A DNA stretch of 64,000 nt, from positions 7,586,501-7,650,500 of the forward strand of contig OZ024869.1 of assembly GCA_964017185.1 (NCBI GenBank), written 5' to 3'. Source of the stretch: Rugalucina vietnamica. Taxonomy: Eukaryota > Mollusca > Bivalvia > Lucinida > Lucinidae. The notes beneath the pieces are model-generated. The model did no database searches, had not been told where the DNA came from, and was given only the letters and a program-made list of their open reading frames with translations. A program made the translations under genes and the position numbers. Positions 1 to 64,000 of the stretch are shown in pieces. Position 1 is the first letter of the stretch; every line of letters starts with the position of its first letter.

Positions 1-11
1 CATCAACACTT

Positions 12-53
<42 letters not shown>
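12..53. repeat. (TAA)n microsatellite
   Basis: About fourteen uninterrupted ATA/TAA triplets at the left edge of the window. The following stretch to about 507 shows no recognisable gene or repeat. Confidence 0.95.
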
Positions 54-507
54 CCCATGAATAAAATATTCTACATACACCAGGTAACAGTTCCAGAAAT
101 CTATGCAGAAAATATATTTTACACACCTGTATCACTGTGCCCCCTTGAAGCAACTGCAAGAATGAAGCAAGCTTTCATTGATATTACCTTTTATGGCCAT
201 TACTGACAGCTTGCCGGCCCATTGCTGACAGCCCTGTTTTCATAAATGTATGTGTAAAGCGTCGTATGTTCGAATTGGCGTAAAAGTCATGATTTGCCTG
301 TTAGACGGTAGGCAAAATTGGTAATTTATGGTTGTTTCTGTGGCTAGACTTTGTGTATTTTTTACCTTTTTTGGCGCATAGCTATTGAGAATAATGCAAG
401 TCTTTATCGTACAACGTACATGTGCCCATCACACGCCCACGGTTTGCCTTGCTTCTGATAGAGATTATCTGGAACCAAAATCATTTCATTTTCATGGGAA
501 GTTTTAA

Positions 508-740
508 TGAGCATGAGAAAACCAACAATCTGAATTACCGACCAGGTAACACAAACCGGCATGTACAGTTACGGAAAATAGTCAGAAGCTTGACCTTTAA
601 GATATGAAAGAAAGGCGTCATACTACCTATAGAGCTAAAACAATTTTAATTATTAAGTTTAAAACAAAGTTACTGCACTGCTGATCTACGCCTTTGTTTT
701 CGCCTATGTATGTTGGTTTTCTTATGTATGCAGCGGCTCA
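508..740 (+). mobile_element. MITE family A copy 1
   Basis: Diverged copy of a roughly 230-bp dispersed element seen eight times in this window. It starts TGAGCATGAGAAAACC and ends with CGGCTCA, matching the family ends TGAGCCAC...GTGGCTCA. The right part keeps one arm of the internal palindrome (CTGATCTACGCCTTTG). The body shares the motif ACAAACCGGCATGTACAGT with other copies. There is no coding capacity. Confidence 0.7.
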
Positions 741-839
741 AATAAGGAAACGAACACCTCATGGTATATTTGCCTCGCCACTTGCTAGGTTAACCAGAGA
801 TTGAGATTTGGTACTTGATTGCCAAATGTCATATTGGTC

Positions 840-1480
840 TATGTTGAAATCGGTTCACCTGATCCAGAGAAGAAGACTGTTAAGGTTTTTAACATCAATG
901 GCATGGCGGTCATCTTGATCATGTGACTTGGATCATTTACACTAATTTTGGACCTCCCTTCCTAAGGATACTACACGTAAAAATGGCTTTGATTGCTCAC
1001 GCGGTTTTTGAGAAAATAACGTTTCAAATTACGTTTACGTTGTAAATTACCTTTGTCAAGAAATGACACTGACCTTGAATACTCGCATAACTTAATAAGT
1101 TGCCTGTATCTACCAACTTTCATGTCTCAGGCTACCAAACTTTCTGAAAAATCCTCCTGTTTCCACTTTTTCCCGTTGAAAAGCCTCTATGACCCATTTT
1201 GACATTGTCGTAAAATAGGTCATGGTCAACCAAAGGGCATGATTTATATAAATTATGATGGGTCAGAGTCACCGATGTTACCGATGTCATCAAAATCAGT
1301 CCATCGGTTCCAAAGAAGAAAATTTTAAGTGATTGATATACCATAATAAGCATTGCGGCCACGTGACCTGCACCATTTATACAAACAAGCTCTCCCTTAC
1401 TCCTTACTAGGGAAACCCCACATGAAGTTTGGCTGTGACTGGCCCGGTTGGTTCAGAGGAGATGTTTGTACGTTGTGGAC
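840..1480. repeat. dispersed repeat, CAAGATGGCCGCC type (two decayed units)
   Basis: Decayed units of a repeat that recurs at 20.9-22.5, 26.1-26.3, 31.6-33.3, 37.1-38.1 and 57.0-58.1 kb. Shared phrases are a cross-species-like GATCATGTGACTTGG, TTTGGCTTTGATTG and ACCTTGAC. It is non-coding. Short open frames here are chance. Confidence 0.6.
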
Positions 1481-1841
1481 AACGACGATAGACGATAGAG
1501 CATGAATATACTTTAAGCTCACTGGCCTATGAGCCAAACTAAAATACTCGTTGTACAGGACATGATTTAATAAACATATAGTGAATAAATATAGTGATTT
1601 AAGATAAAAATATGGTGATTAAAATAAACAGAAGACGCATATGAACTCCCACTGTAACTGGACACGTGTAAACAATTTCTCGTGAAATTCCTGCAAGGCA
1701 AAAGACTGGTTCTTAGAAAAAAAATCAATTGACTGGTTCACATAAAATTACCGATGTTGACATTTCGTTCAACTTGGTAAAATTAATCATGTCAATCACT
1801 TAAGCTTATGATACTAGACTATACATTTTCTTGTTATAAAG

Positions 1842-2066
1842 TTATTGTAAATAAAATAATGTAATAAAAGAATAATAAGGAGAGGGAACAAATGTTGCTC
1901 TGCGGTGCTGGGATTGAGATTGCGGCTGTGACGGGTAAAGTGAACCCCTCCTCTTGTCCGCTCCTGCTCGACTGGGGCAGTCTCGTTCACAATCGAAGCA
2001 CCGAGAACAACAATATTTGTTCAAACACGCCATAATTTCTCCCTGATTTTCAGGGTTTTTCATCAC
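1842..2066 (-). CDS. cysteine-rich short ORF, doubtful
   Basis: A 74-codon open frame whose internal part (from a second Met) reads ACLNKYCCSRCFDCERDC, with seven Cys in 18 residues. This is followed by a basic, Ser/Gln-rich tail. There is no signal peptide, no clear splice site pair and no family that I recognise. It could be an exon of an unseen gene, or chance. The flanking 1481-1841 and 2067-2220 show nothing else. Confidence 0.15.
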   Translation of the reverse strand: MMKNPENQGEIMACLNKYCCSRCFDCERDCPSRAGADKRRGSLYPSQPQSQSQHRRATFVPSPYYSFITLFYLQ

Positions 2067-2220
2067 TTATATTTGTTTCTATTTTGGCAACATAATCAAT
2101 GAACTAAATTTCCGTGCCTGCTTAATTTATTAGACATGTACAGATAAGGTTGCTAAACTTTCACTATAAACTAGATTAATAAAAACAACAACAAAAAACA
2201 AACAAAACACTGTACGTTGA

Positions 2221-2830
2221 TTCATATATATATGTGTGTAGGAGTGTATGAGTATATGGGTGTATGAGTATATCTGCGTTTAAATAATACGTGAGTATAT
2301 GAATATACATGCGGGCGTTTGCGTATATGTTGGAGTAAGACTATATGTGTATATATGCATGTGTTTTCATAAGTGTAGTCTGTATGGATATTTATTCGTG
2401 TATACGTGTGTGTGTTTAATATGAATAGTAGAAATTTTTTGTATATATGGCTGAAGGTATGGATATACGAGTATGCGTATGTATGTATACTATATTAGGT
2501 AGATATGTATATTAGTGTAGGTATGTGCAAGTATATGTACGTATATATTTATTTGTGTGTGTATGTGTATATATTTTTGTGAGTATACGTATTTGTTCAT
2601 GTGTATGCATGTACATGTATCAAAAGTAGATGAATAGGAGAAAGTCTGCAACTGCTGATAATAGGCTTTTGCATGTATGTATTTATGTATGTGCATATAC
2701 GTATGTACTTAGAGTGTATGTAACATGTATATAAATAAAGTTAAATGAATATAATCCGGTGAAATGAAGAAATAAGCGTATTATATGTGTGTGCGTATGT
2801 ACGTATGCGTATAAGTGTAAATGTGTTTGA
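2221..2830. repeat. degenerate TATG/TGTATA-rich low-complexity tract
   Basis: About 600 bp dominated by GTATATG, TGTGTG and ATGTAT words, consistent with an old decayed purine-pyrimidine microsatellite. Open frames here, rich in His, Tyr and Ile on the reverse strand, are composition artefacts. Confidence 0.8.
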
Positions 2831-2947
2831 AATATAAAACGCGTTGGGCATGAACGGAAGACACCAAATTCATGAAATTCTGAAACAAATAGATATGTGT
2901 ATATTATGGGTTTGCATATGGGTTCGGGTAGGGGCGGAGGTGCCGAC

Positions 2948-3006
2948 CAAAAAAAAAAAAAAAAAAAAAAACAAAAAACAAAAAAAAAAAAAAAAAAAAA
3001 AAAAAA
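2948..3006. repeat. poly(A) tract
   Basis: Nearly pure A over about 58 bp with two C interruptions. It could be the tail of a retroposed sequence, but no element is recognisable directly 5' of it. Confidence 0.85.
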
Positions 3007-3204
3007 CTCCCACTATACACGAATAGAATGTACTTATTAATTACAATAAAACAATTTGGCTTCTGTTGGCCAAGTGGAGCTGGTCAAAATTCCTTCAGCC
3101 ACTATACAGTGGACAAACTAATAACAATTTTAAAATGTTACACCATATTGGCGGTTTGCCTTTATTACGTCAGGGTGAACATTTGTCATCAACTTGACAG
3201 GCAT

Positions 3205-3285
3205 ATGTACCAGCCGGGTTTCGAACCCGCAATCTCTTGATTGCTTGAGCGAATACCCCATCCATTACACCTCCGCGACTGTGTA
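3205..3285 (-). mobile_element. tRNA-derived SINE head (reverse strand)
   Basis: The reverse complement contains an A-box-like GTGTAATGGATGGGG and a perfect B box GGGTTCGAAACCC, with tRNA-like spacing of about 40 nt. It lacks a complete cloverleaf and terminator, so it is read as a SINE head rather than a tRNA gene. A tail could extend toward lower coordinates, but its end is not clear. Confidence 0.6.
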
Positions 3286-3471
3286 TCCTGTCTCTACCAT
3301 TCCTACTTATAGACACTAAAATGTCCCGTAGGGTTCAAATTGCTATCTATATACACACGTCCGCATAAAACAAATTGCTCCATTGCATCTTAATGTCTGA
3401 AAGGCACTGGTGACAAATGTTTTCACACTATAAACAAACGATAATGGGGACGTTATATAAGAATGTGACAT

Positions 3472-3941
3472 TAGAGAGGTTGAGAAAATAAACTTGTAAC
3501 GTGTACGTGTACTTGTAGCTTTATTTACCCGTACACGATCGTTTTGAGTGTAAAATCGTTTGAGAAAATCGAACGTGTACGTGTAGATTTCATAAAGTAT
3601 ATACAGCTGAATTTTTTATTGTTTATACATGTGTTGATACCTACATACATATATGGTCACATGTACGTCGATTGGCCTTTGGTCAGATATACTTCGGCTG
3701 CACGTGCAAAACGATTTGGCAACGCTTCATCGAACTTCGTTTCTGCTTGTACCTACCTGACCTATCGATGATGGAAACATATAAAGAAAACTTACAAGTC
3801 GCAAATTTATTTCATTCACAGCCTAACTGATTCTCAACGTGTAGCGAGTATTTTGAACTTGTAATAAATGAAGAAGTTTGGGGATAAAACTGTTCTACAC
3901 GTACACGTACAAGTTACAAGTTCATTTTCTCAACCTCTCTA
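3472..3941. mobile_element. TIR element, 470 bp, TA target site
   Basis: The left end TAGAGAGGTTGAGAAAAT-type sequence is mirrored at the right end (ATTTTCTCAACCTCTCTA). The inverted repeat continues into AACTTGTAAC...ACGTGTACGTGT, about 45 bp with few mismatches. It begins and ends on TA, as for Tc1/mariner-like MITEs. No transposase is encoded; a 75-codon frame inside is not recognisable. Confidence 0.75.
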
Positions 3942-4160
3942 TTGGCCATTTATTTACAAGTTAAGCCTAAAATATGGCACGTTTGCTTATAAAATCTCTT
4001 AACGACCAAAGTATGCAAAAGTTATTGCATATCAGAGATATCAATTTTAAAACGAAAAAGTTTGAATTTCCTCAGAAATTTAGGTAGATGGGCAGTAATC
4101 AAATTAATGACCTGCCCCCTGTTAATATTGTTCCATTACAACATGACGTAACTTGACAAA

Positions 4161-4405
4161 TGAGCCGCGATGGAAAAAACGGTCTTCGGAGTTTTCGATC
4201 AGGTTCAGCACAAACTGGCCTGTACAGTCATGAAAGAAAGAAAGAGAGAAATATTGAAATTTTCAATTTACGAAGAACAGGTATTGTACTATCCGAGTAG
4301 CGAAAACAAAGGCGCTAATCAGCTGTGCGGTTACTGCACAGCTGATATGCGCCTTTGTTTTCGCATACTTAAGTGAAAATCCGGTTTTCTCATGGCGTAA
4401 CCTGA
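4161..4405 (+). mobile_element. MITE family A copy 2 with internal palindrome
   Basis: Starts TGAGCCGCGATGG and ends near CTCATGGCGTAACCTGA. It keeps the whole internal hairpin at 4302-4365: GCGAAAACAAAGGCGC, then CAGCTGTGCGG TTACTG CACAGCTG, then GCGCCTTTGTTTTCGC. The left two thirds match the copies at 28.1 and 47.3 kb. Confidence 0.8.
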
Positions 4406-4949
4406 CAAATATGTTCACACCTTCGAATGTAATGATAAAACGGGTCTATAGAAGAAAGTGACAGTGGACATTTTTACAGAAATGTGAGCCACTTCAGTAA
4501 AAAATCTGATTTGTCTTTATTGCTGACTGACCTAATAAATTCTGAAAAATTCTAAAACTCGGGCCATATACAGCCATATCCAGCTCCGTTTGCAGTCTAA
4601 AAAGTCATAGACGAGGTTAAAACAGCGGTTTAGTCTACCTCCCTTTTTATTAATAGATCGTATTTCACTTAAATAATCTGAGTTTTTATTATTTGGCATC
4701 TGCAAAAACTTAAGGTGCTCCTCTGCTCTAAACATATAGAACCATTGTTTTCATCCTATTTTCCATAGCGTTTTTATTCTATTCTTTTGAAATAGTTTAG
4801 TAGATTTTGTAGGTAGTCAGAAACAGCACAACGTTTATTTCTTTAGCCATTGCTTTCCTTAAATACTTTTTTAAAATGATACTTCGGAAACTTAAAAAAC
4901 AGGGTAACGATAAAACCGTACTAAAATTCCATTAAAAGAATAGCCTTCC

Positions 4950-5142
4950 AAACCCCAATTTTATATACTAGAACTGGGGTGTGAACGATTAAACATATTT
5001 TTCTTATTTTAGATCAAAACATAGACTGTGGCAACTCGTTAGAACCGTCTAGTCGAGAAAAAAAAATCATTTTTTTTTCTAGTGATAAGTTCAGTATTTA
5101 CAGCCGAAAAAATCTCCATATATTGCATGGGCATGTTTTTGT
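4950..5142 (+). mobile_element. MITE family B copy 1, truncated
   Basis: Shows the family B phrases ACTGGGGT, TTTTCTTATTTT, AAACATAGACTGTGG and CTCGTTAGAACCG. It ends CCATATATTGCATGGGCA, the family terminal repeat. One arm of the central hairpin is missing. Confidence 0.7.
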
Positions 5143-5179
5143 TTTGCTCCCACAGCACCATTTTTATTTTGATCTACAC

Positions 5180-5510
5180 AAAATCGAGCCCCCGCCCATT
5201 GGGACCTAAAGAAATCATGGCTGCTTGTGCCTCCATGCAAAGCTTTTACACTACTGACTGTCCATCTGATTACTGGTTAACCGCTCAGGTCTAAGCCTGT
5301 CCAGGAAAAGTGGTTCAAGTCAACCTATTCACACATATAAGCATTTTGTGGCTTAGTTGGATGGTTATATATCAAGAACTTGTTGTATATCATGCCATCC
5401 TCATTTTGGGTAAAAGTCCCATAAAATGGAGGCAACGCCTTGACATGACCTTAACTGTTGACTGGGACGTAAAGCATCAATTCAAACAAACAAACAATAC
5501 ACAAAATCGA
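5180..5510 (+). mobile_element. SINE-like dispersed repeat, copy 1
   Basis: Shares order and wording with 12580-12850 and 17926-18160: GCTTGTGCCTCCATGCAAAG, CTGATTACTGGTTAACCGC, AGTCCCATAAAATGGAGGCA. It ends in the tail TTGACTGGGACGTAAAGC followed by a CAAA-rich run. The same tail closes the tRNA-headed SINEs at 14.0 and 17.5 kb. Open frames inside are not genes. Confidence 0.7.
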
Positions 5511-6470
5511 AAATATAGAATTTGCGCGATCCTGAAATCATTTATGTATGAAATAAAAATTTTAACCGAGATGCTTTGTTAGCAATAATAATTTAAAAAT
5601 TGTTTTATTCGTGTCATATCATGTGTATCAATTCATAAAAATCTAGAAGAGCGAAAAACGAAGGGAAAACGAAAACAAAAAGATGAGCAAAACACTATGT
5701 TAGTTGTCAATTAACAAGTGCTAGTTTGTGGTTGTACATGCTAGTTTGACAAAAAAGCTATTAAAATGTCATTAAAGCAAACATGTTCTTTTACGAAAAT
5801 TGGCGTTTGACAACAGCAAAAAATAAAAACCAGAGCAATAACAACAAAAATATAGCTCATTTTTTCATTTTATTGGCGACAAAGTGATAAAAATTATACT
5901 AATGATCTAGACACAATTAATACAATTATGGCTATATGATAAATGATTCAGGTGCAGAGAGAAATAATGACCAGACTTGATACGAAAACGACCAGGACTG
6001 TAAAACATGGACAGCGTGAGGACATTTTCATAATAAATACGTCCTACCTTTCTCCTTTTATATACCATTTATTGCGTAAATATTAATAAGTTTGTACTCA
6101 AACACGGTTAACAACCTCCTAGTGTTTAAAAGGGAATGATTATGCATGCATGCTTGTTTAAGTGCACAATTTCTGTCAAATTATATGCATAACAACGTGT
6201 GATTAATCCAATTATATCTATGGGATATTAAATACATTATAGTGTTCTTCTTTTGGTGCTTTCAAGAGTTTTCAACGCAAAGCAGTTATCGATGTATGAT
6301 GCAAACTCCAAAGTTAAACCAATAACTGCTTATAATACATAAAAATCATAACAAAATCGACTCTGTGCGGTAACCACGTTAAAGTTTCAAAACTGTTTTT
6401 CTTTTCATTTGGTTTTGAAAAAAAAAATCTACCAACACGATAGACCGGCGCCAGTTCAGTAAAAAAATTT
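5511..6470. other. unassigned AT-rich interval
   Basis: I see no gene, recognisable repeat or RNA here. It is AT-rich with scattered stops in all frames. Confidence 0.5.
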
Positions 6471-6473
6471 TTC

Positions 6474-6510
<37 letters not shown>

Positions 6511-6725
6511 TTTTTCTACAACCGTTTTTTACCTTTACACACTTAACTGGATAAACGAACCAAATCTCTGCCAATTATAGCGATAAAAATCTGTGGATGA
6601 CACTTCCCTTTAAAGAGAAACACTACTATTCGATTACCACATACATGATCTTCACGAAACATGTATCCTTGGACTATTTGAAATCGAAATAAAAGTGGGG
6701 GAGTTGGGGAAGGGGGGGGGGGGGT
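6471..6725. repeat. (TTTTC)n with poly(T), and a poly(G) run
   Basis: 6471-6514 is four TTTTC units running into about 20 T. 6711-6724 is an uninterrupted G run. Overlapping reverse-strand frames rich in Lys or Pro are artefacts of these tracts. 6760-7590 shows nothing further. Confidence 0.85.
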
Positions 6726-7593
6726 CACGGGCCTAGTTTCCATGGTATCAGATGTTTCTCGTGTATTTCAGAAATTCGCACTCGTAGCGGACATTTGTTA
6801 GATGTTCTATTACTGTTAAAATAATATGTATACCCGCCTTAGAACTTAATTATATAGAAACAAACGGAATAAGGCTCTACAGCTTGCAACGTCATTGAGA
6901 AATCAAGACATTAAAAGGTACGCGTAACATGCTCATACTAAACCGACGTTGTGCAAAAAGTGTGCTCATAAACAATCGGAATGTTCACCTTAAATGCTCT
7001 GATCTTGTCAACAAACAAGCATCATTAATAACACCTAGTTGCATAACTGTCAACAAATAAACTATATTCTGGCACCTTAATGTAATTTCCCCATTTTTTA
7101 CATTTAGCTTGATACTTTTATTCAGGAAATAATAAAATAGAACGAATAACGTGATATTGTTCATTACCAGTAGAAAAGATCTACAGTCTAAATTATTTTA
7201 GCATATTTATGCATGACACACGTATAATATTTCAATTGAATGCTTCTCCTAAACTTATTAAATAGTCATACATAGTAATTTAGTCTTCTGCTTTGGTGAA
7301 AATATCTATATTTAATGCTGAGATTTCTTTTGCACAAAACAAACTGCTGAAAATCTTAGGTGAGTACAAAAACAACATTAGAATATATACGTATTTTTTC
7401 AATGCTTTGAAATGGTTCATTTGCATATTGTTTCATGTGCAGACAAGATGGCTGCCATAACAACACAGAAAGCCAATTCAGATTCCAAATGGTTTAAAAG
7501 ATGGGTTTGAAAGAAACATGTAATTAATGATGTTGCTGAGGCCTTGGCAATGAAATCTCAGGCTCGTTTTCAGATTGTTTGCTACTGGTACCT

Positions 7594-8042
7594 TTGTGGG
7601 GCAAGACTCCAATACTGTTTTACGTTCAAAATACCCTGTGGGCGTTCTGCCCAGCTGTCACTGGGCGTCATGTCCTTTGTGTCCTGAGCTGCTTGTCTCT
7701 TATCATTTTTTCAAACTAGAGCAAAATTGTGCGAGTTACCTCAACATTTAGGTAATCCAATTTCGTAAAGATTGAAAAAGGCACTCACAGATTACGAGAC
7801 AAAGGGCGTATTGTCCCATTCAAAATGGTGTTTGCCCTTCCTATGGGGCAAGACGCCCACTGAATTGTAAAAAAATAAATCTCTTTATTGTTGTTTTGCA
7901 TTGGATCATATGGTGGTTTTTATGTCTTCTTAATATAGAGCGAAACTGGCACTACATTAAAAGAATAAATCGTATCAAAAACAGTAAACGCAATTTTGCT
8001 TTAAGAGCAAAGTACGTTGAGGGTTGCGTCTTGCCCCACATA
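7594..8042. mobile_element. TIR element candidate with repeated GGGGCAAGAC motif
   Basis: The left end TTTGTGGGGCAAGACTCC is inverted at the right end (GCGTCTTGCCCCACATA). The same GGGGCAAGACGCCCA word recurs inside at about 7844. A related GGGCGTTCTGCCC lies at about 7640. No transposase is visible. Boundaries are approximate, as no target duplication is evident. Confidence 0.5.
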
Positions 8043-8089
8043 GCATTTACATCTTTGCCAAGCATTTACATCTTTGCCGCTCACCTTAC

Positions 8090-9331
8090 CCTAGCATCTA
8101 CATCTCTGTCGCTAGCTATCGCCTCCCAGTTACACAGGATCGTCTGACAGCTATAAATCAATGAGGATGCAATCGACAGACTTCCACAGATAGAGTGCAA
8201 TGTTCTGTTAGATAAATTTCAAACCGTCATGGAAACAAGAAATGCAGTTCAACAACTGTCATCTGGCAAAGCTCCAGGTGCAGATGCAATTCCCACAGCG
8301 TATTATAAGGCCGTGAGGCTACCCATGGCAGAGAAACTGACAGAGTTGTTTCACTGTATGTGGAGGAAGGAGGCTATCCCACAAGAATTTAAGGATGCAT
8401 CCATAATCCACAACCGCAGAGACATCTCCCTCCTATGCATTGCTGGGAAGATACTGGAAAAAATTATGTTGAACCGCCTGGATGTTCATCTTGATCACAA
8501 GGGACTTATCCCAGAAAGTCAATGTGGATTAAGAAAAGACAGAGGAACAATAAACATGATCTTCACAGCAAGACAGCTTCAGGAGAAATGTAGATCTATA
8601 CGTGACGTTTGTCGATCTCACCAAAGCTTTTGACACAGTTAGTCGTGATTTACTTTAGAAAATCATGGCCAGCTTTGGCTGTCCATTCAGATTCATAGCA
8701 ATGGTGCGGCAATTTCACGATGGCATGCAAGCACGTGTGCAAAATGATGGAGAGCCCTCTGAACCATTTGAGGTAACAAATGGGGTTAAACAAGGCTGTG
8801 TTATAGCACCAACACTGTTCAGCATGATGTTTTCTGTCATGCTCATGGATGCTTTTCAGGACAGTGACACTGGTTTTCCAATCAGGTACCGTTTTGATGG
8901 TAATATATTCAACCTTAGAAGGTTGCAAGCCAAAACTAAGGTGCAGACTGATGTGCTAAATGCGCTCCTCTATGCAGATGATATGGATAAGAATGCCAGC
9001 TCAGAGGTAAAAATGCAATGTCTTACAGTTATGTGATAACTATGATCTCACAATCAGCACAAAAAAGATAGAGGTTTTACACCAACCAGCACCTGGAAAA
9101 CCGTACCATGACTGTGAATGGACAAAAACTGAAAGTTGTTGATAAATTCACCTACCAGGGAAGAACTCTTTCCAGAGCAGTGCACATTGATGATGAGGTC
9201 ACTGCCAGTATTGCAAAAGCCAGTGTGACATTTGGAAGACTCCGTGCAAATACCTAGGAGCGAAATGGAATCAAGCTTGACACCAAGCTGAAAGTCTACA
9301 AGGATGTGGTACTACCAACCCTCTTGGCCCC
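8090..9331 (+). pseudogene. non-LTR retrotransposon (LINE) reverse-transcriptase remnant
   Basis: Two broken frames (8229-8633, 8665-9036) and a decayed tail give one RT domain. In order: SSGKAPGADAIP, LIPESQCGLRKDRGT, then after a frameshift FVDLTKAFDTV, NGVKQGCVIAPTLFS and the catalytic ALLYADDM (about 8967-8990). The tail then reads TISTKK and VDKFTY. A stop follows the AFDTV motif, and material is missing before the DISLL segment. The fragment stops abruptly in the motif KLKVYKDVVLPTLL and is followed by unrelated sequence. It is non-functional. The LINE clade is not resolved. Confidence 0.85.
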
Positions 9332-9451
9332 TTCAAGGTAAAGACTAATGGCCCCATAATCACTTCGATAAGATACGCGTTTGATGTGCACTACGCCTCC
9401 TGGACTATTAGACCGGGCCACCCTGGCTGTAGAAGGAAAATAATGTGTCTT

Positions 9452-9715
9452 TTCTGTTGTGGTTCTTATTGTTTTATGTCTTGGTGTTTATTTTTTGTGT
9501 GCTGTTGGCGCCTTATGTTTGTTATCATATTTTAGTTAAGTTAAGGTAACTGAGTGGAAAATAGCTGGGAAATAGCTGCTCATTCGGCTTACTAAATGTA
9601 TTCATGGTCTTAGTACCTTATTGTTAGTTTGTTTTTTTTCCCGTCTCGGTTTTTGGAGTGGGAATCTTTTTCTGATTTCGCCTTTTCCTGATCATTGCCT
9701 ACTTGTACCTTTTTA
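9452..9715 (+). mobile_element. Naiad-type Penelope-like element copy A, 3' end only
   Basis: Matches the 3' untranslated end of the longer copies: GTTTTATGTCTTGGTGTTTA, then GTTGGCGCCTTATG, then AGTTAAGGTAACTGAGTGG. It finishes TTTTCCTGATCATTGCCTAC followed by TTGTACC. It is 5' truncated, with no coding sequence left. Confidence 0.8.
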
Positions 9716-11430
9716 ACCATTTCCACTTAAGCTGTTTGAGAAAGCCGTTAAAATCTTCTTTTAATATATTTTCTTGCTCATCAACGTGATGATGGACAGG
9801 AAACGTGTGTCAAATATATCTTCCTCTCTAAATAAATCATGAGGGAAGTCAGATTTAACAGACTGAAAAATAGACGATATAAAATAGTTATTTTTATTAT
9901 CATATTACTTTTAACCAGTAATAAAACTCATTTTAGTAAGATAGCGTTTTACTTCAGAAAAATCAAATTTTAATTTGCATAAATAATTATACTACTTAAA
10001 AGATGTTTTGCACCACTTATTTCTTGTTTTCATATTTTAATAAGGTGAGTTACCTGCATTCTGAGACATTTCGTGACCTCGCTCTAACGAAGTAACGATG
10101 GAAATATTCCGTTTATACTTTAATATGAAATTTTGTCTAACAATTACAAACATATAATTTTGAAGTTGCACAGTTTGAAAGGATTTGATAAAGTATGTGA
10201 TAAAACAATATTTTGTTTTCGGAAACGGTTGAAAGAAATATGGAAAAATCCTCTGGCATACTGAAAATTTGACCACCGACAAAAGCCCATTTGGTTCATA
10301 CTTTTATTTGAGACTTTAAACAAAATCTCAAAAATCGTGATTTTTTATTTTTGTAAGAGAATGGCAATTTTATCCCAATAATTCAGAAATTACTGTTTTT
10401 TTTACTTTAAATGGTTGCTTTTATTAACTCGAGTGATGATACAAAACGATTCCAGGATTTGAAGCGCAGAAAAAAAGGTATGGGTTTTTTGCCGATCCCA
10501 ATTTTTTTCTCAGAAACATGCATTTTTTGCAAATTTTATTTTTGTTTCGTATTGCTTTGTTATTCCCCGAATCAAACCGTTCATGATAGTATCTGTTTTT
10601 CAAAATTAATTTGAAAAATGTAATACTTATCATTGTTTTAAAATTAGAACATTTTAAGTGGTACAAAAATTCTTTGGATGAGTATACTTTACATTACGGT
10701 TAACAAAAACGAATGTGTCTTTATGTTTTAACCGGAGAATACAATAGCAATAGAATAAATATTTCTCGCCCTGTTTTTAGCAATGCTTGGCAAAATAACA
10801 TGTGAGGGTCAGGATATTCAGTGATGATAAAATATACCAAACTCCTACGTTTTATTATTTAAAAAAAAAAAAAAACATACATACCAGACACAATGACGAA
10901 CTGGAAAGTACATGTCAGTGAATCGCACGCATACAATCTAACGAAGAATACCGATGATTTCCATGCTATAAAAAAGAAGTCTGGGGACAAGAGGTGGTAT
11001 AATATTTTGATTGTAATTGGTATACAACGACTGGAACTAGCCTGGACTATCTTGAAGATGATTGGGAACGTGTTATTTGAGCATTAAATCTTATTGTAAA
11101 CGTTGTAGTAACGAATGTTAATATTTTATGGATATAAATCTATACCAAAATCTAGGACGAAGGTTTGGGTCCCATTCAGCCAGTTTATTATAGTCCCGAG
11201 TAATGATATTGGTTTAAACATATTTATTCAGTATAAACTCTCAAATATTACATACAATACAAAATATATAGTAGGATACAGAAAGAAGCCAAATGGCTTA
11301 TACGAATCTGTCCCCCGGATAACATAAATTACAAACTGCCGGTGACATAAGTAGCTATGATTATAACTATGATTATAACACATTCAATTTATCGTTCAAA
11401 CAAATAGATCTACATATTAACATTAACAAA
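9716..11430. other. unassigned AT-rich interval
   Basis: I see no supported gene or named repeat. There is a 16-bp A run near 10860. Short open frames on both strands have AT-driven composition. Confidence 0.5.
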
Positions 11431-11640
<210 letters not shown>

Positions 11641-11647
11641 GATTTTC

Positions 11648-12450
11648 TCAAGAATTGAAGCGTTTACTGTCAGAAATATACTTCTGTACAGCAATAAATA
11701 TCACCGAGTTGCAATTAAAACTCAAGTGTTTGTCTCCATATAGCAGACATTTTAAACTAGGCGTACAATATCTTGATATTACACTTATCATTTCCTCGCG
11801 TATCTTTCTATATCTCTGACATTCAAACAAATAATATTTTGTGGTTTCAATTGCACCACATAATGATATTACTAACCAATCTAAGGTGGTACTCATGGCC
11901 TACAGAGGGGTCGAATTTCATCTTGGTATTGGCTCAAGGTGCAGTGAGATGGCAAATTCTATTAATGTCGCCCTATTAACACGCCTATAATGTGCAATGG
12001 CAGTAATATTAGAATAATATCGATTGATAATGCTTGCGTAGCTTTGGTGGTAGACTAGTTACTGGTCTGATATATAAGTTTTGTCCTTTTTGTAACAGCA
12101 TTAATTGTCTTTTATGATAGCAAGTACTTGATATTTTCTTAAGCACGCATCTTGGCTTAGATTTAAATTTGAGACAGAGGAATAGACTCGTATTATATCC
12201 AAATGATGTACATTTATAGTCTTTGTAGATTTGTCATTTTAATGTTTTGTGGCTAGGCTACGTTGTTGGAAGTCACCTCTCTTAACACATACACATTATG
12301 TGACCATGCCAAGACTCTTTCCATCAAAACAGGGTTTATAAGAATTCCGTTTAACCTTTTGTCCGTTATACCAATTTTGGTATCTGTTATGTCCCAGCTT
12401 CTTTCGAAAGATTAATGGAAATGGTGCTTGCTGGTTTGAATTGTCAATTA
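11648..12450 (-). pseudogene. LINE C-terminal coding remnant (reverse strand)
   Basis: The reverse frame at 11648-11896 reads [20 protein letters not shown], the CG..E.T..HY...C pattern found just after the RT domain in Jockey/I-like LINE proteins. It continues [19 protein letters not shown]. Further upstream on the same strand, degraded fragments such as HYRRVNRATLIEF and NRYQNWYNGQ fit the same protein but are broken by stops. Limits beyond 11896 are approximate. Confidence 0.6.
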
Positions 12451-12579
12451 TATCATTTTGACATTAAACAACCCGACCCATCCCGTTTGTCTAAGAGGAT
12501 TTAAATGCTGAAATCCACAACTCATACCGACTATAAATGTGTTATCTATCATTCAAACACCTACAACAGAAGGCTTCAG

Positions 12580-12850
12580 ATGCATGGGTTCCCGCCCATT
12601 GGGGTCCAAAGAAATAGATGGGCTGCTTGTGCCTCCAGGCAAAGCTTGTACACTGCTGACTGACTATCTGATTACTGGTCAACTGCCCAGGAAAAGTTGT
12701 TACAAGTCATACAATTCACACATATACGCCTTTGTGGCTTTGTTGGATGGTTATATTTTAAGTTCGTGTTGGATGTCATGACATCAAATGCGCATCTGTT
12801 GATGCAATTAAGTTCAAATCCCAGTCAAAGTCATCAGACGGGACGATACT
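12580..12850 (+). mobile_element. SINE-like dispersed repeat, copy 2
   Basis: Same family as 5180-5510: CGCCCATTGGGGTCCAAAG, TGCCTCCAGGCAAAGCTTG, TGATTACTGGTCAACTGCCC, TTGGATGGTTATATTTTAAG. It lacks the usual GGGACGTTAAA-type tail and merges with unrelated sequence before the Naiad copy. Confidence 0.65.
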
Positions 12851-12878
12851 GTTAAATTTTTACTGGGACAGCAAAACG

Positions 12879-14006
12879 GTATAGTAAATTTTCCGTTTTT
12901 GGATGGTGACGTTCCTCGTCGTGCTTCTTATGGTGTATACATTTCGCAACTTATTAGGTTTGCTAGAGTCTGCAATCATGTTACAGACTTCAACGCTCGA
13001 AATAAATCTTTAACGGCCAAACTTCTCCAACAGGGCTATCGGTATCATAAACTTCGAAAAACCTTTTCTAAATTTTATCGTAGACACTATGAATTGATTT
13101 CCAAATATAATGTTGGGTTAAAGACGCTTTTAAGTGAGGGTCTTTCGGAACCAGAATTTTATGGTGACTTGGTTTACAAATTTAAGAAACTTATAGGAAG
13201 TAATGATTTTTCTTTTCAGTTTAGAAAAATCATAACACGTTACAGACGTATAGGTTATAACTTGAATGTTATGCGACAGTCTGCATGCTTAGTTTTTAAC
13301 CCAACCACGGTTGATAACTATGCTGCCTTCTTTAATTGCACGCCGGTGGGTCGGGCGTCAGACTCTATGATGGCCCCGACTTAAAGCTATTCATTTTAGT
13401 TGGTTGGGGCCGGAGCTTCTTGTCTGTTGCTTGGCCCACCGGGGTTCAACTGATGTTTTTCTTTAGCTCCGGAGTTAGTAAGTTATTTGGCGCCCAGGGA
13501 TCTCCATCGTCGGGCAGCTTACTGAATCTGTGAGTCCTGGTTTTTGATTCATCAGGATGTTTATCATGATTTATTTGTTTGTTCTTGATGATTCATTTAC
13601 TAGTTAGAGATTCACCACGAGGACCGAAGAACTAACTAAATGTTATGAACCACTGCAGAAGCTGAGGGTGAGGTTACGGCCGTGTAAAATCGATTTAAAC
13701 CCGCCAGTAACTTTGTGTTACTGATCGTTCCAAGTCGATACTTCTGTGGTGGTTCTTTTTGTTTTATGTCTTGGTGTTTAAAATATTTTTGTGCTGTTGG
13801 CGCCTTATGTATGTTTGCATATTTTTAGTTAAGTTAAGGTAACTGAGTGGCCACCTATTGGGAAAATAGCTGCTCATTCGGCTTACGAAATGTTTTCATG
13901 GTATAAGTACCTGATTGTTAGTTTGGTTTTTTCCCACCTTGGTTTTTTGAGTGGGAGTCTTTTTCTGATTGCGCCTTTTCCTGATCTTTGCCTACTTGTA
14001 CTTTTT
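12879..14006 (+). mobile_element. Naiad-type Penelope-like element copy B, 5' truncated
   Basis: Begins inside the RT-associated C-terminal region and runs to the element's 3' end. The open frame 12899-13384 covers GDVPRRASYGVYISQLIRFA through KYNVGLKTLLSEGLSEPEF to FNCTPVGRASDSMMAPT, then a stop. The 3' UTR follows with CCGCCAGTAACTTTGTGTTA and ends CTGATCTTTGCCTACTTGTA. It lacks the catalytic YLDD segment, so it is dead. It is the reference for the uninterrupted frame of copy F at 61.2 kb. Confidence 0.85.
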
Positions 14007-14021
14007 CACGATTTACCAAAA

Positions 14022-14228
14022 GGGAGCTCGGTGGCGTAGTGGTAGAGCGTCGGACTCCGAATCGAGAGGTCCTGCGTTCAATCCCACAGGCGTCACCGTG
14101 TTGTGTCCATGAGCAAGATACATTAACTCCCTACAGTACTGGTTAAACCCAGATAGCGTTGGCTCCGTCCCGACATAACTTAAAAATTGTTGACTGGGAC
14201 GTGAAGCCTTAATACAATACAAACAAAC
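14022..14228 (+). mobile_element. tRNA-derived SINE with 12-13 bp target duplication
   Basis: The head GGCGTAGTGGTAGAGCGTCG is an A-box region, and GCGTTCAATCCCAC serves as a weak B box. The tail GTTGACTGGGACGTGAAGCC is followed by an AATACAAACAAA run. The flanks CGATTTACCAAAA (14009-14021) and CGATTCACCAAAA (14229-14241) are a target-site duplication with one mismatch. It landed a few bases beyond the 3' end of Naiad copy B. Confidence 0.85.
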
Positions 14229-14959
14229 GATTCACCAAAAAACGGATCTAAATAAAAGTAAATAAACAACTCAAATGGCGAACATATGTACAACCTGTGG
14301 AAACGGTGCACCGGAGAAGCTGAGAATCGGCGGGGTATTACTGTAGAAATGTGAACCTTCGGGTCGGGTGACAGGGAGTCTTCGGGTTTTGCACTGAATA
14401 AAAGGAATATATCACAAAACTTTTAAGCGCCTCCTGTTTTAACAAACTTTAATGTATGTTAAAACTTTTACTGATGTGATTCACCTACACCGGCGGTGAC
14501 AATAAAAATGTAATCATACCAAACATTGTCTGTCCCCAGCTCGAATATGCAGCTCCTTTTTGGCATTCTATAATGACGCTGAGACAGAAATGGTGGAGAA
14601 AGTGTACGTGGTAAACAACATCCTGGTGGACCAGCAGGTGATGGAGAAACACCAATGACGTCGGCGATGGTGGCCTGGGGGCCGCAGGGTGAAGCCCTCA
14701 TTAAGGTATTTTACAAATTCCCCCGTGCATTGTCGATATCTGACCGCGGCACCCAACTTAACTTGAAATGATAGAAGTTGACTTCTTAAAAAAAAAATCC
14801 AATAGAAATGTCTGCTGCTAGTTGATAGTGGTGGTTCACTAGTAAAATAATCATTTTAGAGATTTCAGAGGAAACAAGAAATTGGCTGCAAGCAAGGCTT
14901 ACAGTATATGCTAGTTACATAGTATTTTATGGCGTCAAACTTCTTCATAGAGCTGCAAA

Positions 14960-15665
14960 TTATCCATTTTCTTAACAATGATTTTTTTTTTCAAGAAAAA
15001 TCTTCATGCACATCTTCAATATGTCTGAAAGATATCTGCAAAGTATTAAAGGGATATTCTGAAAACTCTAGGAGGAGTTGATTTGACAAAGTAGGCACTA
15101 TATCCCGTCATTCAATATGTGAAGTGAACGAAAATCGGCTAAGTTTAAAACACTGTAAAATTGTTCAAAATACATTGTATTTTTTCATCAAGAACAATCT
15201 TCACGCACATCTGCAATATGGCTGAAATATAACTGCAAAATATTAAAAGGATATACTGAAACTCTAGGAAGAGTTGATTTCACAAAGTAGACACTATATC
15301 CCATTATTCAATATGTTAAGTGTGCGCAAATCGGCTAAGAAAATTGTTCAAAATATTTTTTTCATCAAGAAAAATCTTCACGCTCATTTGCAACCTGGTT
15401 GAAAGCTAACTTCAAAGTATTAAAAAGGATACACTGAAAAGTCTATGAGAAGTTAACTTCACAAAGTAGAACCGATATGCCAAAGTTCAATATGTAAAGT
15501 GAACGAAAATTGACCAAGTTCAAAACGCTGTAAAATTATTGTTAAAAATATTTTTCCACCAAGAAAAATCTTCTTGCCCATCTTCAGTATGTCTGAAAGA
15601 TAACTGCAAAGTATTAAGAACAGATATACTTAAAACTAGGCGGAGATTTCACAAAGTATGCACTG
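14960..15665. repeat. degenerate tandem repeat, period about 180-195 bp
   Basis: Four units each start near TCAAGAAAAATCTTCA (14992, 15187, 15365, 15558). They share GCAAAGTATTAAA, GAGTTGATTT, CACAAAGTAG and TTCAATATGT. Units differ by many substitutions, so the array is old. The 14250-14959 interval to its left holds only a possible LINE scrap near 14530. Confidence 0.8.
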
Positions 15666-15711
15666 TTAGTACAATAGCAAACATCTAACCTTAAGAATTA
15701 CAAAGTGGCAT

Positions 15712-15956
15712 AACCATTACGAAAACTTGCCCGTACAATAAACAGAGATTTCTGAGCTTTAAAAATTGAAAACTTTCAGCTGAAAAAATTTATTTATTTA
15801 TTTTCTTTTTGCTCAAAACATAGATTGTGGGTACACGTTAGAACCGCGTTGGAGCAAAAATAAGAAAAAATAGGTATACCCCTGCATACCTCAGTTTTGC
15901 TTCATAAAAGTGGGGTTTGAGGGGGTATTCATTTCACGCACATGTATTTCTAATGT
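15712..15956 (-). mobile_element. MITE family B copy 2 (reverse)
   Basis: Starts CATTACGAAAACTTGCCC and ends near CACATGTATTTCTAATG. It contains AAACATAGATTGTGGGTACA and GTTAGAACCGC, but has lost the second hairpin arm. The GTATACCCCTGCATACC and AAAGTGGGGTTTGAGGGG blocks are typical of the family. Confidence 0.75.
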
Positions 15957-16494
15957 CTTGCAATATTGATCCTTCAGTCAGCCCCTATTTGCCTACCAAA
16001 CATGTATTGTCTGATGGTTATGGTGTGGTACCAGTTTGAACAAAATTGGACTAAAGGTACTCAAGACAGAAACCTTCAAATGCTGAAGAAATCACAGAAT
16101 AGCGGACAGACTGAAAACAGTATACCCCCTTAATCTTCGTTCTGCGGGGGTATAAAGATCTTTTAAAATCAGGTCGGATGTAAGGGACCTTAGATATTGG
16201 ATATACTTAAAGCTGACTTGGTAAGGGTTCGGCTAAGGTGAGCTAAAATATGAATATGCATATATGAAGTGGTGGTGAATAAGCATGATAAGCGCGATTC
16301 TGACTATAGACCCTCTTCAGCGCTTTTGATGCTAAATGACAGTTTAATTGTAGAGGTCGGTCAGGGGCCAAGATTACATTTGTGGAAAATGATGGAATCC
16401 AAACCTAGATATTCTCAAGGTTGGTGTGTATAACAAGATTTGGTTGGATTCTGTCGATTTATTCTGAAGAAATTGAGCGGAAACAAAATTCTTC

Positions 16495-16765
16495 ATTACG
16501 ATTTGCCCATACAATGTACAGAGATTTTTTTAGCTTTCGAAATTGAACAGTTTGTGGAAAAAATGTGATACTTTTAACATTTTTGCTCAAAACATTGATT
16601 GTGGGTACACGTTAGAACCGCTTCGGCGAAGCGGTTCTAACGAGTACCCACAATCTATGTTTGGGTCAAAAATAAGAATAATAAGTATATCCCTGTAGAC
16701 CCCAGTTTTACTTTATAAAAGTGGGGTTCATGGGGGTATACTTTTCATGTACATGTTTTCCTGAT
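16495..16765 (-). mobile_element. MITE family B copy 3 (reverse) with intact hairpin
   Basis: Starts CATTACGATTTGCCCATAC and ends TGTACATGTTTTCCTGATG. The central hairpin at about 16605-16655 pairs GTTAGAACCGCTTCG with CGAAGCGGTTCTAAC, extending into GGGTAC and GTACCC. No protein is encoded. Confidence 0.8.
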
Positions 16766-16889
16766 GTTTGTCAATCAAGGGACGTTACTCCGTTACAAAT
16801 TAACAAAAAAAATCTGACATCAATCAAGGGCCATAACTCTGGCACAAATTGGCGAAAAATGATCTGTTACAATCCCAGGCTGGATCCTG

Positions 16890-17115
16890 TCAATGTTGAT
16901 GAGGCCCTCAGGGGGAAAGGGGTATTTGCTCCCTGCTCCCTGAAAGAAAAATGACCTTTCTCCTCAGCTCCCTAAAATGTTTTTCCTCAGCCCTCTGCTC
17001 CCTGCTCCCTAAAACCCCCAAAAGTTATGCTTTCTCCCCAAATCCCTGAAAATAAATGACCCTTCTCCCCAAATCTCTGAAAATAAATAGCCTTTCTACC
17101 TGAATCCCCAAAACC
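16890..17115. repeat. low-complexity CTCCCTGAAA-like tract
   Basis: Imperfect repeats of CTCCCTAAAA and CCCTGAAAATAAATGACC, with a decayed period of about 28-36 bp. The surrounding 16766-17389 shows recurring ATCAAGGGC.ATAACTCTG wording, but no gene. Confidence 0.55.
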
Positions 17116-17389
17116 CCTAGGAGGGCTTCGTTGATGTGCATATAAAATTAATTTGGTCAAATCTTGTCAATTCATTCTCAAGATATTGAGAGGAAACGAA
17201 ATTCAGACCTCAATCAAGGGCATAACTCTGTTGCTAATTTGCCAAAAATGACGGGCAACAATCCAAAGCTAGATTAGGTAAATATTGATTTACCTTATTT
17301 ACAAAATTTGATGGAATTTTGTCAAAACATTCTCAAGATACTGAGCAGAAATGAAATTCTAACGCCAATCAATTCTGTTACAAGTTTGC

Positions 17390-17762
17390 GCCTTCTTGGC
17401 CTATAGGTTAAGCTACTGTGTTTGTAAACCAGGGGTCGTGGGTACGTTAGATCAAAGGCTTCTCCTAGAAGCCTCTGTGGCGCAGTGGTTAAGCCACTTG
17501 CCTTGTAAACCAGGGGTCGCAGGTTCGATCCCGGGCTTCTCCAGTCCTTCGGATTTGTACTATAATCCGAGGTCCCGTCTCCATATGACCTTAGCTGTTG
17601 GTGGGACGTTAAACCTCAATCAATCAATCAATCAATCAATCAAAGGCTTCTCAAGCCTTTTGAATGGTGGAGACTAAACCGACGTTCCTTCTCCATATTA
17701 CCATAGCTGTTGAGTGTGAAGTAAAATTTGAGTCTGAAGTAAAATATCAAATCAACCAACCA
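17390..17762 (+). mobile_element. older SINE split by a younger SINE
   Basis: The left piece 17390-17464 (AGGTTAAGCTACTG, AACCAGGGGTCGTGGGTACG) and the right piece 17653-17762 (GACGTTCCTTCTCCATATTA, AGCTGTTGAGTGTGAAGTAA) are the head and tail of one decayed tRNA-like SINE. They are separated by the insertion at 17465-17639. Confidence 0.7.
17465..17639 (+). mobile_element. young tRNA-derived SINE with 13-bp target duplication
   Basis: The A-box region TGGCGCAGTGGTTAAGCC and the perfect B box GGTTCGATCCC are followed by a TTAGCTGTTGGTGGGACGTT tail and an (AATC)n run. Both sides carry TCAAAGGCTTCTC (17452-17464 and 17640-17652), a perfect 13-bp duplication that fixes the borders. Confidence 0.9.
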
Positions 17763-17791
17763 ATTAGCTTGGGGTTAGCCTGGGTCCAGTC

Positions 17792-18160
<369 letters not shown>

Positions 18161-18799
18161 AACCATCTGAATCACGTTCCTCTAAGTCTGGTATCTTCTT
18201 TCTTCTTCTTTGGTCTGTGTTAAGTAACTATTGTTAGACCAATGAACACAATAAAATCCATGCAAGTTAAAACTTGTGACACACCTACATGTACAAAGTT
18301 CGTTATTTTGTCCCTGAGCGTTTGGCGGCAACAGAGCAGGCGAACCGATGGAAACTGTCTTTCTCCCGGCACTTAAGGTTACAATAGAGAGTAACCTTAC
18401 AGTTATCACAGGATATATGTTCTGTGCCTAAAGTAGCACGACAGTCCAGAACACTGCGTCAAAGATGCAGGAACGAGGCTGACAATGGATGACATGTTTT
18501 TCGTTCACCGAAATTTTTTGCTGAAAAACAATGCGCGAGCTGGATATACCGCTTTCCTCTGTGATTCCAAAAGCTCTTCTCGAGTGCATCAACGTTCTTG
18601 ACAGGGAAGACCCGAAGGCTTCTTGATGACTTACCAGAAACTCGAAGGGATTCTCACTTTCGATCAGTACGTTTGCCGCCAAAAATGTCACGCCATTGAA
18701 GGACGGTCAGGCTGCTTTTGGACGTCAGCAGGGAAGTCACACGGATACCACCGATGACTCGATCCCCACTGAAAAAACCCAAAGAGAAGAATTTTTTTT

Positions 18800-19216
18800 C
18801 CCCAGACTATTAGAGATTTGAATGAACTCCCTGATTCTCTGATCTCCTCTGCTGAATTGTCAGATGATTGTGTGTCTAAATTTACTTCTCTTGTGAGAGC
18901 TCGGGACTAATCCCCTCCGGTCAAGTCCCATCCCCTCCCCCACTGGTGTGGTATTGTCAGTTTGACGTTTGACGTTTCACCAGTAAACTATTCTGATTCT
19001 GATTCACACAAAACTGTAAAGCTGCACTTCAAGTTTGTGTGTCTAAATTTACTTTGTGTGTCTAAATTTACTTTGTGTGTCTAAATTTACTTTGTGTGTC
19101 TAAATTTACTTCTCTTGTGAGAGCTCGGGACTAATCCCCTCCGGTCAAGCCCCATCCCCCTGGTGTGGTATTGTCAGTTTGACGTTTCATCAGTAAACTA
19201 TTCTGATTCTGATTCT
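18800..19216 (+). mobile_element. LINE 3' end, 5' truncated, with internal tandem duplication
   Basis: 18800-19008 corresponds to the last codons and 3' UTR of the LINE at 34-36.9 kb: CCTGATTCTCTGATCTCCTC, then GAGAGCTCGGGACTAA, then CACCAGTAAACTATTCTG and (GATTCT)n. A second copy of the tail follows at 19095-19216. Between them, 19031-19108 holds four copies of the 19-mer TTTGTGTGTCTAAATTTAC. The preceding 18182-18780 has no supported gene. Confidence 0.8.
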
Positions 19217-19763
19217 TAGTGAAAAACTTTTATTCTTATTTTACCGGTTATCCGGGTGCGCCGAGAGTCAGCGGCGGAGCTCTACGATACAAAAGAACAT
19301 GCGTCCCGTGCCGGTAATTACCGGCGAGTAGTATTATATTTCGGTATTTCGTATCACCACTGTTAAAAATGTCAGCCTCCATGAGACTGAGTAGTGAGTT
19401 ACATTCAAAAATGCTTCATCATCCTGTTTTAGAGTGAAAAGAAGTACAACATACAAAGTAATTCTATTGTAACAATCTAATTCTTTAAATTGAATTTCAT
19501 TTACATGAGCACTTTTGCTAAACCTGTCTCGAAATTGAAATTAATTATAATGTCATATGTTTTCGCGACTTCTAACATCGTTTTTTGGTGACACATAAAA
19601 GAACATTATTTCCCAAGGAAAATCAGCGAATTTGGAGCCGAGTTTAGTCCATAGCTAGAGCCAGAGGGAGAAAGTTAAGCACTTGTCCAGTCCCCGATTT
19701 TGAGTGACAATCCTCAATCAAATTGTCTGGACAAATGTAAATGCTGGCATGGTCATCTAGCTT
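19217..19763. other. unassigned interval
   Basis: I recognise no gene or repeat here. There are no long open frames. Confidence 0.45.
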
Positions 19764-20778
19764 TAGAGCGATGTGGGGTATTATCGACACCTTAAGCCTT
19801 ATTTTGATTTCAAATAGTCCCTTTTGTAAATATCATACTGAATTGACCTGTTTTAGTTGGCACAACTATCTGTTTCGCTAATTAGAAGTAGATCTTTTGA
19901 TTATTGTTTAAATTTTGAAATTGACCCTTTGATCATGTCATGTACCGTATGTGAGCAGTTATCAACACCCGCAGGTAGTTATCAACACCCCTGTTATCCC
20001 TAAATCCTGATGTTGAAAATAATATTTTACTTAAGCAGCATTCTTAAATGCATGTTCTGCTCATATAGAATAGACAATGAATAAATAATTTTCCTGAAAT
20101 TCAGATATAAAATCTCAAAATTTCTGTTTTCACACATTCAATGACAAAATCTGCAATATTATGAAATCATAGCTGAAAAAAATAGGGAATTTTAGGGAAA
20201 AATACCCCCAAAATATGAAAAATTCTAAGTTAGCAAAAATATTTAGATTGTGTACATAAAAATGATTTGTTTGCTTTCATATGAAAATTTAACTTAAAAA
20301 CAAACCATTTTCCTGACAGATTTGTTTATCAAATCACATTTTAGAGAAATTTAATTTAGGGGTGTTGATAACTACCCACGTGGTACATTCACGTAGGTAG
20401 TTATCGACATCCTGGAGGTCAAAATAGCATGTATGACTAAGAATAGTTTAACCAGGTCTGCTTTAAGTATTGTCTATGATGATTCATTTTATGAATAAAA
20501 TCCGCATGAAAATCTTTTATTAAGTGAAAATAACCATATGACTGAGTTATCTTCCCTTACAACAGTGCATAATAGACTGCAATTTTCACAAGTAAATCTC
20601 AAAATGTCAAATTTTTCTCCAACTACCTAACTTTCCAGGATTTTTTGCACTAATTCATAATTATGTGTGAAATTACAATACTGCAATACACTATTTTCAT
20701 AAGAACATCATGAAATGGAAAGGATAACAAGGGGGTGTCGATAACTACTGGGTGTCGATAATACCTCACATTGCTCTA
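19764..20778. mobile_element. TIR element of about 1.0 kb with iterated GGTGTYGATAACTACC motif
   Basis: The ends are inverted copies: TAGAGCGATGTGGGGTATTA and TAGAGCAATGTGAGGTATTA (right end read in reverse), each followed by TCGACACC. TA lies at both outer edges. The word GGTGTYGATAACTACC or its reverse occurs about seven times (near 19773, 19957, 19974, 20362, 20396, 20734, 20750), in both orientations and clustered at the ends and middle. No transposase frame is present, so the element is non-autonomous. Confidence 0.75.
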
Positions 20779-20859
20779 GTAGTAATTGACTATAAAAAAA
20801 AATAAAAAAAATCAAATCTTGAAAATAAAGTCCCTATTTACAGATTTAGGAGCTTATAG

Positions 20860-22560
20860 GATGTCCATGATCTAGCGTCCGTCCGTCCACAGTTTCAAAG
20901 ATCTTCTCCTCTGAAACTGCTCGGCCAATCAAAGCCAAATGTTATATGACGCATATATAGTAAGGGGGGACCAATTTGTATATAAATAATCCAGGTAACA
21001 TGACAGAGATGGCCGCCAGGCCCATATATGGTAAAAACATTTAAGATGACCTTGACCTATTTTACGGCAAGGTCAACATGAGCCGCCAATGCATTTGAAT
21101 GGGGAAAACTTTTAAAATGTCATTTAAAGTGAATGTCTTGCAGGAAATGGGCAGTAGGACTGAATATCAATGATTCTGAAAAAAATTGCCCCCAGGGGCT
21201 CATATGCCCCCAGCCTGAGGCAATATGTGTTTATAGGAAGCGAGATAGCCGAGTGGTTAGCGCACTGGTTTCTTGTGCTAGAGGTCCCGGGTTCGATCCC
21301 CGCCGGCGGCGAGGAAAATTTGTTGGTCCGAACTTGCTTCCCTTCGTGTCATTTGCAGGAATGACATGATACAGAGCGCCGTCCTTAGGATCGGGACGTT
21401 AACTGGAGGCCCCCTGTGCAGGGACAGTCATCCCCTGTGCAGGTTAAAGATCCCTACACAGGTTCTATCCTCATGCATGTAGGCTCATCCTGCAAACACA
21501 CCGGAGTGTACAATGTACACCTCCCAAGAATAATCAGAAATTGATTGATGGGAGTAACAGGAAAACGAAAAAAACGAAATTGATATCTCCACAATATTCA
21601 AGCATCTTCTCCTCTGAAACCACTTGGCTAATCAAAGCCAAATTTTATCTGAAGCATCTATAGGATGGGGTAACCAAGGTATATGTAAATAATCAAGGTC
21701 ATATGACCAAGATGGCCGCCATGCACATAATATGGTAAAAACCCTTTGAAAATCTTCTCCGGAACCGGTGGACCGATTTCAACAAAACTTGGCGTGAAGT
21801 ATTGATGACTCAAGTACTACAATGTATATATAAATCATGACCCTGGATGACCTTGACCTATTTTATCGCAAGGTCAACATATGTCTCCAATGCATTTGAA
21901 TGGGGAAAACTTTTAAAATGTCATTTAAAGTGAATGTCTTGCAGGAAATGCTCAGTAGGACAGAATTTTAATGATTCTGAAAAAAATTGGTCCCCAGGAG
22001 CTCATATGCCCCCACCCCGTTGCAGTATACATGTATGTTTCCATAATATTCAAACATCTCCTCCGAAACCATTTGGCCAATCAAAGCCAAATTTTATGTG
22101 AAGCATCAATAGGATAGGGTAACCAATGTATACATAAATAATCCAGGTCATATGACCAAGATGGCCGCCATGCCCATATATAGTAAAAACCCTTCAAAAA
22201 TCTTCTTCTCCGGAACCAATGGACCGATTTCAAAGAAACTTGGCATAAAGCATTGATGGCTATAGTATTACAGTGTGTATATAAATCATGACCCTGTGAT
22301 GACCTTGACCTATTTTATGACAAGGTCAACATAGGTTGTCTATGCCTTTGAATGGGGAAAACTGTTAAAATGTCTTTGGTTTTGAAATTGAGATATAGCA
22401 TCAGGGACTTACATATCGCATGCCCGGGAACCAAAGCTAGTTCTGAAAAAAGAAAATGACCCAAGGGCTTCATCTGCCCCTGCACTGGGGCTAAATACCA
22501 TACTATTCAAACATGTTTATTGGTATAATGTAGCAGATCTCAGGTGAGTGTTTACAGGAC
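20860..22560. repeat. dispersed repeat, CAAGATGGCCGCC type, three to four tandem units
   Basis: Units of about 400 bp carry TCTTCTCCTCTGAAACC, AATCAAAGCCAAATTTTAT, GGTCATATGACCAAGATGGC, ACCGATTTCAA.AAACTTGGC and GACCTTGACCTATTTTA. The right end has CAGGTGAG followed by the small hairpin AGGACCATTGGTCCT (about 22556-22570). That terminal structure recalls rolling-circle elements, but I cannot assign the family. Confidence 0.75.
21235..21585 (+). mobile_element. tRNA-derived SINE nested in the dispersed repeat
   Basis: The A-box region GATAGCCGAGTGGTTAGCGC (Ser/Leu-tRNA-like) and the B box GGTTCGATCCC are followed by a body with GATCGGGACGTTAACTGGAG and CCCTGTGCAGG repeated. It ends with AACGAAAAAAACGAAA. 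It interrupts the host repeat between GCAATATGTGT and ATATTCAAGCATC, whose continuity is seen in the neighbouring unit at about 22040. Confidence 0.8.
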
Positions 22561-22644
22561 CATTGGTCCTCTGGTTTGAAGTTGGACCTATGAAATCTCA
22601 TGTTTCCAATTCATCAAAATGTTGTGATGTCACAGCCTGGGTTG

Positions 22645-23158
22645 TGTGAGGCAATAGCCTCCCTTGGTAGAATATGTTGGTGCAACGTAATTGGCGACAT
22701 TTTGAGTGCTTGTAATATGCAAATTAGAAACTCGAAATTTTGTGAATCAAGTAAGTGTTGACTTTATAGCACAGTAAACCACCCTTGGTGGATGAGCTTG
22801 CTTTTCCACTGACAGGGTTTGCTGTGGCTTGTCTCGGCTGCATGTTACATTTGGTGGCAGCGATGGGATAATGACAACTGCCAGAACGGAGTTGCCTTAC
22901 CCATGCAGTTCCCAGGCCAATACTCGGGACGAGTCTTCTTGGAGGGGTAAGTAATGTGACGGGATAGCCTCCCTTGGTAGAATACATTGGTGCAGTGTAT
23001 TAGTGGCATCTTGAGTGCTTGTAATATGCAAATTAGAAACTCGAAACTTTGTGAATCGAGTAAGTGTTGACTATATAGTGCAATAAACCACCCTTGGTGG
23101 ATGAGCATGCTTTTACACCGACGGGGTTCGCTGTGGCTTGTCTCGGCTGCATCTTACA
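22645..23158 (+). mobile_element. old TRIM-like miniature LTR element
   Basis: Direct repeats at 22645-22849 and 22955-23158 (about 205 bp each, roughly 85-90% alike) both begin TGTGA and end TTACA. Immediately after the first comes TTTGGTGGCAGCGATGGGAT, a primer-binding-site-like sequence whose TGG would pair with a tRNA CCA end. Just before the second is a purine-rich GGAGGGGTAAG. The internal part is 105 bp with no coding. The second repeat carries ACTATATAG and AATAAA. I find no target duplication, and the divergence implies age. Confidence 0.75.
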
Positions 23159-23367
23159 CTAATGAAAACAATCTAAACAATATGACATCTTGGTTAATAT
23201 GGACCACTTATTTGCATTGTTGTCAATGTTGTGTAATGAAAAACTATGAAAAAAGGGGATATAATTGTTCCTTTTCTCTCTTTTTTCTTTATATCTAAAA
23301 TCATTTCATAGAAAAGTGTAATTCACTGTACTATGGAATTTCTTTTACTAAAATATTTTATATACCT

Positions 23368-24483
23368 ATATCCTTTCCACTACCAGAGCGTATTTATGCG
23401 TAATTGCTGACAAACACTTTTTGATCGACCCTCACAGCATTGTTAAAGCTAGCATGTTCGATCTTTTTATATTTTTCAATTGCCCAGTAAGTAGGCTTTA
23501 AGCGATAAAGCTTAATTGCACAGTACATCAAACAAGCGAGTAAGAGGTCTAGAAAGTTGGGAAAAAACGTGATTTTTCTGTGTTAAAAAGGTCGAGTTTA
23601 CCCTGTTATCTTTGAATCGCCACCACGCTCAAACCAAACAAGTGCGACCAAACTGCTAGGGTTGAAAAAAGACACAAGAAAAGAGAGAAAAAAGAGAGAT
23701 AGTAAGAGAGGAGAAAGGAGGAAAAAATCGGGAATCAAATCGCAAAAAAAAAAAAAAAAAAAAAAAAGAAGTCCGTGCGCATCGATTTTTCCACGGTGAC
23801 CCCTGCGCCGTGACCTTTCAGTAGCAAAACCAAAACAGCTTACACTATGTTAAAGAGCGGTCTTTCTACTTTTAATACAGGCATAAGGCGTGTTTCTAAG
23901 TCTCACAGAAATGGTTTTATGGACGATTTACCAACCCTACCCCCTATTTATGAGCATTTTGTAAAATGCCTGGTGCTCCTAAGGATATGGTGAAAACGTA
24001 AAATTTGCCTCTATCGTCCAGATTTTGGCCTTAAACTGACCAAACAGCATACAAAACGAGAAAATGTCGCTTAAAACTAGGATTTGTACCCGTTTTAGAA
24101 CTTTTACATATCCTTTCCACTACCAGAGCGTATTTATGCGTAATTGCTGACAAACACTTTTTGATCGACCCTCACAGCATTGTTAAAGCTAGCATGTTCG
24201 ATCTTTTTATATTTTTCAATTGCCCAGTAAGTAGGCTTTAAGCGATATAAAGCTTAATTGCACAGTACATCAAACAAGCGAGTAAGAGGTCCAGAAAGTT
24301 GGGAAAAAACGTGATTTTTCTGTGTTAAAAAGGTCGAGTTTACCCTGTTATCTTTGAATCGCCACCACGCTCAAACCAAACAAGTGCGACCAAACTGCTA
24401 GGGTTGAAAAAAGACACAAGAAAAGAGAGAAAAAAGAGAGATAGTAAGAGAGGAGAAAGGAGGAAAAAATCGGGAATCAAATC

Positions 24484-24516
<33 letters not shown>

Positions 24517-25477
24517 AGTCCGTGCGCATCGATTTTTCCACGGTGACCCCTGTGCCGTGACCTTTCAGTAGCAAAACCAAAACAGCTTACACTATGTTAA
24601 AGAGCGGTCTTTCTACTTTTAATACAGGCATAAGGCGTGTTTCTAAGTCTCACAGAAATGGTTTTATGGACGATTTACCAACCCTACCCCCTATTTATGA
24701 GCATTTTGTAAAATGCCTGGTGCTCCTAAGGATATGGTGAAAACGTAAAATTTGCCTCTATCGTCCAGATTTTGGCCTTAAACTGACCAAACAGCATACA
24801 AAACGAGAAAATGTCGCTTAAAACTAGGATTTGTACCCGTTTTAGAACTTTTACATATCCTTTCCACTACCAGAGCGTATTTATGCGTAATTGCTGACAA
24901 ACACTTTTTGATCGACCCTCACAGCATTGTTAAAGCTAGCATGTTCGATCTTTTTATATTTTTCAATTGCCCAGTAAGTAGGCTTTAAGCGATATAAAGC
25001 TTAATTGCACAGTACATCAAACAAGCGAGTAAGAGGTCCAGAAAGTTGGGAAAAAACGTGATTTTTCTGTGTTAAAAAGGTCGAGTTTACCCTGTTATCT
25101 TTGAATCGCCACCACGCTCAAACCAAACAAGTGCGACCAAACTGCTAGGGTTGAAAAAAGACACAAGAAAAGAGAGAAAAAAGAGAGATAGTAAGAGAGG
25201 AGAAAGGAGGAAAAAATTGGGAATCAAATCGCAAAAAAAAAAAAAAAAAAAAAAAGAAGTCTGTGCGCATCGATTTTTCCACGGTGACCCCTGCGCCGTG
25301 ACCTTTCAGTAGCAAAACCAAAACAGCTTACACTATGTTAAAGAGCGGTCTTTCTACTTTTAATACAGGCATAAGGCGTGTTTCTAAGTCTCACAGAAAT
25401 GGTTTTATGGACGATTTACCAACCCTACCCCCTATTTATGAGCATTTTGTAAAATGCCTGGTGCTCCTAAGGATATA
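23368..25477. repeat. 740-bp unit in three tandem copies
   Basis: Copies start TATCCTTTCCACTACCAGAG at 23369, 24109 and 24856 and are almost identical apart from the length of a poly(A) run (about 23-30). Each is a block of about 620 bp that ends GTGCTCCTAAGGATAT, inverse-complementary to its start ATATCCTT. A 120-bp spacer follows (GGTGAAAACGTAAAATTTGC...), absent after the third. A dispersed element amplified in tandem fits. There are no genes, and poly(A)-derived frames are artefacts. Confidence 0.85.
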
Positions 25478-25654
25478 GACAAATAAACATTTCAAGCAAT
25501 GTTTGTGGTTGTAAATTTTTAAGTAGATTTTTGTGTTTTTGTTATTGCTATTAAGCACAGGATTCCTATTGTAATTTTGCATGGGATGTATATCTAAGAA
25601 CCAAAATGAATTTATTCAATTATTTATAATGCAATATAAAATTTATTAAATAAA

Positions 25655-25887
25655 TGATCCGCCGCATGGGAAAACCAACAATCTGCATAGGCGAAAACAA
25701 AGGCGCAGATCAATTTCGCAGTAACTGCAAAGCTGATCAGCGCCTTTGTTTTCGCTTCTCGGATACTAGAGTTCCTCTTCTACCAAACCAAAATTTCAAG
25801 CTATTAGCTCTTTTCTGTGACTGTACAGGTGGGTTTGTGTCCGACCTGTACGGAAACCACATTGATGGTTTTCCCACAAGGTGGCTC
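25655..25887 (-). mobile_element. MITE family A copy 3 (reverse)
   Basis: Begins TGATCCGCCGCATGGGAAAA and ends TTTTCCCACAAGGTGGCTCA. The palindrome GGCGAAAACAAAGGCGCAGA ... CAGCGCCTTTGTTTTCGC lies at the left. It generates the spurious overlapping open frames on both strands at 25.65-26.05 kb. Confidence 0.8.
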
Positions 25888-26084
25888 AAATACTTCATTG
25901 CAGATATGTCAGAAAAAAAGGTGACATTGCCAGGACTGGTGTCTGTGATGAATTTTTTTAATACGATTGTATCAATTCCTGAACCTTCTATTCTTAATTT
26001 GCACCCCATCAACTTACAAAAAATAAAGATTAGAACATCCAGCATTTCTGGTTAGATAGAAATCGTCATAGTCAAGATGTAAAT

Positions 26085-26335
26085 CATGGAAACCATTGAA
26101 CCGATGAACTTTCTTCTTGTTGAAGTCAATCCACTGGTTCTGGAGAAGATTTTTGAATGGTTTATACCATATATGAGCATGGGGGCCATCTTGATCAAGT
26201 AACCTAAATTATTTATATACACATTGGTTCGCCCTTCCAATATATGCTTCATATAAAATTTGGCTTTGATTGGCCAAGCAGTTTCAGAGAAGAAGATCTT
26301 TGTGGACACGCACTCAAGGACGCCGGCTCGAGTAC
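26085..26335 (-). repeat. dispersed repeat, CAAGATGGCCGCC type, one unit
   Basis: Contains AAACCATTGAACCGATGAAC, CATATATGAGCATGGGGGCC and AAATTTGGCTTTGATTGGCC. The order is reversed compared with 31.6-33.3 kb. Confidence 0.65.
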
Positions 26336-26349
26336 CATACTATAAGCTC

Positions 26350-26470
26350 CCCATGAGCCTTCGGCGGTTCTAATGAGAACCCACAATCTATGTTTTTGAG
26401 CAAAAATATCGAAACTTTTTCTGAATTTTTATTTTAACAACTTATATCACATAGTCATGGTTTGGTTTAA
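26350..26470 (+). mobile_element. MITE family B fragment
   Basis: Half element only: CCTTCGGCGGTTCTAATGAG, then ACCCACAATCTATGTTTTTG, then AGCAAAAATATCG. The left half is missing. It lies just 5' of the first TMEM177 coding exon. Confidence 0.6.
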
Positions 26471-26485
26471 TGTTATTCCAGCAAA

Positions 26486-29400
26486 ATGTTCCACAAGTTC
26501 CTCACGTTCCTTAATACAGCTCTCCCCCATCTGGCTATACCGGTGGCAGGGGGCATGACATACTGGCGCTACCACAAACATCTGTTTGGAATCAGTGAAC
26601 AGGAGGACAAGCTGTCATATAGTCAGGAGAAAGAACCATTAGATGAAAACACACAGAGAATTATTGTTGAGGTAGACGCTTCATAGTATGCTTTCTCTTA
26701 ATTTATATATAAGTAACTGCACAGCTGATCAGCACCTCTGTTTTTGCTACTCGGATAGTGCAATTTCTCTTCGTGTCTACTTAAATGCAAACTTTCAAGC
26801 GGCTAGCTTTCTTCTGTGACTGTACAGGTCGGTTTGTGTCGGAACTGGTAGGAAACCCTGAAGACCGTTTTTCTCGCCTCGCGGATCATATGATATCAGA
26901 ATATGGCTAAATGTGGATCAGGCTCTGCTTTAAAGCAGTCATAGCATGTTCTGTACTGCTTGAATTAACTCATTTAAGCCTGGTGTCCTTTTTGTGGGAC
27001 ATTGGCAAACAGCATAGCCCCAGATGTGACACCGCAGAACGTGGCATCCCATCCAGGGCTATTCTGTTTGCATAGAGAAATTTCATAGAAAAATGGGATG
27101 AAAATTAAAAATCACTGCTAATGCCCCTAAAAATGAAAGTGGACTCGCCCAAATGATAACAGCGGTCGATTTCATTCCTCAAGTATGGGTTAAAATTTGT
27201 CTTCATTTTGTGATTGCATTTCATTACATCAAAACCAATATGATTAAATGTTGGTGATTACTATGCACAATGTCTTGCATGAAGTTTTTTTGTGGACATT
27301 TGGTACAATGTAGATTTGTCAGTTATTGTTAATTCATGCTTCCCCTTAATTTGACCCCTTAAAATTTTCTAAAAAAATTTTCGAACATGACAAAATACCT
27401 CTAAGCAATGCTTTAAAACTGTGGGACAATTCAACCAATGAAGAGTGTACAATGCTACAGGGAAAACGCAATATACAGGGATTTTTGCACCTTCAGAAAT
27501 GATGAAAATTTGGTATATTGGAAAAAATTTGATAATTTTGAATATTTTTGTTCTAAACATTGTTTGTTGGCACATGCTAGAATGCCTCGCTTAGGCGGTA
27601 CTAACAATTACGAAAAATATTTTTTGGATTGGAAATAAGAGAAATTGTGCATACCATGTCATGCCTGTATACCCCAGTTTCACAATGAAAGTGGGGTTTA
27701 AGGGTTTATATATTTCACAGACTTGTTTCCTGTTTGATTGTTTCAGGGTCTGCTTTGGATCTGCAAGTCTTATTAAAGCCATATCTATATGATTCTCTGC
27801 CTTGTTGTACAATAATTGTAGTCTTCTTTCAGCTGACAGAGTATATTACATTGAGATGGAATCCTATGCATGTAGCTAGCATTAGATGGTTTGTGTCAAA
27901 CACGAAAGATCCTGTTGTTAGAGGCTCTACAAGTACTCGAAGTGGTACCGTGATTGGTAAGTTATTGAAATTGTTTTCTTTCTTTAAATTTGAGTTATGA
28001 GGGTTCTGACTGATTTGATATAGGTTCATAGTCTTTAAATACTGGATTTTAAATACACCTTTTATGATACATACTGTACATCTTTGACAATTGAGCCATG
28101 ACAAGAGAAAACCGGTCTTCTGGGTCTCCGACTAGGTCTGACACAAACCAACCTGTACAGTCACAGAAGCAGGCTAAAAGCTTTAAATTTCAGATTTAAG
28201 AAGAAAAGAAATTGTACTATAGGAAGAAAGGGATTTGTACTATCTGTGTACTAAAACAGCAAAAGCGCTGATCAGCTTCGCAGTTACTGATCTGCGCCTT
28301 TGTTTTCGCATAGGCAAAAATCCTCTTTCAAAAATTTCTCACGATGTGGCTCATTTATGAAATGACTCCTACCACTTCATTGATTTGACTCTTAACCTTG
28401 GCATCCTTTTTTGTGGGACATAGGCCCAGATATGACACTGCAGAACACAGCGTCCCATCTGGCGCTATTCTGTATGCTTATGGGAATTTCATTATACCCC
28501 CGGCATTTATGCCGACGGGTATATAGTTTTCGCTTTTCCGTTCGTCCGTTCGTTAGTTCGTTGGTTCGTTAGTTCAGTTAAAATGTCAAAGTTTTGGTTA
28601 AAGTTTCTCTGCTGGTGTATATCTCATGAACTATATATCAGAAACCATTCATATTTGGACTATAGGTACCCTATAGGGTTAGCTTTGTTTCTATGAGTTT
28701 GGACCCCAGGGTCCATGCCCTGGGGTGGGGCTAGAGTTCAAAATCTAGGTCACCTGTAATTTGCGTCAAAGTTTTGGTTAAAGTTTCTCTATTGGTGTAT
28801 ATCTCATGAACTATATATCAGAAACCATTCATATTTGGACTATAGGTACCCTATAGGGTAAGCTTTGTTTCTATGAGTTTGGACCCCAGGGTCCATGCCC
28901 GGGGGTGGGGCTAGAGTTCAAAATCTAGGTCACCTTTAATTTGCGTCAAAGTTTTGGTTAAAGTTTCGCTATTGGTGTATATCTCATGAACTATTTATCA
29001 GAAACCATTCATATTTGGACTATAGGTACCCTATAGGGTTGGCTTTGTTTCTATGAGTTTGGACCCCAGGGTCCATGCCCGGGGGTGGGGCTAGAGTTCA
29101 AAATCTAGGTCACCTTTAATTTGCGTCAAAGTTTTGGTTAAAGTTTCTCTATTGGTGTATATCTCATGAACTATATATCAGAAACCATTCATATTTGGAC
29201 TATAGGTACCCTATAGGGTTAGCTTTGTTTCTATGAGTTTGGACCCCAGGGTCCATGCCCGGGGGTGGGGCTAGAGTTCAAAATCTAGGTCACATTTAAT
29301 TTGCGTCAAAGTTTTGGTTAAAGTTTCTCTAGTGGGGTATATCTCATGAGCCAGTCATCAGAAGCCATTCATATTTGGACTATAGGTACTCTATAGGGTA

Positions 29401-30915
29401 TAGGGTTGGGTCCATGTCGCGGGGGGGGGGGGGGGGGGGGGGAGGGGGCGCTTGAGTTCAAGATCTAGGACATCAATACTTTTATTATTACTATTATTTT
29501 TTTTTTAATTTAGACTGACATTCTATTTTCATTTTCCATCTAGGACTGAGGACCTGACCCTCAATGTCCGTGATTAAGTCCTAGATGGAGTACACAAGTC
29601 AGCTCTGTGTACTGCTCTAAAGAAGATATGTCACTCTAAAAACTACACTTCCTCATGTCGGTGGTCAAAGTGCTTTAGAATGCACACTTCTATAAAGTAT
29701 TTGATAAGGGTACTGCCTTTTGTTCGGGATTTTTGTGATTCAATGTCACAGGTGTACATGTGCTGGGTGGTTGTGGGAGGGAGAAGGAGGACTGGGTGAC
29801 CACCAGCCGGGGGTATACGTGCCTCTCAAGGCACTTTTTCTAGTTGAAAAATGAAATAAAAATTTAAAATCACTCCTGATGCCCCTTAAAATGAAAATGG
29901 ACACCCAAATGATAACGATGGGAAAGCCTGGGTTAAATCAGGGGCCAGTTGTTCAAAGCATCGTTAGCTTAACGATATCGTTAATACATAAATTTGTTAA
30001 GCAAATATCAGCTAAAGTAACAAATACACTGTTATTTTTTGTTGAAAAAATGTGAGAATCCTTTGCAGTGCAAAGGATTCTCACATTTTTTCAACAAAAA
30101 ATAACAGTGTATTTGTAATATTAATGTTTGAAATTTTAACGAAACGTTAACTAACAACATCGTTAGTTTTGAACAACTGGGCCCAGGTTACTTTTGGTCT
30201 GGGTAATCTCCTCATTCCAACCTTTCCATTTTCAGGTATCCCATATAGCTTTTCCTACCAGAATGCAGCAGATATAGACATCTCGAAACTTATCTCCGAC
30301 TACAGGATAGTTAACAATCTGGATGGGATCAACAGAGAAAAATTCCTTAGTTTGCTTGTTCTCAGTGACAATGCAAAAAAGTTTGCACTTGCCCGTGAAC
30401 TTAAATTCATTACCTCTAAATATGTCCATATTGATGGATTGGTCCCACTGGCCTGTTTTGGTTTTGGTGTTATCTCAGCCGCTGTCATGAACAGAAGTCA
30501 GTATTTTAATATAACGAGAACTAAACCCACATTTAGGTTTTTAGTATACACAGTTATAGCTTGTTTTGCCCTTCAGTTGAATCAGCAAACATTAAAATCT
30601 TATTTTAAAGACCTCCATCTTTCATCGGACAGAGATGCTGCTAAAATGGGAAAAGAATATGTTATGGGAGGAATCGAGTACACTAGTAAATTGTTGAAGC
30701 GCAATAAACTTCTGAGGGAACTGAATGGAAAAACAGGTGAAGAGACATATACACCTATAGGGGATGAAATTCCAGGGTATTTTTCTACTGATGCACCTAT
30801 TTCATTAAGATTAAAATATATGATAGGACAGGCTAAAACTTTGTATGAAAAGGATGAATCGGTAAACGAATTAATTGAAAAAATTGTTAAAGAAATTGAT
30901 GACGTGAAACAATAG
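26486..30915 (+). CDS. TMEM177: transmembrane protein 177 (TMEM177), three coding exons
   Basis: Coding exons are 26486-26671, 27833-27956 and 30236-30915 (990 nt, 329 residues; human TMEM177 has 311). Splice sites read GAG|GTAGAC, TTCTTTCAG|CTG, ATTG|GTAAGT and CATTTTCAG|GTA, and phases join cleanly (0, then 1). Family hallmarks are visible in order: GTVIG joined to IPYSFSYQ, LSDNAKKFALARELKFI, two hydrophobic stretches (LVPLACFGFGVISAAVM; LVYTVIACFALQL), then MGGIEYTSKLLKRNKLLREL and GEETYTPIGDEIPG. The vertebrate protein sits in the mitochondrial inner membrane and helps COX20-dependent COX2 assembly; the same role here is an inference. A splice acceptor TTATTCCAG lies four bases before the ATG, so a 5' UTR exon upstream is likely. 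The introns are filled with repeats listed separately. A duplicated pseudocopy is unlikely because introns are present and the frame is intact. Confidence 0.88.
26711..26886 (-). mobile_element. MITE family A copy 4 (reverse), in TMEM177 intron 1
   Basis: Begins inside the palindrome (AGTAACTGCACAGCTGATCA) and runs through ACAGGTCGGTTTGTGTCGG to CCGTTTTTCTCGCC. It lacks the left end. Confidence 0.7.
26967..27200 (+). repeat. dispersed repeat X, uninterrupted copy
   Basis: Contains TTTTTGTGGGACATTGG, GCAGAACGTGGCATCCCATC, GGGCTATTCTGTTTGCATAG, AATTTCATAGAAAAATGGGA and AATGATAAC. A second copy at 28388-29945 is split by the Helentron-like element, so this copy shows the empty site. Confidence 0.7.
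27450..27733 (-). mobile_element. MITE family B copy 4 (reverse), in TMEM177 intron 1
   Basis: Decayed copy with ACGCAATATACAGGG, TTGTTCTAAACATTGTTTG, GCTTAGGCGGTACTAAC and TGAAAGTGGGGTTTAAGGG, ending CACAGACTTGTTTCCTG. Its right end is about 100 bp upstream of TMEM177 exon 2. Confidence 0.65.
28092..28353 (+). mobile_element. MITE family A copy 5, in TMEM177 intron 2
   Basis: Starts TGAGCCATGACAAGAGAAAA and ends TTTCTCACGATGTGGCTCA, giving both terminal inverted repeats. The internal palindrome is partly deleted (GCGCTGATCAGCTTCGCAGT, then TACTGATCTGCGCC). Confidence 0.8.
28493..29844 (+). mobile_element. Helentron-like non-autonomous element with 180-bp tandem core (HINE-like)
   Basis: Left end TATACCCCCGGC, then a hairpin GGCATTTATGCC, then a (GTTC)n-like microsatellite (CGTTCGTCCGTTCGTTAG). 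The core is about 4.9 copies of a 180-bp unit (28584-29475) carrying AAGTTTTGGTTAAAGTTTCT and GGACCCCAGGGTCCATGCCC. The right end has GCCGGGGGTATA, inverse to the left end, then the hairpin GTGCCTCTCAAGGCAC and TTTTTCTAGT. Subterminal inverted repeats plus a 3' hairpin and CTAG are the Helitron/Helentron signature, and a tandem core is the HINE pattern of bivalves. It sits in TMEM177 intron 2 inside repeat X. Empty-site comparison with 26967-27200 supports the borders. It is non-coding. Confidence 0.85.
29940..30186. mobile_element. foldback MITE with perfect 48-bp-stem hairpin, in TMEM177 intron 2
   Basis: The terminal inverted repeats are GGGGCCAGTTGTTCAAA and TTTGAACAACTGGGCCC. Inside, 30020-30067 and 30069-30116 are perfect reverse complements around a single G, with stem words ACAAATACACTGTTATTTTT and GTGAGAATCCTTTGCA. 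It ends 50 bp before the acceptor of TMEM177 exon 3. Confidence 0.9.
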
Positions 30916-31008
30916 TTGCAGTGGAAGTTATTTGCAATTGTCTCCACCATGGACCTGGATAATATCTGAGATACACTCATGGCGTACACATGTCTTATTG
31001 TTTTGGAC

Positions 31009-31082
31009 CCCGAGATACCTTTAATTCTGCCTGAGACAAAAGGTATCTCGGGTACAGATGGTGCAAATTACAAAGTAATAAA
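31009..31082 (+). promoter_or_regulatory. TMEM177 3' UTR hairpin and poly(A) signal
   Basis: CCGAGATACCTTT pairs with AAAGGTATCTCGG (13 bp, loop about 17 nt) in the presumed 3' UTR. AATAAA follows at 31077-31082, about 160 bp after the stop codon, and is the likely polyadenylation signal. Confidence 0.65.
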
Positions 31083-31564
31083 ATAATTTACTCCCCCAGT
31101 GCTACTGCGGTCATTATGCAAATTTTGCTATGGTTATCTTGTGGTTAATTATCTGTTGATAATTGATATATCTATATAAAAATCAGAATATTTAATTTTA
31201 CATTTGAGACGAAAACAAAGTAAAAAATCATAATTATCAGAATCTTTTGAATAAAATTGCATTTTCAATCCGTTTTCTACATGAAATATTAACGATTTTG
31301 CACATTGATGAAAATATTTTTTATCTGACATGATCAGCTTATTACACACCCCCTGCAGTGAGCTGCGGCATCAGCAGCACTTTATTGCCCAGTTTTATAG
31401 TTGAAACCATATGCCAACTTCATGGTTCAGTGAAGAAAAAATGCACAGAAATTTTATAAGAGATGTGTACGCTATGTGTATTTGAATTATTTGAAAAACA
31501 CTGGTGCAAGCTTTACACTGCCAAGTCATTTTTAGACACATTAGCCTCAGGCTCACAAGGTGAG

Positions 31565-33270
31565 CTTATAGGATAGGCAGTTATTCAGCGTCCATCCATC
31601 GTCATCGTCGTCCACCATTTTCAAAGTTCTTTTTCTCTATAACTGCTTGCCCAATAAAAACTCACTTGAGCCGGAGGCTCACAAGGTGAGGTTATAGTAT
31701 AGTAGTCAAGCCGGCATCCGTCCGTGCATCCGTCCATTCACATTTTCAAACATCTTCTTCTCTGAAACCGCTTGGCTGATGAAAGCCAAATTTTGTGTAG
31801 AGCATCCATGGATAGGGGGAACGAAAGTTTGTTCGCGAGGTCTTGATCACATGACCAAGATGTCCCCCCACGCTCATATATGGTAAAAACCACTCAAAAA
31901 TCTTCTTCTCCAGAACCGGTGGGCCGATTTCCACGAAACTTGGTATGTAGCATTATGTAGCATTTGGGACTCCAGCCCATCATAGTTTGCGCAAATGATG
32001 ACCCTGGGATGACCTTGACCTATTTTACGGCAAGGTCAATTTTGGAAACATAGGCTTTTACATGGAAAAAAGTGAAAACTACGGATTTTTTGAAAACTAT
32101 TGCAGCCTGAGACCTGAAAAGTGGCAGATGCAAACAACTCAATGGAGTAGATAAAGGTATGTGAATAATATAGGTCAAGGTCATCTCTTGACCATGGCCT
32201 GTCTGTCGTCCATACACATTTTTCAAAGATCTTCTCTGAAACCCCATGGCCAATCAAAGTGAAATTTTATGTGGAGCATCCATGGGTAGGGGTAACGAAA
32301 GTTTGATCGTGAAATCCAGGTCACATGACCAAGATGGCCGCCACCCCCATATATGGTTAAAAACACTCAAATATCTTCTCTTGAACCGGCAGGCCGATTT
32401 TCATGAAACTTGGTATGTAGCATTTGGGACTACAACAGCCCATCATAGTTTGATAAAATGATGACCGTAGGATGACCTTGTCCTGTTTTATGGCAAGGTC
32501 AATTTTGGAAACATAGGCTTTTAGCCTTTTACATGGGAAAAAGTGAAAATTATGGATTTTTTGAAAACTATTGCAGCCTGAGACCTGAAATGTTGTAGAT
32601 GCAAAACAACTAATGAAAGTATGTGATTAATTTAGGTCAAGGTCATCTCTTGACCTTGACCGGTCTGTCGTACATACACACTTTTCAAAGATCTTCTTCT
32701 CTGAAACCGCATGGCCAATCAAACTGAAATTTTATGTGGAGCATCCATGGATAAGGGTTACGAAAGTGTGATAGTGAAATCCAGGTCACATGACCAAGAT
32801 GGCCGCCACGCCCATATATGGTAAAAACCACTAGAAAATCTTCTTCTCCAGAACCGGCGGGCCGATTTTCACGAAACTTGGTATGTAGCATTTGGGACTC
32901 CAGCCCATCATAGAGTTAGATAAAATGATGACCCTAGGATGACCTTGACCTTTTTACAGCAAGGTCAATTTTGGAAACGTAGGCTTTTACATGGGGAAAA
33001 GTGAAAACTATGGATTTTTTGAAAACTATTGCAGTCTGAGACCTGAAAAGTGGTAGATACAAAACAACTAATGGAGTCAATGAAGGTATGTGATAAATTT
33101 AGGTCAAGGTCATCTCTTGACCTTGGCCTGTCCGTCATTCATACACACTTTTCAGGTGAGCAATCATTGCCCTTGGGCTATTTGTTTGAATCATCTATAG
33201 GAAGGGGGAACCAATGTGTACATAAATAATCTAGGTCACATGACCAAGATGGCCGCCATGCCCATATATG
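31565..33270 (+). repeat. dispersed repeat, CAAGATGGCCGCC type, about four tandem units
   Basis: Units of about 450 bp repeat TTCTCTGAAACCGC, TGGCCAATCAAA, TCACATGACCAAGATGGCCG, CATATATGGTAAAAACCACT, GAACCGG.GGGCCGATTTTCA, GATGACCTTGACC and AACTATTGCAGCCTGAGACC. The left end has the small hairpin GCTCACAAGGTGAGC. One unit ends CAGGTGAGCAATCATTGCCC followed by TTGGGCTATTTGTTTG. It is non-coding. 31085-31560 before it shows nothing else. Confidence 0.8.
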
Positions 33271-33296
33271 GTAAAAACCCTTCAAAATATTTTCTT

Positions 33297-33551
33297 AGGT
33301 GGCTCCTGGGGCCGAGTTGTTAAGAGTGCTGATGTTTCACTACGGCACTTAACCATTCACTCACTTCACCGCTATGTCTGATGTGGGTTCGAGCCCCACA
33401 CAGGGCACATGTGAGACAAGGCGAGTTCTGCTTGCGGACGTGCCATGTGGTTTTTCTCTGGGTTCTCCCAATTTTGACCCACCTGCTGATTGGCCTGTCT
33501 CATATGAGCTGAAATAATCTTGAAAGGGACATTAATCTGAATAATAAAAAA
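33297..33551 (+). mobile_element. tRNA-derived SINE
   Basis: The A-box-like GGGGCCGAGTTGTTAAGAGT and the B box GGGTTCGAGCCCC are unusually far apart, with an insertion holding CACTCACTTCACC. The body has GACGTGCCATGTGGTTTTTC and AAAGGGACATTAATCTGAAT, then an A-rich end. It interrupts a dispersed-repeat unit after CCCTTCAAAATAT. Confidence 0.75.
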
Positions 33552-34004
33552 AATCTCTGCACCCGCTGGTCTGATATAAAAAAATGCTTTGACTATAATT
33601 GGCTTGGGGAGTCTTAAAAACACACCCATTTTCTTACAGATTTCTCTAACAGCTGCAAAAGGTGAAAGTTTCCAGTTATAATATTTTAATTTTTATATTT
33701 GTGCTCAAAACACCTTAAACAGACTCAGCGATACAGTATTAATGAATATCTACAATGTATGATTGATCACAAAGATAAAAAGATAAACCTCTCTATCTAC
33801 ATCCTTATTGTACTATATTAAAGGTGGGGTGTATTGGGTAATCATTGTACAAGTGTGTGATGAAATAGTAGGACAAACTCAGATATGATGTCATTGCTTC
33901 AGGTAGTGTAAAGATGCCACACAACTTTTTCTCAGAAGCATTTAGATATATGAACACCGAAAAAGAGCTCTTTGATTGCATGGATAAAAAAAAATGGTAA
34001 TTAA

Positions 34005-36897
34005 TCATACTTTGCCAGCAATTTTCATCAATCTAAGATTTTGGCGATTCAGGAGACAAAAATTGACAATTCCATATTAACGTCTGAATTATTTCCGGAA
34101 TCTTTTCCATACAGCGTGTACAGAAAGGATAGAACCTTAAATGGTGGTGGTGTTATGCTTCTTGTGCACAAGGACATCCCACACATGCCCCTCACAGAAT
34201 TGGACAATGACTCAGAGTCGGTTTGGGTCAAACTTTTTGTAAATAAGAAAACTCATTTTGTGGCTAGCTGGTATCGACCACCTGTCGATGGTCATTTACC
34301 AGTATCGGACAATGGAAATGACTTATTGAATTCCCTGGAAAAGTTTGACAATTTATTTAGAGAACAGCTTGACAAAATCAAAAATATTAATAAAGGCAAC
34401 AAACCCCCCTTAATTCACGTTTTAGGTGATTTCAACTTTAGAGATATTGTATGGCCAGACAGACTCAGCAAATCTGGGTCATCATTGAGTCAGACGGAGG
34501 GTCAGATTTTGATAGATATCATGAATGACCACGGTTTGGAACAATTAGTCAATTTCCCCACCAGAGAAAGAAATACTTTGGACTTAATTTTGACCTCTCT
34601 TCCTGGTCAGTTTGCAGACATTCATTCCCCGGATAAGCTCAGTGATCATGACATTGTTTCCGGCACTTTGAAAATTGCTATCCCCCCAATAAAGAAACCT
34701 AGGAGAAAAGTGTATCGTTATCAGAAAGGTAATTATGAATCTATGAGAGCAGAAACACTTAAATTTGCAAAGGAAAGATACTTCAACGGTTACTCAGATA
34801 CTCGGTCGGTCCAGGAAAATTTCAATCTCATTACATCGTTTATTCAGGAATCGGCAGATAAACATATCCCCTCAAAAACTAGTCGCTCAGTTTCCTCTGT
34901 CCCTTGGATAACACCTGAAATAAGGAGGAAGATTCGCAGAAAAAATGCAACTCATGCAAAGGCTAAAAAGACTGGTAGTGCAAAAATTAGATCTAAATTT
35001 GAATCTTTACGGAGAGAGATCAAAGCTGATATCAGGAAGCAGCATGATCTTTACGTGAACAACTTGGTAGGAGATGTTAAGGCTAATCCTAGAGATTTTT
35101 ACAGGTACATAAACAGTCAGAAAAAAGATACCCAAGGTATTCCCCCGTTGAAAAAGAGAAATGGAAGCGGAATTGCACAATCCGAATTTGAGAAGGCGGA
35201 AGAATTTAATGGTCAGTTCTCGGATGTTTTCACTAAAAGTGAATACAAACAGGTCCCTCTTATGGATAGATCTGCCCCATTCATGCATGATATTGTTGTC
35301 ACAAAGGAAGGGGTGACCAAACTTCTCAAAGGTCTAAACCCGTCTAAAGCCTTAGGGCCTGATGAGCTTCATCCCAGAGTCCTAAAGGAACTGGCTGTGG
35401 AATTAGGGCCGGTATTCGCCCATCTCTTCCAACAGTCAATTGATACAGGTGAAATTCCTAAAGAATGGTCTCTTGCTAATATTTGCCCCCTGTTTAAGAA
35501 GGGCGACAGGTCTCTTGCCCGCAATTACCGCCCTGTTTCTTTGACATGCATTCCTTGTAAGCTTCTTGAACATATTGTATGCTCAAATATTATGGCCCAT
35601 CTTGATGAACATGAACTCTTGTCGGACAGGCAACACGCATTTAGGAAATGGCATAGCTGTGAAACTCAGTTGACTACAGTGATAAATGACTGGGCCAAAA
35701 TCTTAGACAAAAAAGGCCAGGTCGACACTTTTATACTCGATTTTGAAAAGGCTTTTGATACTCCTCCCCATGAACTCCTTAAAAGCAAATTGTTTAGCTA
35801 TGGAATAGGTGGAACAACACTGAATTGGATAAATGCTTTCCTTTGTTTCCGACAACAAAGGGTAGTGGTTAATGGTATTAAATCGGATTGGGCTCCAGTT
35901 GTCTCCGGTGTCCCTCAGGGCACCGTTCTCGGCCCCTTGCTGTTTTCCTTGTATATAAATGACATCTCAGCAGACATTGAGTCTGAAATAAGACTCTTTG
36001 CTGATGATTGTGTTTGCTATCGTGAAATCAAGAATGAAGAGGATACATTGAAACTTCAGAGAGACATTGATCGTTTAGGCAGTTGGGCTAGGAAATGGGG
36101 AATGAGATTTCAACCCGTCAAATGCAACATGATGCAGCTGACAAATAAACGGTCTAGTAAGATACAGGCTAACTACACCCTTGAGGGCACTGTACTGGAA
36201 AACGTTGAAAGCATAAAATACCTTGGTGTAACTATCACAAATGATTTGAAATGGAATACTCATATTTCCAATGTCTGTACAAAGGCTAACAGAACTCTCG
36301 GATTCTTAAGGAGAAATTTGTATTCTTGTCCCCCAGATGTGAAAGAAGCAGCTTATAAAGGACTGGTGCGGCCGGTCTTGGAATATGGAAGCTCAGTTTG
36401 GGACCCTCACACTCATGGCCTCCAGGAAGAACTGGAAAAGGTACAAAATCGTGCGGCAAGGTTTGTGACGGGAAATTATGTTTTTGAAACTGGGAGCATG
36501 ACTGGCATTTTAGGTCAACTGAAATGGGAATCTCTTAAGAAAAGGAGGAAGGATAGTAGACTTATATTGCTATACAAAGGTCTAAAGGGTAAAGCCAGAA
36601 TACCCACAGATGACCTTATCCCAAAGAATAGGCGTTGTAGAAATCAACACTCTTTGGCTTTTCAGATACCTTCAGCTAGCAAAGAAGCGTACAAAAGTAG
36701 TTTCTTTCCACAGACTATCAGGGACTGGAATGACCTCACTGATTCACTTATCTCCTCTGCTGAAATGTCTGATGACTGTGTGTCCAAGTTCGCTACACTC
36801 ATGCGTTCAAGGGACTAATTTCTCCCCCATCCGAACCCCCTGGTGAAATAATGTCATTTGGCGTGTCACCAGTAAACTTTTCAGATTCAGATTCAGA
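34005..36897 (+). mobile_element. Jockey-superfamily (CR1/L2-like) LINE, 5' truncated
   Basis: Contains one long frame (34041-36818), a 3' UTR with CACCAGTAAACTTTTCAGAT and a terminal short tandem (TCAGAT)n. The left border is near 34003, where the reading frame meets a stop just upstream of the endonuclease motif. A diverged, strongly truncated relative lies at 18.8-19.2 kb. Confidence 0.85.
34041..36818 (+). CDS. LINE endonuclease/reverse transcriptase ORF2-like protein
   Basis: A 925-codon frame without stops. The first codon used here is TTG; the coding sequence simply continues from a truncated 5' part. The apurinic-like endonuclease covers about residues 1-215: AIQETKID at the start (its upstream part is lost), VASWYRPP, LGDFNFRD and LSDHD. 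The reverse transcriptase covers about 425-700: NPSKALGPDELHPRVLKEL, FKKGDRSLARNYRPVSLT, FILDFEKAFDTPPHELL, SGVPQGTVLGPLLFSLYIND and the catalytic RLFADD (about 653-656). The thumb/C-terminal part has KYLGVTITNDLKWNTHI and RPVLEYGSSVWDPH. The RT is intact, so truncation was probably recent, but lacking the 5' end it cannot be an autonomous copy. Confidence 0.88.
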   Translation: MAIQETKIDNSILTSELFPESFPYSVYRKDRTLNGGGVMLLVHKDIPHMPLTELDNDSESVWVKLFVNKKTHFVASWYRPPVDGHLPVSDNGNDLLNSLEKFDNLFREQLDKIKNINKGNKPPLIHVLGDFNFRDIVWPDRLSKSGSSLSQTEGQILIDIMNDHGLEQLVNFPTRERNTLDLILTSLPGQFADIHSPDKLSDHDIVSGTLKIAIPPIKKPRRKVYRYQKGNYESMRAETLKFAKERYFNGYSDTRSVQENFNLITSFIQESADKHIPSKTSRSVSSVPWITPEIRRKIRRKNATHAKAKKTGSAKIRSKFESLRREIKADIRKQHDLYVNNLVGDVKANPRDFYRYINSQKKDTQGIPPLKKRNGSGIAQSEFEKAEEFNGQFSDVFTKSEYKQVPLMDRSAPFMHDIVVTKEGVTKLLKGLNPSKALGPDELHPRVLKELAVELGPVFAHLFQQSIDTGEIPKEWSLANICPLFKKGDRSLARNYRPVSLTCIPCKLLEHIVCSNIMAHLDEHELLSDRQHAFRKWHSCETQLTTVINDWAKILDKKGQVDTFILDFEKAFDTPPHELLKSKLFSYGIGGTTLNWINAFLCFRQQRVVVNGIKSDWAPVVSGVPQGTVLGPLLFSLYINDISADIESEIRLFADDCVCYREIKNEEDTLKLQRDIDRLGSWARKWGMRFQPVKCNMMQLTNKRSSKIQANYTLEGTVLENVESIKYLGVTITNDLKWNTHISNVCTKANRTLGFLRRNLYSCPPDVKEAAYKGLVRPVLEYGSSVWDPHTHGLQEELEKVQNRAARFVTGNYVFETGSMTGILGQLKWESLKKRRKDSRLILLYKGLKGKARIPTDDLIPKNRRCRNQHSLAFQIPSASKEAYKSSFFPQTIRDWNDLTDSLISSAEMSDDCVSKFATLMRSRD

Positions 36898-37074
36898 AAT
36901 GATTTTTTTCCACCAAATAACCATACTATAATTTCATGTATGTTTTGAGCATGAGTTACAGGATTTTATGTATGTTTTTGAGTATTATTTATTTAAGGTA
37001 TTTACTTGCATTCTTCATTGCCCATACTTTCAATAAAGTGCTACTGTAGCAGAATGATTTGACTATGATAAGCT

Positions 37075-38130
37075 CATCTTCACAGGTGAGTTTATAGGAT
37101 AGGCATGCTCTGGGGTCATTTGTTGCCGTCATAGTTATTGTTCACATTATTCAAACATCTTCTTTGAAACCGCTGGGCCAATCACAACCAAATTTCATAT
37201 GAAGTATCCCCAGGATGGTGGAACAAAAAGTTATATAAAGGGTCCATGTCACATGACCAAGATGACTGACATGGCCATAAATAGCCAAATCCTTAAAAAA
37301 TCTTCTTCTCCAGAACCAAAAGGCCTAGGATCTTGAATCTTGGTATGTAGCATCAGGGCCTCAAGCTCTTCAAAAGTTGTATAAATGATGACCCTGGGAT
37401 GACCTTGACCTGTTTTAGAGCATGGTAAACTTAGGTCACCCATGCATTGGAATGGGAAAAATTGGTAAAATGGCATTAAATGGGAGGGGGGGGGGGTTGC
37501 TGGGACTAGGAATTGTTATATTTATGAAAATAATTTGGTCCCAATGGGCTGTCTGACCATGCTCCCAGGCAAAATCCATGTTTATGGTCATCTGTACTCT
37601 AAATATCTCATCTGTAATGACATGGCCAATCAAAACCAAATGTTGCAAGTAGCCTTCTTGCGAAGGAAGAATGCATGTTTAAAACAGAAATGTTCCAGGC
37701 CACATGACTAAGATGGCTGCTAGAGCTATAAATAGCAAAATTCTTTAAAGATCTTCTTCTACAAAGCCATAAGGCCTATGAATTTGAAACTTGGCATCGG
37801 ACATCAATGAATGGAGCTCAACCAAGTATATATATCATGACCTTGGGATGACCTTGACCTATTTTTGGCAAGGTCAACTTAGGTCATCTATGCGTTTGAA
37901 TGGTCAAAATGTATTTTTGGTCAATATAGGTCGCCCATGCATTTGAATGGGGAAAATTGTCAAAATGTATTTTGAAGGGAAAAAACTTCATGGAAGTGGG
38001 CAAATGGACTGAAGGTTTATGATCCTGAAAAAAAATTGGACCCCAGGGGCAGGTCTGCCCCCATCCCGGGGCAATAAACATGTATATTACCATAATAGTC
38101 ATTTTATTTCTTTTTCTGAGCAATATGAAC
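37075..38130. repeat. dispersed repeat, CAAGATGGCCGCC type, two to three units
   Basis: Carries CACATGACCAAGATGACTGA, TCTTCTTCTCCAGAACCA, GGATGACCTTGACC (twice) and CATGACTAAGATGGCTGC. Also contains a 10-G run near 37484. Non-coding. Confidence 0.7.
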
Positions 38131-38780
38131 AAGTTCTACCAAGTGTGAAAATACAAGAAAAACTTTGGATCTAAAAAAAAATGGATTCGTAACATTTATA
38201 AAAAATGATATTTTTTGCGACTTTTAAAGTCATAGGAGGTAGGGCTGTTAACAATTTGATATCCACTCTAAGTTGCAACTTTTTTATGGTTTTCGTCCAA
38301 AATAGTTTATGTAATTTAATTATGATGACTTTGAAAACCATTTGTGATGTATTTGTGTTAAGGACAGATATATATGTAAAATTAAGTGGATGTTTCTAAT
38401 TTTCAAACTTGATGTTAAGAGGTCTCATTCATAGGCCTGTAGCTTGAAAAAATGCACATTACCCTATGATGATTTTGTTTTCAAATGTCTTGTGTGGGAG
38501 TCATAATTTTAGAATTTTAAAAAGTGTGGTAAGAAAAAAGTTTGAATATTTTTACATTGGCAGCAAAAACCCTCAATACCTATATTCTGCTTAGTGAGTT
38601 ATAATGACATGGCATATTTTCTATGGAAAATGGTCGTTCGTCTCTCAGTCTCTCACTAATGAGAAAAATCATCTGTATTTCTTGATTCTTAGAATGTTGT
38701 AGCATCAGGGACTACAAAGCTTACATTAATTGTAAACCTGAGATGACCTTGACCTACTTTACATCAAGGTCAACATGTGT
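38131..38780 (+). repeat. dispersed repeat related to the TIR element at 45.0 kb
   Basis: 38140-38585 is the reverse-oriented relative of 45035-45480. Shared wording (given for this strand) includes GGCCTGTAGCTTGAAAAAAT, CAAATGTCTTGTGTG and TTTACATTGGCAGC. It is followed by a scrap of the ATGACCTTGACC repeat up to the Helentron-like element. Confidence 0.65.
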
Positions 38781-38781
38781 T

Positions 38782-39955
38782 TATACACCCGGCATATATG
38801 CCGAGGGGTATATAGTTTTCGCTTTTCCGTTCGTATGTTCGTTCGTTCGTTAGTTCGTTTCTTCGTTCGTAATTCCGGAACATTCATAGAATTTATGACA
38901 AAGTTTTGGTTAAAGTTTCTCTAGAGGTGTATATCTCATAAACCAATGGTCAGAAACTATTCATATTTGGACCATACATGTAGGTACCCTATAGGGTTTG
39001 CTTTATTTCCATGAGGTCAGACCCCAGGGTCCATGCCCGGGGGGTGGGGCTGGAGGTCAAAATCTAGGTCACCTTTAAAATGTGCTGTTTACAATGTTAC
39101 TGTTTCTGCTCTAAGTCCATATCTGAACAAACAATCATAGGAATGTATTCTTATTTAGTTCATAGATGCCCTATAGGGTTTTCTTTCAATATCAGTGGTA
39201 CCATCCCCAGGGGTGGGGCTAAAGGTCAAAATGTAGGACACATTTATAATATGATAGAGACCATGATAAATTTTCTGTAAGTCTATTTTCTTGACATCAG
39301 ATAAGTCTTGTCAGAAAGCATTCATGCTTAGACCATAGGTACTGTGTAAGGTTCAGACTCTAGGGTCCATGTGCGGGGGGTGGGGCTAGAGGTCAAAATC
39401 TAGAACATCTTTAAAAATTGTATTTTCTGTACTTTTTTTTAACCGCCATGTTTAGAAATCATTCATACTTGCACCATAGGTACTCTATAAGGTTTGCCTT
39501 GTTCCTAATGACATAACACTCTAGGTTCCATGCCCAGGGTGGGGCTAGAGGTTAAGATCTAGGACATCTCATATTATTTTTTTATTAATATTATTAAAGA
39601 ATGACATTCTATTTTCCATCTAGGACCGAGGACCTGACCCTCAATGTCCGCGATCAAGTCCTAGATTGAGTATACAAGTCAGCTCTGTATACTGTTCTAT
39701 AATAGTCTGTCATTCTACTACACTCCCCCCCCCCCCCCCCCCCCCAACACACACACACACCTGTCAATGCTTATAGACAGTGCTTTTTGCAACTTCAAAT
39801 TTTAAAGATTTACTTGTTGAGGGTGCTCTTTTTAATTCAGGAATTGAGATTCAATGTGTCAGTGAACATGTCTGGGTCGGCCCGGTGGGCTTAGGGGTTG
39901 GGGTGGGGAGCTACCAGCCGGGGGTATACGTGCCTCTCAAGGCACTTTTTCTAGT
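38782..39955 (+). mobile_element. Helentron-like non-autonomous element, copy 2 (HINE-like)
   Basis: Left end TATACACCCGGC with hairpin GGCATATATGCC, then (GTTC)n. The core holds four decayed units (AAAGTTTTGGTTAAAGTTTC, GGTACCCTATAGGG, GGGTGGGGCTA). A conserved segment ATCTAGGACCGAGGACCTGA is followed by a 20-bp poly(C) at about 39724-39745. The right end has GCCGGGGGTATACGTGCC and hairpin GTGCCTCTCAAGGCAC, then CTAGTT. Same element as 28493-29844, with an older core. Confidence 0.85.
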
Positions 39956-40089
39956 TAGGTGAGTTTTTTGATGGCTGATTAGGCCAATTTTAGCTCTAAA
40001 CTGTCAGTTGCAAGTTGAACAAGTCAATGTTGAAGAGACTGATGTTAGCCCATTGACTCTGGTTTTGCGCTCTCTGCGCTTTCTTTCAG

Positions 40090-40278
40090 TTACACAGATT
40101 CCCTTTTCTTCATAATGGGCTGCTCCTTTGTTGATGAGGCTGCACCACTTTGATTGATCTTGTTCAGCCTGTTCACAAGACTATTGAAATATTGAAGTCC
40201 TTCAGTGAGGGTTTGAGGGTTACTTTGTAGCATTTTTGTGGCTGCCTTGGAATTGCTTTCCCTCTTGTAATTTTCCAT
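40090..40278 (-). CDS. short hypothetical ORF or exon
   Basis: A 62-residue frame starting at ATG: MENYKRES, then AATKMLQSNPQTLTEGLQYF, NRLNKINQSG and a basic end. Composition looks protein-like, with predicted helix and no Cys. It lies 3' of the poly(A) signal of the secreted-protein gene on the same strand, so it is either an alternative last exon or a separate small gene. A possible acceptor AATTACAAG lies inside. I do not recognise it. Confidence 0.3.
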   Translation of the reverse strand: MENYKRESNSKAATKMLQSNPQTLTEGLQYFNSLVNRLNKINQSGAASSTKEQPIMKKRESV

Positions 40279-40505
40279 AGAAAAAAATTCTTTAGAAGTC
40301 GCTCATCAGGCATTCTGATGGAAAATAAAGTAAGAAGAATAGCTGACTTATGTTTTGCTTAATCTATTTTTGCTTAGTTCAAATATAGAAAAAATTGCAC
40401 AGAAAATAAAGAAATGAGAAAAGCTAAGTATTTAGAATAGAAAATAATGAAAATGAGAATAGCTTACTTTATATGGAGTAAACCACAAAGGTTAGATCAA
40501 AAACT

Positions 40506-40511
40506 TTTATT
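40506..40511 (-). promoter_or_regulatory. poly(A) signal of the secreted-protein gene
   Basis: AATAAA on the reverse strand, about 205 nt after the stop codon, in an otherwise repeat-free 3' UTR. Confidence 0.6.
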
Positions 40512-40715
40512 TTAAGCATCACATTTTTACAGTGCCACAATTTAGCAGCTCATTTAAAAATGCCATTGTTTTGGCATATCATATCTTTAAGAAGAGACCA
40601 GTTTCATTTTCAGTATTAGAAATTTTTCCACCAAAATAATGACAGAACAAAAGTCTTGTATGCAATCTGATATTTTGTTTTTAAAATCAAATGCTCTTGA
40701 TTGATTCATTTCGCC

Positions 40716-43579
40716 TCAATGCACATGTATAGACCGTTTCCTTCTCCACCAACCACCTCCTCCTCCGCTTGATTTACTTCCAGAACTTTTAGATTTTCCT
40801 GAGCTACTCGAACTTCCAGAACTTTTCTTCTTTGAGCCACCACCCCACCAACCACCCCCTGATTTCTTGCCACTAGATGGTTTGGGCGTCTCCTTGGGCT
40901 TTTCGTGCCTGACTTTATGGGTGATCCTTCTCTTTTGATCGGTTTTGAATATCTCAACTGTTGGGCTCTTCTCTCCGCTAGTGCTTTTGTCACGAACGGT
41001 GATGGTTCGGTCACCAACTTTACCACTTCGACCTTTTACCTGAATAGTGTTAAATACTTTGAAGACAAGAATGTTTGGTTGAAGGACATTTTTTGTATAA
41101 AAATAGAATATTAAGCTCACTGTGACGGTAGCCCTTTATGAACAAAATAATCATAATTTTGAGAAAGGCCTACGGCCGAAATGTTATTAGATTGAATTTG
41201 CGAAATTTTGTGATTGATACAATCTCTACAGGAACTGATATAAGATATTATGTTGCTTTTTATGTAAAAATATGTTGACAGTAGATAACTGAGCCCATAC
41301 AAAGATGGTCAGTTACACACACATCTTGGTAACACTGCCCTGGATGCTAACAGACTAACTGACCATATTTTTGCCAATATCTGACAAGCAAAAACGTAGT
41401 CCAGGCTTAGATTCGAAAATGCCAAAGCGAGTTACTACTGCATTAAAATAAAAAGAAATTTTGAGCATGCGAAAACAAAGGCGCAGATCAACGCCTTTAA
41501 TTTCGCCCCATAGCTAACACAATATCTCTTCTTTCTCTAAATCTGATATTTCAAACTATTTTTGTCGCTGTACAGCCTGCTTTGTGTTGGGCCTGGATGG
41601 AAACCCAGATTGTTGTTTTTCTCATGTGAAGGCTTTAAAAGTAGCCAACTTTCAACATTGCCATACCTTGTCTCCAGAAAGGGGTTTGACATCCTTTGGT
41701 TTAACAGAATCGAACCGCTTATTAGCGTCTTTGAATGGATCCTTCACATTCTGTGCCTTATGTTCAAACGTTGTCTTTCTCTTGTTAGAGCCACTTGGTT
41801 TTGTGTCCTTCAGAACTTTTTCAAGGGCTTTCTCTCCTGAAAAGAACAGTTTTATAACAGTGTTTCAAGGCAGTCAAATCGGTTCATATTAAATATCAGT
41901 ACTATTTGGCGTTCATTTCTCTTGTGCAAGAAAACAACTAGGCGGCGGCAGTGAGGTTCTGGATCCGGAGTCTGACATTCTGCCACTAATGGCGCGAGAA
42001 AACCGGTCTTCGGGGTTTCCGACCAGGTCCGATACAAACCGGAATGTACAGTCATAGGAGAAGGCTAGAAGCTTGGAATTTTGGATTTAGACAGTAGAGG
42101 AATTGTACTATGCGTGTAGCGAAAACAAAGGCGCTGATCAACTTCAAATGTGAACCAGGTTGGCAATAAGACGCTCTATCACCGCACCTCTTACATGTTA
42201 GTGCATCAAACAGCTGGAAACATCGGTTAGAGCATTTTTGAACTGAAAATATAAAACTTGTTTATTTTCAATATTGACCAAGATCCGGATCTTACATGTT
42301 ATATAGCTTTTATTGGGGAATTTTCGTATATTAACTAACTTTACCCTTTTTAGCGGCTTTAGCAGCGTCTTTCGCCTTCTTTGCAGCTTTGCTAGCATCA
42401 TATGCCTTCTTGAGTCCCTTGGCTACTGCTACGCCGACACGAACCGCTACTCCTACAAGCGGGGCCGCTCGCTTCCGTCTCGCAGCTAGATAATGATGGA
42501 AAAATGGTAAAGGAGAAAATGATTTATCGAGAGCATTTAGGTTTATACAAATGGCTTCTATAGTTAAAACCGTACAGACAGACCTGAAAAAGCGCCTTGG
42601 TCATAAAAAGGCTAAGTTTTAAGTTCGGCCTAAGAGGCGTGCTAAATACAAGAACGATGCTGGCACTGCTTGCTTGAAGTAAGCACAATGGCATACTGCA
42701 TAAATCTCAATATGATAATTAAGACATGCACGTTTCACCGTCTGATAACTACACAATTTAAAATAAATAAATAAATAAAATAAAATAAAAATGATAAATA
42801 AATAAATTACATTTATTATATGGCAAGTGATGAAATATAGAGAAATAGGCCTATGTATTAAATATAACCAATATTTGAAAAAGTTATATTTTCACATGTG
42901 AAAATATAAAAAAGTTATATTTTCACATGTGAAAATATAAGATTTTGGAATACGCAAATTACGATTCCACCGTTTCATTTTTACATAACTAAATTTAATA
43001 ATCTATGCTATTGTTGACGCAATGAACGTTCACACACAATAGCGACGTTATGACGTCATTTAAGATTTTGACGTCATATGCTTTAGCGCGCAACGTTACA
43101 ATGACTACATGCAATATAATAAAAAGAAAATTCAAGTTTTTGTCGTGAATATGAGTTTTATTTCATCTCGCGAAGTGAAAAATGATATATTTATTAAAAA
43201 ATTTTCACTTCACTCAATGAAATAAAACTCATATTCACTCCAAAAACTTGAATATCCTCTATTTATGGGCGTAAGCATGCATTTGATAAATACATTAATA
43301 TTTCATGGCTGTTGAAAAGAAACTCTACATGAATGCACATATGAAAATTGAAATCGTACCTGAAAATTGCTCTAATTCGTACTTGACATCGTTAGCTTCT
43401 GCCCATGGAACAAAATCTACAGATCCGTAGTTTTCACCCACAATACCACTCCCTGGCCCAGCGTCCTTGTTTGCATTATGCACGTCATAAACGTCACTTG
43501 AATTAATGTTTGGTTGAGCTGATGTAATGTAAGCGACGTGGAGAGCCGCAAACAATATCAAAGCGACGGGGCTTTGCAT
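40716..43579 (-). CDS. secreted, Cys-free, basic Gly/Ser/Lys-rich protein with two RRKR sites (unknown family)
   Basis: Four coding exons on the reverse strand: 43579-43360, 42485-42345, 41836-41667, 41039-40716 (855 nt, 284 residues). Splice sites are TCAG|GTACGA, ATCTAG|CTG, AAGG|GTAAAG, TTTTCAG|GAG, CAAG|GTATGG and ATTCAG|GTA, with phases 1, 1, 0. Residues 1-21 are a signal peptide (SPVALILFAALHVAYITSA). Residues 22-73 are an acidic propeptide-like part. RRKR at 76-79 is a furin-type site. 80-120 is a hydrophobic-then-cationic segment (APLVGVAVRVGVAVAKGLKK, then Ala/Lys repeats). 121-236 is Lys-rich and polar. From 237 there are Gly/Ser/Lys repeats framed by WW pairs (241-242, 274-275), a second RRKR at 276-279, and the end SIHVH. 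No cysteine is present. A shell or byssal matrix protein, or an antimicrobial precursor, are possibilities; neither is shown. The gene could end earlier if the exon-2 donor is not used (frame runs to KGKVS, stop). Confidence 0.65.
41466..41629 (-). mobile_element. MITE family A copy 6 (reverse), in intron 3 of the secreted-protein gene
   Basis: Begins GCGAAAACAAAGGCGCAGAT, then a shortened palindrome. It continues with GCTGTACAGCCTGCTTTGTG and ends TTTTTCTCATGTG. It has decayed. Confidence 0.65.
41986..42144 (+). mobile_element. MITE family A copy 7, in intron 2 of the secreted-protein gene
   Basis: The left two thirds only: GGCGCGAGAAAACCGGTCTT, then GTTTCCGACCAGGTCCGATA. It is cut inside the palindrome after GCGAAAACAAAGGCGCTGAT. 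The 3' third is missing. Confidence 0.75.
42766..42945. repeat. (AAAT)n and a duplicated 24-bp palindrome
   Basis: 42766-42810 is an imperfect AAAT array. The perfect palindrome TATATTTTCACATGTGAAAA (plus TATA) occurs twice, at about 42885-42908 and 42917-42940, eight bases apart. It lies in intron 1 of the secreted-protein gene. Confidence 0.8.
43126..43262. mobile_element. foldback element, copy 1
   Basis: ATTCAAGTTTTTGTCGTGAA and ATGAGTTTTATTTCAT are mirrored by ATGAAATAAAACTCAT and CTCCAAAAACTTGAAT, an arm of about 38 bp with few mismatches. It is related to 62884-63045. Intronic. Confidence 0.75.
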
Positions 43580-43631
43580 GACTGGATTTTAGCAAAAATG
43601 TCTGAAAAGTAACAAACGAGTGCACCTGGGT

Positions 43632-43925
43632 TATGAACCATCAGGAAAACATGTCCATGAAATGTATACCCCCTGAAACCCCACTTTTATATAGAAAATC
43701 TGGGAATTGCAGGGGTATGCCTAACATTCTTATTCTTGATTCAAAACATACATTGTGAGTACTCATTAGGACCGCCTCATCGAGGCGGTTCTAACGTGTA
43801 CCAACAATCTATGTTTTGAGCAAAAACAAGAACAATATATATATAAAAAAATCTGAAAATTTTCAATTTTTACAACTTGACAAAAATTGGTATATTACAT
43901 GGGCGTGTTTCCGTAATGACCTGGA
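43632..43925 (+). mobile_element. MITE family B copy 5, just upstream of the secreted-protein gene
   Basis: Starts CCATCAGGAAAACATGTCC and ends ACATGGGCGTGTTTCCGTAA. The central hairpin pairs CCGCCTCATCGAGGCGG (about 43772-43788), extended by GTTCTAAC. It begins about 55 bp upstream of the ATG at 43579 (reverse strand), so it may overlap the promoter or 5' UTR. Confidence 0.8.
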
Positions 43926-44590
43926 TCAAAGTTAGTGAATGTTCGTTTTTACCTTATTTGCAAAACCTTAAACTTTTACAGAATTAAATGTATCAACCTT
44001 GACATTGGTCATTGTTTTCATAGACATAGTTAACTGTTTTGCCTTGAAATTCACATTAATTATTCAAAAGGCTATATTATACTGCATGAATACTGCGTAA
44101 AATAAAAGTACACTTTTACTTTAACAGAAAGACACTTTTATTATTTTATTTTGTATTAAATTAATTTATCTTTGTTTTTAATAGCATATCTTTGAAATTT
44201 TATGTAATCGAAATTGCCGTAATTAAAAAATAATCAAGAAAAAGTGTACTACCTTTTTGCCTCCTGGTCAATGCCTGTAACTGAAAGCTACTATTATGCA
44301 AGACTTGTTATAATCGCATATATACCTTTATGGTCTACGCCCCACCTTCCGCGTTGACGTATTGACCCATCAACAGAATTAACAAATTTCTGTGAAAAAG
44401 CACATCCGCATTAGAACCGTTTCATGTGAAATTGTGGTCAACATAATTGAAACCACAACATAAGCATGCATAAATAATAAGTACAGGCTTAATAATCCTT
44501 GAAATAAAAAGCAAAAACAAAAACAATTCATGTTAAAGTACGGAAAAATACGGAATCATAACAGATATATTTCAAAATAATAAAACATTT
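43926..44590. other. unassigned AT-rich interval
   Basis: I see no supported gene. 44591-44645 then carries the hairpin end AGGACCAATGGTCCT with CGCTCAGC, an inverted 3' end of the repeat seen at 22.5 kb. Confidence 0.45.
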
Positions 44591-44687
44591 GACACTAGAG
44601 GACCAATGGTCCTGTAAACGCTCAGCGGTGAACATCACACGGGTCACAATACACTAGATACTTTGCGCTAAAAATGCATTTTCCATC

Positions 44688-44966
44688 AGGAAAACAAGTC
44701 CGTGCAATATATACCCCCTTATACCCCACTTTTATATAGCAAAACTGGGGTATGCAGGGGTATACATATTTTTCTTATTTTTGCTCCAAAACATAGATAG
44801 TGGGTACTCGTTAGAACCGCCTCGACGAGGCGGTTCTAACGTGTACCCACAACCTATGTTTTGAGCAAAAATAAGAAAAATATCCATTTTTTTCTGATGA
44901 AATTTTCAATTTTTGTTACTGAATTTTTTTCCATATATTGCATGGGCAAGTTTTCGTAATGATTTT
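44688..44966 (+). mobile_element. MITE family B copy 6, best preserved
   Basis: The left end CATCAGGAAAACAAGTCCGT is roughly mirrored by the right end TGGGCAAGTTTTCGTAATG. The central hairpin at about 44803-44850 pairs ACTCGTTAGAACCGCCTCG with CGAGGCGGTTCTAACGTGT. The flanks read CAAAACATAGATAGTGGGT and ACCCACAACCTATGTTTTG, so the stem extends to roughly 35 bp with mismatches. Confidence 0.85.
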
Positions 44967-45030
44967 GGAAAAGTCTCTCTTCTAATCATTGGTCTCATCC
45001 AAGACATTGTGGAATTCTAGGCACTCATTT

Positions 45031-47302
45031 TAAGGATGTTCGCTGCCAATGAAAAAGTATTCAAACTTTTTTTCTAACCACTCTTTTTTGATTTCAAATT
45101 ACAACACAAGACATTTGAAAACAAAATAAATATAGGGTAGTGTGCATTTTTTCAAGCTACAGGCCTCTGAATGAGACCTCTGAGCACCATGTTTTAAATT
45201 TGGTAAAATTAATTTAATTTTTAATTCTTTGAAACAAAAATACACCTAGAATGCTTTCAAAAGTCATAATATTTACGTAACGCAGACTATTTTGGACCAA
45301 AAGCATAGAAAAATTTGCAACTTGGAGTGGATGACAAAATTTTACGATTCCTTTTTCAACCCTACCCCTATACTTGAAAAGTTGGAAAAATCAATATTTT
45401 GAAATGTGCCGAATTCATATTTGTTGATTCAAATTTTTTCTTGTATTTTCACACAACATAGAACTTGGTAATTATGTTCGAATAAAAGAAAGAAATATAT
45501 AGTGTAGTGAAAAGGTACAAGTAGGCAAAGATCAGGAAAAGGCGCAACCAGAAAAAGACTCCCACTCCAAAAACCGAGGCGGGAAAAAAACAAACTAACA
45601 ATCAGGCACTTATACCATGAAACAATCGTAAGCCGAATGGGCAGCTATTTTCCCAATAGGTGGCCACTCAGTTACCTTAACTTAACTAAAAATATGAAAA
45701 CATACATAAGGCGCCAACAGCACAAAAACTTTTAAACACCAAGACATAAAACAAAAAGAACCACCACAGAAGTATCGACTTGGAACGATCAGTAACACAA
45801 AGTTACTGGCGGGCTTAAACCGGTTTTACATGGCCATAACCTCACCCTCAGCTTCTGCAGTGGTTCATAACATTTAGTTAGTTATTCGGTCCTCGTGGTG
45901 ACTCTCTAACTAGTCAATGAATCATCAAGAACAAACAAATAAATCATGATAAACATCCTGATGAATCAAAAACCAGGACTCACAGATTCAGTAAGCTGCC
46001 CGACGATGGAGATCCCTGGGCGCCGAATAACCTACTAACTCCGGAGCAAAAGAAAAACACCAGTTGGACCCCGGTGGGCCAAGCAACAGACAAGAAGCTC
46101 CGGCCCCAACCAACTAAAATGAATAGCTTTATGTCGGGGCCATCATAGTCTGACGCCCGACCCACCGGCGTGCAATTAAAGAAGGCAGCATAGTTATCAA
46201 CCATGATTGGGTTAAAAACTAAGCATGCAGACTGTCGCATGACATTCAAGTTATAACCTATACGTTTGTAACGTGTTATGATTTTTCTGAACTGAAAAGA
46301 AAAATCATTAATTCCTTTAAGTTTCTTAAATTTGTAAACCAAGTCACCATAAAATTCAGGTTCCGAAAGGCCCTCACTTAAAAGCGTCTTTAACCCAACA
46401 TTATATTTGGAAATCAATTCATAGTGTCTACGATAAAATTTAGAAAATGTTTTTCGAAGTTTATGATACCGATAGCCCTGTTGGAGAAGTTTTGCCGTTA
46501 AACATTTATTTCGAGCGTTGAAGTCTGTAACATGATTGCAGACTCTAGCAAACCTAATAAGTTGCGAAATGTATACACCATAAGAAGCACGACGAGGAAC
46601 GTCACCATCCAAAAAAGGAAAATTTACTATATCAAAATCAAAGTCATCGCGCTTATCATAAATTTTAGAAGAAAGAAATCCATTTGCAACAGAAAGATGT
46701 AGATCTAAAAAGGGGGCTTCAGTATCTGAGATATTGGCTTTGTTCAACCGAAGTTCAGGTGGATAAATTTGATTGACCATACCTTCAAAATAAGGGTTGT
46801 CAATGTTCAATAGGTCATCGAGGTACCTAGATGTGGAACTAAGCATATAAGAGAGAACCAACAACTTGAAAATCGCCATTTTCAGCCTTTCTACGGCTGT
46901 TTTGTTTCAAAAAGCCCATTTCATAAAACCACCTAAAATTTTAAAACCAGCACACTAAAGACACAAAGACTGACTTAGAAGACCATGTACATATATACTG
47001 CTGCTAAAATTAACATCGATCTAGTGCAATTAATTTTAAGATGTGTAATATTCAAGTTTAATCTACCCTACCCCCTAAATTTTACTGACAACTAAAATTT
47101 TCTGAAAAGTTGCAGAAAATGGGGTGAAAAAATGAAGTTTCTTAGATTGACAATTTTCATGGCTCATTCAATGCATATCATCAATATGTATCCAAATATG
47201 AAATATTAGGAATTTCAAAATATCTGCAACCGTTTACGAGATATTCAAGAAAAGAAAAACCGGAAGTTCCGAAATGTCAAATGTTGGCAGCGAACATCCT
47301 TA
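45031..47302. mobile_element. TIR element interrupted by a Naiad copy
   Basis: The ends TAAGGATGTTCGCTGCCAA (45031-45049) and TTGGCAGCGAACATCCTTA (47284-47302) are perfect 19-bp inverted repeats. Removing the Naiad insertion at 45511-46838 leaves about 940 bp without coding. The left part has a relative at 38.1-38.6 kb. That the two ends belong to one insertion is inferred from the perfect match. Confidence 0.65.
45511..46838 (-). mobile_element. Naiad-type Penelope-like element copy C (reverse), 5' truncated
   Basis: The reverse-strand open frame 46879-45980 (299 codons) starts in upstream flanking sequence. It enters the element at the catalytic TSRYLDDLLNIDNPYFEGMV and proceeds through SDTEAPFLDLHLSVANGF, FPFLDGDVPRRASYGVYIS and LLQQGYRYHKLRKTFSKFY. 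A base missing in GRASDYDGPD shifts the natural C-terminus. The element 3' end is TGCCTACTTGTACCTTTT, reading down at 45511. The RT fingers and palm before YLDD are absent, so it is inactive. Confidence 0.85.
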
Positions 47303-47304
47303 AA

Positions 47305-47543
47305 TGAGCCACGACGTGAGAAAACCGGTCTTTGGGGTTTCCGACCAGGTCCGACACAAACCGGCCTCTACAAGCTCAGAAAAGAGCTCTAGACGCTTGA
47401 AATTTCGGATTTAAGTAGAAGAGGAATTGTACTATCCGAGTAGCGAAAACAAAGGCGCTGATCAGCTTCGCAGTTACTGCGAAGCTGATCTGCGTCTTTG
47501 TTTACGCATAGGCAATAATCCCGTTTTCTCACGATGTGGCTCA
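47305..47543 (+). mobile_element. MITE family A copy 8, best preserved
   Basis: The ends TGAGCCACGACGTGAGAAAA and TTTTCTCACGATGTGGCTCA are inverted repeats. The internal palindrome at 47442-47512 is nearly perfect: GCGAAAACAAAGGCGCTGAT, CAGCTTCGCAGT, ACTGCGAAGCTG, ATCTGCGTC. It abuts the TIR element to its left. Confidence 0.9.
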
Positions 47544-47935
47544 AATCATAAGCCCATAGGCATGCATTTTAGTATGCATTGTAAATGTTTTAAAATCACA
47601 TCCTAAATGTTTTGCTGCCTTGCATTATATATAAATGCTGAATTTAGCTGCCCATCCTGCACCTGAGGTGGTGATCAGAAACTGATCAGTATCAGAAGAT
47701 AGATATATACGGGTCCGAGAGACAACTTGAGTGCGTTTATATAATACCAAAAGCTCCTATTCTACTTTTGATAATACTAAGCATTTGTATGCTGCAATGT
47801 ACGACATAATGAAGAGTTGAGACGTTACGTGTCATATTGTAGATGATGTACTTTTTTATTCATTATGCAATATTTTAACAAAGTTCATAGAATATAAAAG
47901 GTTTAAGTTGTCGTGGCGAGGATTTAAACTGTGAG

Positions 47936-48022
47936 ACAGAGAGGGAGGGAAGTGGGGGTTTAGGCGGAGGGAAGTGGGGGCGAAGGGAGAGGGAAGTGGG
48001 GGCATAGGAGTAGGGAAGCGGG
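47936..48022. repeat. G-rich minisatellite
   Basis: Imperfect units of GGGAAGTGGGGGC (about 27 bp spacing) three to four times. Several runs of three to five G could form a G-quadruplex. The rest of 47544-48506 shows nothing recognisable. Confidence 0.7.
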
Positions 48023-49419
48023 AATTGGATACCCCCTGTCCACCCCGACAAAATACATGATTAGTGTCAGCTGTAAATATTTACCTCTGGTACATATACG
48101 TATATTTTTATAACACAAGCATCACCAAATAGAACAACTAAAGGTTGCTTACAATTCGACATTAGCTGAAAGGCAACGTAAGCTAAGCCGTCTAACGAAA
48201 GTGGAACGAGGTACCAAAATGGTAGCAGCTGATCTAGTCAGTATTATCCTTTAGGGACATTTTATTACTCCCTACAGAGATGAGACAATCACCTCATTAT
48301 GACAGTTCTTTGATGTCTGGATCATACTGCACCATTAGGGGTTATTAACCGAATAAACAGTGGTACCAATATAGCTCTTTCAGAAGTTAAGCCTTTAAGG
48401 TACAATATCTTGCTTCTATAACCATGATGGCATGTCATGGTCGCCTAAATTTCAAACAATAAACAGTCCAGCTAAGGTACCGCACATCAAAGGATTGTGT
48501 TATCTAAAAAGGTACAAGTAGGCAAAGATCAGGAAAAGGCGAAATCAGAAAAAGATTCCCACTCCAAAAACCGAGGTGGGAAAAACACAAACTAACAATC
48601 AGGTACTTATACCATGAAACACATTGTAAGCCGAATGAGCAGCTATTTTCCCAATAGGTGGCCACTCAGTTACCTTAAGTTCTCAACTAAATATATGAAA
48701 ACATACATAAGACGCCAACAGCACAAAAATGTGTTTAAACACCAAGACATAAAACAAAAAGAACCACCACAGAAGTATCGCCTTGGAACGATCAGTAACA
48801 CAAAGTTACTGGCGGTCTTAAACCGGTTTTACATGGCCATAACCTCACCCCCAGCTTCTGCAGTGGTTCATAACATTTAGTTCTTCGGTCCTCGTGGTGA
48901 ATCTCTAACTAGTCAATGAATCAGGAAGAAAAAACAAATAAATCACGATAAACATCCTGATGAATCAAAAACCAGGACTCACAGAATGAGTAAGCTGCCC
49001 GACGATGGAGATCCATGGGCGCCGAATAACCTACTAACTCCGGAGCAAAAGAAAAACACCAGTTGGACCCCGGTGGGCCAAGCAACAGACAAGAAGCTCC
49101 GGCCCCAACCAACTAAAATGAATAGCTTTCTGTCGGGTCATTATAGAGTCTGACGCCCGACCCACCGGCGTGCAATTAAAGAAGGCAGCATAGTTATCAA
49201 CCATGATTGGGTTAAAAACTAAGCATGCAGACTGTCGCATAACATTCAAGTTATAACCTATACGTCTGTATCTTGTTATGATTTTTCTGAACTGAAAAGA
49301 AAAATCATTAATTCCTATAAGTTTCTTAAGTTTGTAAACCAAGTCTCCATAAAATTCAGGTTCCGAAAGGCCCTCACTTAAAAGCGTCTTTAACCCAACA
49401 TTATATTTGGAAATCAATT

Positions 49420-49686
49420 AAAGATAAAGATAAAGAAGCTTTATTTATACGTCGCGTTTTTAACAGACAACATTAGCTCATGATCTATTATGCGACATAA
49501 CAAATATCCTTAACAGATACTTACCTGCCTTCTTGTATCTTCCTGGAATTACCCTTTTATTGCGAGCGTCAGCAAGGGAGCTACCAGTACCATTTTTACG
49601 CCTTTGGTATGGCGCGGCCGAGGATCGAACCTGCGACCCCCCGATCCCGAAGCGAACGCTCTACCACTTGAGCTATCGGGGCCGGT
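49420..49686 (-). mobile_element. tRNA-derived SINE nested in Naiad copy D
   Basis: On the reverse strand: GATAGCTCAAGTGGTAGAGC (A box), GGTTCGATCC (B box), a 267-bp body and a (TTTATC)n tail. AATT flanks both sides (49416-49419 and 49687-49690). The uninterrupted sequence in copy C (about 46412-46430) confirms the borders. Confidence 0.9.
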
Positions 49687-50270
49687 AATTCAAAGTGTCT
49701 ACGATAAAATTTAGAAAAGGTTTTTCTAAGTTTATGATACCGATAGCCCTGTTGGAGAAGTTTTGCCGTTAAACATTTATTTCGAGCGTTGAAGTCTGTA
49801 ACATGATTGCAGACTCTAGCAAACCTAATAAGTTGCGAAAAGTATACACCATAAGAAGCAAGACGAGGAACGTCACCACCCAAAAAAGGAAAATTTACTA
49901 TATCAAAATCAAAGTCATCGCGCTTATCATTAATTTTAGAAGAAACAAATCCATTTGCAACAGAAAGATGTAGATCTAAAAAGGGGGCTTCGGTATCTGA
50001 GATATTGGCTTTGTTCAGCTGAAATTCAGGTGGATAAATTTGATTGACCATACCTTCAAAATAAGGGTTGTCAATGTTCAAAAGGTCATCGAGGTACCTA
50101 GATGTGGAATTAAAAGCCTCGATAACATCAGCTTGATTATCATGGTAAAGAGAATCCACGAAATCTCTTTCGTAGCAGTATAAAAATAAATCAGCTACGA
50201 GAGGTGCGCTATTTGTACCCATCGGAATTCCAACAATTTGTCTGTATAACTTGGTCCCAAATCTAATATA

Positions 50271-51462
50271 TACTGACGTCAACAAAAAACGCCTCAGTCA
50301 ACTTTGACACGTCATATTGCCAAGATTACCAACTTTAATTATTCTAACTATTGGTCATATCTTTTGCTAACCTTTTACGCATTCGGAAATGCTGAATTGG
50401 AATTATTCAGACATCTGCTTGAAACATGGCATGCTGTTGAAAACATACACCCCTCGCGAAATCCATATTCTGTTCATGAACCGGTATATCAGGCATCGCT
50501 TCTTTCGATTACTGAAAGTCTCCTTTGCAATACCAACACATGGGCCATAGAGTAGGATATCCATACGTGGCCATATGTTGTTGAAACACATTTTTTAAAA
50601 CCAAATTTCGTTCTCTAGCGTTATTGGCGTCATTGCAGCTAATGATCAATACTTAAATGGTAATCGCCGTCAAAATGGTCAAAAAGTTTTCAAATGCTAT
50701 CCTGGCATGGCTATTTGACAAAAAAATAGTTTCTATTGTTCTTTCTTTGCCTTTCAGCCTGAAACAAACGTCCTTACGGATAACGTGTATTTGACGTCTA
50801 AGGAAATAAGCGTCAGACTACCATTGCTCCATTCTTGGCTATTTATTTGAAATAATGCGACTACTTTATGAAAATGAACACAAGGTGTACATCCGAATAT
50901 AACGGCATCGTTTCTGAAATGTTTCATCATAAGAATTCGTAAGCATAAGAGACGTCGACGTCAAAATGATTTTGCCACAGAAGCGTCGGCGAATGAGCTT
51001 GGGTAACAAAAATCGATATAGGGAATCATGTGTCGATGCGAATAATGATCCCGGACTATGGAGTCGCTTCGAACGCCAGAAACCGAGCGGTATCATTTTT
51101 TTTCGTTCTGTCTGATTCCTTTCTTGTGAAAAGTCCCTTTGATAATTTCAGTATTTCAACTTCAAATAGTCCAGTGATGTTGCATTTCAAAATTTTGATG
51201 TTCACACGTTTGTAAAACGACTTTGCACGGCTTTCAAGAATTTTCACGTCAAAAACGTCTATATAATGACGTCAGGGTGCATTTTTAAAAATGGTGCACC
51301 CACGCAAGTTTTGAGAAAAGTACGCATCTTAATCAAATTCAGTTTATGCTATACCATGAGAGAGAAGGTAAAAATAAGGAAAATGCAAGTTTCGTTCATA
51401 TTGTGTATCTTTTGGCAAAGTTATGCAAAATTTTCGATGAGGCTTTTTTATTGACGTCAGTA
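50271..51462. mobile_element. 1.19-kb TIR element nested in Naiad copy D, TA target
   Basis: The left end TACTGACGTCAACAAAAAAC and the inverted right end TACTGACGTCAATAAAAAAG continue GCCTCA, giving about 26 bp with one mismatch and one indel. TA flanks both sides (50269-50270, 51463-51464), and copy F at 60.60 kb supplies the empty site AATATTTATATTAG. TGACGTCA lies in both ends and at 51267-51274. Internal frames (for example 51056-51247 reverse) have no recognised transposase. Confidence 0.85.
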
Positions 51463-52440
51463 TAGATATTATCAAGGAGATAGGACAAGGCGTCGCACAT
51501 ATTCTGACATGACCAAAGTGTATACCGACTTTGGATAGAGGAAGTGAAAAAAAGCCCGTCAGTCATTACATGCCAAATAAAGTGAACCATAGTTTTTTAA
51601 TGCCCTTTTGAAGGTCCACTCTATCAAATCCAGAAGTTTTTCTTTTATTAGATTTTGTGGTAATGTTGTATACAGAGTAGAAAAATCATATGTAGACAAG
51701 CTTGTCGCACAGAACCCTCTACACTTCAATTTACTGAGCACCTCACCAGAATTTTTATTGACCAAAACCAATTTTTATTTGAAGTTTCATACACTGTCTC
51801 ACAGTATCTTATATATAACATGAGACTTGATAGCAGTAAGACAGGAAGTTAATAATTTAGAAAGTTCAGTGGTAGAACAAGAGCTAGAATTTGCAATAAA
51901 TCTAGCTTTGTATGGTCTTTTGTGAAGCTTAGGTAACCAATACATCGTAGGAAGTTTGTCTTGGCCTTCATTGACACAAACAGAAAACTTAACAGGTAAA
52001 TCGTTTGGCAATATCCTGTTTTACTCTATATTCTACATATACAAGATCCATTGATTTTCAGTCTTAATCAGAATCATTAACCACTGAAAGTTCCCTACCA
52101 TTCACAGATGAAGTGATAGTAGTCTTAGAGCATAAATGATTGAAACAGTTGCACTTCTTGGCATTGCACTTGGAAATACTAGGGTACATTCCAGGTCTCT
52201 TGAACGTATTAATATATTTACGTAAAATTGGTGCTTTTAGTGGAGATAACCTAATCTGAAGATTATTACGAAACATATTTGAATTAGAAGCTCCGTGTAG
52301 ATTAACAGTAGATGCCGAAAATAAATTAAGAGGTGTCACCCTAACAGAAGGTAATAAATTTTGAAAATTGTTAGTTGAATGAGGAATCCGTACAGTAGAC
52401 GCGGCATGCAACCTCCTTTATTTGCCCCTACCCCTGGGAG

Positions 52441-53420
52441 GCATGCTGAGTTCGATGAGTTGCATAAATTGAACTATAAATTCGGTGAGTTGGATAAGCT
52501 GCTTGCTGAGATCGATGAGTTGGGTAAGTTACATGCTGAGTTCGATGAGTTGGATAAGTTGCATGCTGAGTTCGATGAGTTGGGTAAGTTACATGCTGAG
52601 TTCGATGAGTTGGGTAAGTTACATGCTGAGTTCGGTGAGTTGGATAAGTTGCATGTTGAGTTCGATGAGTTTGACAAGTTGCATGTTGAGTTCGATGAGT
52701 TGGGTAAGTTACATGCTGAGTTCGATGAGTTGGGTAAGTTACATGCTGAGTTCGGTGAGTTGGATAAGTTGCATGCTGAATTCGATGAGTTGGATAAGTT
52801 GCATGTTAAGTTCGATGAGTTGGATAAGTTGCATGCTGAGTTCGATGAGTTGGGTAAGTTACATGCTGAGTTCGGTGAGTTGGATAAGTTGCATGCTGAG
52901 TTCCATGAGTTGGATAAGTTACATGCTGAGTTCGATGAGTTGGATAAGTTACATGCTGAGTTCGATGCGTTGGATAAGTTGAAAAATACTGCCGATGAGT
53001 GAATCGATAAGTTCGAGGCGTTGAATGAGTTGAGCAATGAGTTGGATAAGTTAGATGAGCTGGATAAGTTACATGCTGAACGATGAGTTTTATAAGTTGC
53101 ATGCTGAATTCGATGAGTTGCATAAGTTGAACAATAGGTTAGGTGTGTTGGATAGCTTTTGTAAGTTGCATGTTGAGTTCGATGAGTTCCATAAGTTTGA
53201 TGAGGGGGATAAGCCAAGCAATAAGTTGAGGGATGAGTTGTGTACGTTAAACAATAAGTTCGATGAGTTGAATATGGTGCATGCTGAGTTCGATGAGTTG
53301 GGTAAGTTGCATGCTGAATTCGATGAGTTTGATAAGTTGTATGTTGAGTTGAATGAGTTGCATAAGTTGAACTATAAGTTAGGTGAGTTGGATAATTTGA
53401 GGGATGAGGGATGTGTTCCA
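52441..53420. repeat. 30-bp minisatellite, open in several frames
   Basis: About 32 units of the type GAGTTGGATAAGTTGCATGC + TGAGTTCGAT. They are homogeneous in the middle (52530-52990) and decayed outward. The 30-bp period is a multiple of three and stop codons are absent from five of six frames, so long frames arise: + 52379-53002 (EFDELDKLHA repeats) and - 53421-52474 (SSNSACNLSN repeats). No start context, splice sites or homology support a protein. It directly abuts the 5' end of Naiad copy D. Confidence 0.85.
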
Positions 53421-54729
53421 TCAGTTAAACAATAACAGCGGTTGAGAAAAAAAAGAAGGGCCACCGGTATGTGTGGGACTGATTTGGCAAAACTGTCATT
53501 ATTTATTGCTTATATTCTACAAGGTCAAATTGCTGGCTTCACGTTCAGACTTATTTCAAGTTGTTTGATATGATAATTTCAAGTTTCTACAACCATACAT
53601 AATAGAAATGGGAAACGCGGTGACCTAGTGGTAGAGCGCAGAGCGTGTTATTGTGACGGAAGTAATGAGTGTCACTATAGGTTCATTTTCTGAAGTGTGT
53701 GCGAAAACGAAATAACCTGAATTCCTTATGTTACTTTCATTCAATAAATGTTTAATTTCTGCAATTCCTGCACCTATCCATCAGCCAATAGAGTAAACGC
53801 TATGAGAGAAAATTCACCTCAACTTCGGCGACAACAGCAATGTGCGTCACCGATCGTATCGGTTTGTAGACATTCCATATCACGTGATTCTCAGCTGCGT
53901 TATGTACGTTTTCATATTTTAGTTAAGTTCTGTGTAATGGGCAAACATTTTTGCAAAAATATGAGTAATGTATGTTTTATACAATATGGTTTATACAACA
54001 GGACTTTGCTTCTTTTTAATGCATTGAATATTGGATGAAATATTTATCACATTCCTCGTACATACACATTTTACATAGGATAAAAACAAAGCGGATGTCT
54101 ATTCATTTGCTGACCATATAATAATCGTCATTTAAAAAGATGACTGCATGGTCAACATCTGCTTCATTTTTATCCCATGAAAGACATGTATGTACAAAGG
54201 AATGTGATTAAAATTTGTAGACTTTCGCCGCTGAATTTTCAATACGACTTTCATCAAGTATTTAATGCATTATAAAGAAGGAATGTGACTTACATTCTTT
54301 TCATAGGCGACATCTGTTTTTTTTTTAAATAATGTACGTGCAAAGATGATAAAAGATTGCGCACTCTTTGCCATGGAATTTTAATGAAACAGAGGACAAA
54401 AATGCATTCTGCACCTTTCATAGATAGCCTAATAAAACTAGCAAATAATTACTCTTGATATTCAAACGCCGGCTGTTACACACGCCTCCGAATAAAGGAC
54501 TCTATCCCATACCACTGCATTATTATACAATTCCTTTATTCCTTTAGAATAAAAAGCAAATAATTAACTCACGCTTTTGCATTAGAAACCGGGCGTTGTC
54601 TTATCAACTGTTTACACATAACTGTATACACATATCCCAGATGCAACATCCCTTTGCTTTTCTTAGCATTTTCGCAACTAACAACCAGTTAGTAATTACA
54701 GTTGTACATTGTTTAACAGTAATGTGGCA
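53421..54729. other. upstream region of the fucosyltransferase, with a tRNA-like scrap
   Basis: 53612-53640 holds GCGGTGACCTAGTGGTAGAG, an A-box-like fragment of a SINE head without a B box. Otherwise I see no gene or repeat. The promoter and any 5' UTR exons of the downstream gene are presumably here but are not identifiable. Confidence 0.4.
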
Positions 54730-56199
54730 ATGGATACTAAACAGAAACTTTTTATTTTGATAGTGCTGTTCACAATAACTCTAGCGGCCTATACGTATGT
54801 GGTGTACGGACCAATATTTTCTATTTACCAAATACTTGACAAGGTGGAACATATGACCGGGAACGCTATGGCCTTGCAACAAAGAAAAGATGCTTTTAAA
54901 CAACGGACTTGGAGCAATTTGAAATCGCGGCCGGATTATTCCTTTAACAAAAGCTCATTTCATCCAAGGGCAAAACAGTATCCACAATATATTGTGTCAG
55001 AACCTCTAGGTCGACTTGGAAATCAGATGTTTGAATTCGCTTCATCACTTAGAAGCATAAACTATACACATGTCGTAAGGCCATCTCATGCTTTGCTGGA
55101 AGTTTTCCAACTGTCGAAGGCGTCTAGTGTTAACGTAACAAATATTATGCGTATAACTGAAGGTCAATGGAGAAATAAAACATGGAGAGCCAATAAGAAG
55201 TTCATGTCATTTAACCTTACGCTATATGGTTACTTTCAGTCACGCAAATTCTTTGAAAATGCAGCGGATGAGGTATGGAAAGCATTCACGATTAAACAAG
55301 AATTTACAAAACAAGCTAAAGCATTTCTAGACGCACATATCCATGCAAAAAATAAAACGATCATAGGTATTCATGTTCGAAGAGGGGACTTTTTAAAAGA
55401 TGGGGAAATGAGGTTAGGGCGAGTTGTTGCCAGTTCTTATTACTTCAGACAGGCAAAAATGTACTTCCAGCAAATGTACAAAGACACAGTGGTTGTTGTT
55501 ATAAATGTAACAGGCGAAGAAAAATTCTTTCTTCCCTGACGGGGATCGAACCAGGTTCTCCCGCGTGCTAAGCGAACACTCTACCACGTCGCTGTAAAAG
55601 CCGGCTTGTACCGCAAGGCAGTACAAGTGTGCTATATACCTATACCCTGTGACATTCTCCCCCACCAAATTGGGCTTCGTCCCCGAAGTCCCAGGCCATA
55701 GAGTTTATCGTAGAAACAAACTCGGGGAATTACTGCACGGGTCATAGGATTAATTCACGTTGGGCGCCACTGAAATGTAACAGGCGAAGAAAAATTCTTT
55801 CTTCCCTGACGGGGATCGAACCAGGTTCTCCCGCGTGCTAAGCGAACACTCTACCACGTCGCTGTAAAAGCCGGCTTGTACCGCAAGGCAGTACAAGTGT
55901 GCTATATACCTATACCCTGTGACATAAGCGATGATATAAAATGGTGTAAGGAAAACATTGCAGATAATAACACCATTTTTAGTAACTTCAAAACGCCTGT
56001 TGTCGACATGGCGTTAATGAGATTGTGTCATCACATGATAACAAGCTCGGGAACATTTAGCTGGTGGTGCGGGTGGTTTTGTAAAGGAACTGTGATATAT
56101 ATGAAAGACCACCCTCAACCTGGTTCTCAAATTAGCAGGTATCCAAAATTTAAAGAGGGCTTTTACTTGCCAGCTTGGATAGGGATGGGTAACAGTTAA
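54730..56199 (+). pseudogene. GT11-family alpha-1,2-fucosyltransferase-like gene, interrupted by a TRIM
   Basis: GT11 enzymes transfer fucose from GDP-fucose to galactose as type II Golgi membrane proteins. The ATG at 54730 is followed by a short basic start and one membrane anchor (LFILIVLFTITLAAYTYVVY). Then come EPLGRLGNQMFEFASSLRSI, IIGIHVRRGDFL (the GDP-fucose-binding H.RRGD motif), and after the insertion SDDIKWCKENI, DMALMRLCHHMI and SSGTFSWWCGWF. The insertion at about 55505-55923 breaks the frame after VVVVI: eleven foreign residues, then a stop at 55539. Without it the frame is continuous, 348 residues with no intron, normal for the family. All catalytic motifs are intact, so the locus was functional until recently; other alleles may be uninterrupted. 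The exact acceptor sugar cannot be told. Confidence 0.85.
55506..55924 (-). mobile_element. TRIM (miniature LTR element) with tRNA-Ala-like sequence in each LTR
   Basis: Two identical 149-bp direct repeats (55506-55654, 55776-55924) begin TGTAACAGG and end CCTGTGACA. Between them are 121 bp without coding. Read on the reverse strand, the right LTR is followed by TTTCAG and then TGGCGCCCAACGTG, a primer-binding-site-like motif. The sequence before the left LTR is GGTGGGGGAGAA, polypurine-like. Each LTR holds a tRNA-like stretch (55535-55605, 55805-55875): A box TGGTAGAGTG, anticodon-loop-like GCTTAGCACGC (AGC, Ala) and B box GGTTCGATCCC. The target duplication reads ATAA/ATAA if the ends are set one base in, or TAAA/TAAG with canonical TG..CA ends. 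Confidence 0.88.
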
Positions 56200-56477
56200 A
56201 CGGACATCCTTTGTTGACAAACATGTTACAGCCAAAAATATCAAAGATACTGCAGAAAGTTAGAAAATGAATGTAAACCGATAATGATACCCTCGCTGAT
56301 CTCAGAGGACAAAAAAGGAAAATATAATCTGCAATATGGATGATGTACGGGAAGACGTTTTAGGGCCACCACACGGCATAACACCATATCACCCGTGCTG
56401 ATAACCAGAGGGCGGGAAACACATTATTACATATGCAAACTTGAGGTTATTGCTGGAAATATAGGTCTAAGTATGTG

Positions 56478-56577
<100 letters not shown>

Positions 56578-56724
56578 ATAAACTTGTTTGACTATAAAGG
56601 TCATGTACATGTATATAGCCCCAGGACAGGGTCAGAATACCCCCGGGGTTAATTTCTTTCTCAAATTCATAAACATTCTGTCTACTTTCCCAATTCCTGG
56701 AAGCTTTCCCTTCAGTGTCATTTT

Positions 56725-56922
56725 AACTGCTACGAAAGAGATTTCATGGATTCTCTTAAACATAACAATCAAGCTGATGTTATCGAGGAATTTAGTTCGA
56801 CTTCTAGGTATCTCGATGACCTTTTGAACATTGACAATCCTTATTTTGAAGCCATGGTAAATCAAATTTATCCACCTGATCTACAGTTGAATAAACCCAA
56901 AATACGGAAGCCCCCTTTTTGG
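56725..56922 (+). mobile_element. Naiad-type element copy E, internal RT fragment
   Basis: CYERDFMDSL (start frame-shifted), then EEFSSTSRYLDDLLNIDNPY and FEAMVNQIYPPDLQLNK. It is cut at both ends and embedded in dispersed-repeat sequence. Confidence 0.8.
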
Positions 56923-57574
56923 ATTTACTGCATATGTGACTTACGTTGACCATGCCGTAAAATCTGTCAAGGTCATCACAGGGTCATGATATATACACAC
57001 ATTGTAGTACTCTAGTCTTAATTAGCTACATATCAGTTTTCGTTGCAATACGTTTAGAAATTCATGCGAAGAAGATTTTTGAAGGGTTTTTAACATATAT
57101 GGGCATGGCGGCCATCTTGTCATGAGACCTGGTTTATTTATAATCACATTGGTTCCCCTTTCATACAGATGTTTCCCATAAAATTTGACTTTGATTGGCC
57201 TGGCGGTTTTAGAGAAAAAGGTCTTTGAATTTTATGGTAATATAAATGTATAATGCCCCGGGGCAAGGGCAGACCCATCCCTGGGTCCAAAGTGTCTTTT
57301 CAGAATCTTAAATCTTTAGTTCATTTACCCATTTCCTGCAAGTTTTGCCCTTTAAATCCAATTTTAACAATTTTCCCAATTCACACGCATAGAAGACCTC
57401 TGTTGACCTTGCCGTAAAATAGGTCAAGGCCATCCCAGGGTCATGATAAATATAAACTTTGTAGAACTCCATGGCCTGATGCTTCATGCCAAGTTTCAAA
57501 GTCATAGGCCTTCTGGTTCTGGAGAAGAATATTTTTAAAGGTTTTTGCTATTTATAGCAATGGCGGCCATCATC
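56923..57574 (-). repeat. dispersed repeat, CAAGATGGCCGCC type (reverse)
   Basis: GGCATGGCGGCCATCTTGTC, AATTTGACTTTGATTGGCC, GAAGACCTCTGTTGACCTTG and ATGGCGGCCATCATCAGG. Two units, reverse order. Confidence 0.7.
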
Positions 57575-57795
57575 AGGAAACACGTCCGTGAAATATCATT
57601 AAACCCCACTTTTATATAGTAAAATTGGAGGTTTCAGGGGTATACATATTTGTCTTATTTTTGGTCCGACGTGTACCCACAATCTATGTTTTGAGCAAAA
57701 CTATTAAAAATATCATTTTTTTTATCAAATCAAATTTTCATTTTTACAGCTGAAAATGTCTCTGTATATTGCATGGACAAGTTTTCCTAATGTCT
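57575..57795 (+). mobile_element. MITE family B copy 7, hairpin arm deleted
   Basis: Starts ATCAGGAAACACGTCCGTG and contains ACCCCACTTTTATATAGTAA. It then goes directly to GACGTGTACCCACAATCTA without the first hairpin arm, and ends ATATTGCATGGACAAGTTTT. Confidence 0.75.
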
Positions 57796-58100
57796 TGGTC
57801 ATGTGACCTTGATACAAATTATACAAACTTTCATTCCCCCTTCCTATGGATGCTCCACATGAAGTTTGGCTTTGATTGGCCAAGCGGTTTCATAGAAGGA
57901 AATATTGTGATCATATACATGTTATTAGCCCCGGGGCAGGGACAGACAACCCTCTGGGGACAATTAGTTTTCATAAACATAAATAATATGTCCATTTGCC
58001 CATTTCTTGCAAGTTTTGCCCTTGAAATTTTCCATATTCAAATGCATGGGCGACCTAAGTCAATATCCCGTATCCCAAAATACCCTATACAAGCCTCACT
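57796..58100 (-). repeat. dispersed repeat, CAAGATGGCCGCC type (reverse), one unit
   Basis: GGTCATGTGACCTTGATACA, AAGTTTGGCTTTGATTGGCC and CCCCGGGGCAGGGACAGA. Non-coding. Confidence 0.65.
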
Positions 58101-58244
58101 TGTTTTGTCATCTAATACTGGAAAATAATTGATTTTTAACCACTTTTTATTTTTGATTGATCCAAACAATAGAGAAATAACACTTCATGGAACAAACTTT
58201 TGCATCAGTCTATACAAATTCAAGTATACACATACACGCTCCCC

Positions 58245-58796
58245 GTGGGTTCAACTGGTGTTTTTTCTTTTGCTCCGGAGTTAGTAAGTTAATGGGCGCC
58301 CAGGGATCTCCATCGTCGGGCAGCTTACTCAATCTGTGAGTCCTCGTTTTTGATTCATCACGGAATTTATCATGATTTATTTGTTTGTCCATGATGATTC
58401 ATTGACTAGTTAGGGATTCACCACGAGGACCAAACAACTAACTAAATGTTTTGAACCACTGCAGAAGGTGAGTATGAGGTTAGGTACCTGTAAAACCGGT
58501 TTAAGCCCGCCAGTAATATTATATTACTGATCGTTCCAAGGTGATACTTCTGTGGTGGTTCTTATTGTTTTATGTCTTGGTGTTCAAAATTTTTTGTGCT
58601 GTTGGCGCCGTATGTATGTTATCATATTTTTAGTTATGTTTAGGTAACTGAGTGTCCACCTATTGGGAAATAGCTGCTCATGTTTTCCTGGTATAAGTAC
58701 CTTATTCTTAGTTTGGTTTTTTCCCGTCTCGGTTTTTGGAGTGGGAAGCTTTTTCTGATTGCACCTTTTCCTGATCGTTGCCTACTTGTGCCTTTC
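58245..58796 (+). mobile_element. Naiad-type element copy H, 3' UTR only
   Basis: GGTTCAACTGGTGTTTTTTC, GGCGCCCAGGGATCTCCATC, then CCGCCAGTAATATTATATTA. It ends CTGATCGTTGCCTACTTGTG. It has diverged from the 13.4-14.0 kb copy by scattered substitutions and a deletion after AGCTGCTCAT. Confidence 0.85.
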
Positions 58797-58799
58797 CCT

Positions 58800-59242
58800 A
58801 ATCTTTTTTAAGCACGTGCCTGTATTCAACACGAGAGGAGATAAGTCTTGATTAAAGGACAGATAGCGGGACATTTGTTTCTCAGTGCACTCAGACTATA
58901 CATTGGAAAGTTTTCAGTAATAAAATTGTGTCATGGGTGATCTCTAGGCATTTTTGCATTATTAAATTTCTTAATCTATGATTAACTGGGAATAAAGGTC
59001 TGTGAATCTAGTCAAATACTTAAGTAGTATGATCTTGGTTTCCTTTTGACAGTATGTCTTGACTCATTTAGACCAACAATATTTCACTGTTGTACTTCTT
59101 TCTCTATGCATTTCATTGCTGTACATTAAGAGAGAGAGAGAGAGATAGCAGGGCGTGTTATAGCTAAACAGGTACATGTATACCGGGTGTATATGCAATA
59201 AAATATTTCATCTGTGAAGGAACTTTTAACAACAGAAGGCAT
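58800..59242. other. unassigned interval
   Basis: A short (GA)n at about 59130-59145. No gene seen. Confidence 0.45.
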
Positions 59243-59542
59243 TTAGATTTCATGTGTATCTAATTTGAATGGTGGCATGCGTGTGTTCATCCATTCAATA
59301 GTTGCAAATAAATTCTGTGCCATTTTATGTTTGCAAAAATCATGCAGTAATCGAGACATCCATGAGAACGTGTTTTGCACATACATGTACAGATCAGCTG
59401 TATGGTAGTCGCCAATGGCATGGACATATTTTGCTTTCTCCCTGATTTGTGAAGTACTTTGCCATGTTCTTTGGCTACATAACTTGGGTTTATGGTCTAC
59501 CTGTTTGAAACTAATGAAAGATTTTCTCATGACTTTGCTCAA
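59243..59542 (-). CDS. hypothetical ORF, possibly an exon
   Basis: The reverse-strand frame (first ATG at 59530) has protein-like composition: KYVHAIGDYHTADLYMYVQN, FSWMSRLLHDFCKHKMAQNL, EWMNTRMPPFK and end THEI. It has no signal peptide and I do not recognise the family. It could be a decayed transposon protein or an exon. Confidence 0.25.
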   Translation of the reverse strand: MSKVMRKSFISFKQVDHKPKLCSQRTWQSTSQIREKAKYVHAIGDYHTADLYMYVQNTFSWMSRLLHDFCKHKMAQNLFATIEWMNTRMPPFKLDTHEI

Positions 59543-59879
59543 TACTTGTCGTTGTTAGCAATGATATACAGGTAACTCCCAAAATAATTCATGAAATTAA
59601 TGTCTCTTATTAAGCACCAAACTTTTGAGGTGAATTTTAGAGTGTCTAAGACCTATAACACTGACCTACATGTTTAAACATCCCGACAATGTTGGAACTG
59701 AATACAGACATGCAACAAAAGATGATTTTGCAACAAAAGATGTAAACGAGAGGGTGTTGAGGATAATGCTCTTAAAGAATGGAAAAGAAGTATCTTCACT
59801 ATCGTGGATAAACGTATACAGTTTTATTCACAAAATACTAATCTTTTACCTCCTTAACCTAAATCGTCATTTAGGCATT

Positions 59880-62124
59880 TGAAGCAGGGTATCCAAGAAT
59901 TTCACAGAAAGTATGTCTTGGTTCCGGCAGACAAAGCCGCAAATAATGTTGTTGTTGTTTGTAGGCTTCACTGCGTTAACACCTTAAAACAGGAGCTGGA
60001 TGGTACCAGGGCTTATCTGGAGACAGATACTGATGAGGTGTCTGTAGTAAATGCCCACTTAAACGATTAACCTGTTAAGTTTTCTGTTTGTGTCAATGAA
60101 GGCCAAGACAAACTTCCTACGATGTATTGGTTACCTAAGCTTCACAAAAGACCATACAAAGCAAGATTTATTGCAAATTCTAGCTCTTGTACTACTACTG
60201 AACTTTCTAAATTATTAACTTCCTGTCTTACTGCTATCAAATCTCATGTTATAAGATACTGTGAGACAGTGTATGAAACTTCAAATAAAAATTGGTTTTG
60301 GTCAATAAAAAATTCTGGTGAGGTGCTCAATAAATTGAAGTGTAGAGGGTTCCGTGCGACGAGCTTGTCCACATATGATTTTTCTACTCTGTATACAACT
60401 TTACCACATAATCTAATTAAAGAAAAACTTCTGGATTTGATAGAGTGGACCTTCAAAAGGGCATTAAAAAACTATGGTTCACTTTATTTGGCATGTAATG
60501 ACAGAAAGTTTTTTTTCACTTCCTCTGACCAAAGTCGGTATACACTTTGGTCATGTCAGAATGTGTGCGACGCCTTATCCTATCTCCTGGATAATATTTA
60601 TATTAGATTTGGGACCAAGTTATACAGACAAATTGTTGGAATTCCGATGGGTACAAATTGCGCACCTCTCGTAGCTGATTTATTTTTATACTGCTACGAA
60701 AGAGATTTCATGGATTCTCTTAACCATGATAATCAATCTGATGTAATCGAGGCTTTTAATTCCACTTGTAGGTACCTCGATGACCTTTTGAACATTGACA
60801 ACCCTTATTTTGAAGGTATGGTCAATCAAATTTATCCAGCTGAACTACAGTTGATTAAAGCCAATATCTCGGATACCGAAGCCCCCTTTCTAGATCTACA
60901 TCTTTCTGTTGCAAATGGATTTGTTTCTTCTAAAATTTATGATAAGCGCGATGACTTTGATTTTGATATAGTAAATTTTCCGTTCATGGATGGTGACGTT
61001 CCTCGTTGTGCTTCTTATGGTGAATACATTTCGCAACTTATTAGGTTTGCTAGAGTCTGCAATCATGTTACAGACTTCAACGCTCGAAATAAATCTTTAA
61101 CGGCCAAACTTCTCCAACAGGGCTATCGGTATCATAAACTTCGAAAAACCTTTTCTAAATTTTATCGTAGACACTATGAATTGATTTCCAAATATAATGT
61201 TGGGTTAAAAGGTACAAGTAGGCAAAGATCAGGAAAAGGCGCTTTTAAGTGAGGGTCTTTCGGAACCAGAATTTTATGGTGACTTGGTTTACAAATTTAA
61301 GAAACTTATAGGAAGTAATGATTTTTCTTTTCAGTTTAGAAAAATCATAACACGTTACAGACGTATAGGTTATAACTTGAATGTTATGCGACAGTCTGCA
61401 TGCTTAGTTTTTAACCCAATCACGGTTGATAACTATGCTGCCTTCTTAAATTGCACGCCGGTGGGTCGGGCGTCAGACTCTATGATGGCCCCGACATAAA
61501 GCTATTCATTTTAGTTGGTTGGGGCCGGAGCTTCTTGTCTGTTGCTTGGCCCACCGGGGTCCAACTGATGTTTTTCTTTAGCTCCGGAGTAAGTAAGTTA
61601 TTTGGCGCCCAGGGATCTCCATCGTCGGGCAGCTTACTGAATCTGTGAGTCCTGGTTTTTGATTCATCAGGATGTTTATCATGATTTATTTGTTTGTTCT
61701 TGATGATTCATTTACTAGTTAGAGATTCACCACGAGGACCGAAGAACTAACTAAATGTTATGAACCACTGCAGAAGCTGAGGGTGAGGTTACGGCCATGT
61801 AAAATCGATTTAAACCCGCCAGTAACTTTGTGTTACTGATCGTTCCAAGTCGATACTTCTGTGGTGGTTCTTTTTGTTTTATGTCTTGGTGTTTAAAATA
61901 TTTTTGTGCTGTTGGCGCCTTATGTATGTTTGCAAATTTTTAGTTAAGTTAAGGTAACTGAGTGGCCACCTATTGGGAAAATAGCTGCTCATTCGGCTTA
62001 CGAAATGTTTTCATGGTATAAGTACCTGATTGTTAGTTTGGTTTTTTCCCACCTTGGTTTTTGGAGTGGGAGTCTTTTTCTGATTGCGCATTTTCCTGAT
62101 CTTTGCCTACTTGTACTTTTTTTT
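59880..62124 (+). mobile_element. Naiad-type Penelope-like element copy F, longest RT
   Basis: Covers most of the RT and the full 3' UTR. It starts GIQEFHRKYVLVPADKAANN (59884 onward). A TAA at 60068 (TTA in copy D) breaks the frame, and a 30-bp insertion near 61209-61238 shifts it again. The C-terminus at 61284-61499 matches copy B. The 3' end is GATCTTTGCCTACTTGTAC, then poly(T). The N-terminal endonuclease region is absent. Confidence 0.88.
60122..61252 (+). CDS. Penelope-like reverse transcriptase fragment
   Basis: A 376-codon frame. RT motifs in order: YWLPKLHKRPYKARFIANSS (RT1-2), TSLSTYDFSTLYTTLPHNLI (motif A, the catalytic Asp in YDFS), IVGIPMGTNCAPLVADLFLY (motif B), TCRYLDDLLNIDNPYFEGMV (catalytic YLDD), then SDTEAPFLDLHLSVANGF and FDIVNFPFMDGDVPRCASYG. 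The last eleven residues (GTSRQRSGKGAFK) come from the 30-bp insertion. The LPKLHK and DKAANNVVVV signatures are those of Penelope-like elements. Known Naiads may read in-frame UGA as selenocysteine; no such codon is convincingly present here. Confidence 0.85.
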   Translation: MYWLPKLHKRPYKARFIANSSSCTTTELSKLLTSCLTAIKSHVIRYCETVYETSNKNWFWSIKNSGEVLNKLKCRGFRATSLSTYDFSTLYTTLPHNLIKEKLLDLIEWTFKRALKNYGSLYLACNDRKFFFTSSDQSRYTLWSCQNVCDALSYLLDNIYIRFGTKLYRQIVGIPMGTNCAPLVADLFLYCYERDFMDSLNHDNQSDVIEAFNSTCRYLDDLLNIDNPYFEGMVNQIYPAELQLIKANISDTEAPFLDLHLSVANGFVSSKIYDKRDDFDFDIVNFPFMDGDVPRCASYGEYISQLIRFARVCNHVTDFNARNKSLTAKLLQQGYRYHKLRKTFSKFYRRHYELISKYNVGLKGTSRQRSGKGAFK

Positions 62125-62883
62125 TTATTCCCGTTTAATATTTTCAAATTTTTGACCCCTTCCTCCGCTTTGCTAGCCATTTCTGCAGTATGTGAAGGGA
62201 TGCTTCAAACATTATAGCATTTATATAACACGTTTTAACCTTTGGCTATATAGACGATGTGAATTCTGTACAAATACTGACATTTTAATTAAAAGTAATA
62301 ATGATAAGTGTATTAATAGTCAATTTTTCGCGTTTTGGGGTTTAGTGTAGGCCGCTGTGTAACCCCTAGGTAATATTTTGTTAAGGTAGGAGAACATTTA
62401 TTTGTGTGTAGAAAAAATATATCGTGTTGAAAATAAAAATAAAACTGAGACCCTTTAAGAGCAGTGAGCATATTAATGAGAAATGTAAGGACCATACCGC
62501 GGTTTCGGCTACTTAAGCCTCTTCGGTGACCCTTTTGATTTGACGAAATGGAGCCAAAAAGAAACGCTGTAAAAATGTTTCCAATTTTAACCTCATAGTG
62601 ACGTCACATAATGAGGTACTTACTAATCCATAGTAACATGCCTATAAATGGTGTTCTATGAATCAATGGCCGTCACTGGAATAATTTGATCAGTGGTCCA
62701 AATAGTATAAGATAGCATATCATGTTTTAGCGAAGAAAGCAGTAACTTCAAATTATTTGATAAATCTAATTTAGGTCAGTATGTGAAATGCAGGTCACTG
62801 TGTTGCCATGTGTGCTTGCGTGCATTTTTAGTAATAAGTGACAAACAAATTGTTTCTTGTCGAAAATAATATTTCCTATGAGA

Positions 62884-63045
62884 TAAATAGAGGATATTCA
62901 AATGTCTCTGTTGAATATGGTTTTATTTCACGAGTGAAGTGAAAAATATCTATATTTCATGAGTGGCGAAGCCACGAATAAAACTTACATAATTTCGCTT
63001 TACGGGTGAAATTAAAACCATATTCAACAGAAACATTTGATTTTT
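62884..63045. mobile_element. foldback element, copy 2
   Basis: TTCAAATGTCTCTGTTGAAT and ATGGTTTTATTTCAC are mirrored by GTGAAATTAAAACCAT and ATTCAACAGAAACATTTGA. It shares the AGAGGATATTCAA border with the copy at 43.1 kb. 62125-62883 before it shows nothing recognisable. Confidence 0.75.
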
Positions 63046-63325
63046 TTTATTATATATAATGTTTAGTAAAATCTTTTCAGCGAAGGAAAACTTAATCATG
63101 CATGCTGTTTGTTTACAATCTCGCTTTCATGTAATGCTTGTCACATGACCTGGGATTTGAAATGAGCATGCAAACACGTCTATTGATTGTAAATTAGTTA
63201 AAATACTGGTGACTATTTTGTATGACAAATGACGTCCCTTTAAAGCTTGATGACGTCAAATTACGCAGACTTCTTACTGAAACGAATGCACTGGAGTGGG
63301 GAGGTGCAAAATATGAAAAAAATAG

Positions 63326-63607
63326 AAGGAGATACAAGCAGGCAATGATCAGGAAATGGCGCAATCAGAAAGAAATCACCTCTCCAAAACCCGAGGATTG
63401 GGAAAGCACTAAATTGGCAATAAGGTACTTATACTAAGAAAACATATCGTAAGCCGAGTCAGCAGCTATTTCTCAATAGCCGGCCATTCAGTATTCCGAA
63501 CTTAACTAAAAACATGGAAACGTACATAAGATTCAAACAGCACTCCAATCGACTCCAAAACATAAAACAAGTAGAACCACAACAGAAGTATTGCCTTTTA
63601 ACGATCA
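63326..63607 (-). mobile_element. Naiad-type element copy G, diverged 3' end (reverse)
   Basis: GATACAAGCAGGCAATGATC, AGGAAATGGCGCAATCAGA, CGTAAGCCGAGTCAGCAGCT and ACAGAAGTATTGCC follow the reversed 3' UTR of the other copies with many substitutions, so it is the oldest copy. The open frame 63222-63437 overlaps it and is not a gene. 63608-64000 shows nothing. Confidence 0.75.
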
Positions 63608-64000
63608 GCTAAATATTGTGATGGTATGATATGTTACACTCAAATATACAACATAATATTTCACCATAATGAGAAGATAATAACATAGCAGAACATGCTG
63701 ATCCTGGATTAAATAACAACAAACTGAATCTAAAAATGAAGTGCTAAAATTACAATTTCCTTGAAAGGTCTTTATAGTGACAGTGATGGTGTATTAGTAT
63801 TTACAATCATCATTACGATCTTTAGAATAATTCAAAAACGCTATAACTATGAAAGCATGGTTTTCAAGCTGTTCATACTTCTTATTTACTATTTTCTCTT
63901 GTATAATTTATAAAAGAATATGTAATGTTTCTTTTTCTTCCCAGAGATATCTCTCTACTTTTGAAAACAATCTCCCTATTTGGAATTTCCTATTATCATA

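Follow-up and report, generated by a model that had tools for sequence, protein, structure and literature searches.

Helenus (TRIMp3) is the name given by Kojima 2024 (PMC10886601) to TRIMs that carry tRNA-derived sequence in their LTRs, and the features summarized here are those given in the parts of that paper that were covered. Helenus elements are 311-1263 bp in length, with 51 bivalve families, found in Pteriomorphia, and the animal families display 4-bp target duplications. The primers of the bivalve families include tRNA-Lys, and seven bivalve families can encode tRNA-Thr. A box A motif (TRGCY..YGG) is present in most, but not all, families and transcription by Pol III is presumed, while Gypsy elements have been inferred as the helpers of the animal families from PBS similarity (PMC10886601). 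In addition, Helenus is mentioned in the covered part of a 2026 meeting report (PMC12859917).

The window examined here, i.e. the whole stretch of 64,000 nucleotides of Rugalucina vietnamica DNA that was analysed, contains an element of this known kind, assigned by the published description, as far as covered, rather than by a consensus sequence. The first-pass annotation had described it as a miniature LTR element that unites a tRNA-Ala-like Pol III promoter with an LTR/TRIM structure, and knew of no described animal equivalent. The union of a TRIM with a tRNA-derived, Pol III-type segment is borne out by the LTRs, the PBS, the purine tract and the tRNA-alignment scores, but the supposed lack of an animal counterpart is not, since Helenus is of the same kind. 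The earlier interpretation is therefore partly supported, and it overlooked both the Gypsy hybrids and a second family with a tRNA-like LTR. We consider it highly probable that the element is a Helenus-type, non-coding TRIM of about 415-419 bp, which carries a tRNA-derived promoter segment in its LTRs and is moved in trans by Gypsy elements. This reading is built on the LTRs, PBS, purine tract and 4-bp duplications of a young multicopy family, on a solo LTR and on one single-DNA hybrid with a Gypsy element.

Structure of the element and its insertion site

The complete LTR element occupies positions 55506-55924 on the minus strand and is 419 bp long, its fetched relatives being mostly of about 415 bp (Table 1). 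The two 149-bp LTRs are 100% identical, enclose 121 bp of internal sequence and, read on the minus strand, run from TGTCACAG to CTGTTACA with TGT...ACA termini; the boundaries and identical repeats proposed in the first-pass annotation proved exact. Each LTR does contain the perfect B box that had been claimed, and the promoter, PBS and purine-tract motifs do share one orientation, all of them lying on the minus strand. The LTR-PBS spacer consists of TT only in the other 43 of the 44 copies listed and has 4 additional bases in the window copy, the target duplication of which (TAAA/TAAG) matches at 3 of 4 bases.

The window copy interrupts a family-11 glycosyltransferase frame. When the element and one 4-bp copy are removed, an unbroken frame of 355 residues is obtained, which matches P0002 at 77% across the site. 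The copy provides an example of a TRIM interrupting a host gene.

Table 1. Coordinates of the element, its motifs and the interrupted gene, given as window positions
Feature	Position	Strand	Basis
Host gene 5' part, glycosyltransferase family 11 (fucosyltransferase-like)	54709..55501	+	PF01531, E 3.8e-12
Target-site duplication, left copy TAAA	55502..55505	.	Empty site in frame
3' LTR, 149 bp	55506..55654	-	Pairwise LTR comparison
T5 run, 3' LTR; R region may end here (3' side)	55520..55524	-	Sequence reading
B box, 3' LTR	55542..55552	-	As B box of 5' LTR
Box-A-like CAGCGACGTGG, 3' LTR	55584..55594	-	3 mismatches to consensus
Polypurine tract GGTGGGGGAGAA, adjoining 3' LTR	55655..55666	-	Sequence reading
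PBS TGGCGCCCAACGTG, 14 nt, match to the tRNA-Lys 3' end	55756..55769	-	tRNA-Lys match visible in L028
LTR-PBS spacer, 6 nt, 4 bases extra	55770..55775	-	Extra bases in window copy alone
5' LTR, 149 bp	55776..55924	-	Identity with 55506-55654; TGT...ACA ends
T5 run 3' of B box, 5' LTR; possible Pol III terminator	55790..55794	-	Sequence reading
B box GGTTCGATCCC, 5' LTR	55812..55822	-	Exact consensus match; LTR position 103
Box-A-like CAGCGACGTGG, 5' LTR	55854..55864	-	3 mismatches to consensus
Target-site duplication, right copy TAAG	55925..55928	.	Empty-site reconstruction
Host gene 3' part, beyond the insertion	55925..56199	+	Joined-flank frame

The tRNA-like segment of the LTR

Ten sequences, eight of them typed from recall (including tRNA-Ala and tRNA-Gly) and two genomic (L064 and L028), were aligned to the LTR core. 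The highest scores were those of the tRNA-Thr-like LTR of the L064 type (29; 43 of 55 columns), tRNA-Gly (28) and tRNA-Ala (27; 38 of 48 columns for each of the latter two). In 300 letter shuffles per alignment, the score never exceeded 14 for any of the three, and the seven further tRNAs scored 9-17. By these alignments the LTR core is clearly tRNA-derived, with Ala-, Gly- and Thr-like tRNAs matching it to much the same degree. The tRNA-Ala label of the first-pass annotation is thus right as to the tRNA origin and too narrow as to the tRNA; its outright rejection, which a comparison with the Thr-like and Lys sequences alone had led to, was dropped, Ala and Gly scoring about as well.

When the LTR was shuffled 20,000 times with its dinucleotides preserved, a perfect B box arose on either strand in 19 of the shuffles, four of which also contained a box A by a criterion that excludes the real LTR. 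Where box A would be expected in the LTR, the best candidate, CAGCGACGTGG, keeps AGC and TGG but departs from each of the two consensus forms compared by 3 mismatches, so the A box claimed earlier is in place as a box-A-like motif and imperfect as a match. No cloverleaf was found: ARAGORN called no tRNA in the window, and Rfam gave no match (tRNA, 5S) at E<=1 within 55400-56000. Read by eye, 3 of 5 positions of the T stem pair. Rfam matches that scored below the gathering threshold at eight other loci were regarded as chance hits.

In 81 sampled LTRs, the B box is retained in 74, AGCGACGTGG in 75, any T5 in 80 and TATATAG, a TATA-like motif situated in U3, in 73, and GATCCCCGTCAGGG is accompanied by TTTT anywhere downstream in 56. 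In a young family, such retention does not separate selection from youth. By analogy with its kind, use of the LTR by Pol III is likely, while the TATATAG in U3 makes transcription by Pol II possible.

Copies in the genome and a second family

The search with the full element, in which the best 40 of 646 candidates were scored, gave 44 matches, three of them short pieces, while the best 40 of 847 and of 120 candidates were scored with the LTR only and with the internal region, respectively. Genome-wide pattern matching located the PBS/internal signature at 88 places with at most 2 mismatches, 53 of them exact, and the reversed-pattern control gave 0. In a sample of 88 loci, hits were chained in 51, the other loci having been excluded manually as duplicates of places already included; this gave 51 rows, a few of which share a locus. 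The chained rows are the best-scoring places, and hence a biased sample, and the full-element matches were fetched in part. Duplications of 4-6 bp and solo LTRs were among the checks that the first-pass annotation had proposed: an exact 4-bp duplication bounds the outer ends of 24 of the 51 chained rows, one of which is a solo LTR. Among the 40 rows with two LTRs, whole or partial, 17 are without an exact 4-bp duplication, and in 6 of these 17 an LTR is truncated or split. The internal region of the family measures 117-121 bp. LTR pairs are free of substitutions in 12 of 33 cases (10 of these 12 are also gap-free), which indicates that the TRIM family is young. A tandem TRIM array, LTR-internal-LTR-internal-LTR with the outermost LTR truncated, was observed at L055:1001-1665.

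A tRNA-Thr-like LTR, as in L064, defines a second TRIM family, for which 78 matches were obtained when the best 40 of 874 candidates were scored, many of them paired about 230-240 bp apart. A complete copy (L110:1498-1843; C16:29594735-29595080) has two identical 115-bp LTRs, an internal region of 116 bp and TGAC/TGAC flanks, with the purine tract GCAGGGGGAAAA and the PBS TGGTGGCCAGTGTGGG, which we take to be tRNA-Ile-like. An LTR of this second family has a good tRNA (Rfam 58.5 bits; tRNA-Thr by ARAGORN).

A Gypsy family joined to the TRIM

LTR' is a 460-bp Gypsy LTR with the ends TGTCACAGAG...CCCGTTACA, in which, by eye, AATAAA is present and a B box absent; at L011, a TRIM LTR is joined to it head to head via PBS sequence. 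The search with LTR' gave 41 matches, several of them paired about 6.7 to 13 kb apart. The border between purine tract and LTR' is GAGGGGGAGAA-TGTCACAGAG in all three readable cases (C5, C11 and C1; the C8 border lies outside the fetched piece), that of the TRIM is GGTGGGGGAGAA-TGTCACAGGG, and the end of the purine tract and the start of U3 are common to both. In three of four sampled LTR' elements, TGGCGCCCGGCTTCAG directly follows the LTR; the fourth, at C5, is a hybrid.

From its 5' end, this hybrid (C5:55975661-55982813) consists of LTR', a T, TGGCGCCCAACGTGGGGC (an 18-nt tRNA-Lys complement), TRIM internal sequence, a TRIM LTR and then a Gypsy reverse transcriptase (PF00078, E 5.7e-20), with a purine tract and LTR' at its 3' end, an order read on either side of C5:55976701-55982049. 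The TRIM internal sequence is matched at 98 of 98 nt and the TRIM LTR, up to about position 139, at 98.6%, while the TRIM 5' LTR is missing precisely at the U5/PBS border. The outer flanks are CATA/CATA, so the hybrid integrated as one DNA, and joint reverse transcription of TRIM and Gypsy RNA is therefore probable. At the switch, which lies in CTTCG immediately past T5, the letters are GGAAGAAAGATAATTCTCTTCGTTTCTG on the Gypsy side and GGAAGAAAGAATTTTTCTTCGCCTG on the TRIM side; shared letters at a switch point are expected for template switching. A switch at this place fits an RNA that would extend beyond the T run and not stop inside it. The case for a Gypsy helper rests on this one hybrid with a target duplication; by pointing to a specific Gypsy family, the hybrid opens the question of the helper to testing.

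The tRNA-Lys letters of the C5 PBS are absent from the 43 other TRIM copies listed and from the three LTR' elements in which the PBS was read. The ordinary TRIM PBS region is AACGTGAATT, and the GGGC version is missing from 43 of 44 internal copies listed. The PBS extended by tRNA-Lys letters, AACGTGGGGC, was found on TRIM internal sequence at two sites of the genome, C5 and C15 (exact pattern; control 0), and at both of them a foreign 5' LTR stands ahead of it. At C8 (L056:1001-1260; C8:54149190-54149449), two TRIM LTRs, one of them partial, face each other head to head, with the 18-nt tRNA-Lys complement between them. In addition, a TRIM LTR at L028:1423-1498 is immediately followed by a sequence that resembles tRNA-Lys(CTT), CCA included, and that is called by ARAGORN and scores 32.1 bits in Rfam against a gathering threshold of 29. 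Our reading of the extra tRNA letters at C5, C15, C8 and L028 is that they would be copies of the primer tRNA-Lys, and L028 is possibly strong-stop DNA copied from it; as its D arm is degenerate, L028 could alternatively be a tRNA pseudogene or SINE, and the letters at C5 and C15 could come from another element with a full 18-nt PBS.

Hybrid junctions were found at eight sampled loci (L009, L011, L012, L028, L029, L063, L064 and C8) and at C5, the only one for which a target duplication on both outer sides has been shown. Inspection by eye indicates that the TRIM PBS and internal sequence directly follow another, Gypsy-like purine tract and LTR at L063, that the internal region stands behind a tRNA-Thr-like LTR at L064, that foreign LTR/PBS-like sequence is joined to the TRIM purine tract and LTR at L029, and that the 5' LTR of L012 is a mosaic. 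The TRIM sequence abuts a Gypsy LTR at L009 and, apparently, an inverted-repeat element at L027. At L009 and L089-L090 (C17:1276160-1286600), a TRIM LTR with 14 nt is fused to the LTR of another Gypsy at the first base of the latter, and gag/pol-like frames lie beyond (by eye). The suspicion, raised at L009, that the TRIM LTR is part of a larger autonomous element was given up, the 149-bp LTR merely adjoining the other Gypsy's own LTR.

Proposed propagation of the TRIM and alternative explanations

The TRIM RNA would start near box A of the 5' LTR, presumably by Pol III, pass the first T5 and end near the T5 of the 3' LTR, which would provide the terminal redundancy R. Minus-strand synthesis would then be primed by tRNA-Lys inside a particle made by Gypsy, followed by priming at the purine tract, strand transfer and integration with Gypsy enzymes. 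We slightly favour the further proposal that TRIM and Gypsy RNA shared one particle, in which second-strand transfer via the tRNA-Lys PBS sequence set a foreign LTR before the TRIM (C5, and C15 with a mosaic LTR), and that such LTR swapping at the U5/PBS border lets a TRIM change its promoter class and helper, a route other than the one already proposed, in which a SINE inserts into an LTR. If confirmed, this would mean that a miniature element can switch between promoters of the Pol III type and of Pol II in either direction.

The TRIM might instead use a normal Pol II LTR promoter, the TATATAG in U3, and keep the tRNA-derived segment as an inert relic. We give this serious weight, although we hold it to be somewhat less probable than its negation, since TATATAG is kept in most sampled LTRs, box A is poor and falls short where four shuffles succeed, neither ARAGORN nor Rfam calls a tRNA in the window LTR, and the C5 junction lies immediately past T5. 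An exact B box of a rarity seldom reached in shuffles, followed by T5, speaks against it, as do the sibling family, whose 115-bp LTR contains a good tRNA, and AATAAA, which by sequence reading is absent from the TRIM LTR and present in LTR'.

The hybrid loci would be uninformative on the helper if they arose only once their parts had integrated, through recombination of DNA or nested insertion. The mosaics C8, L011, L012, L027, L028 and L029, which have no matching 4-bp duplication at their readable ends, accord with such an origin, but the foreign LTRs at both ends of C5 between CATA flanks, the loss of its TRIM 5' LTR exactly at the U5/PBS border and tRNA-Lys letters unseen in the other TRIM copies listed and in the LTR' PBS read make it unlikely. 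The idea of a tRNA-derived SINE duplicated in tandem by chance, which the first-pass annotation had itself set against its reading, explains the promoter segment only and is extremely improbable, given TG..CA termini and a solo LTR with a duplication; a plain tandem SINE is ruled out by the 4-bp duplications and by an internal region, PBS and purine tract included, that recurs together with the LTRs.

Other features of the window and the genome

A long non-LTR retrotransposon frame (PF14529, PF00078) lies at 34041-36818 of the window; one relative at 77% is labelled as a Candidatus Thiodiazotropha MAG, perhaps by host contamination there. Four frames (12899-13384, 45980-46879, 49596-50285 and 60122-61252) share one common repeated protein, which we take to be Penelope-like; the one of the four that was tested, 60122-61249, gave no Pfam match. 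Overlapping repetitive frames on both strands at 52379-53421 contain a tandem repeat of the FDELDKLHAE type. Elsewhere in the genome, mitochondrial COX1 was encountered at L115 (C47:12236-13576); among the 120 relatives listed for it, the named ones, which belong to several phyla, show about 64-68% identity and one other 86%.

Comparison with known systems

The window TRIM resembles Helenus, as described in the covered parts of PMC10886601, in being non-coding, in its length of 419 bp, its tRNA-derived LTR sequence, its Lys-type PBS, its purine tract and the 4-bp duplications of its family. It differs in its poor box A (CAGCGACGTGG, 3 mismatches, AGC and TGG kept) and in the hybrid-provirus evidence for the helper, which is absent from that paper as far as covered. 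A helper fixed by a single-DNA hybrid is new here in relation to Kojima 2024, within the same limits, and to the literature found; hybrid proviruses of TRIM and Gypsy were not found in the open-licence literature searched, which is no proof of absence.

The plant TRIM Cassandra, in the account covered in PMC10886601, is likewise a miniature element whose LTRs contain the Pol III promoter of a small RNA, but its LTRs carry 5S rRNA sequence, whereas those of the window element carry tRNA sequence, with no 5S by Rfam. The biv-TRIM (PMC6934838, as far as covered) is also a short bivalve TRIM with LTRs and an internal domain, and its purine tract is GGGGAGA. However, its repeats are 202-218 bp and its internal domain 77-80 bp long, with no clear PBS, in contrast to the 149-bp LTRs, 117-121 bp internal region and clear Lys-type PBS of the window family. 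Finally, SINE2 (tRNA SINE) elements are single units without LTRs, a PBS or a purine tract, whereas the window element has all three.
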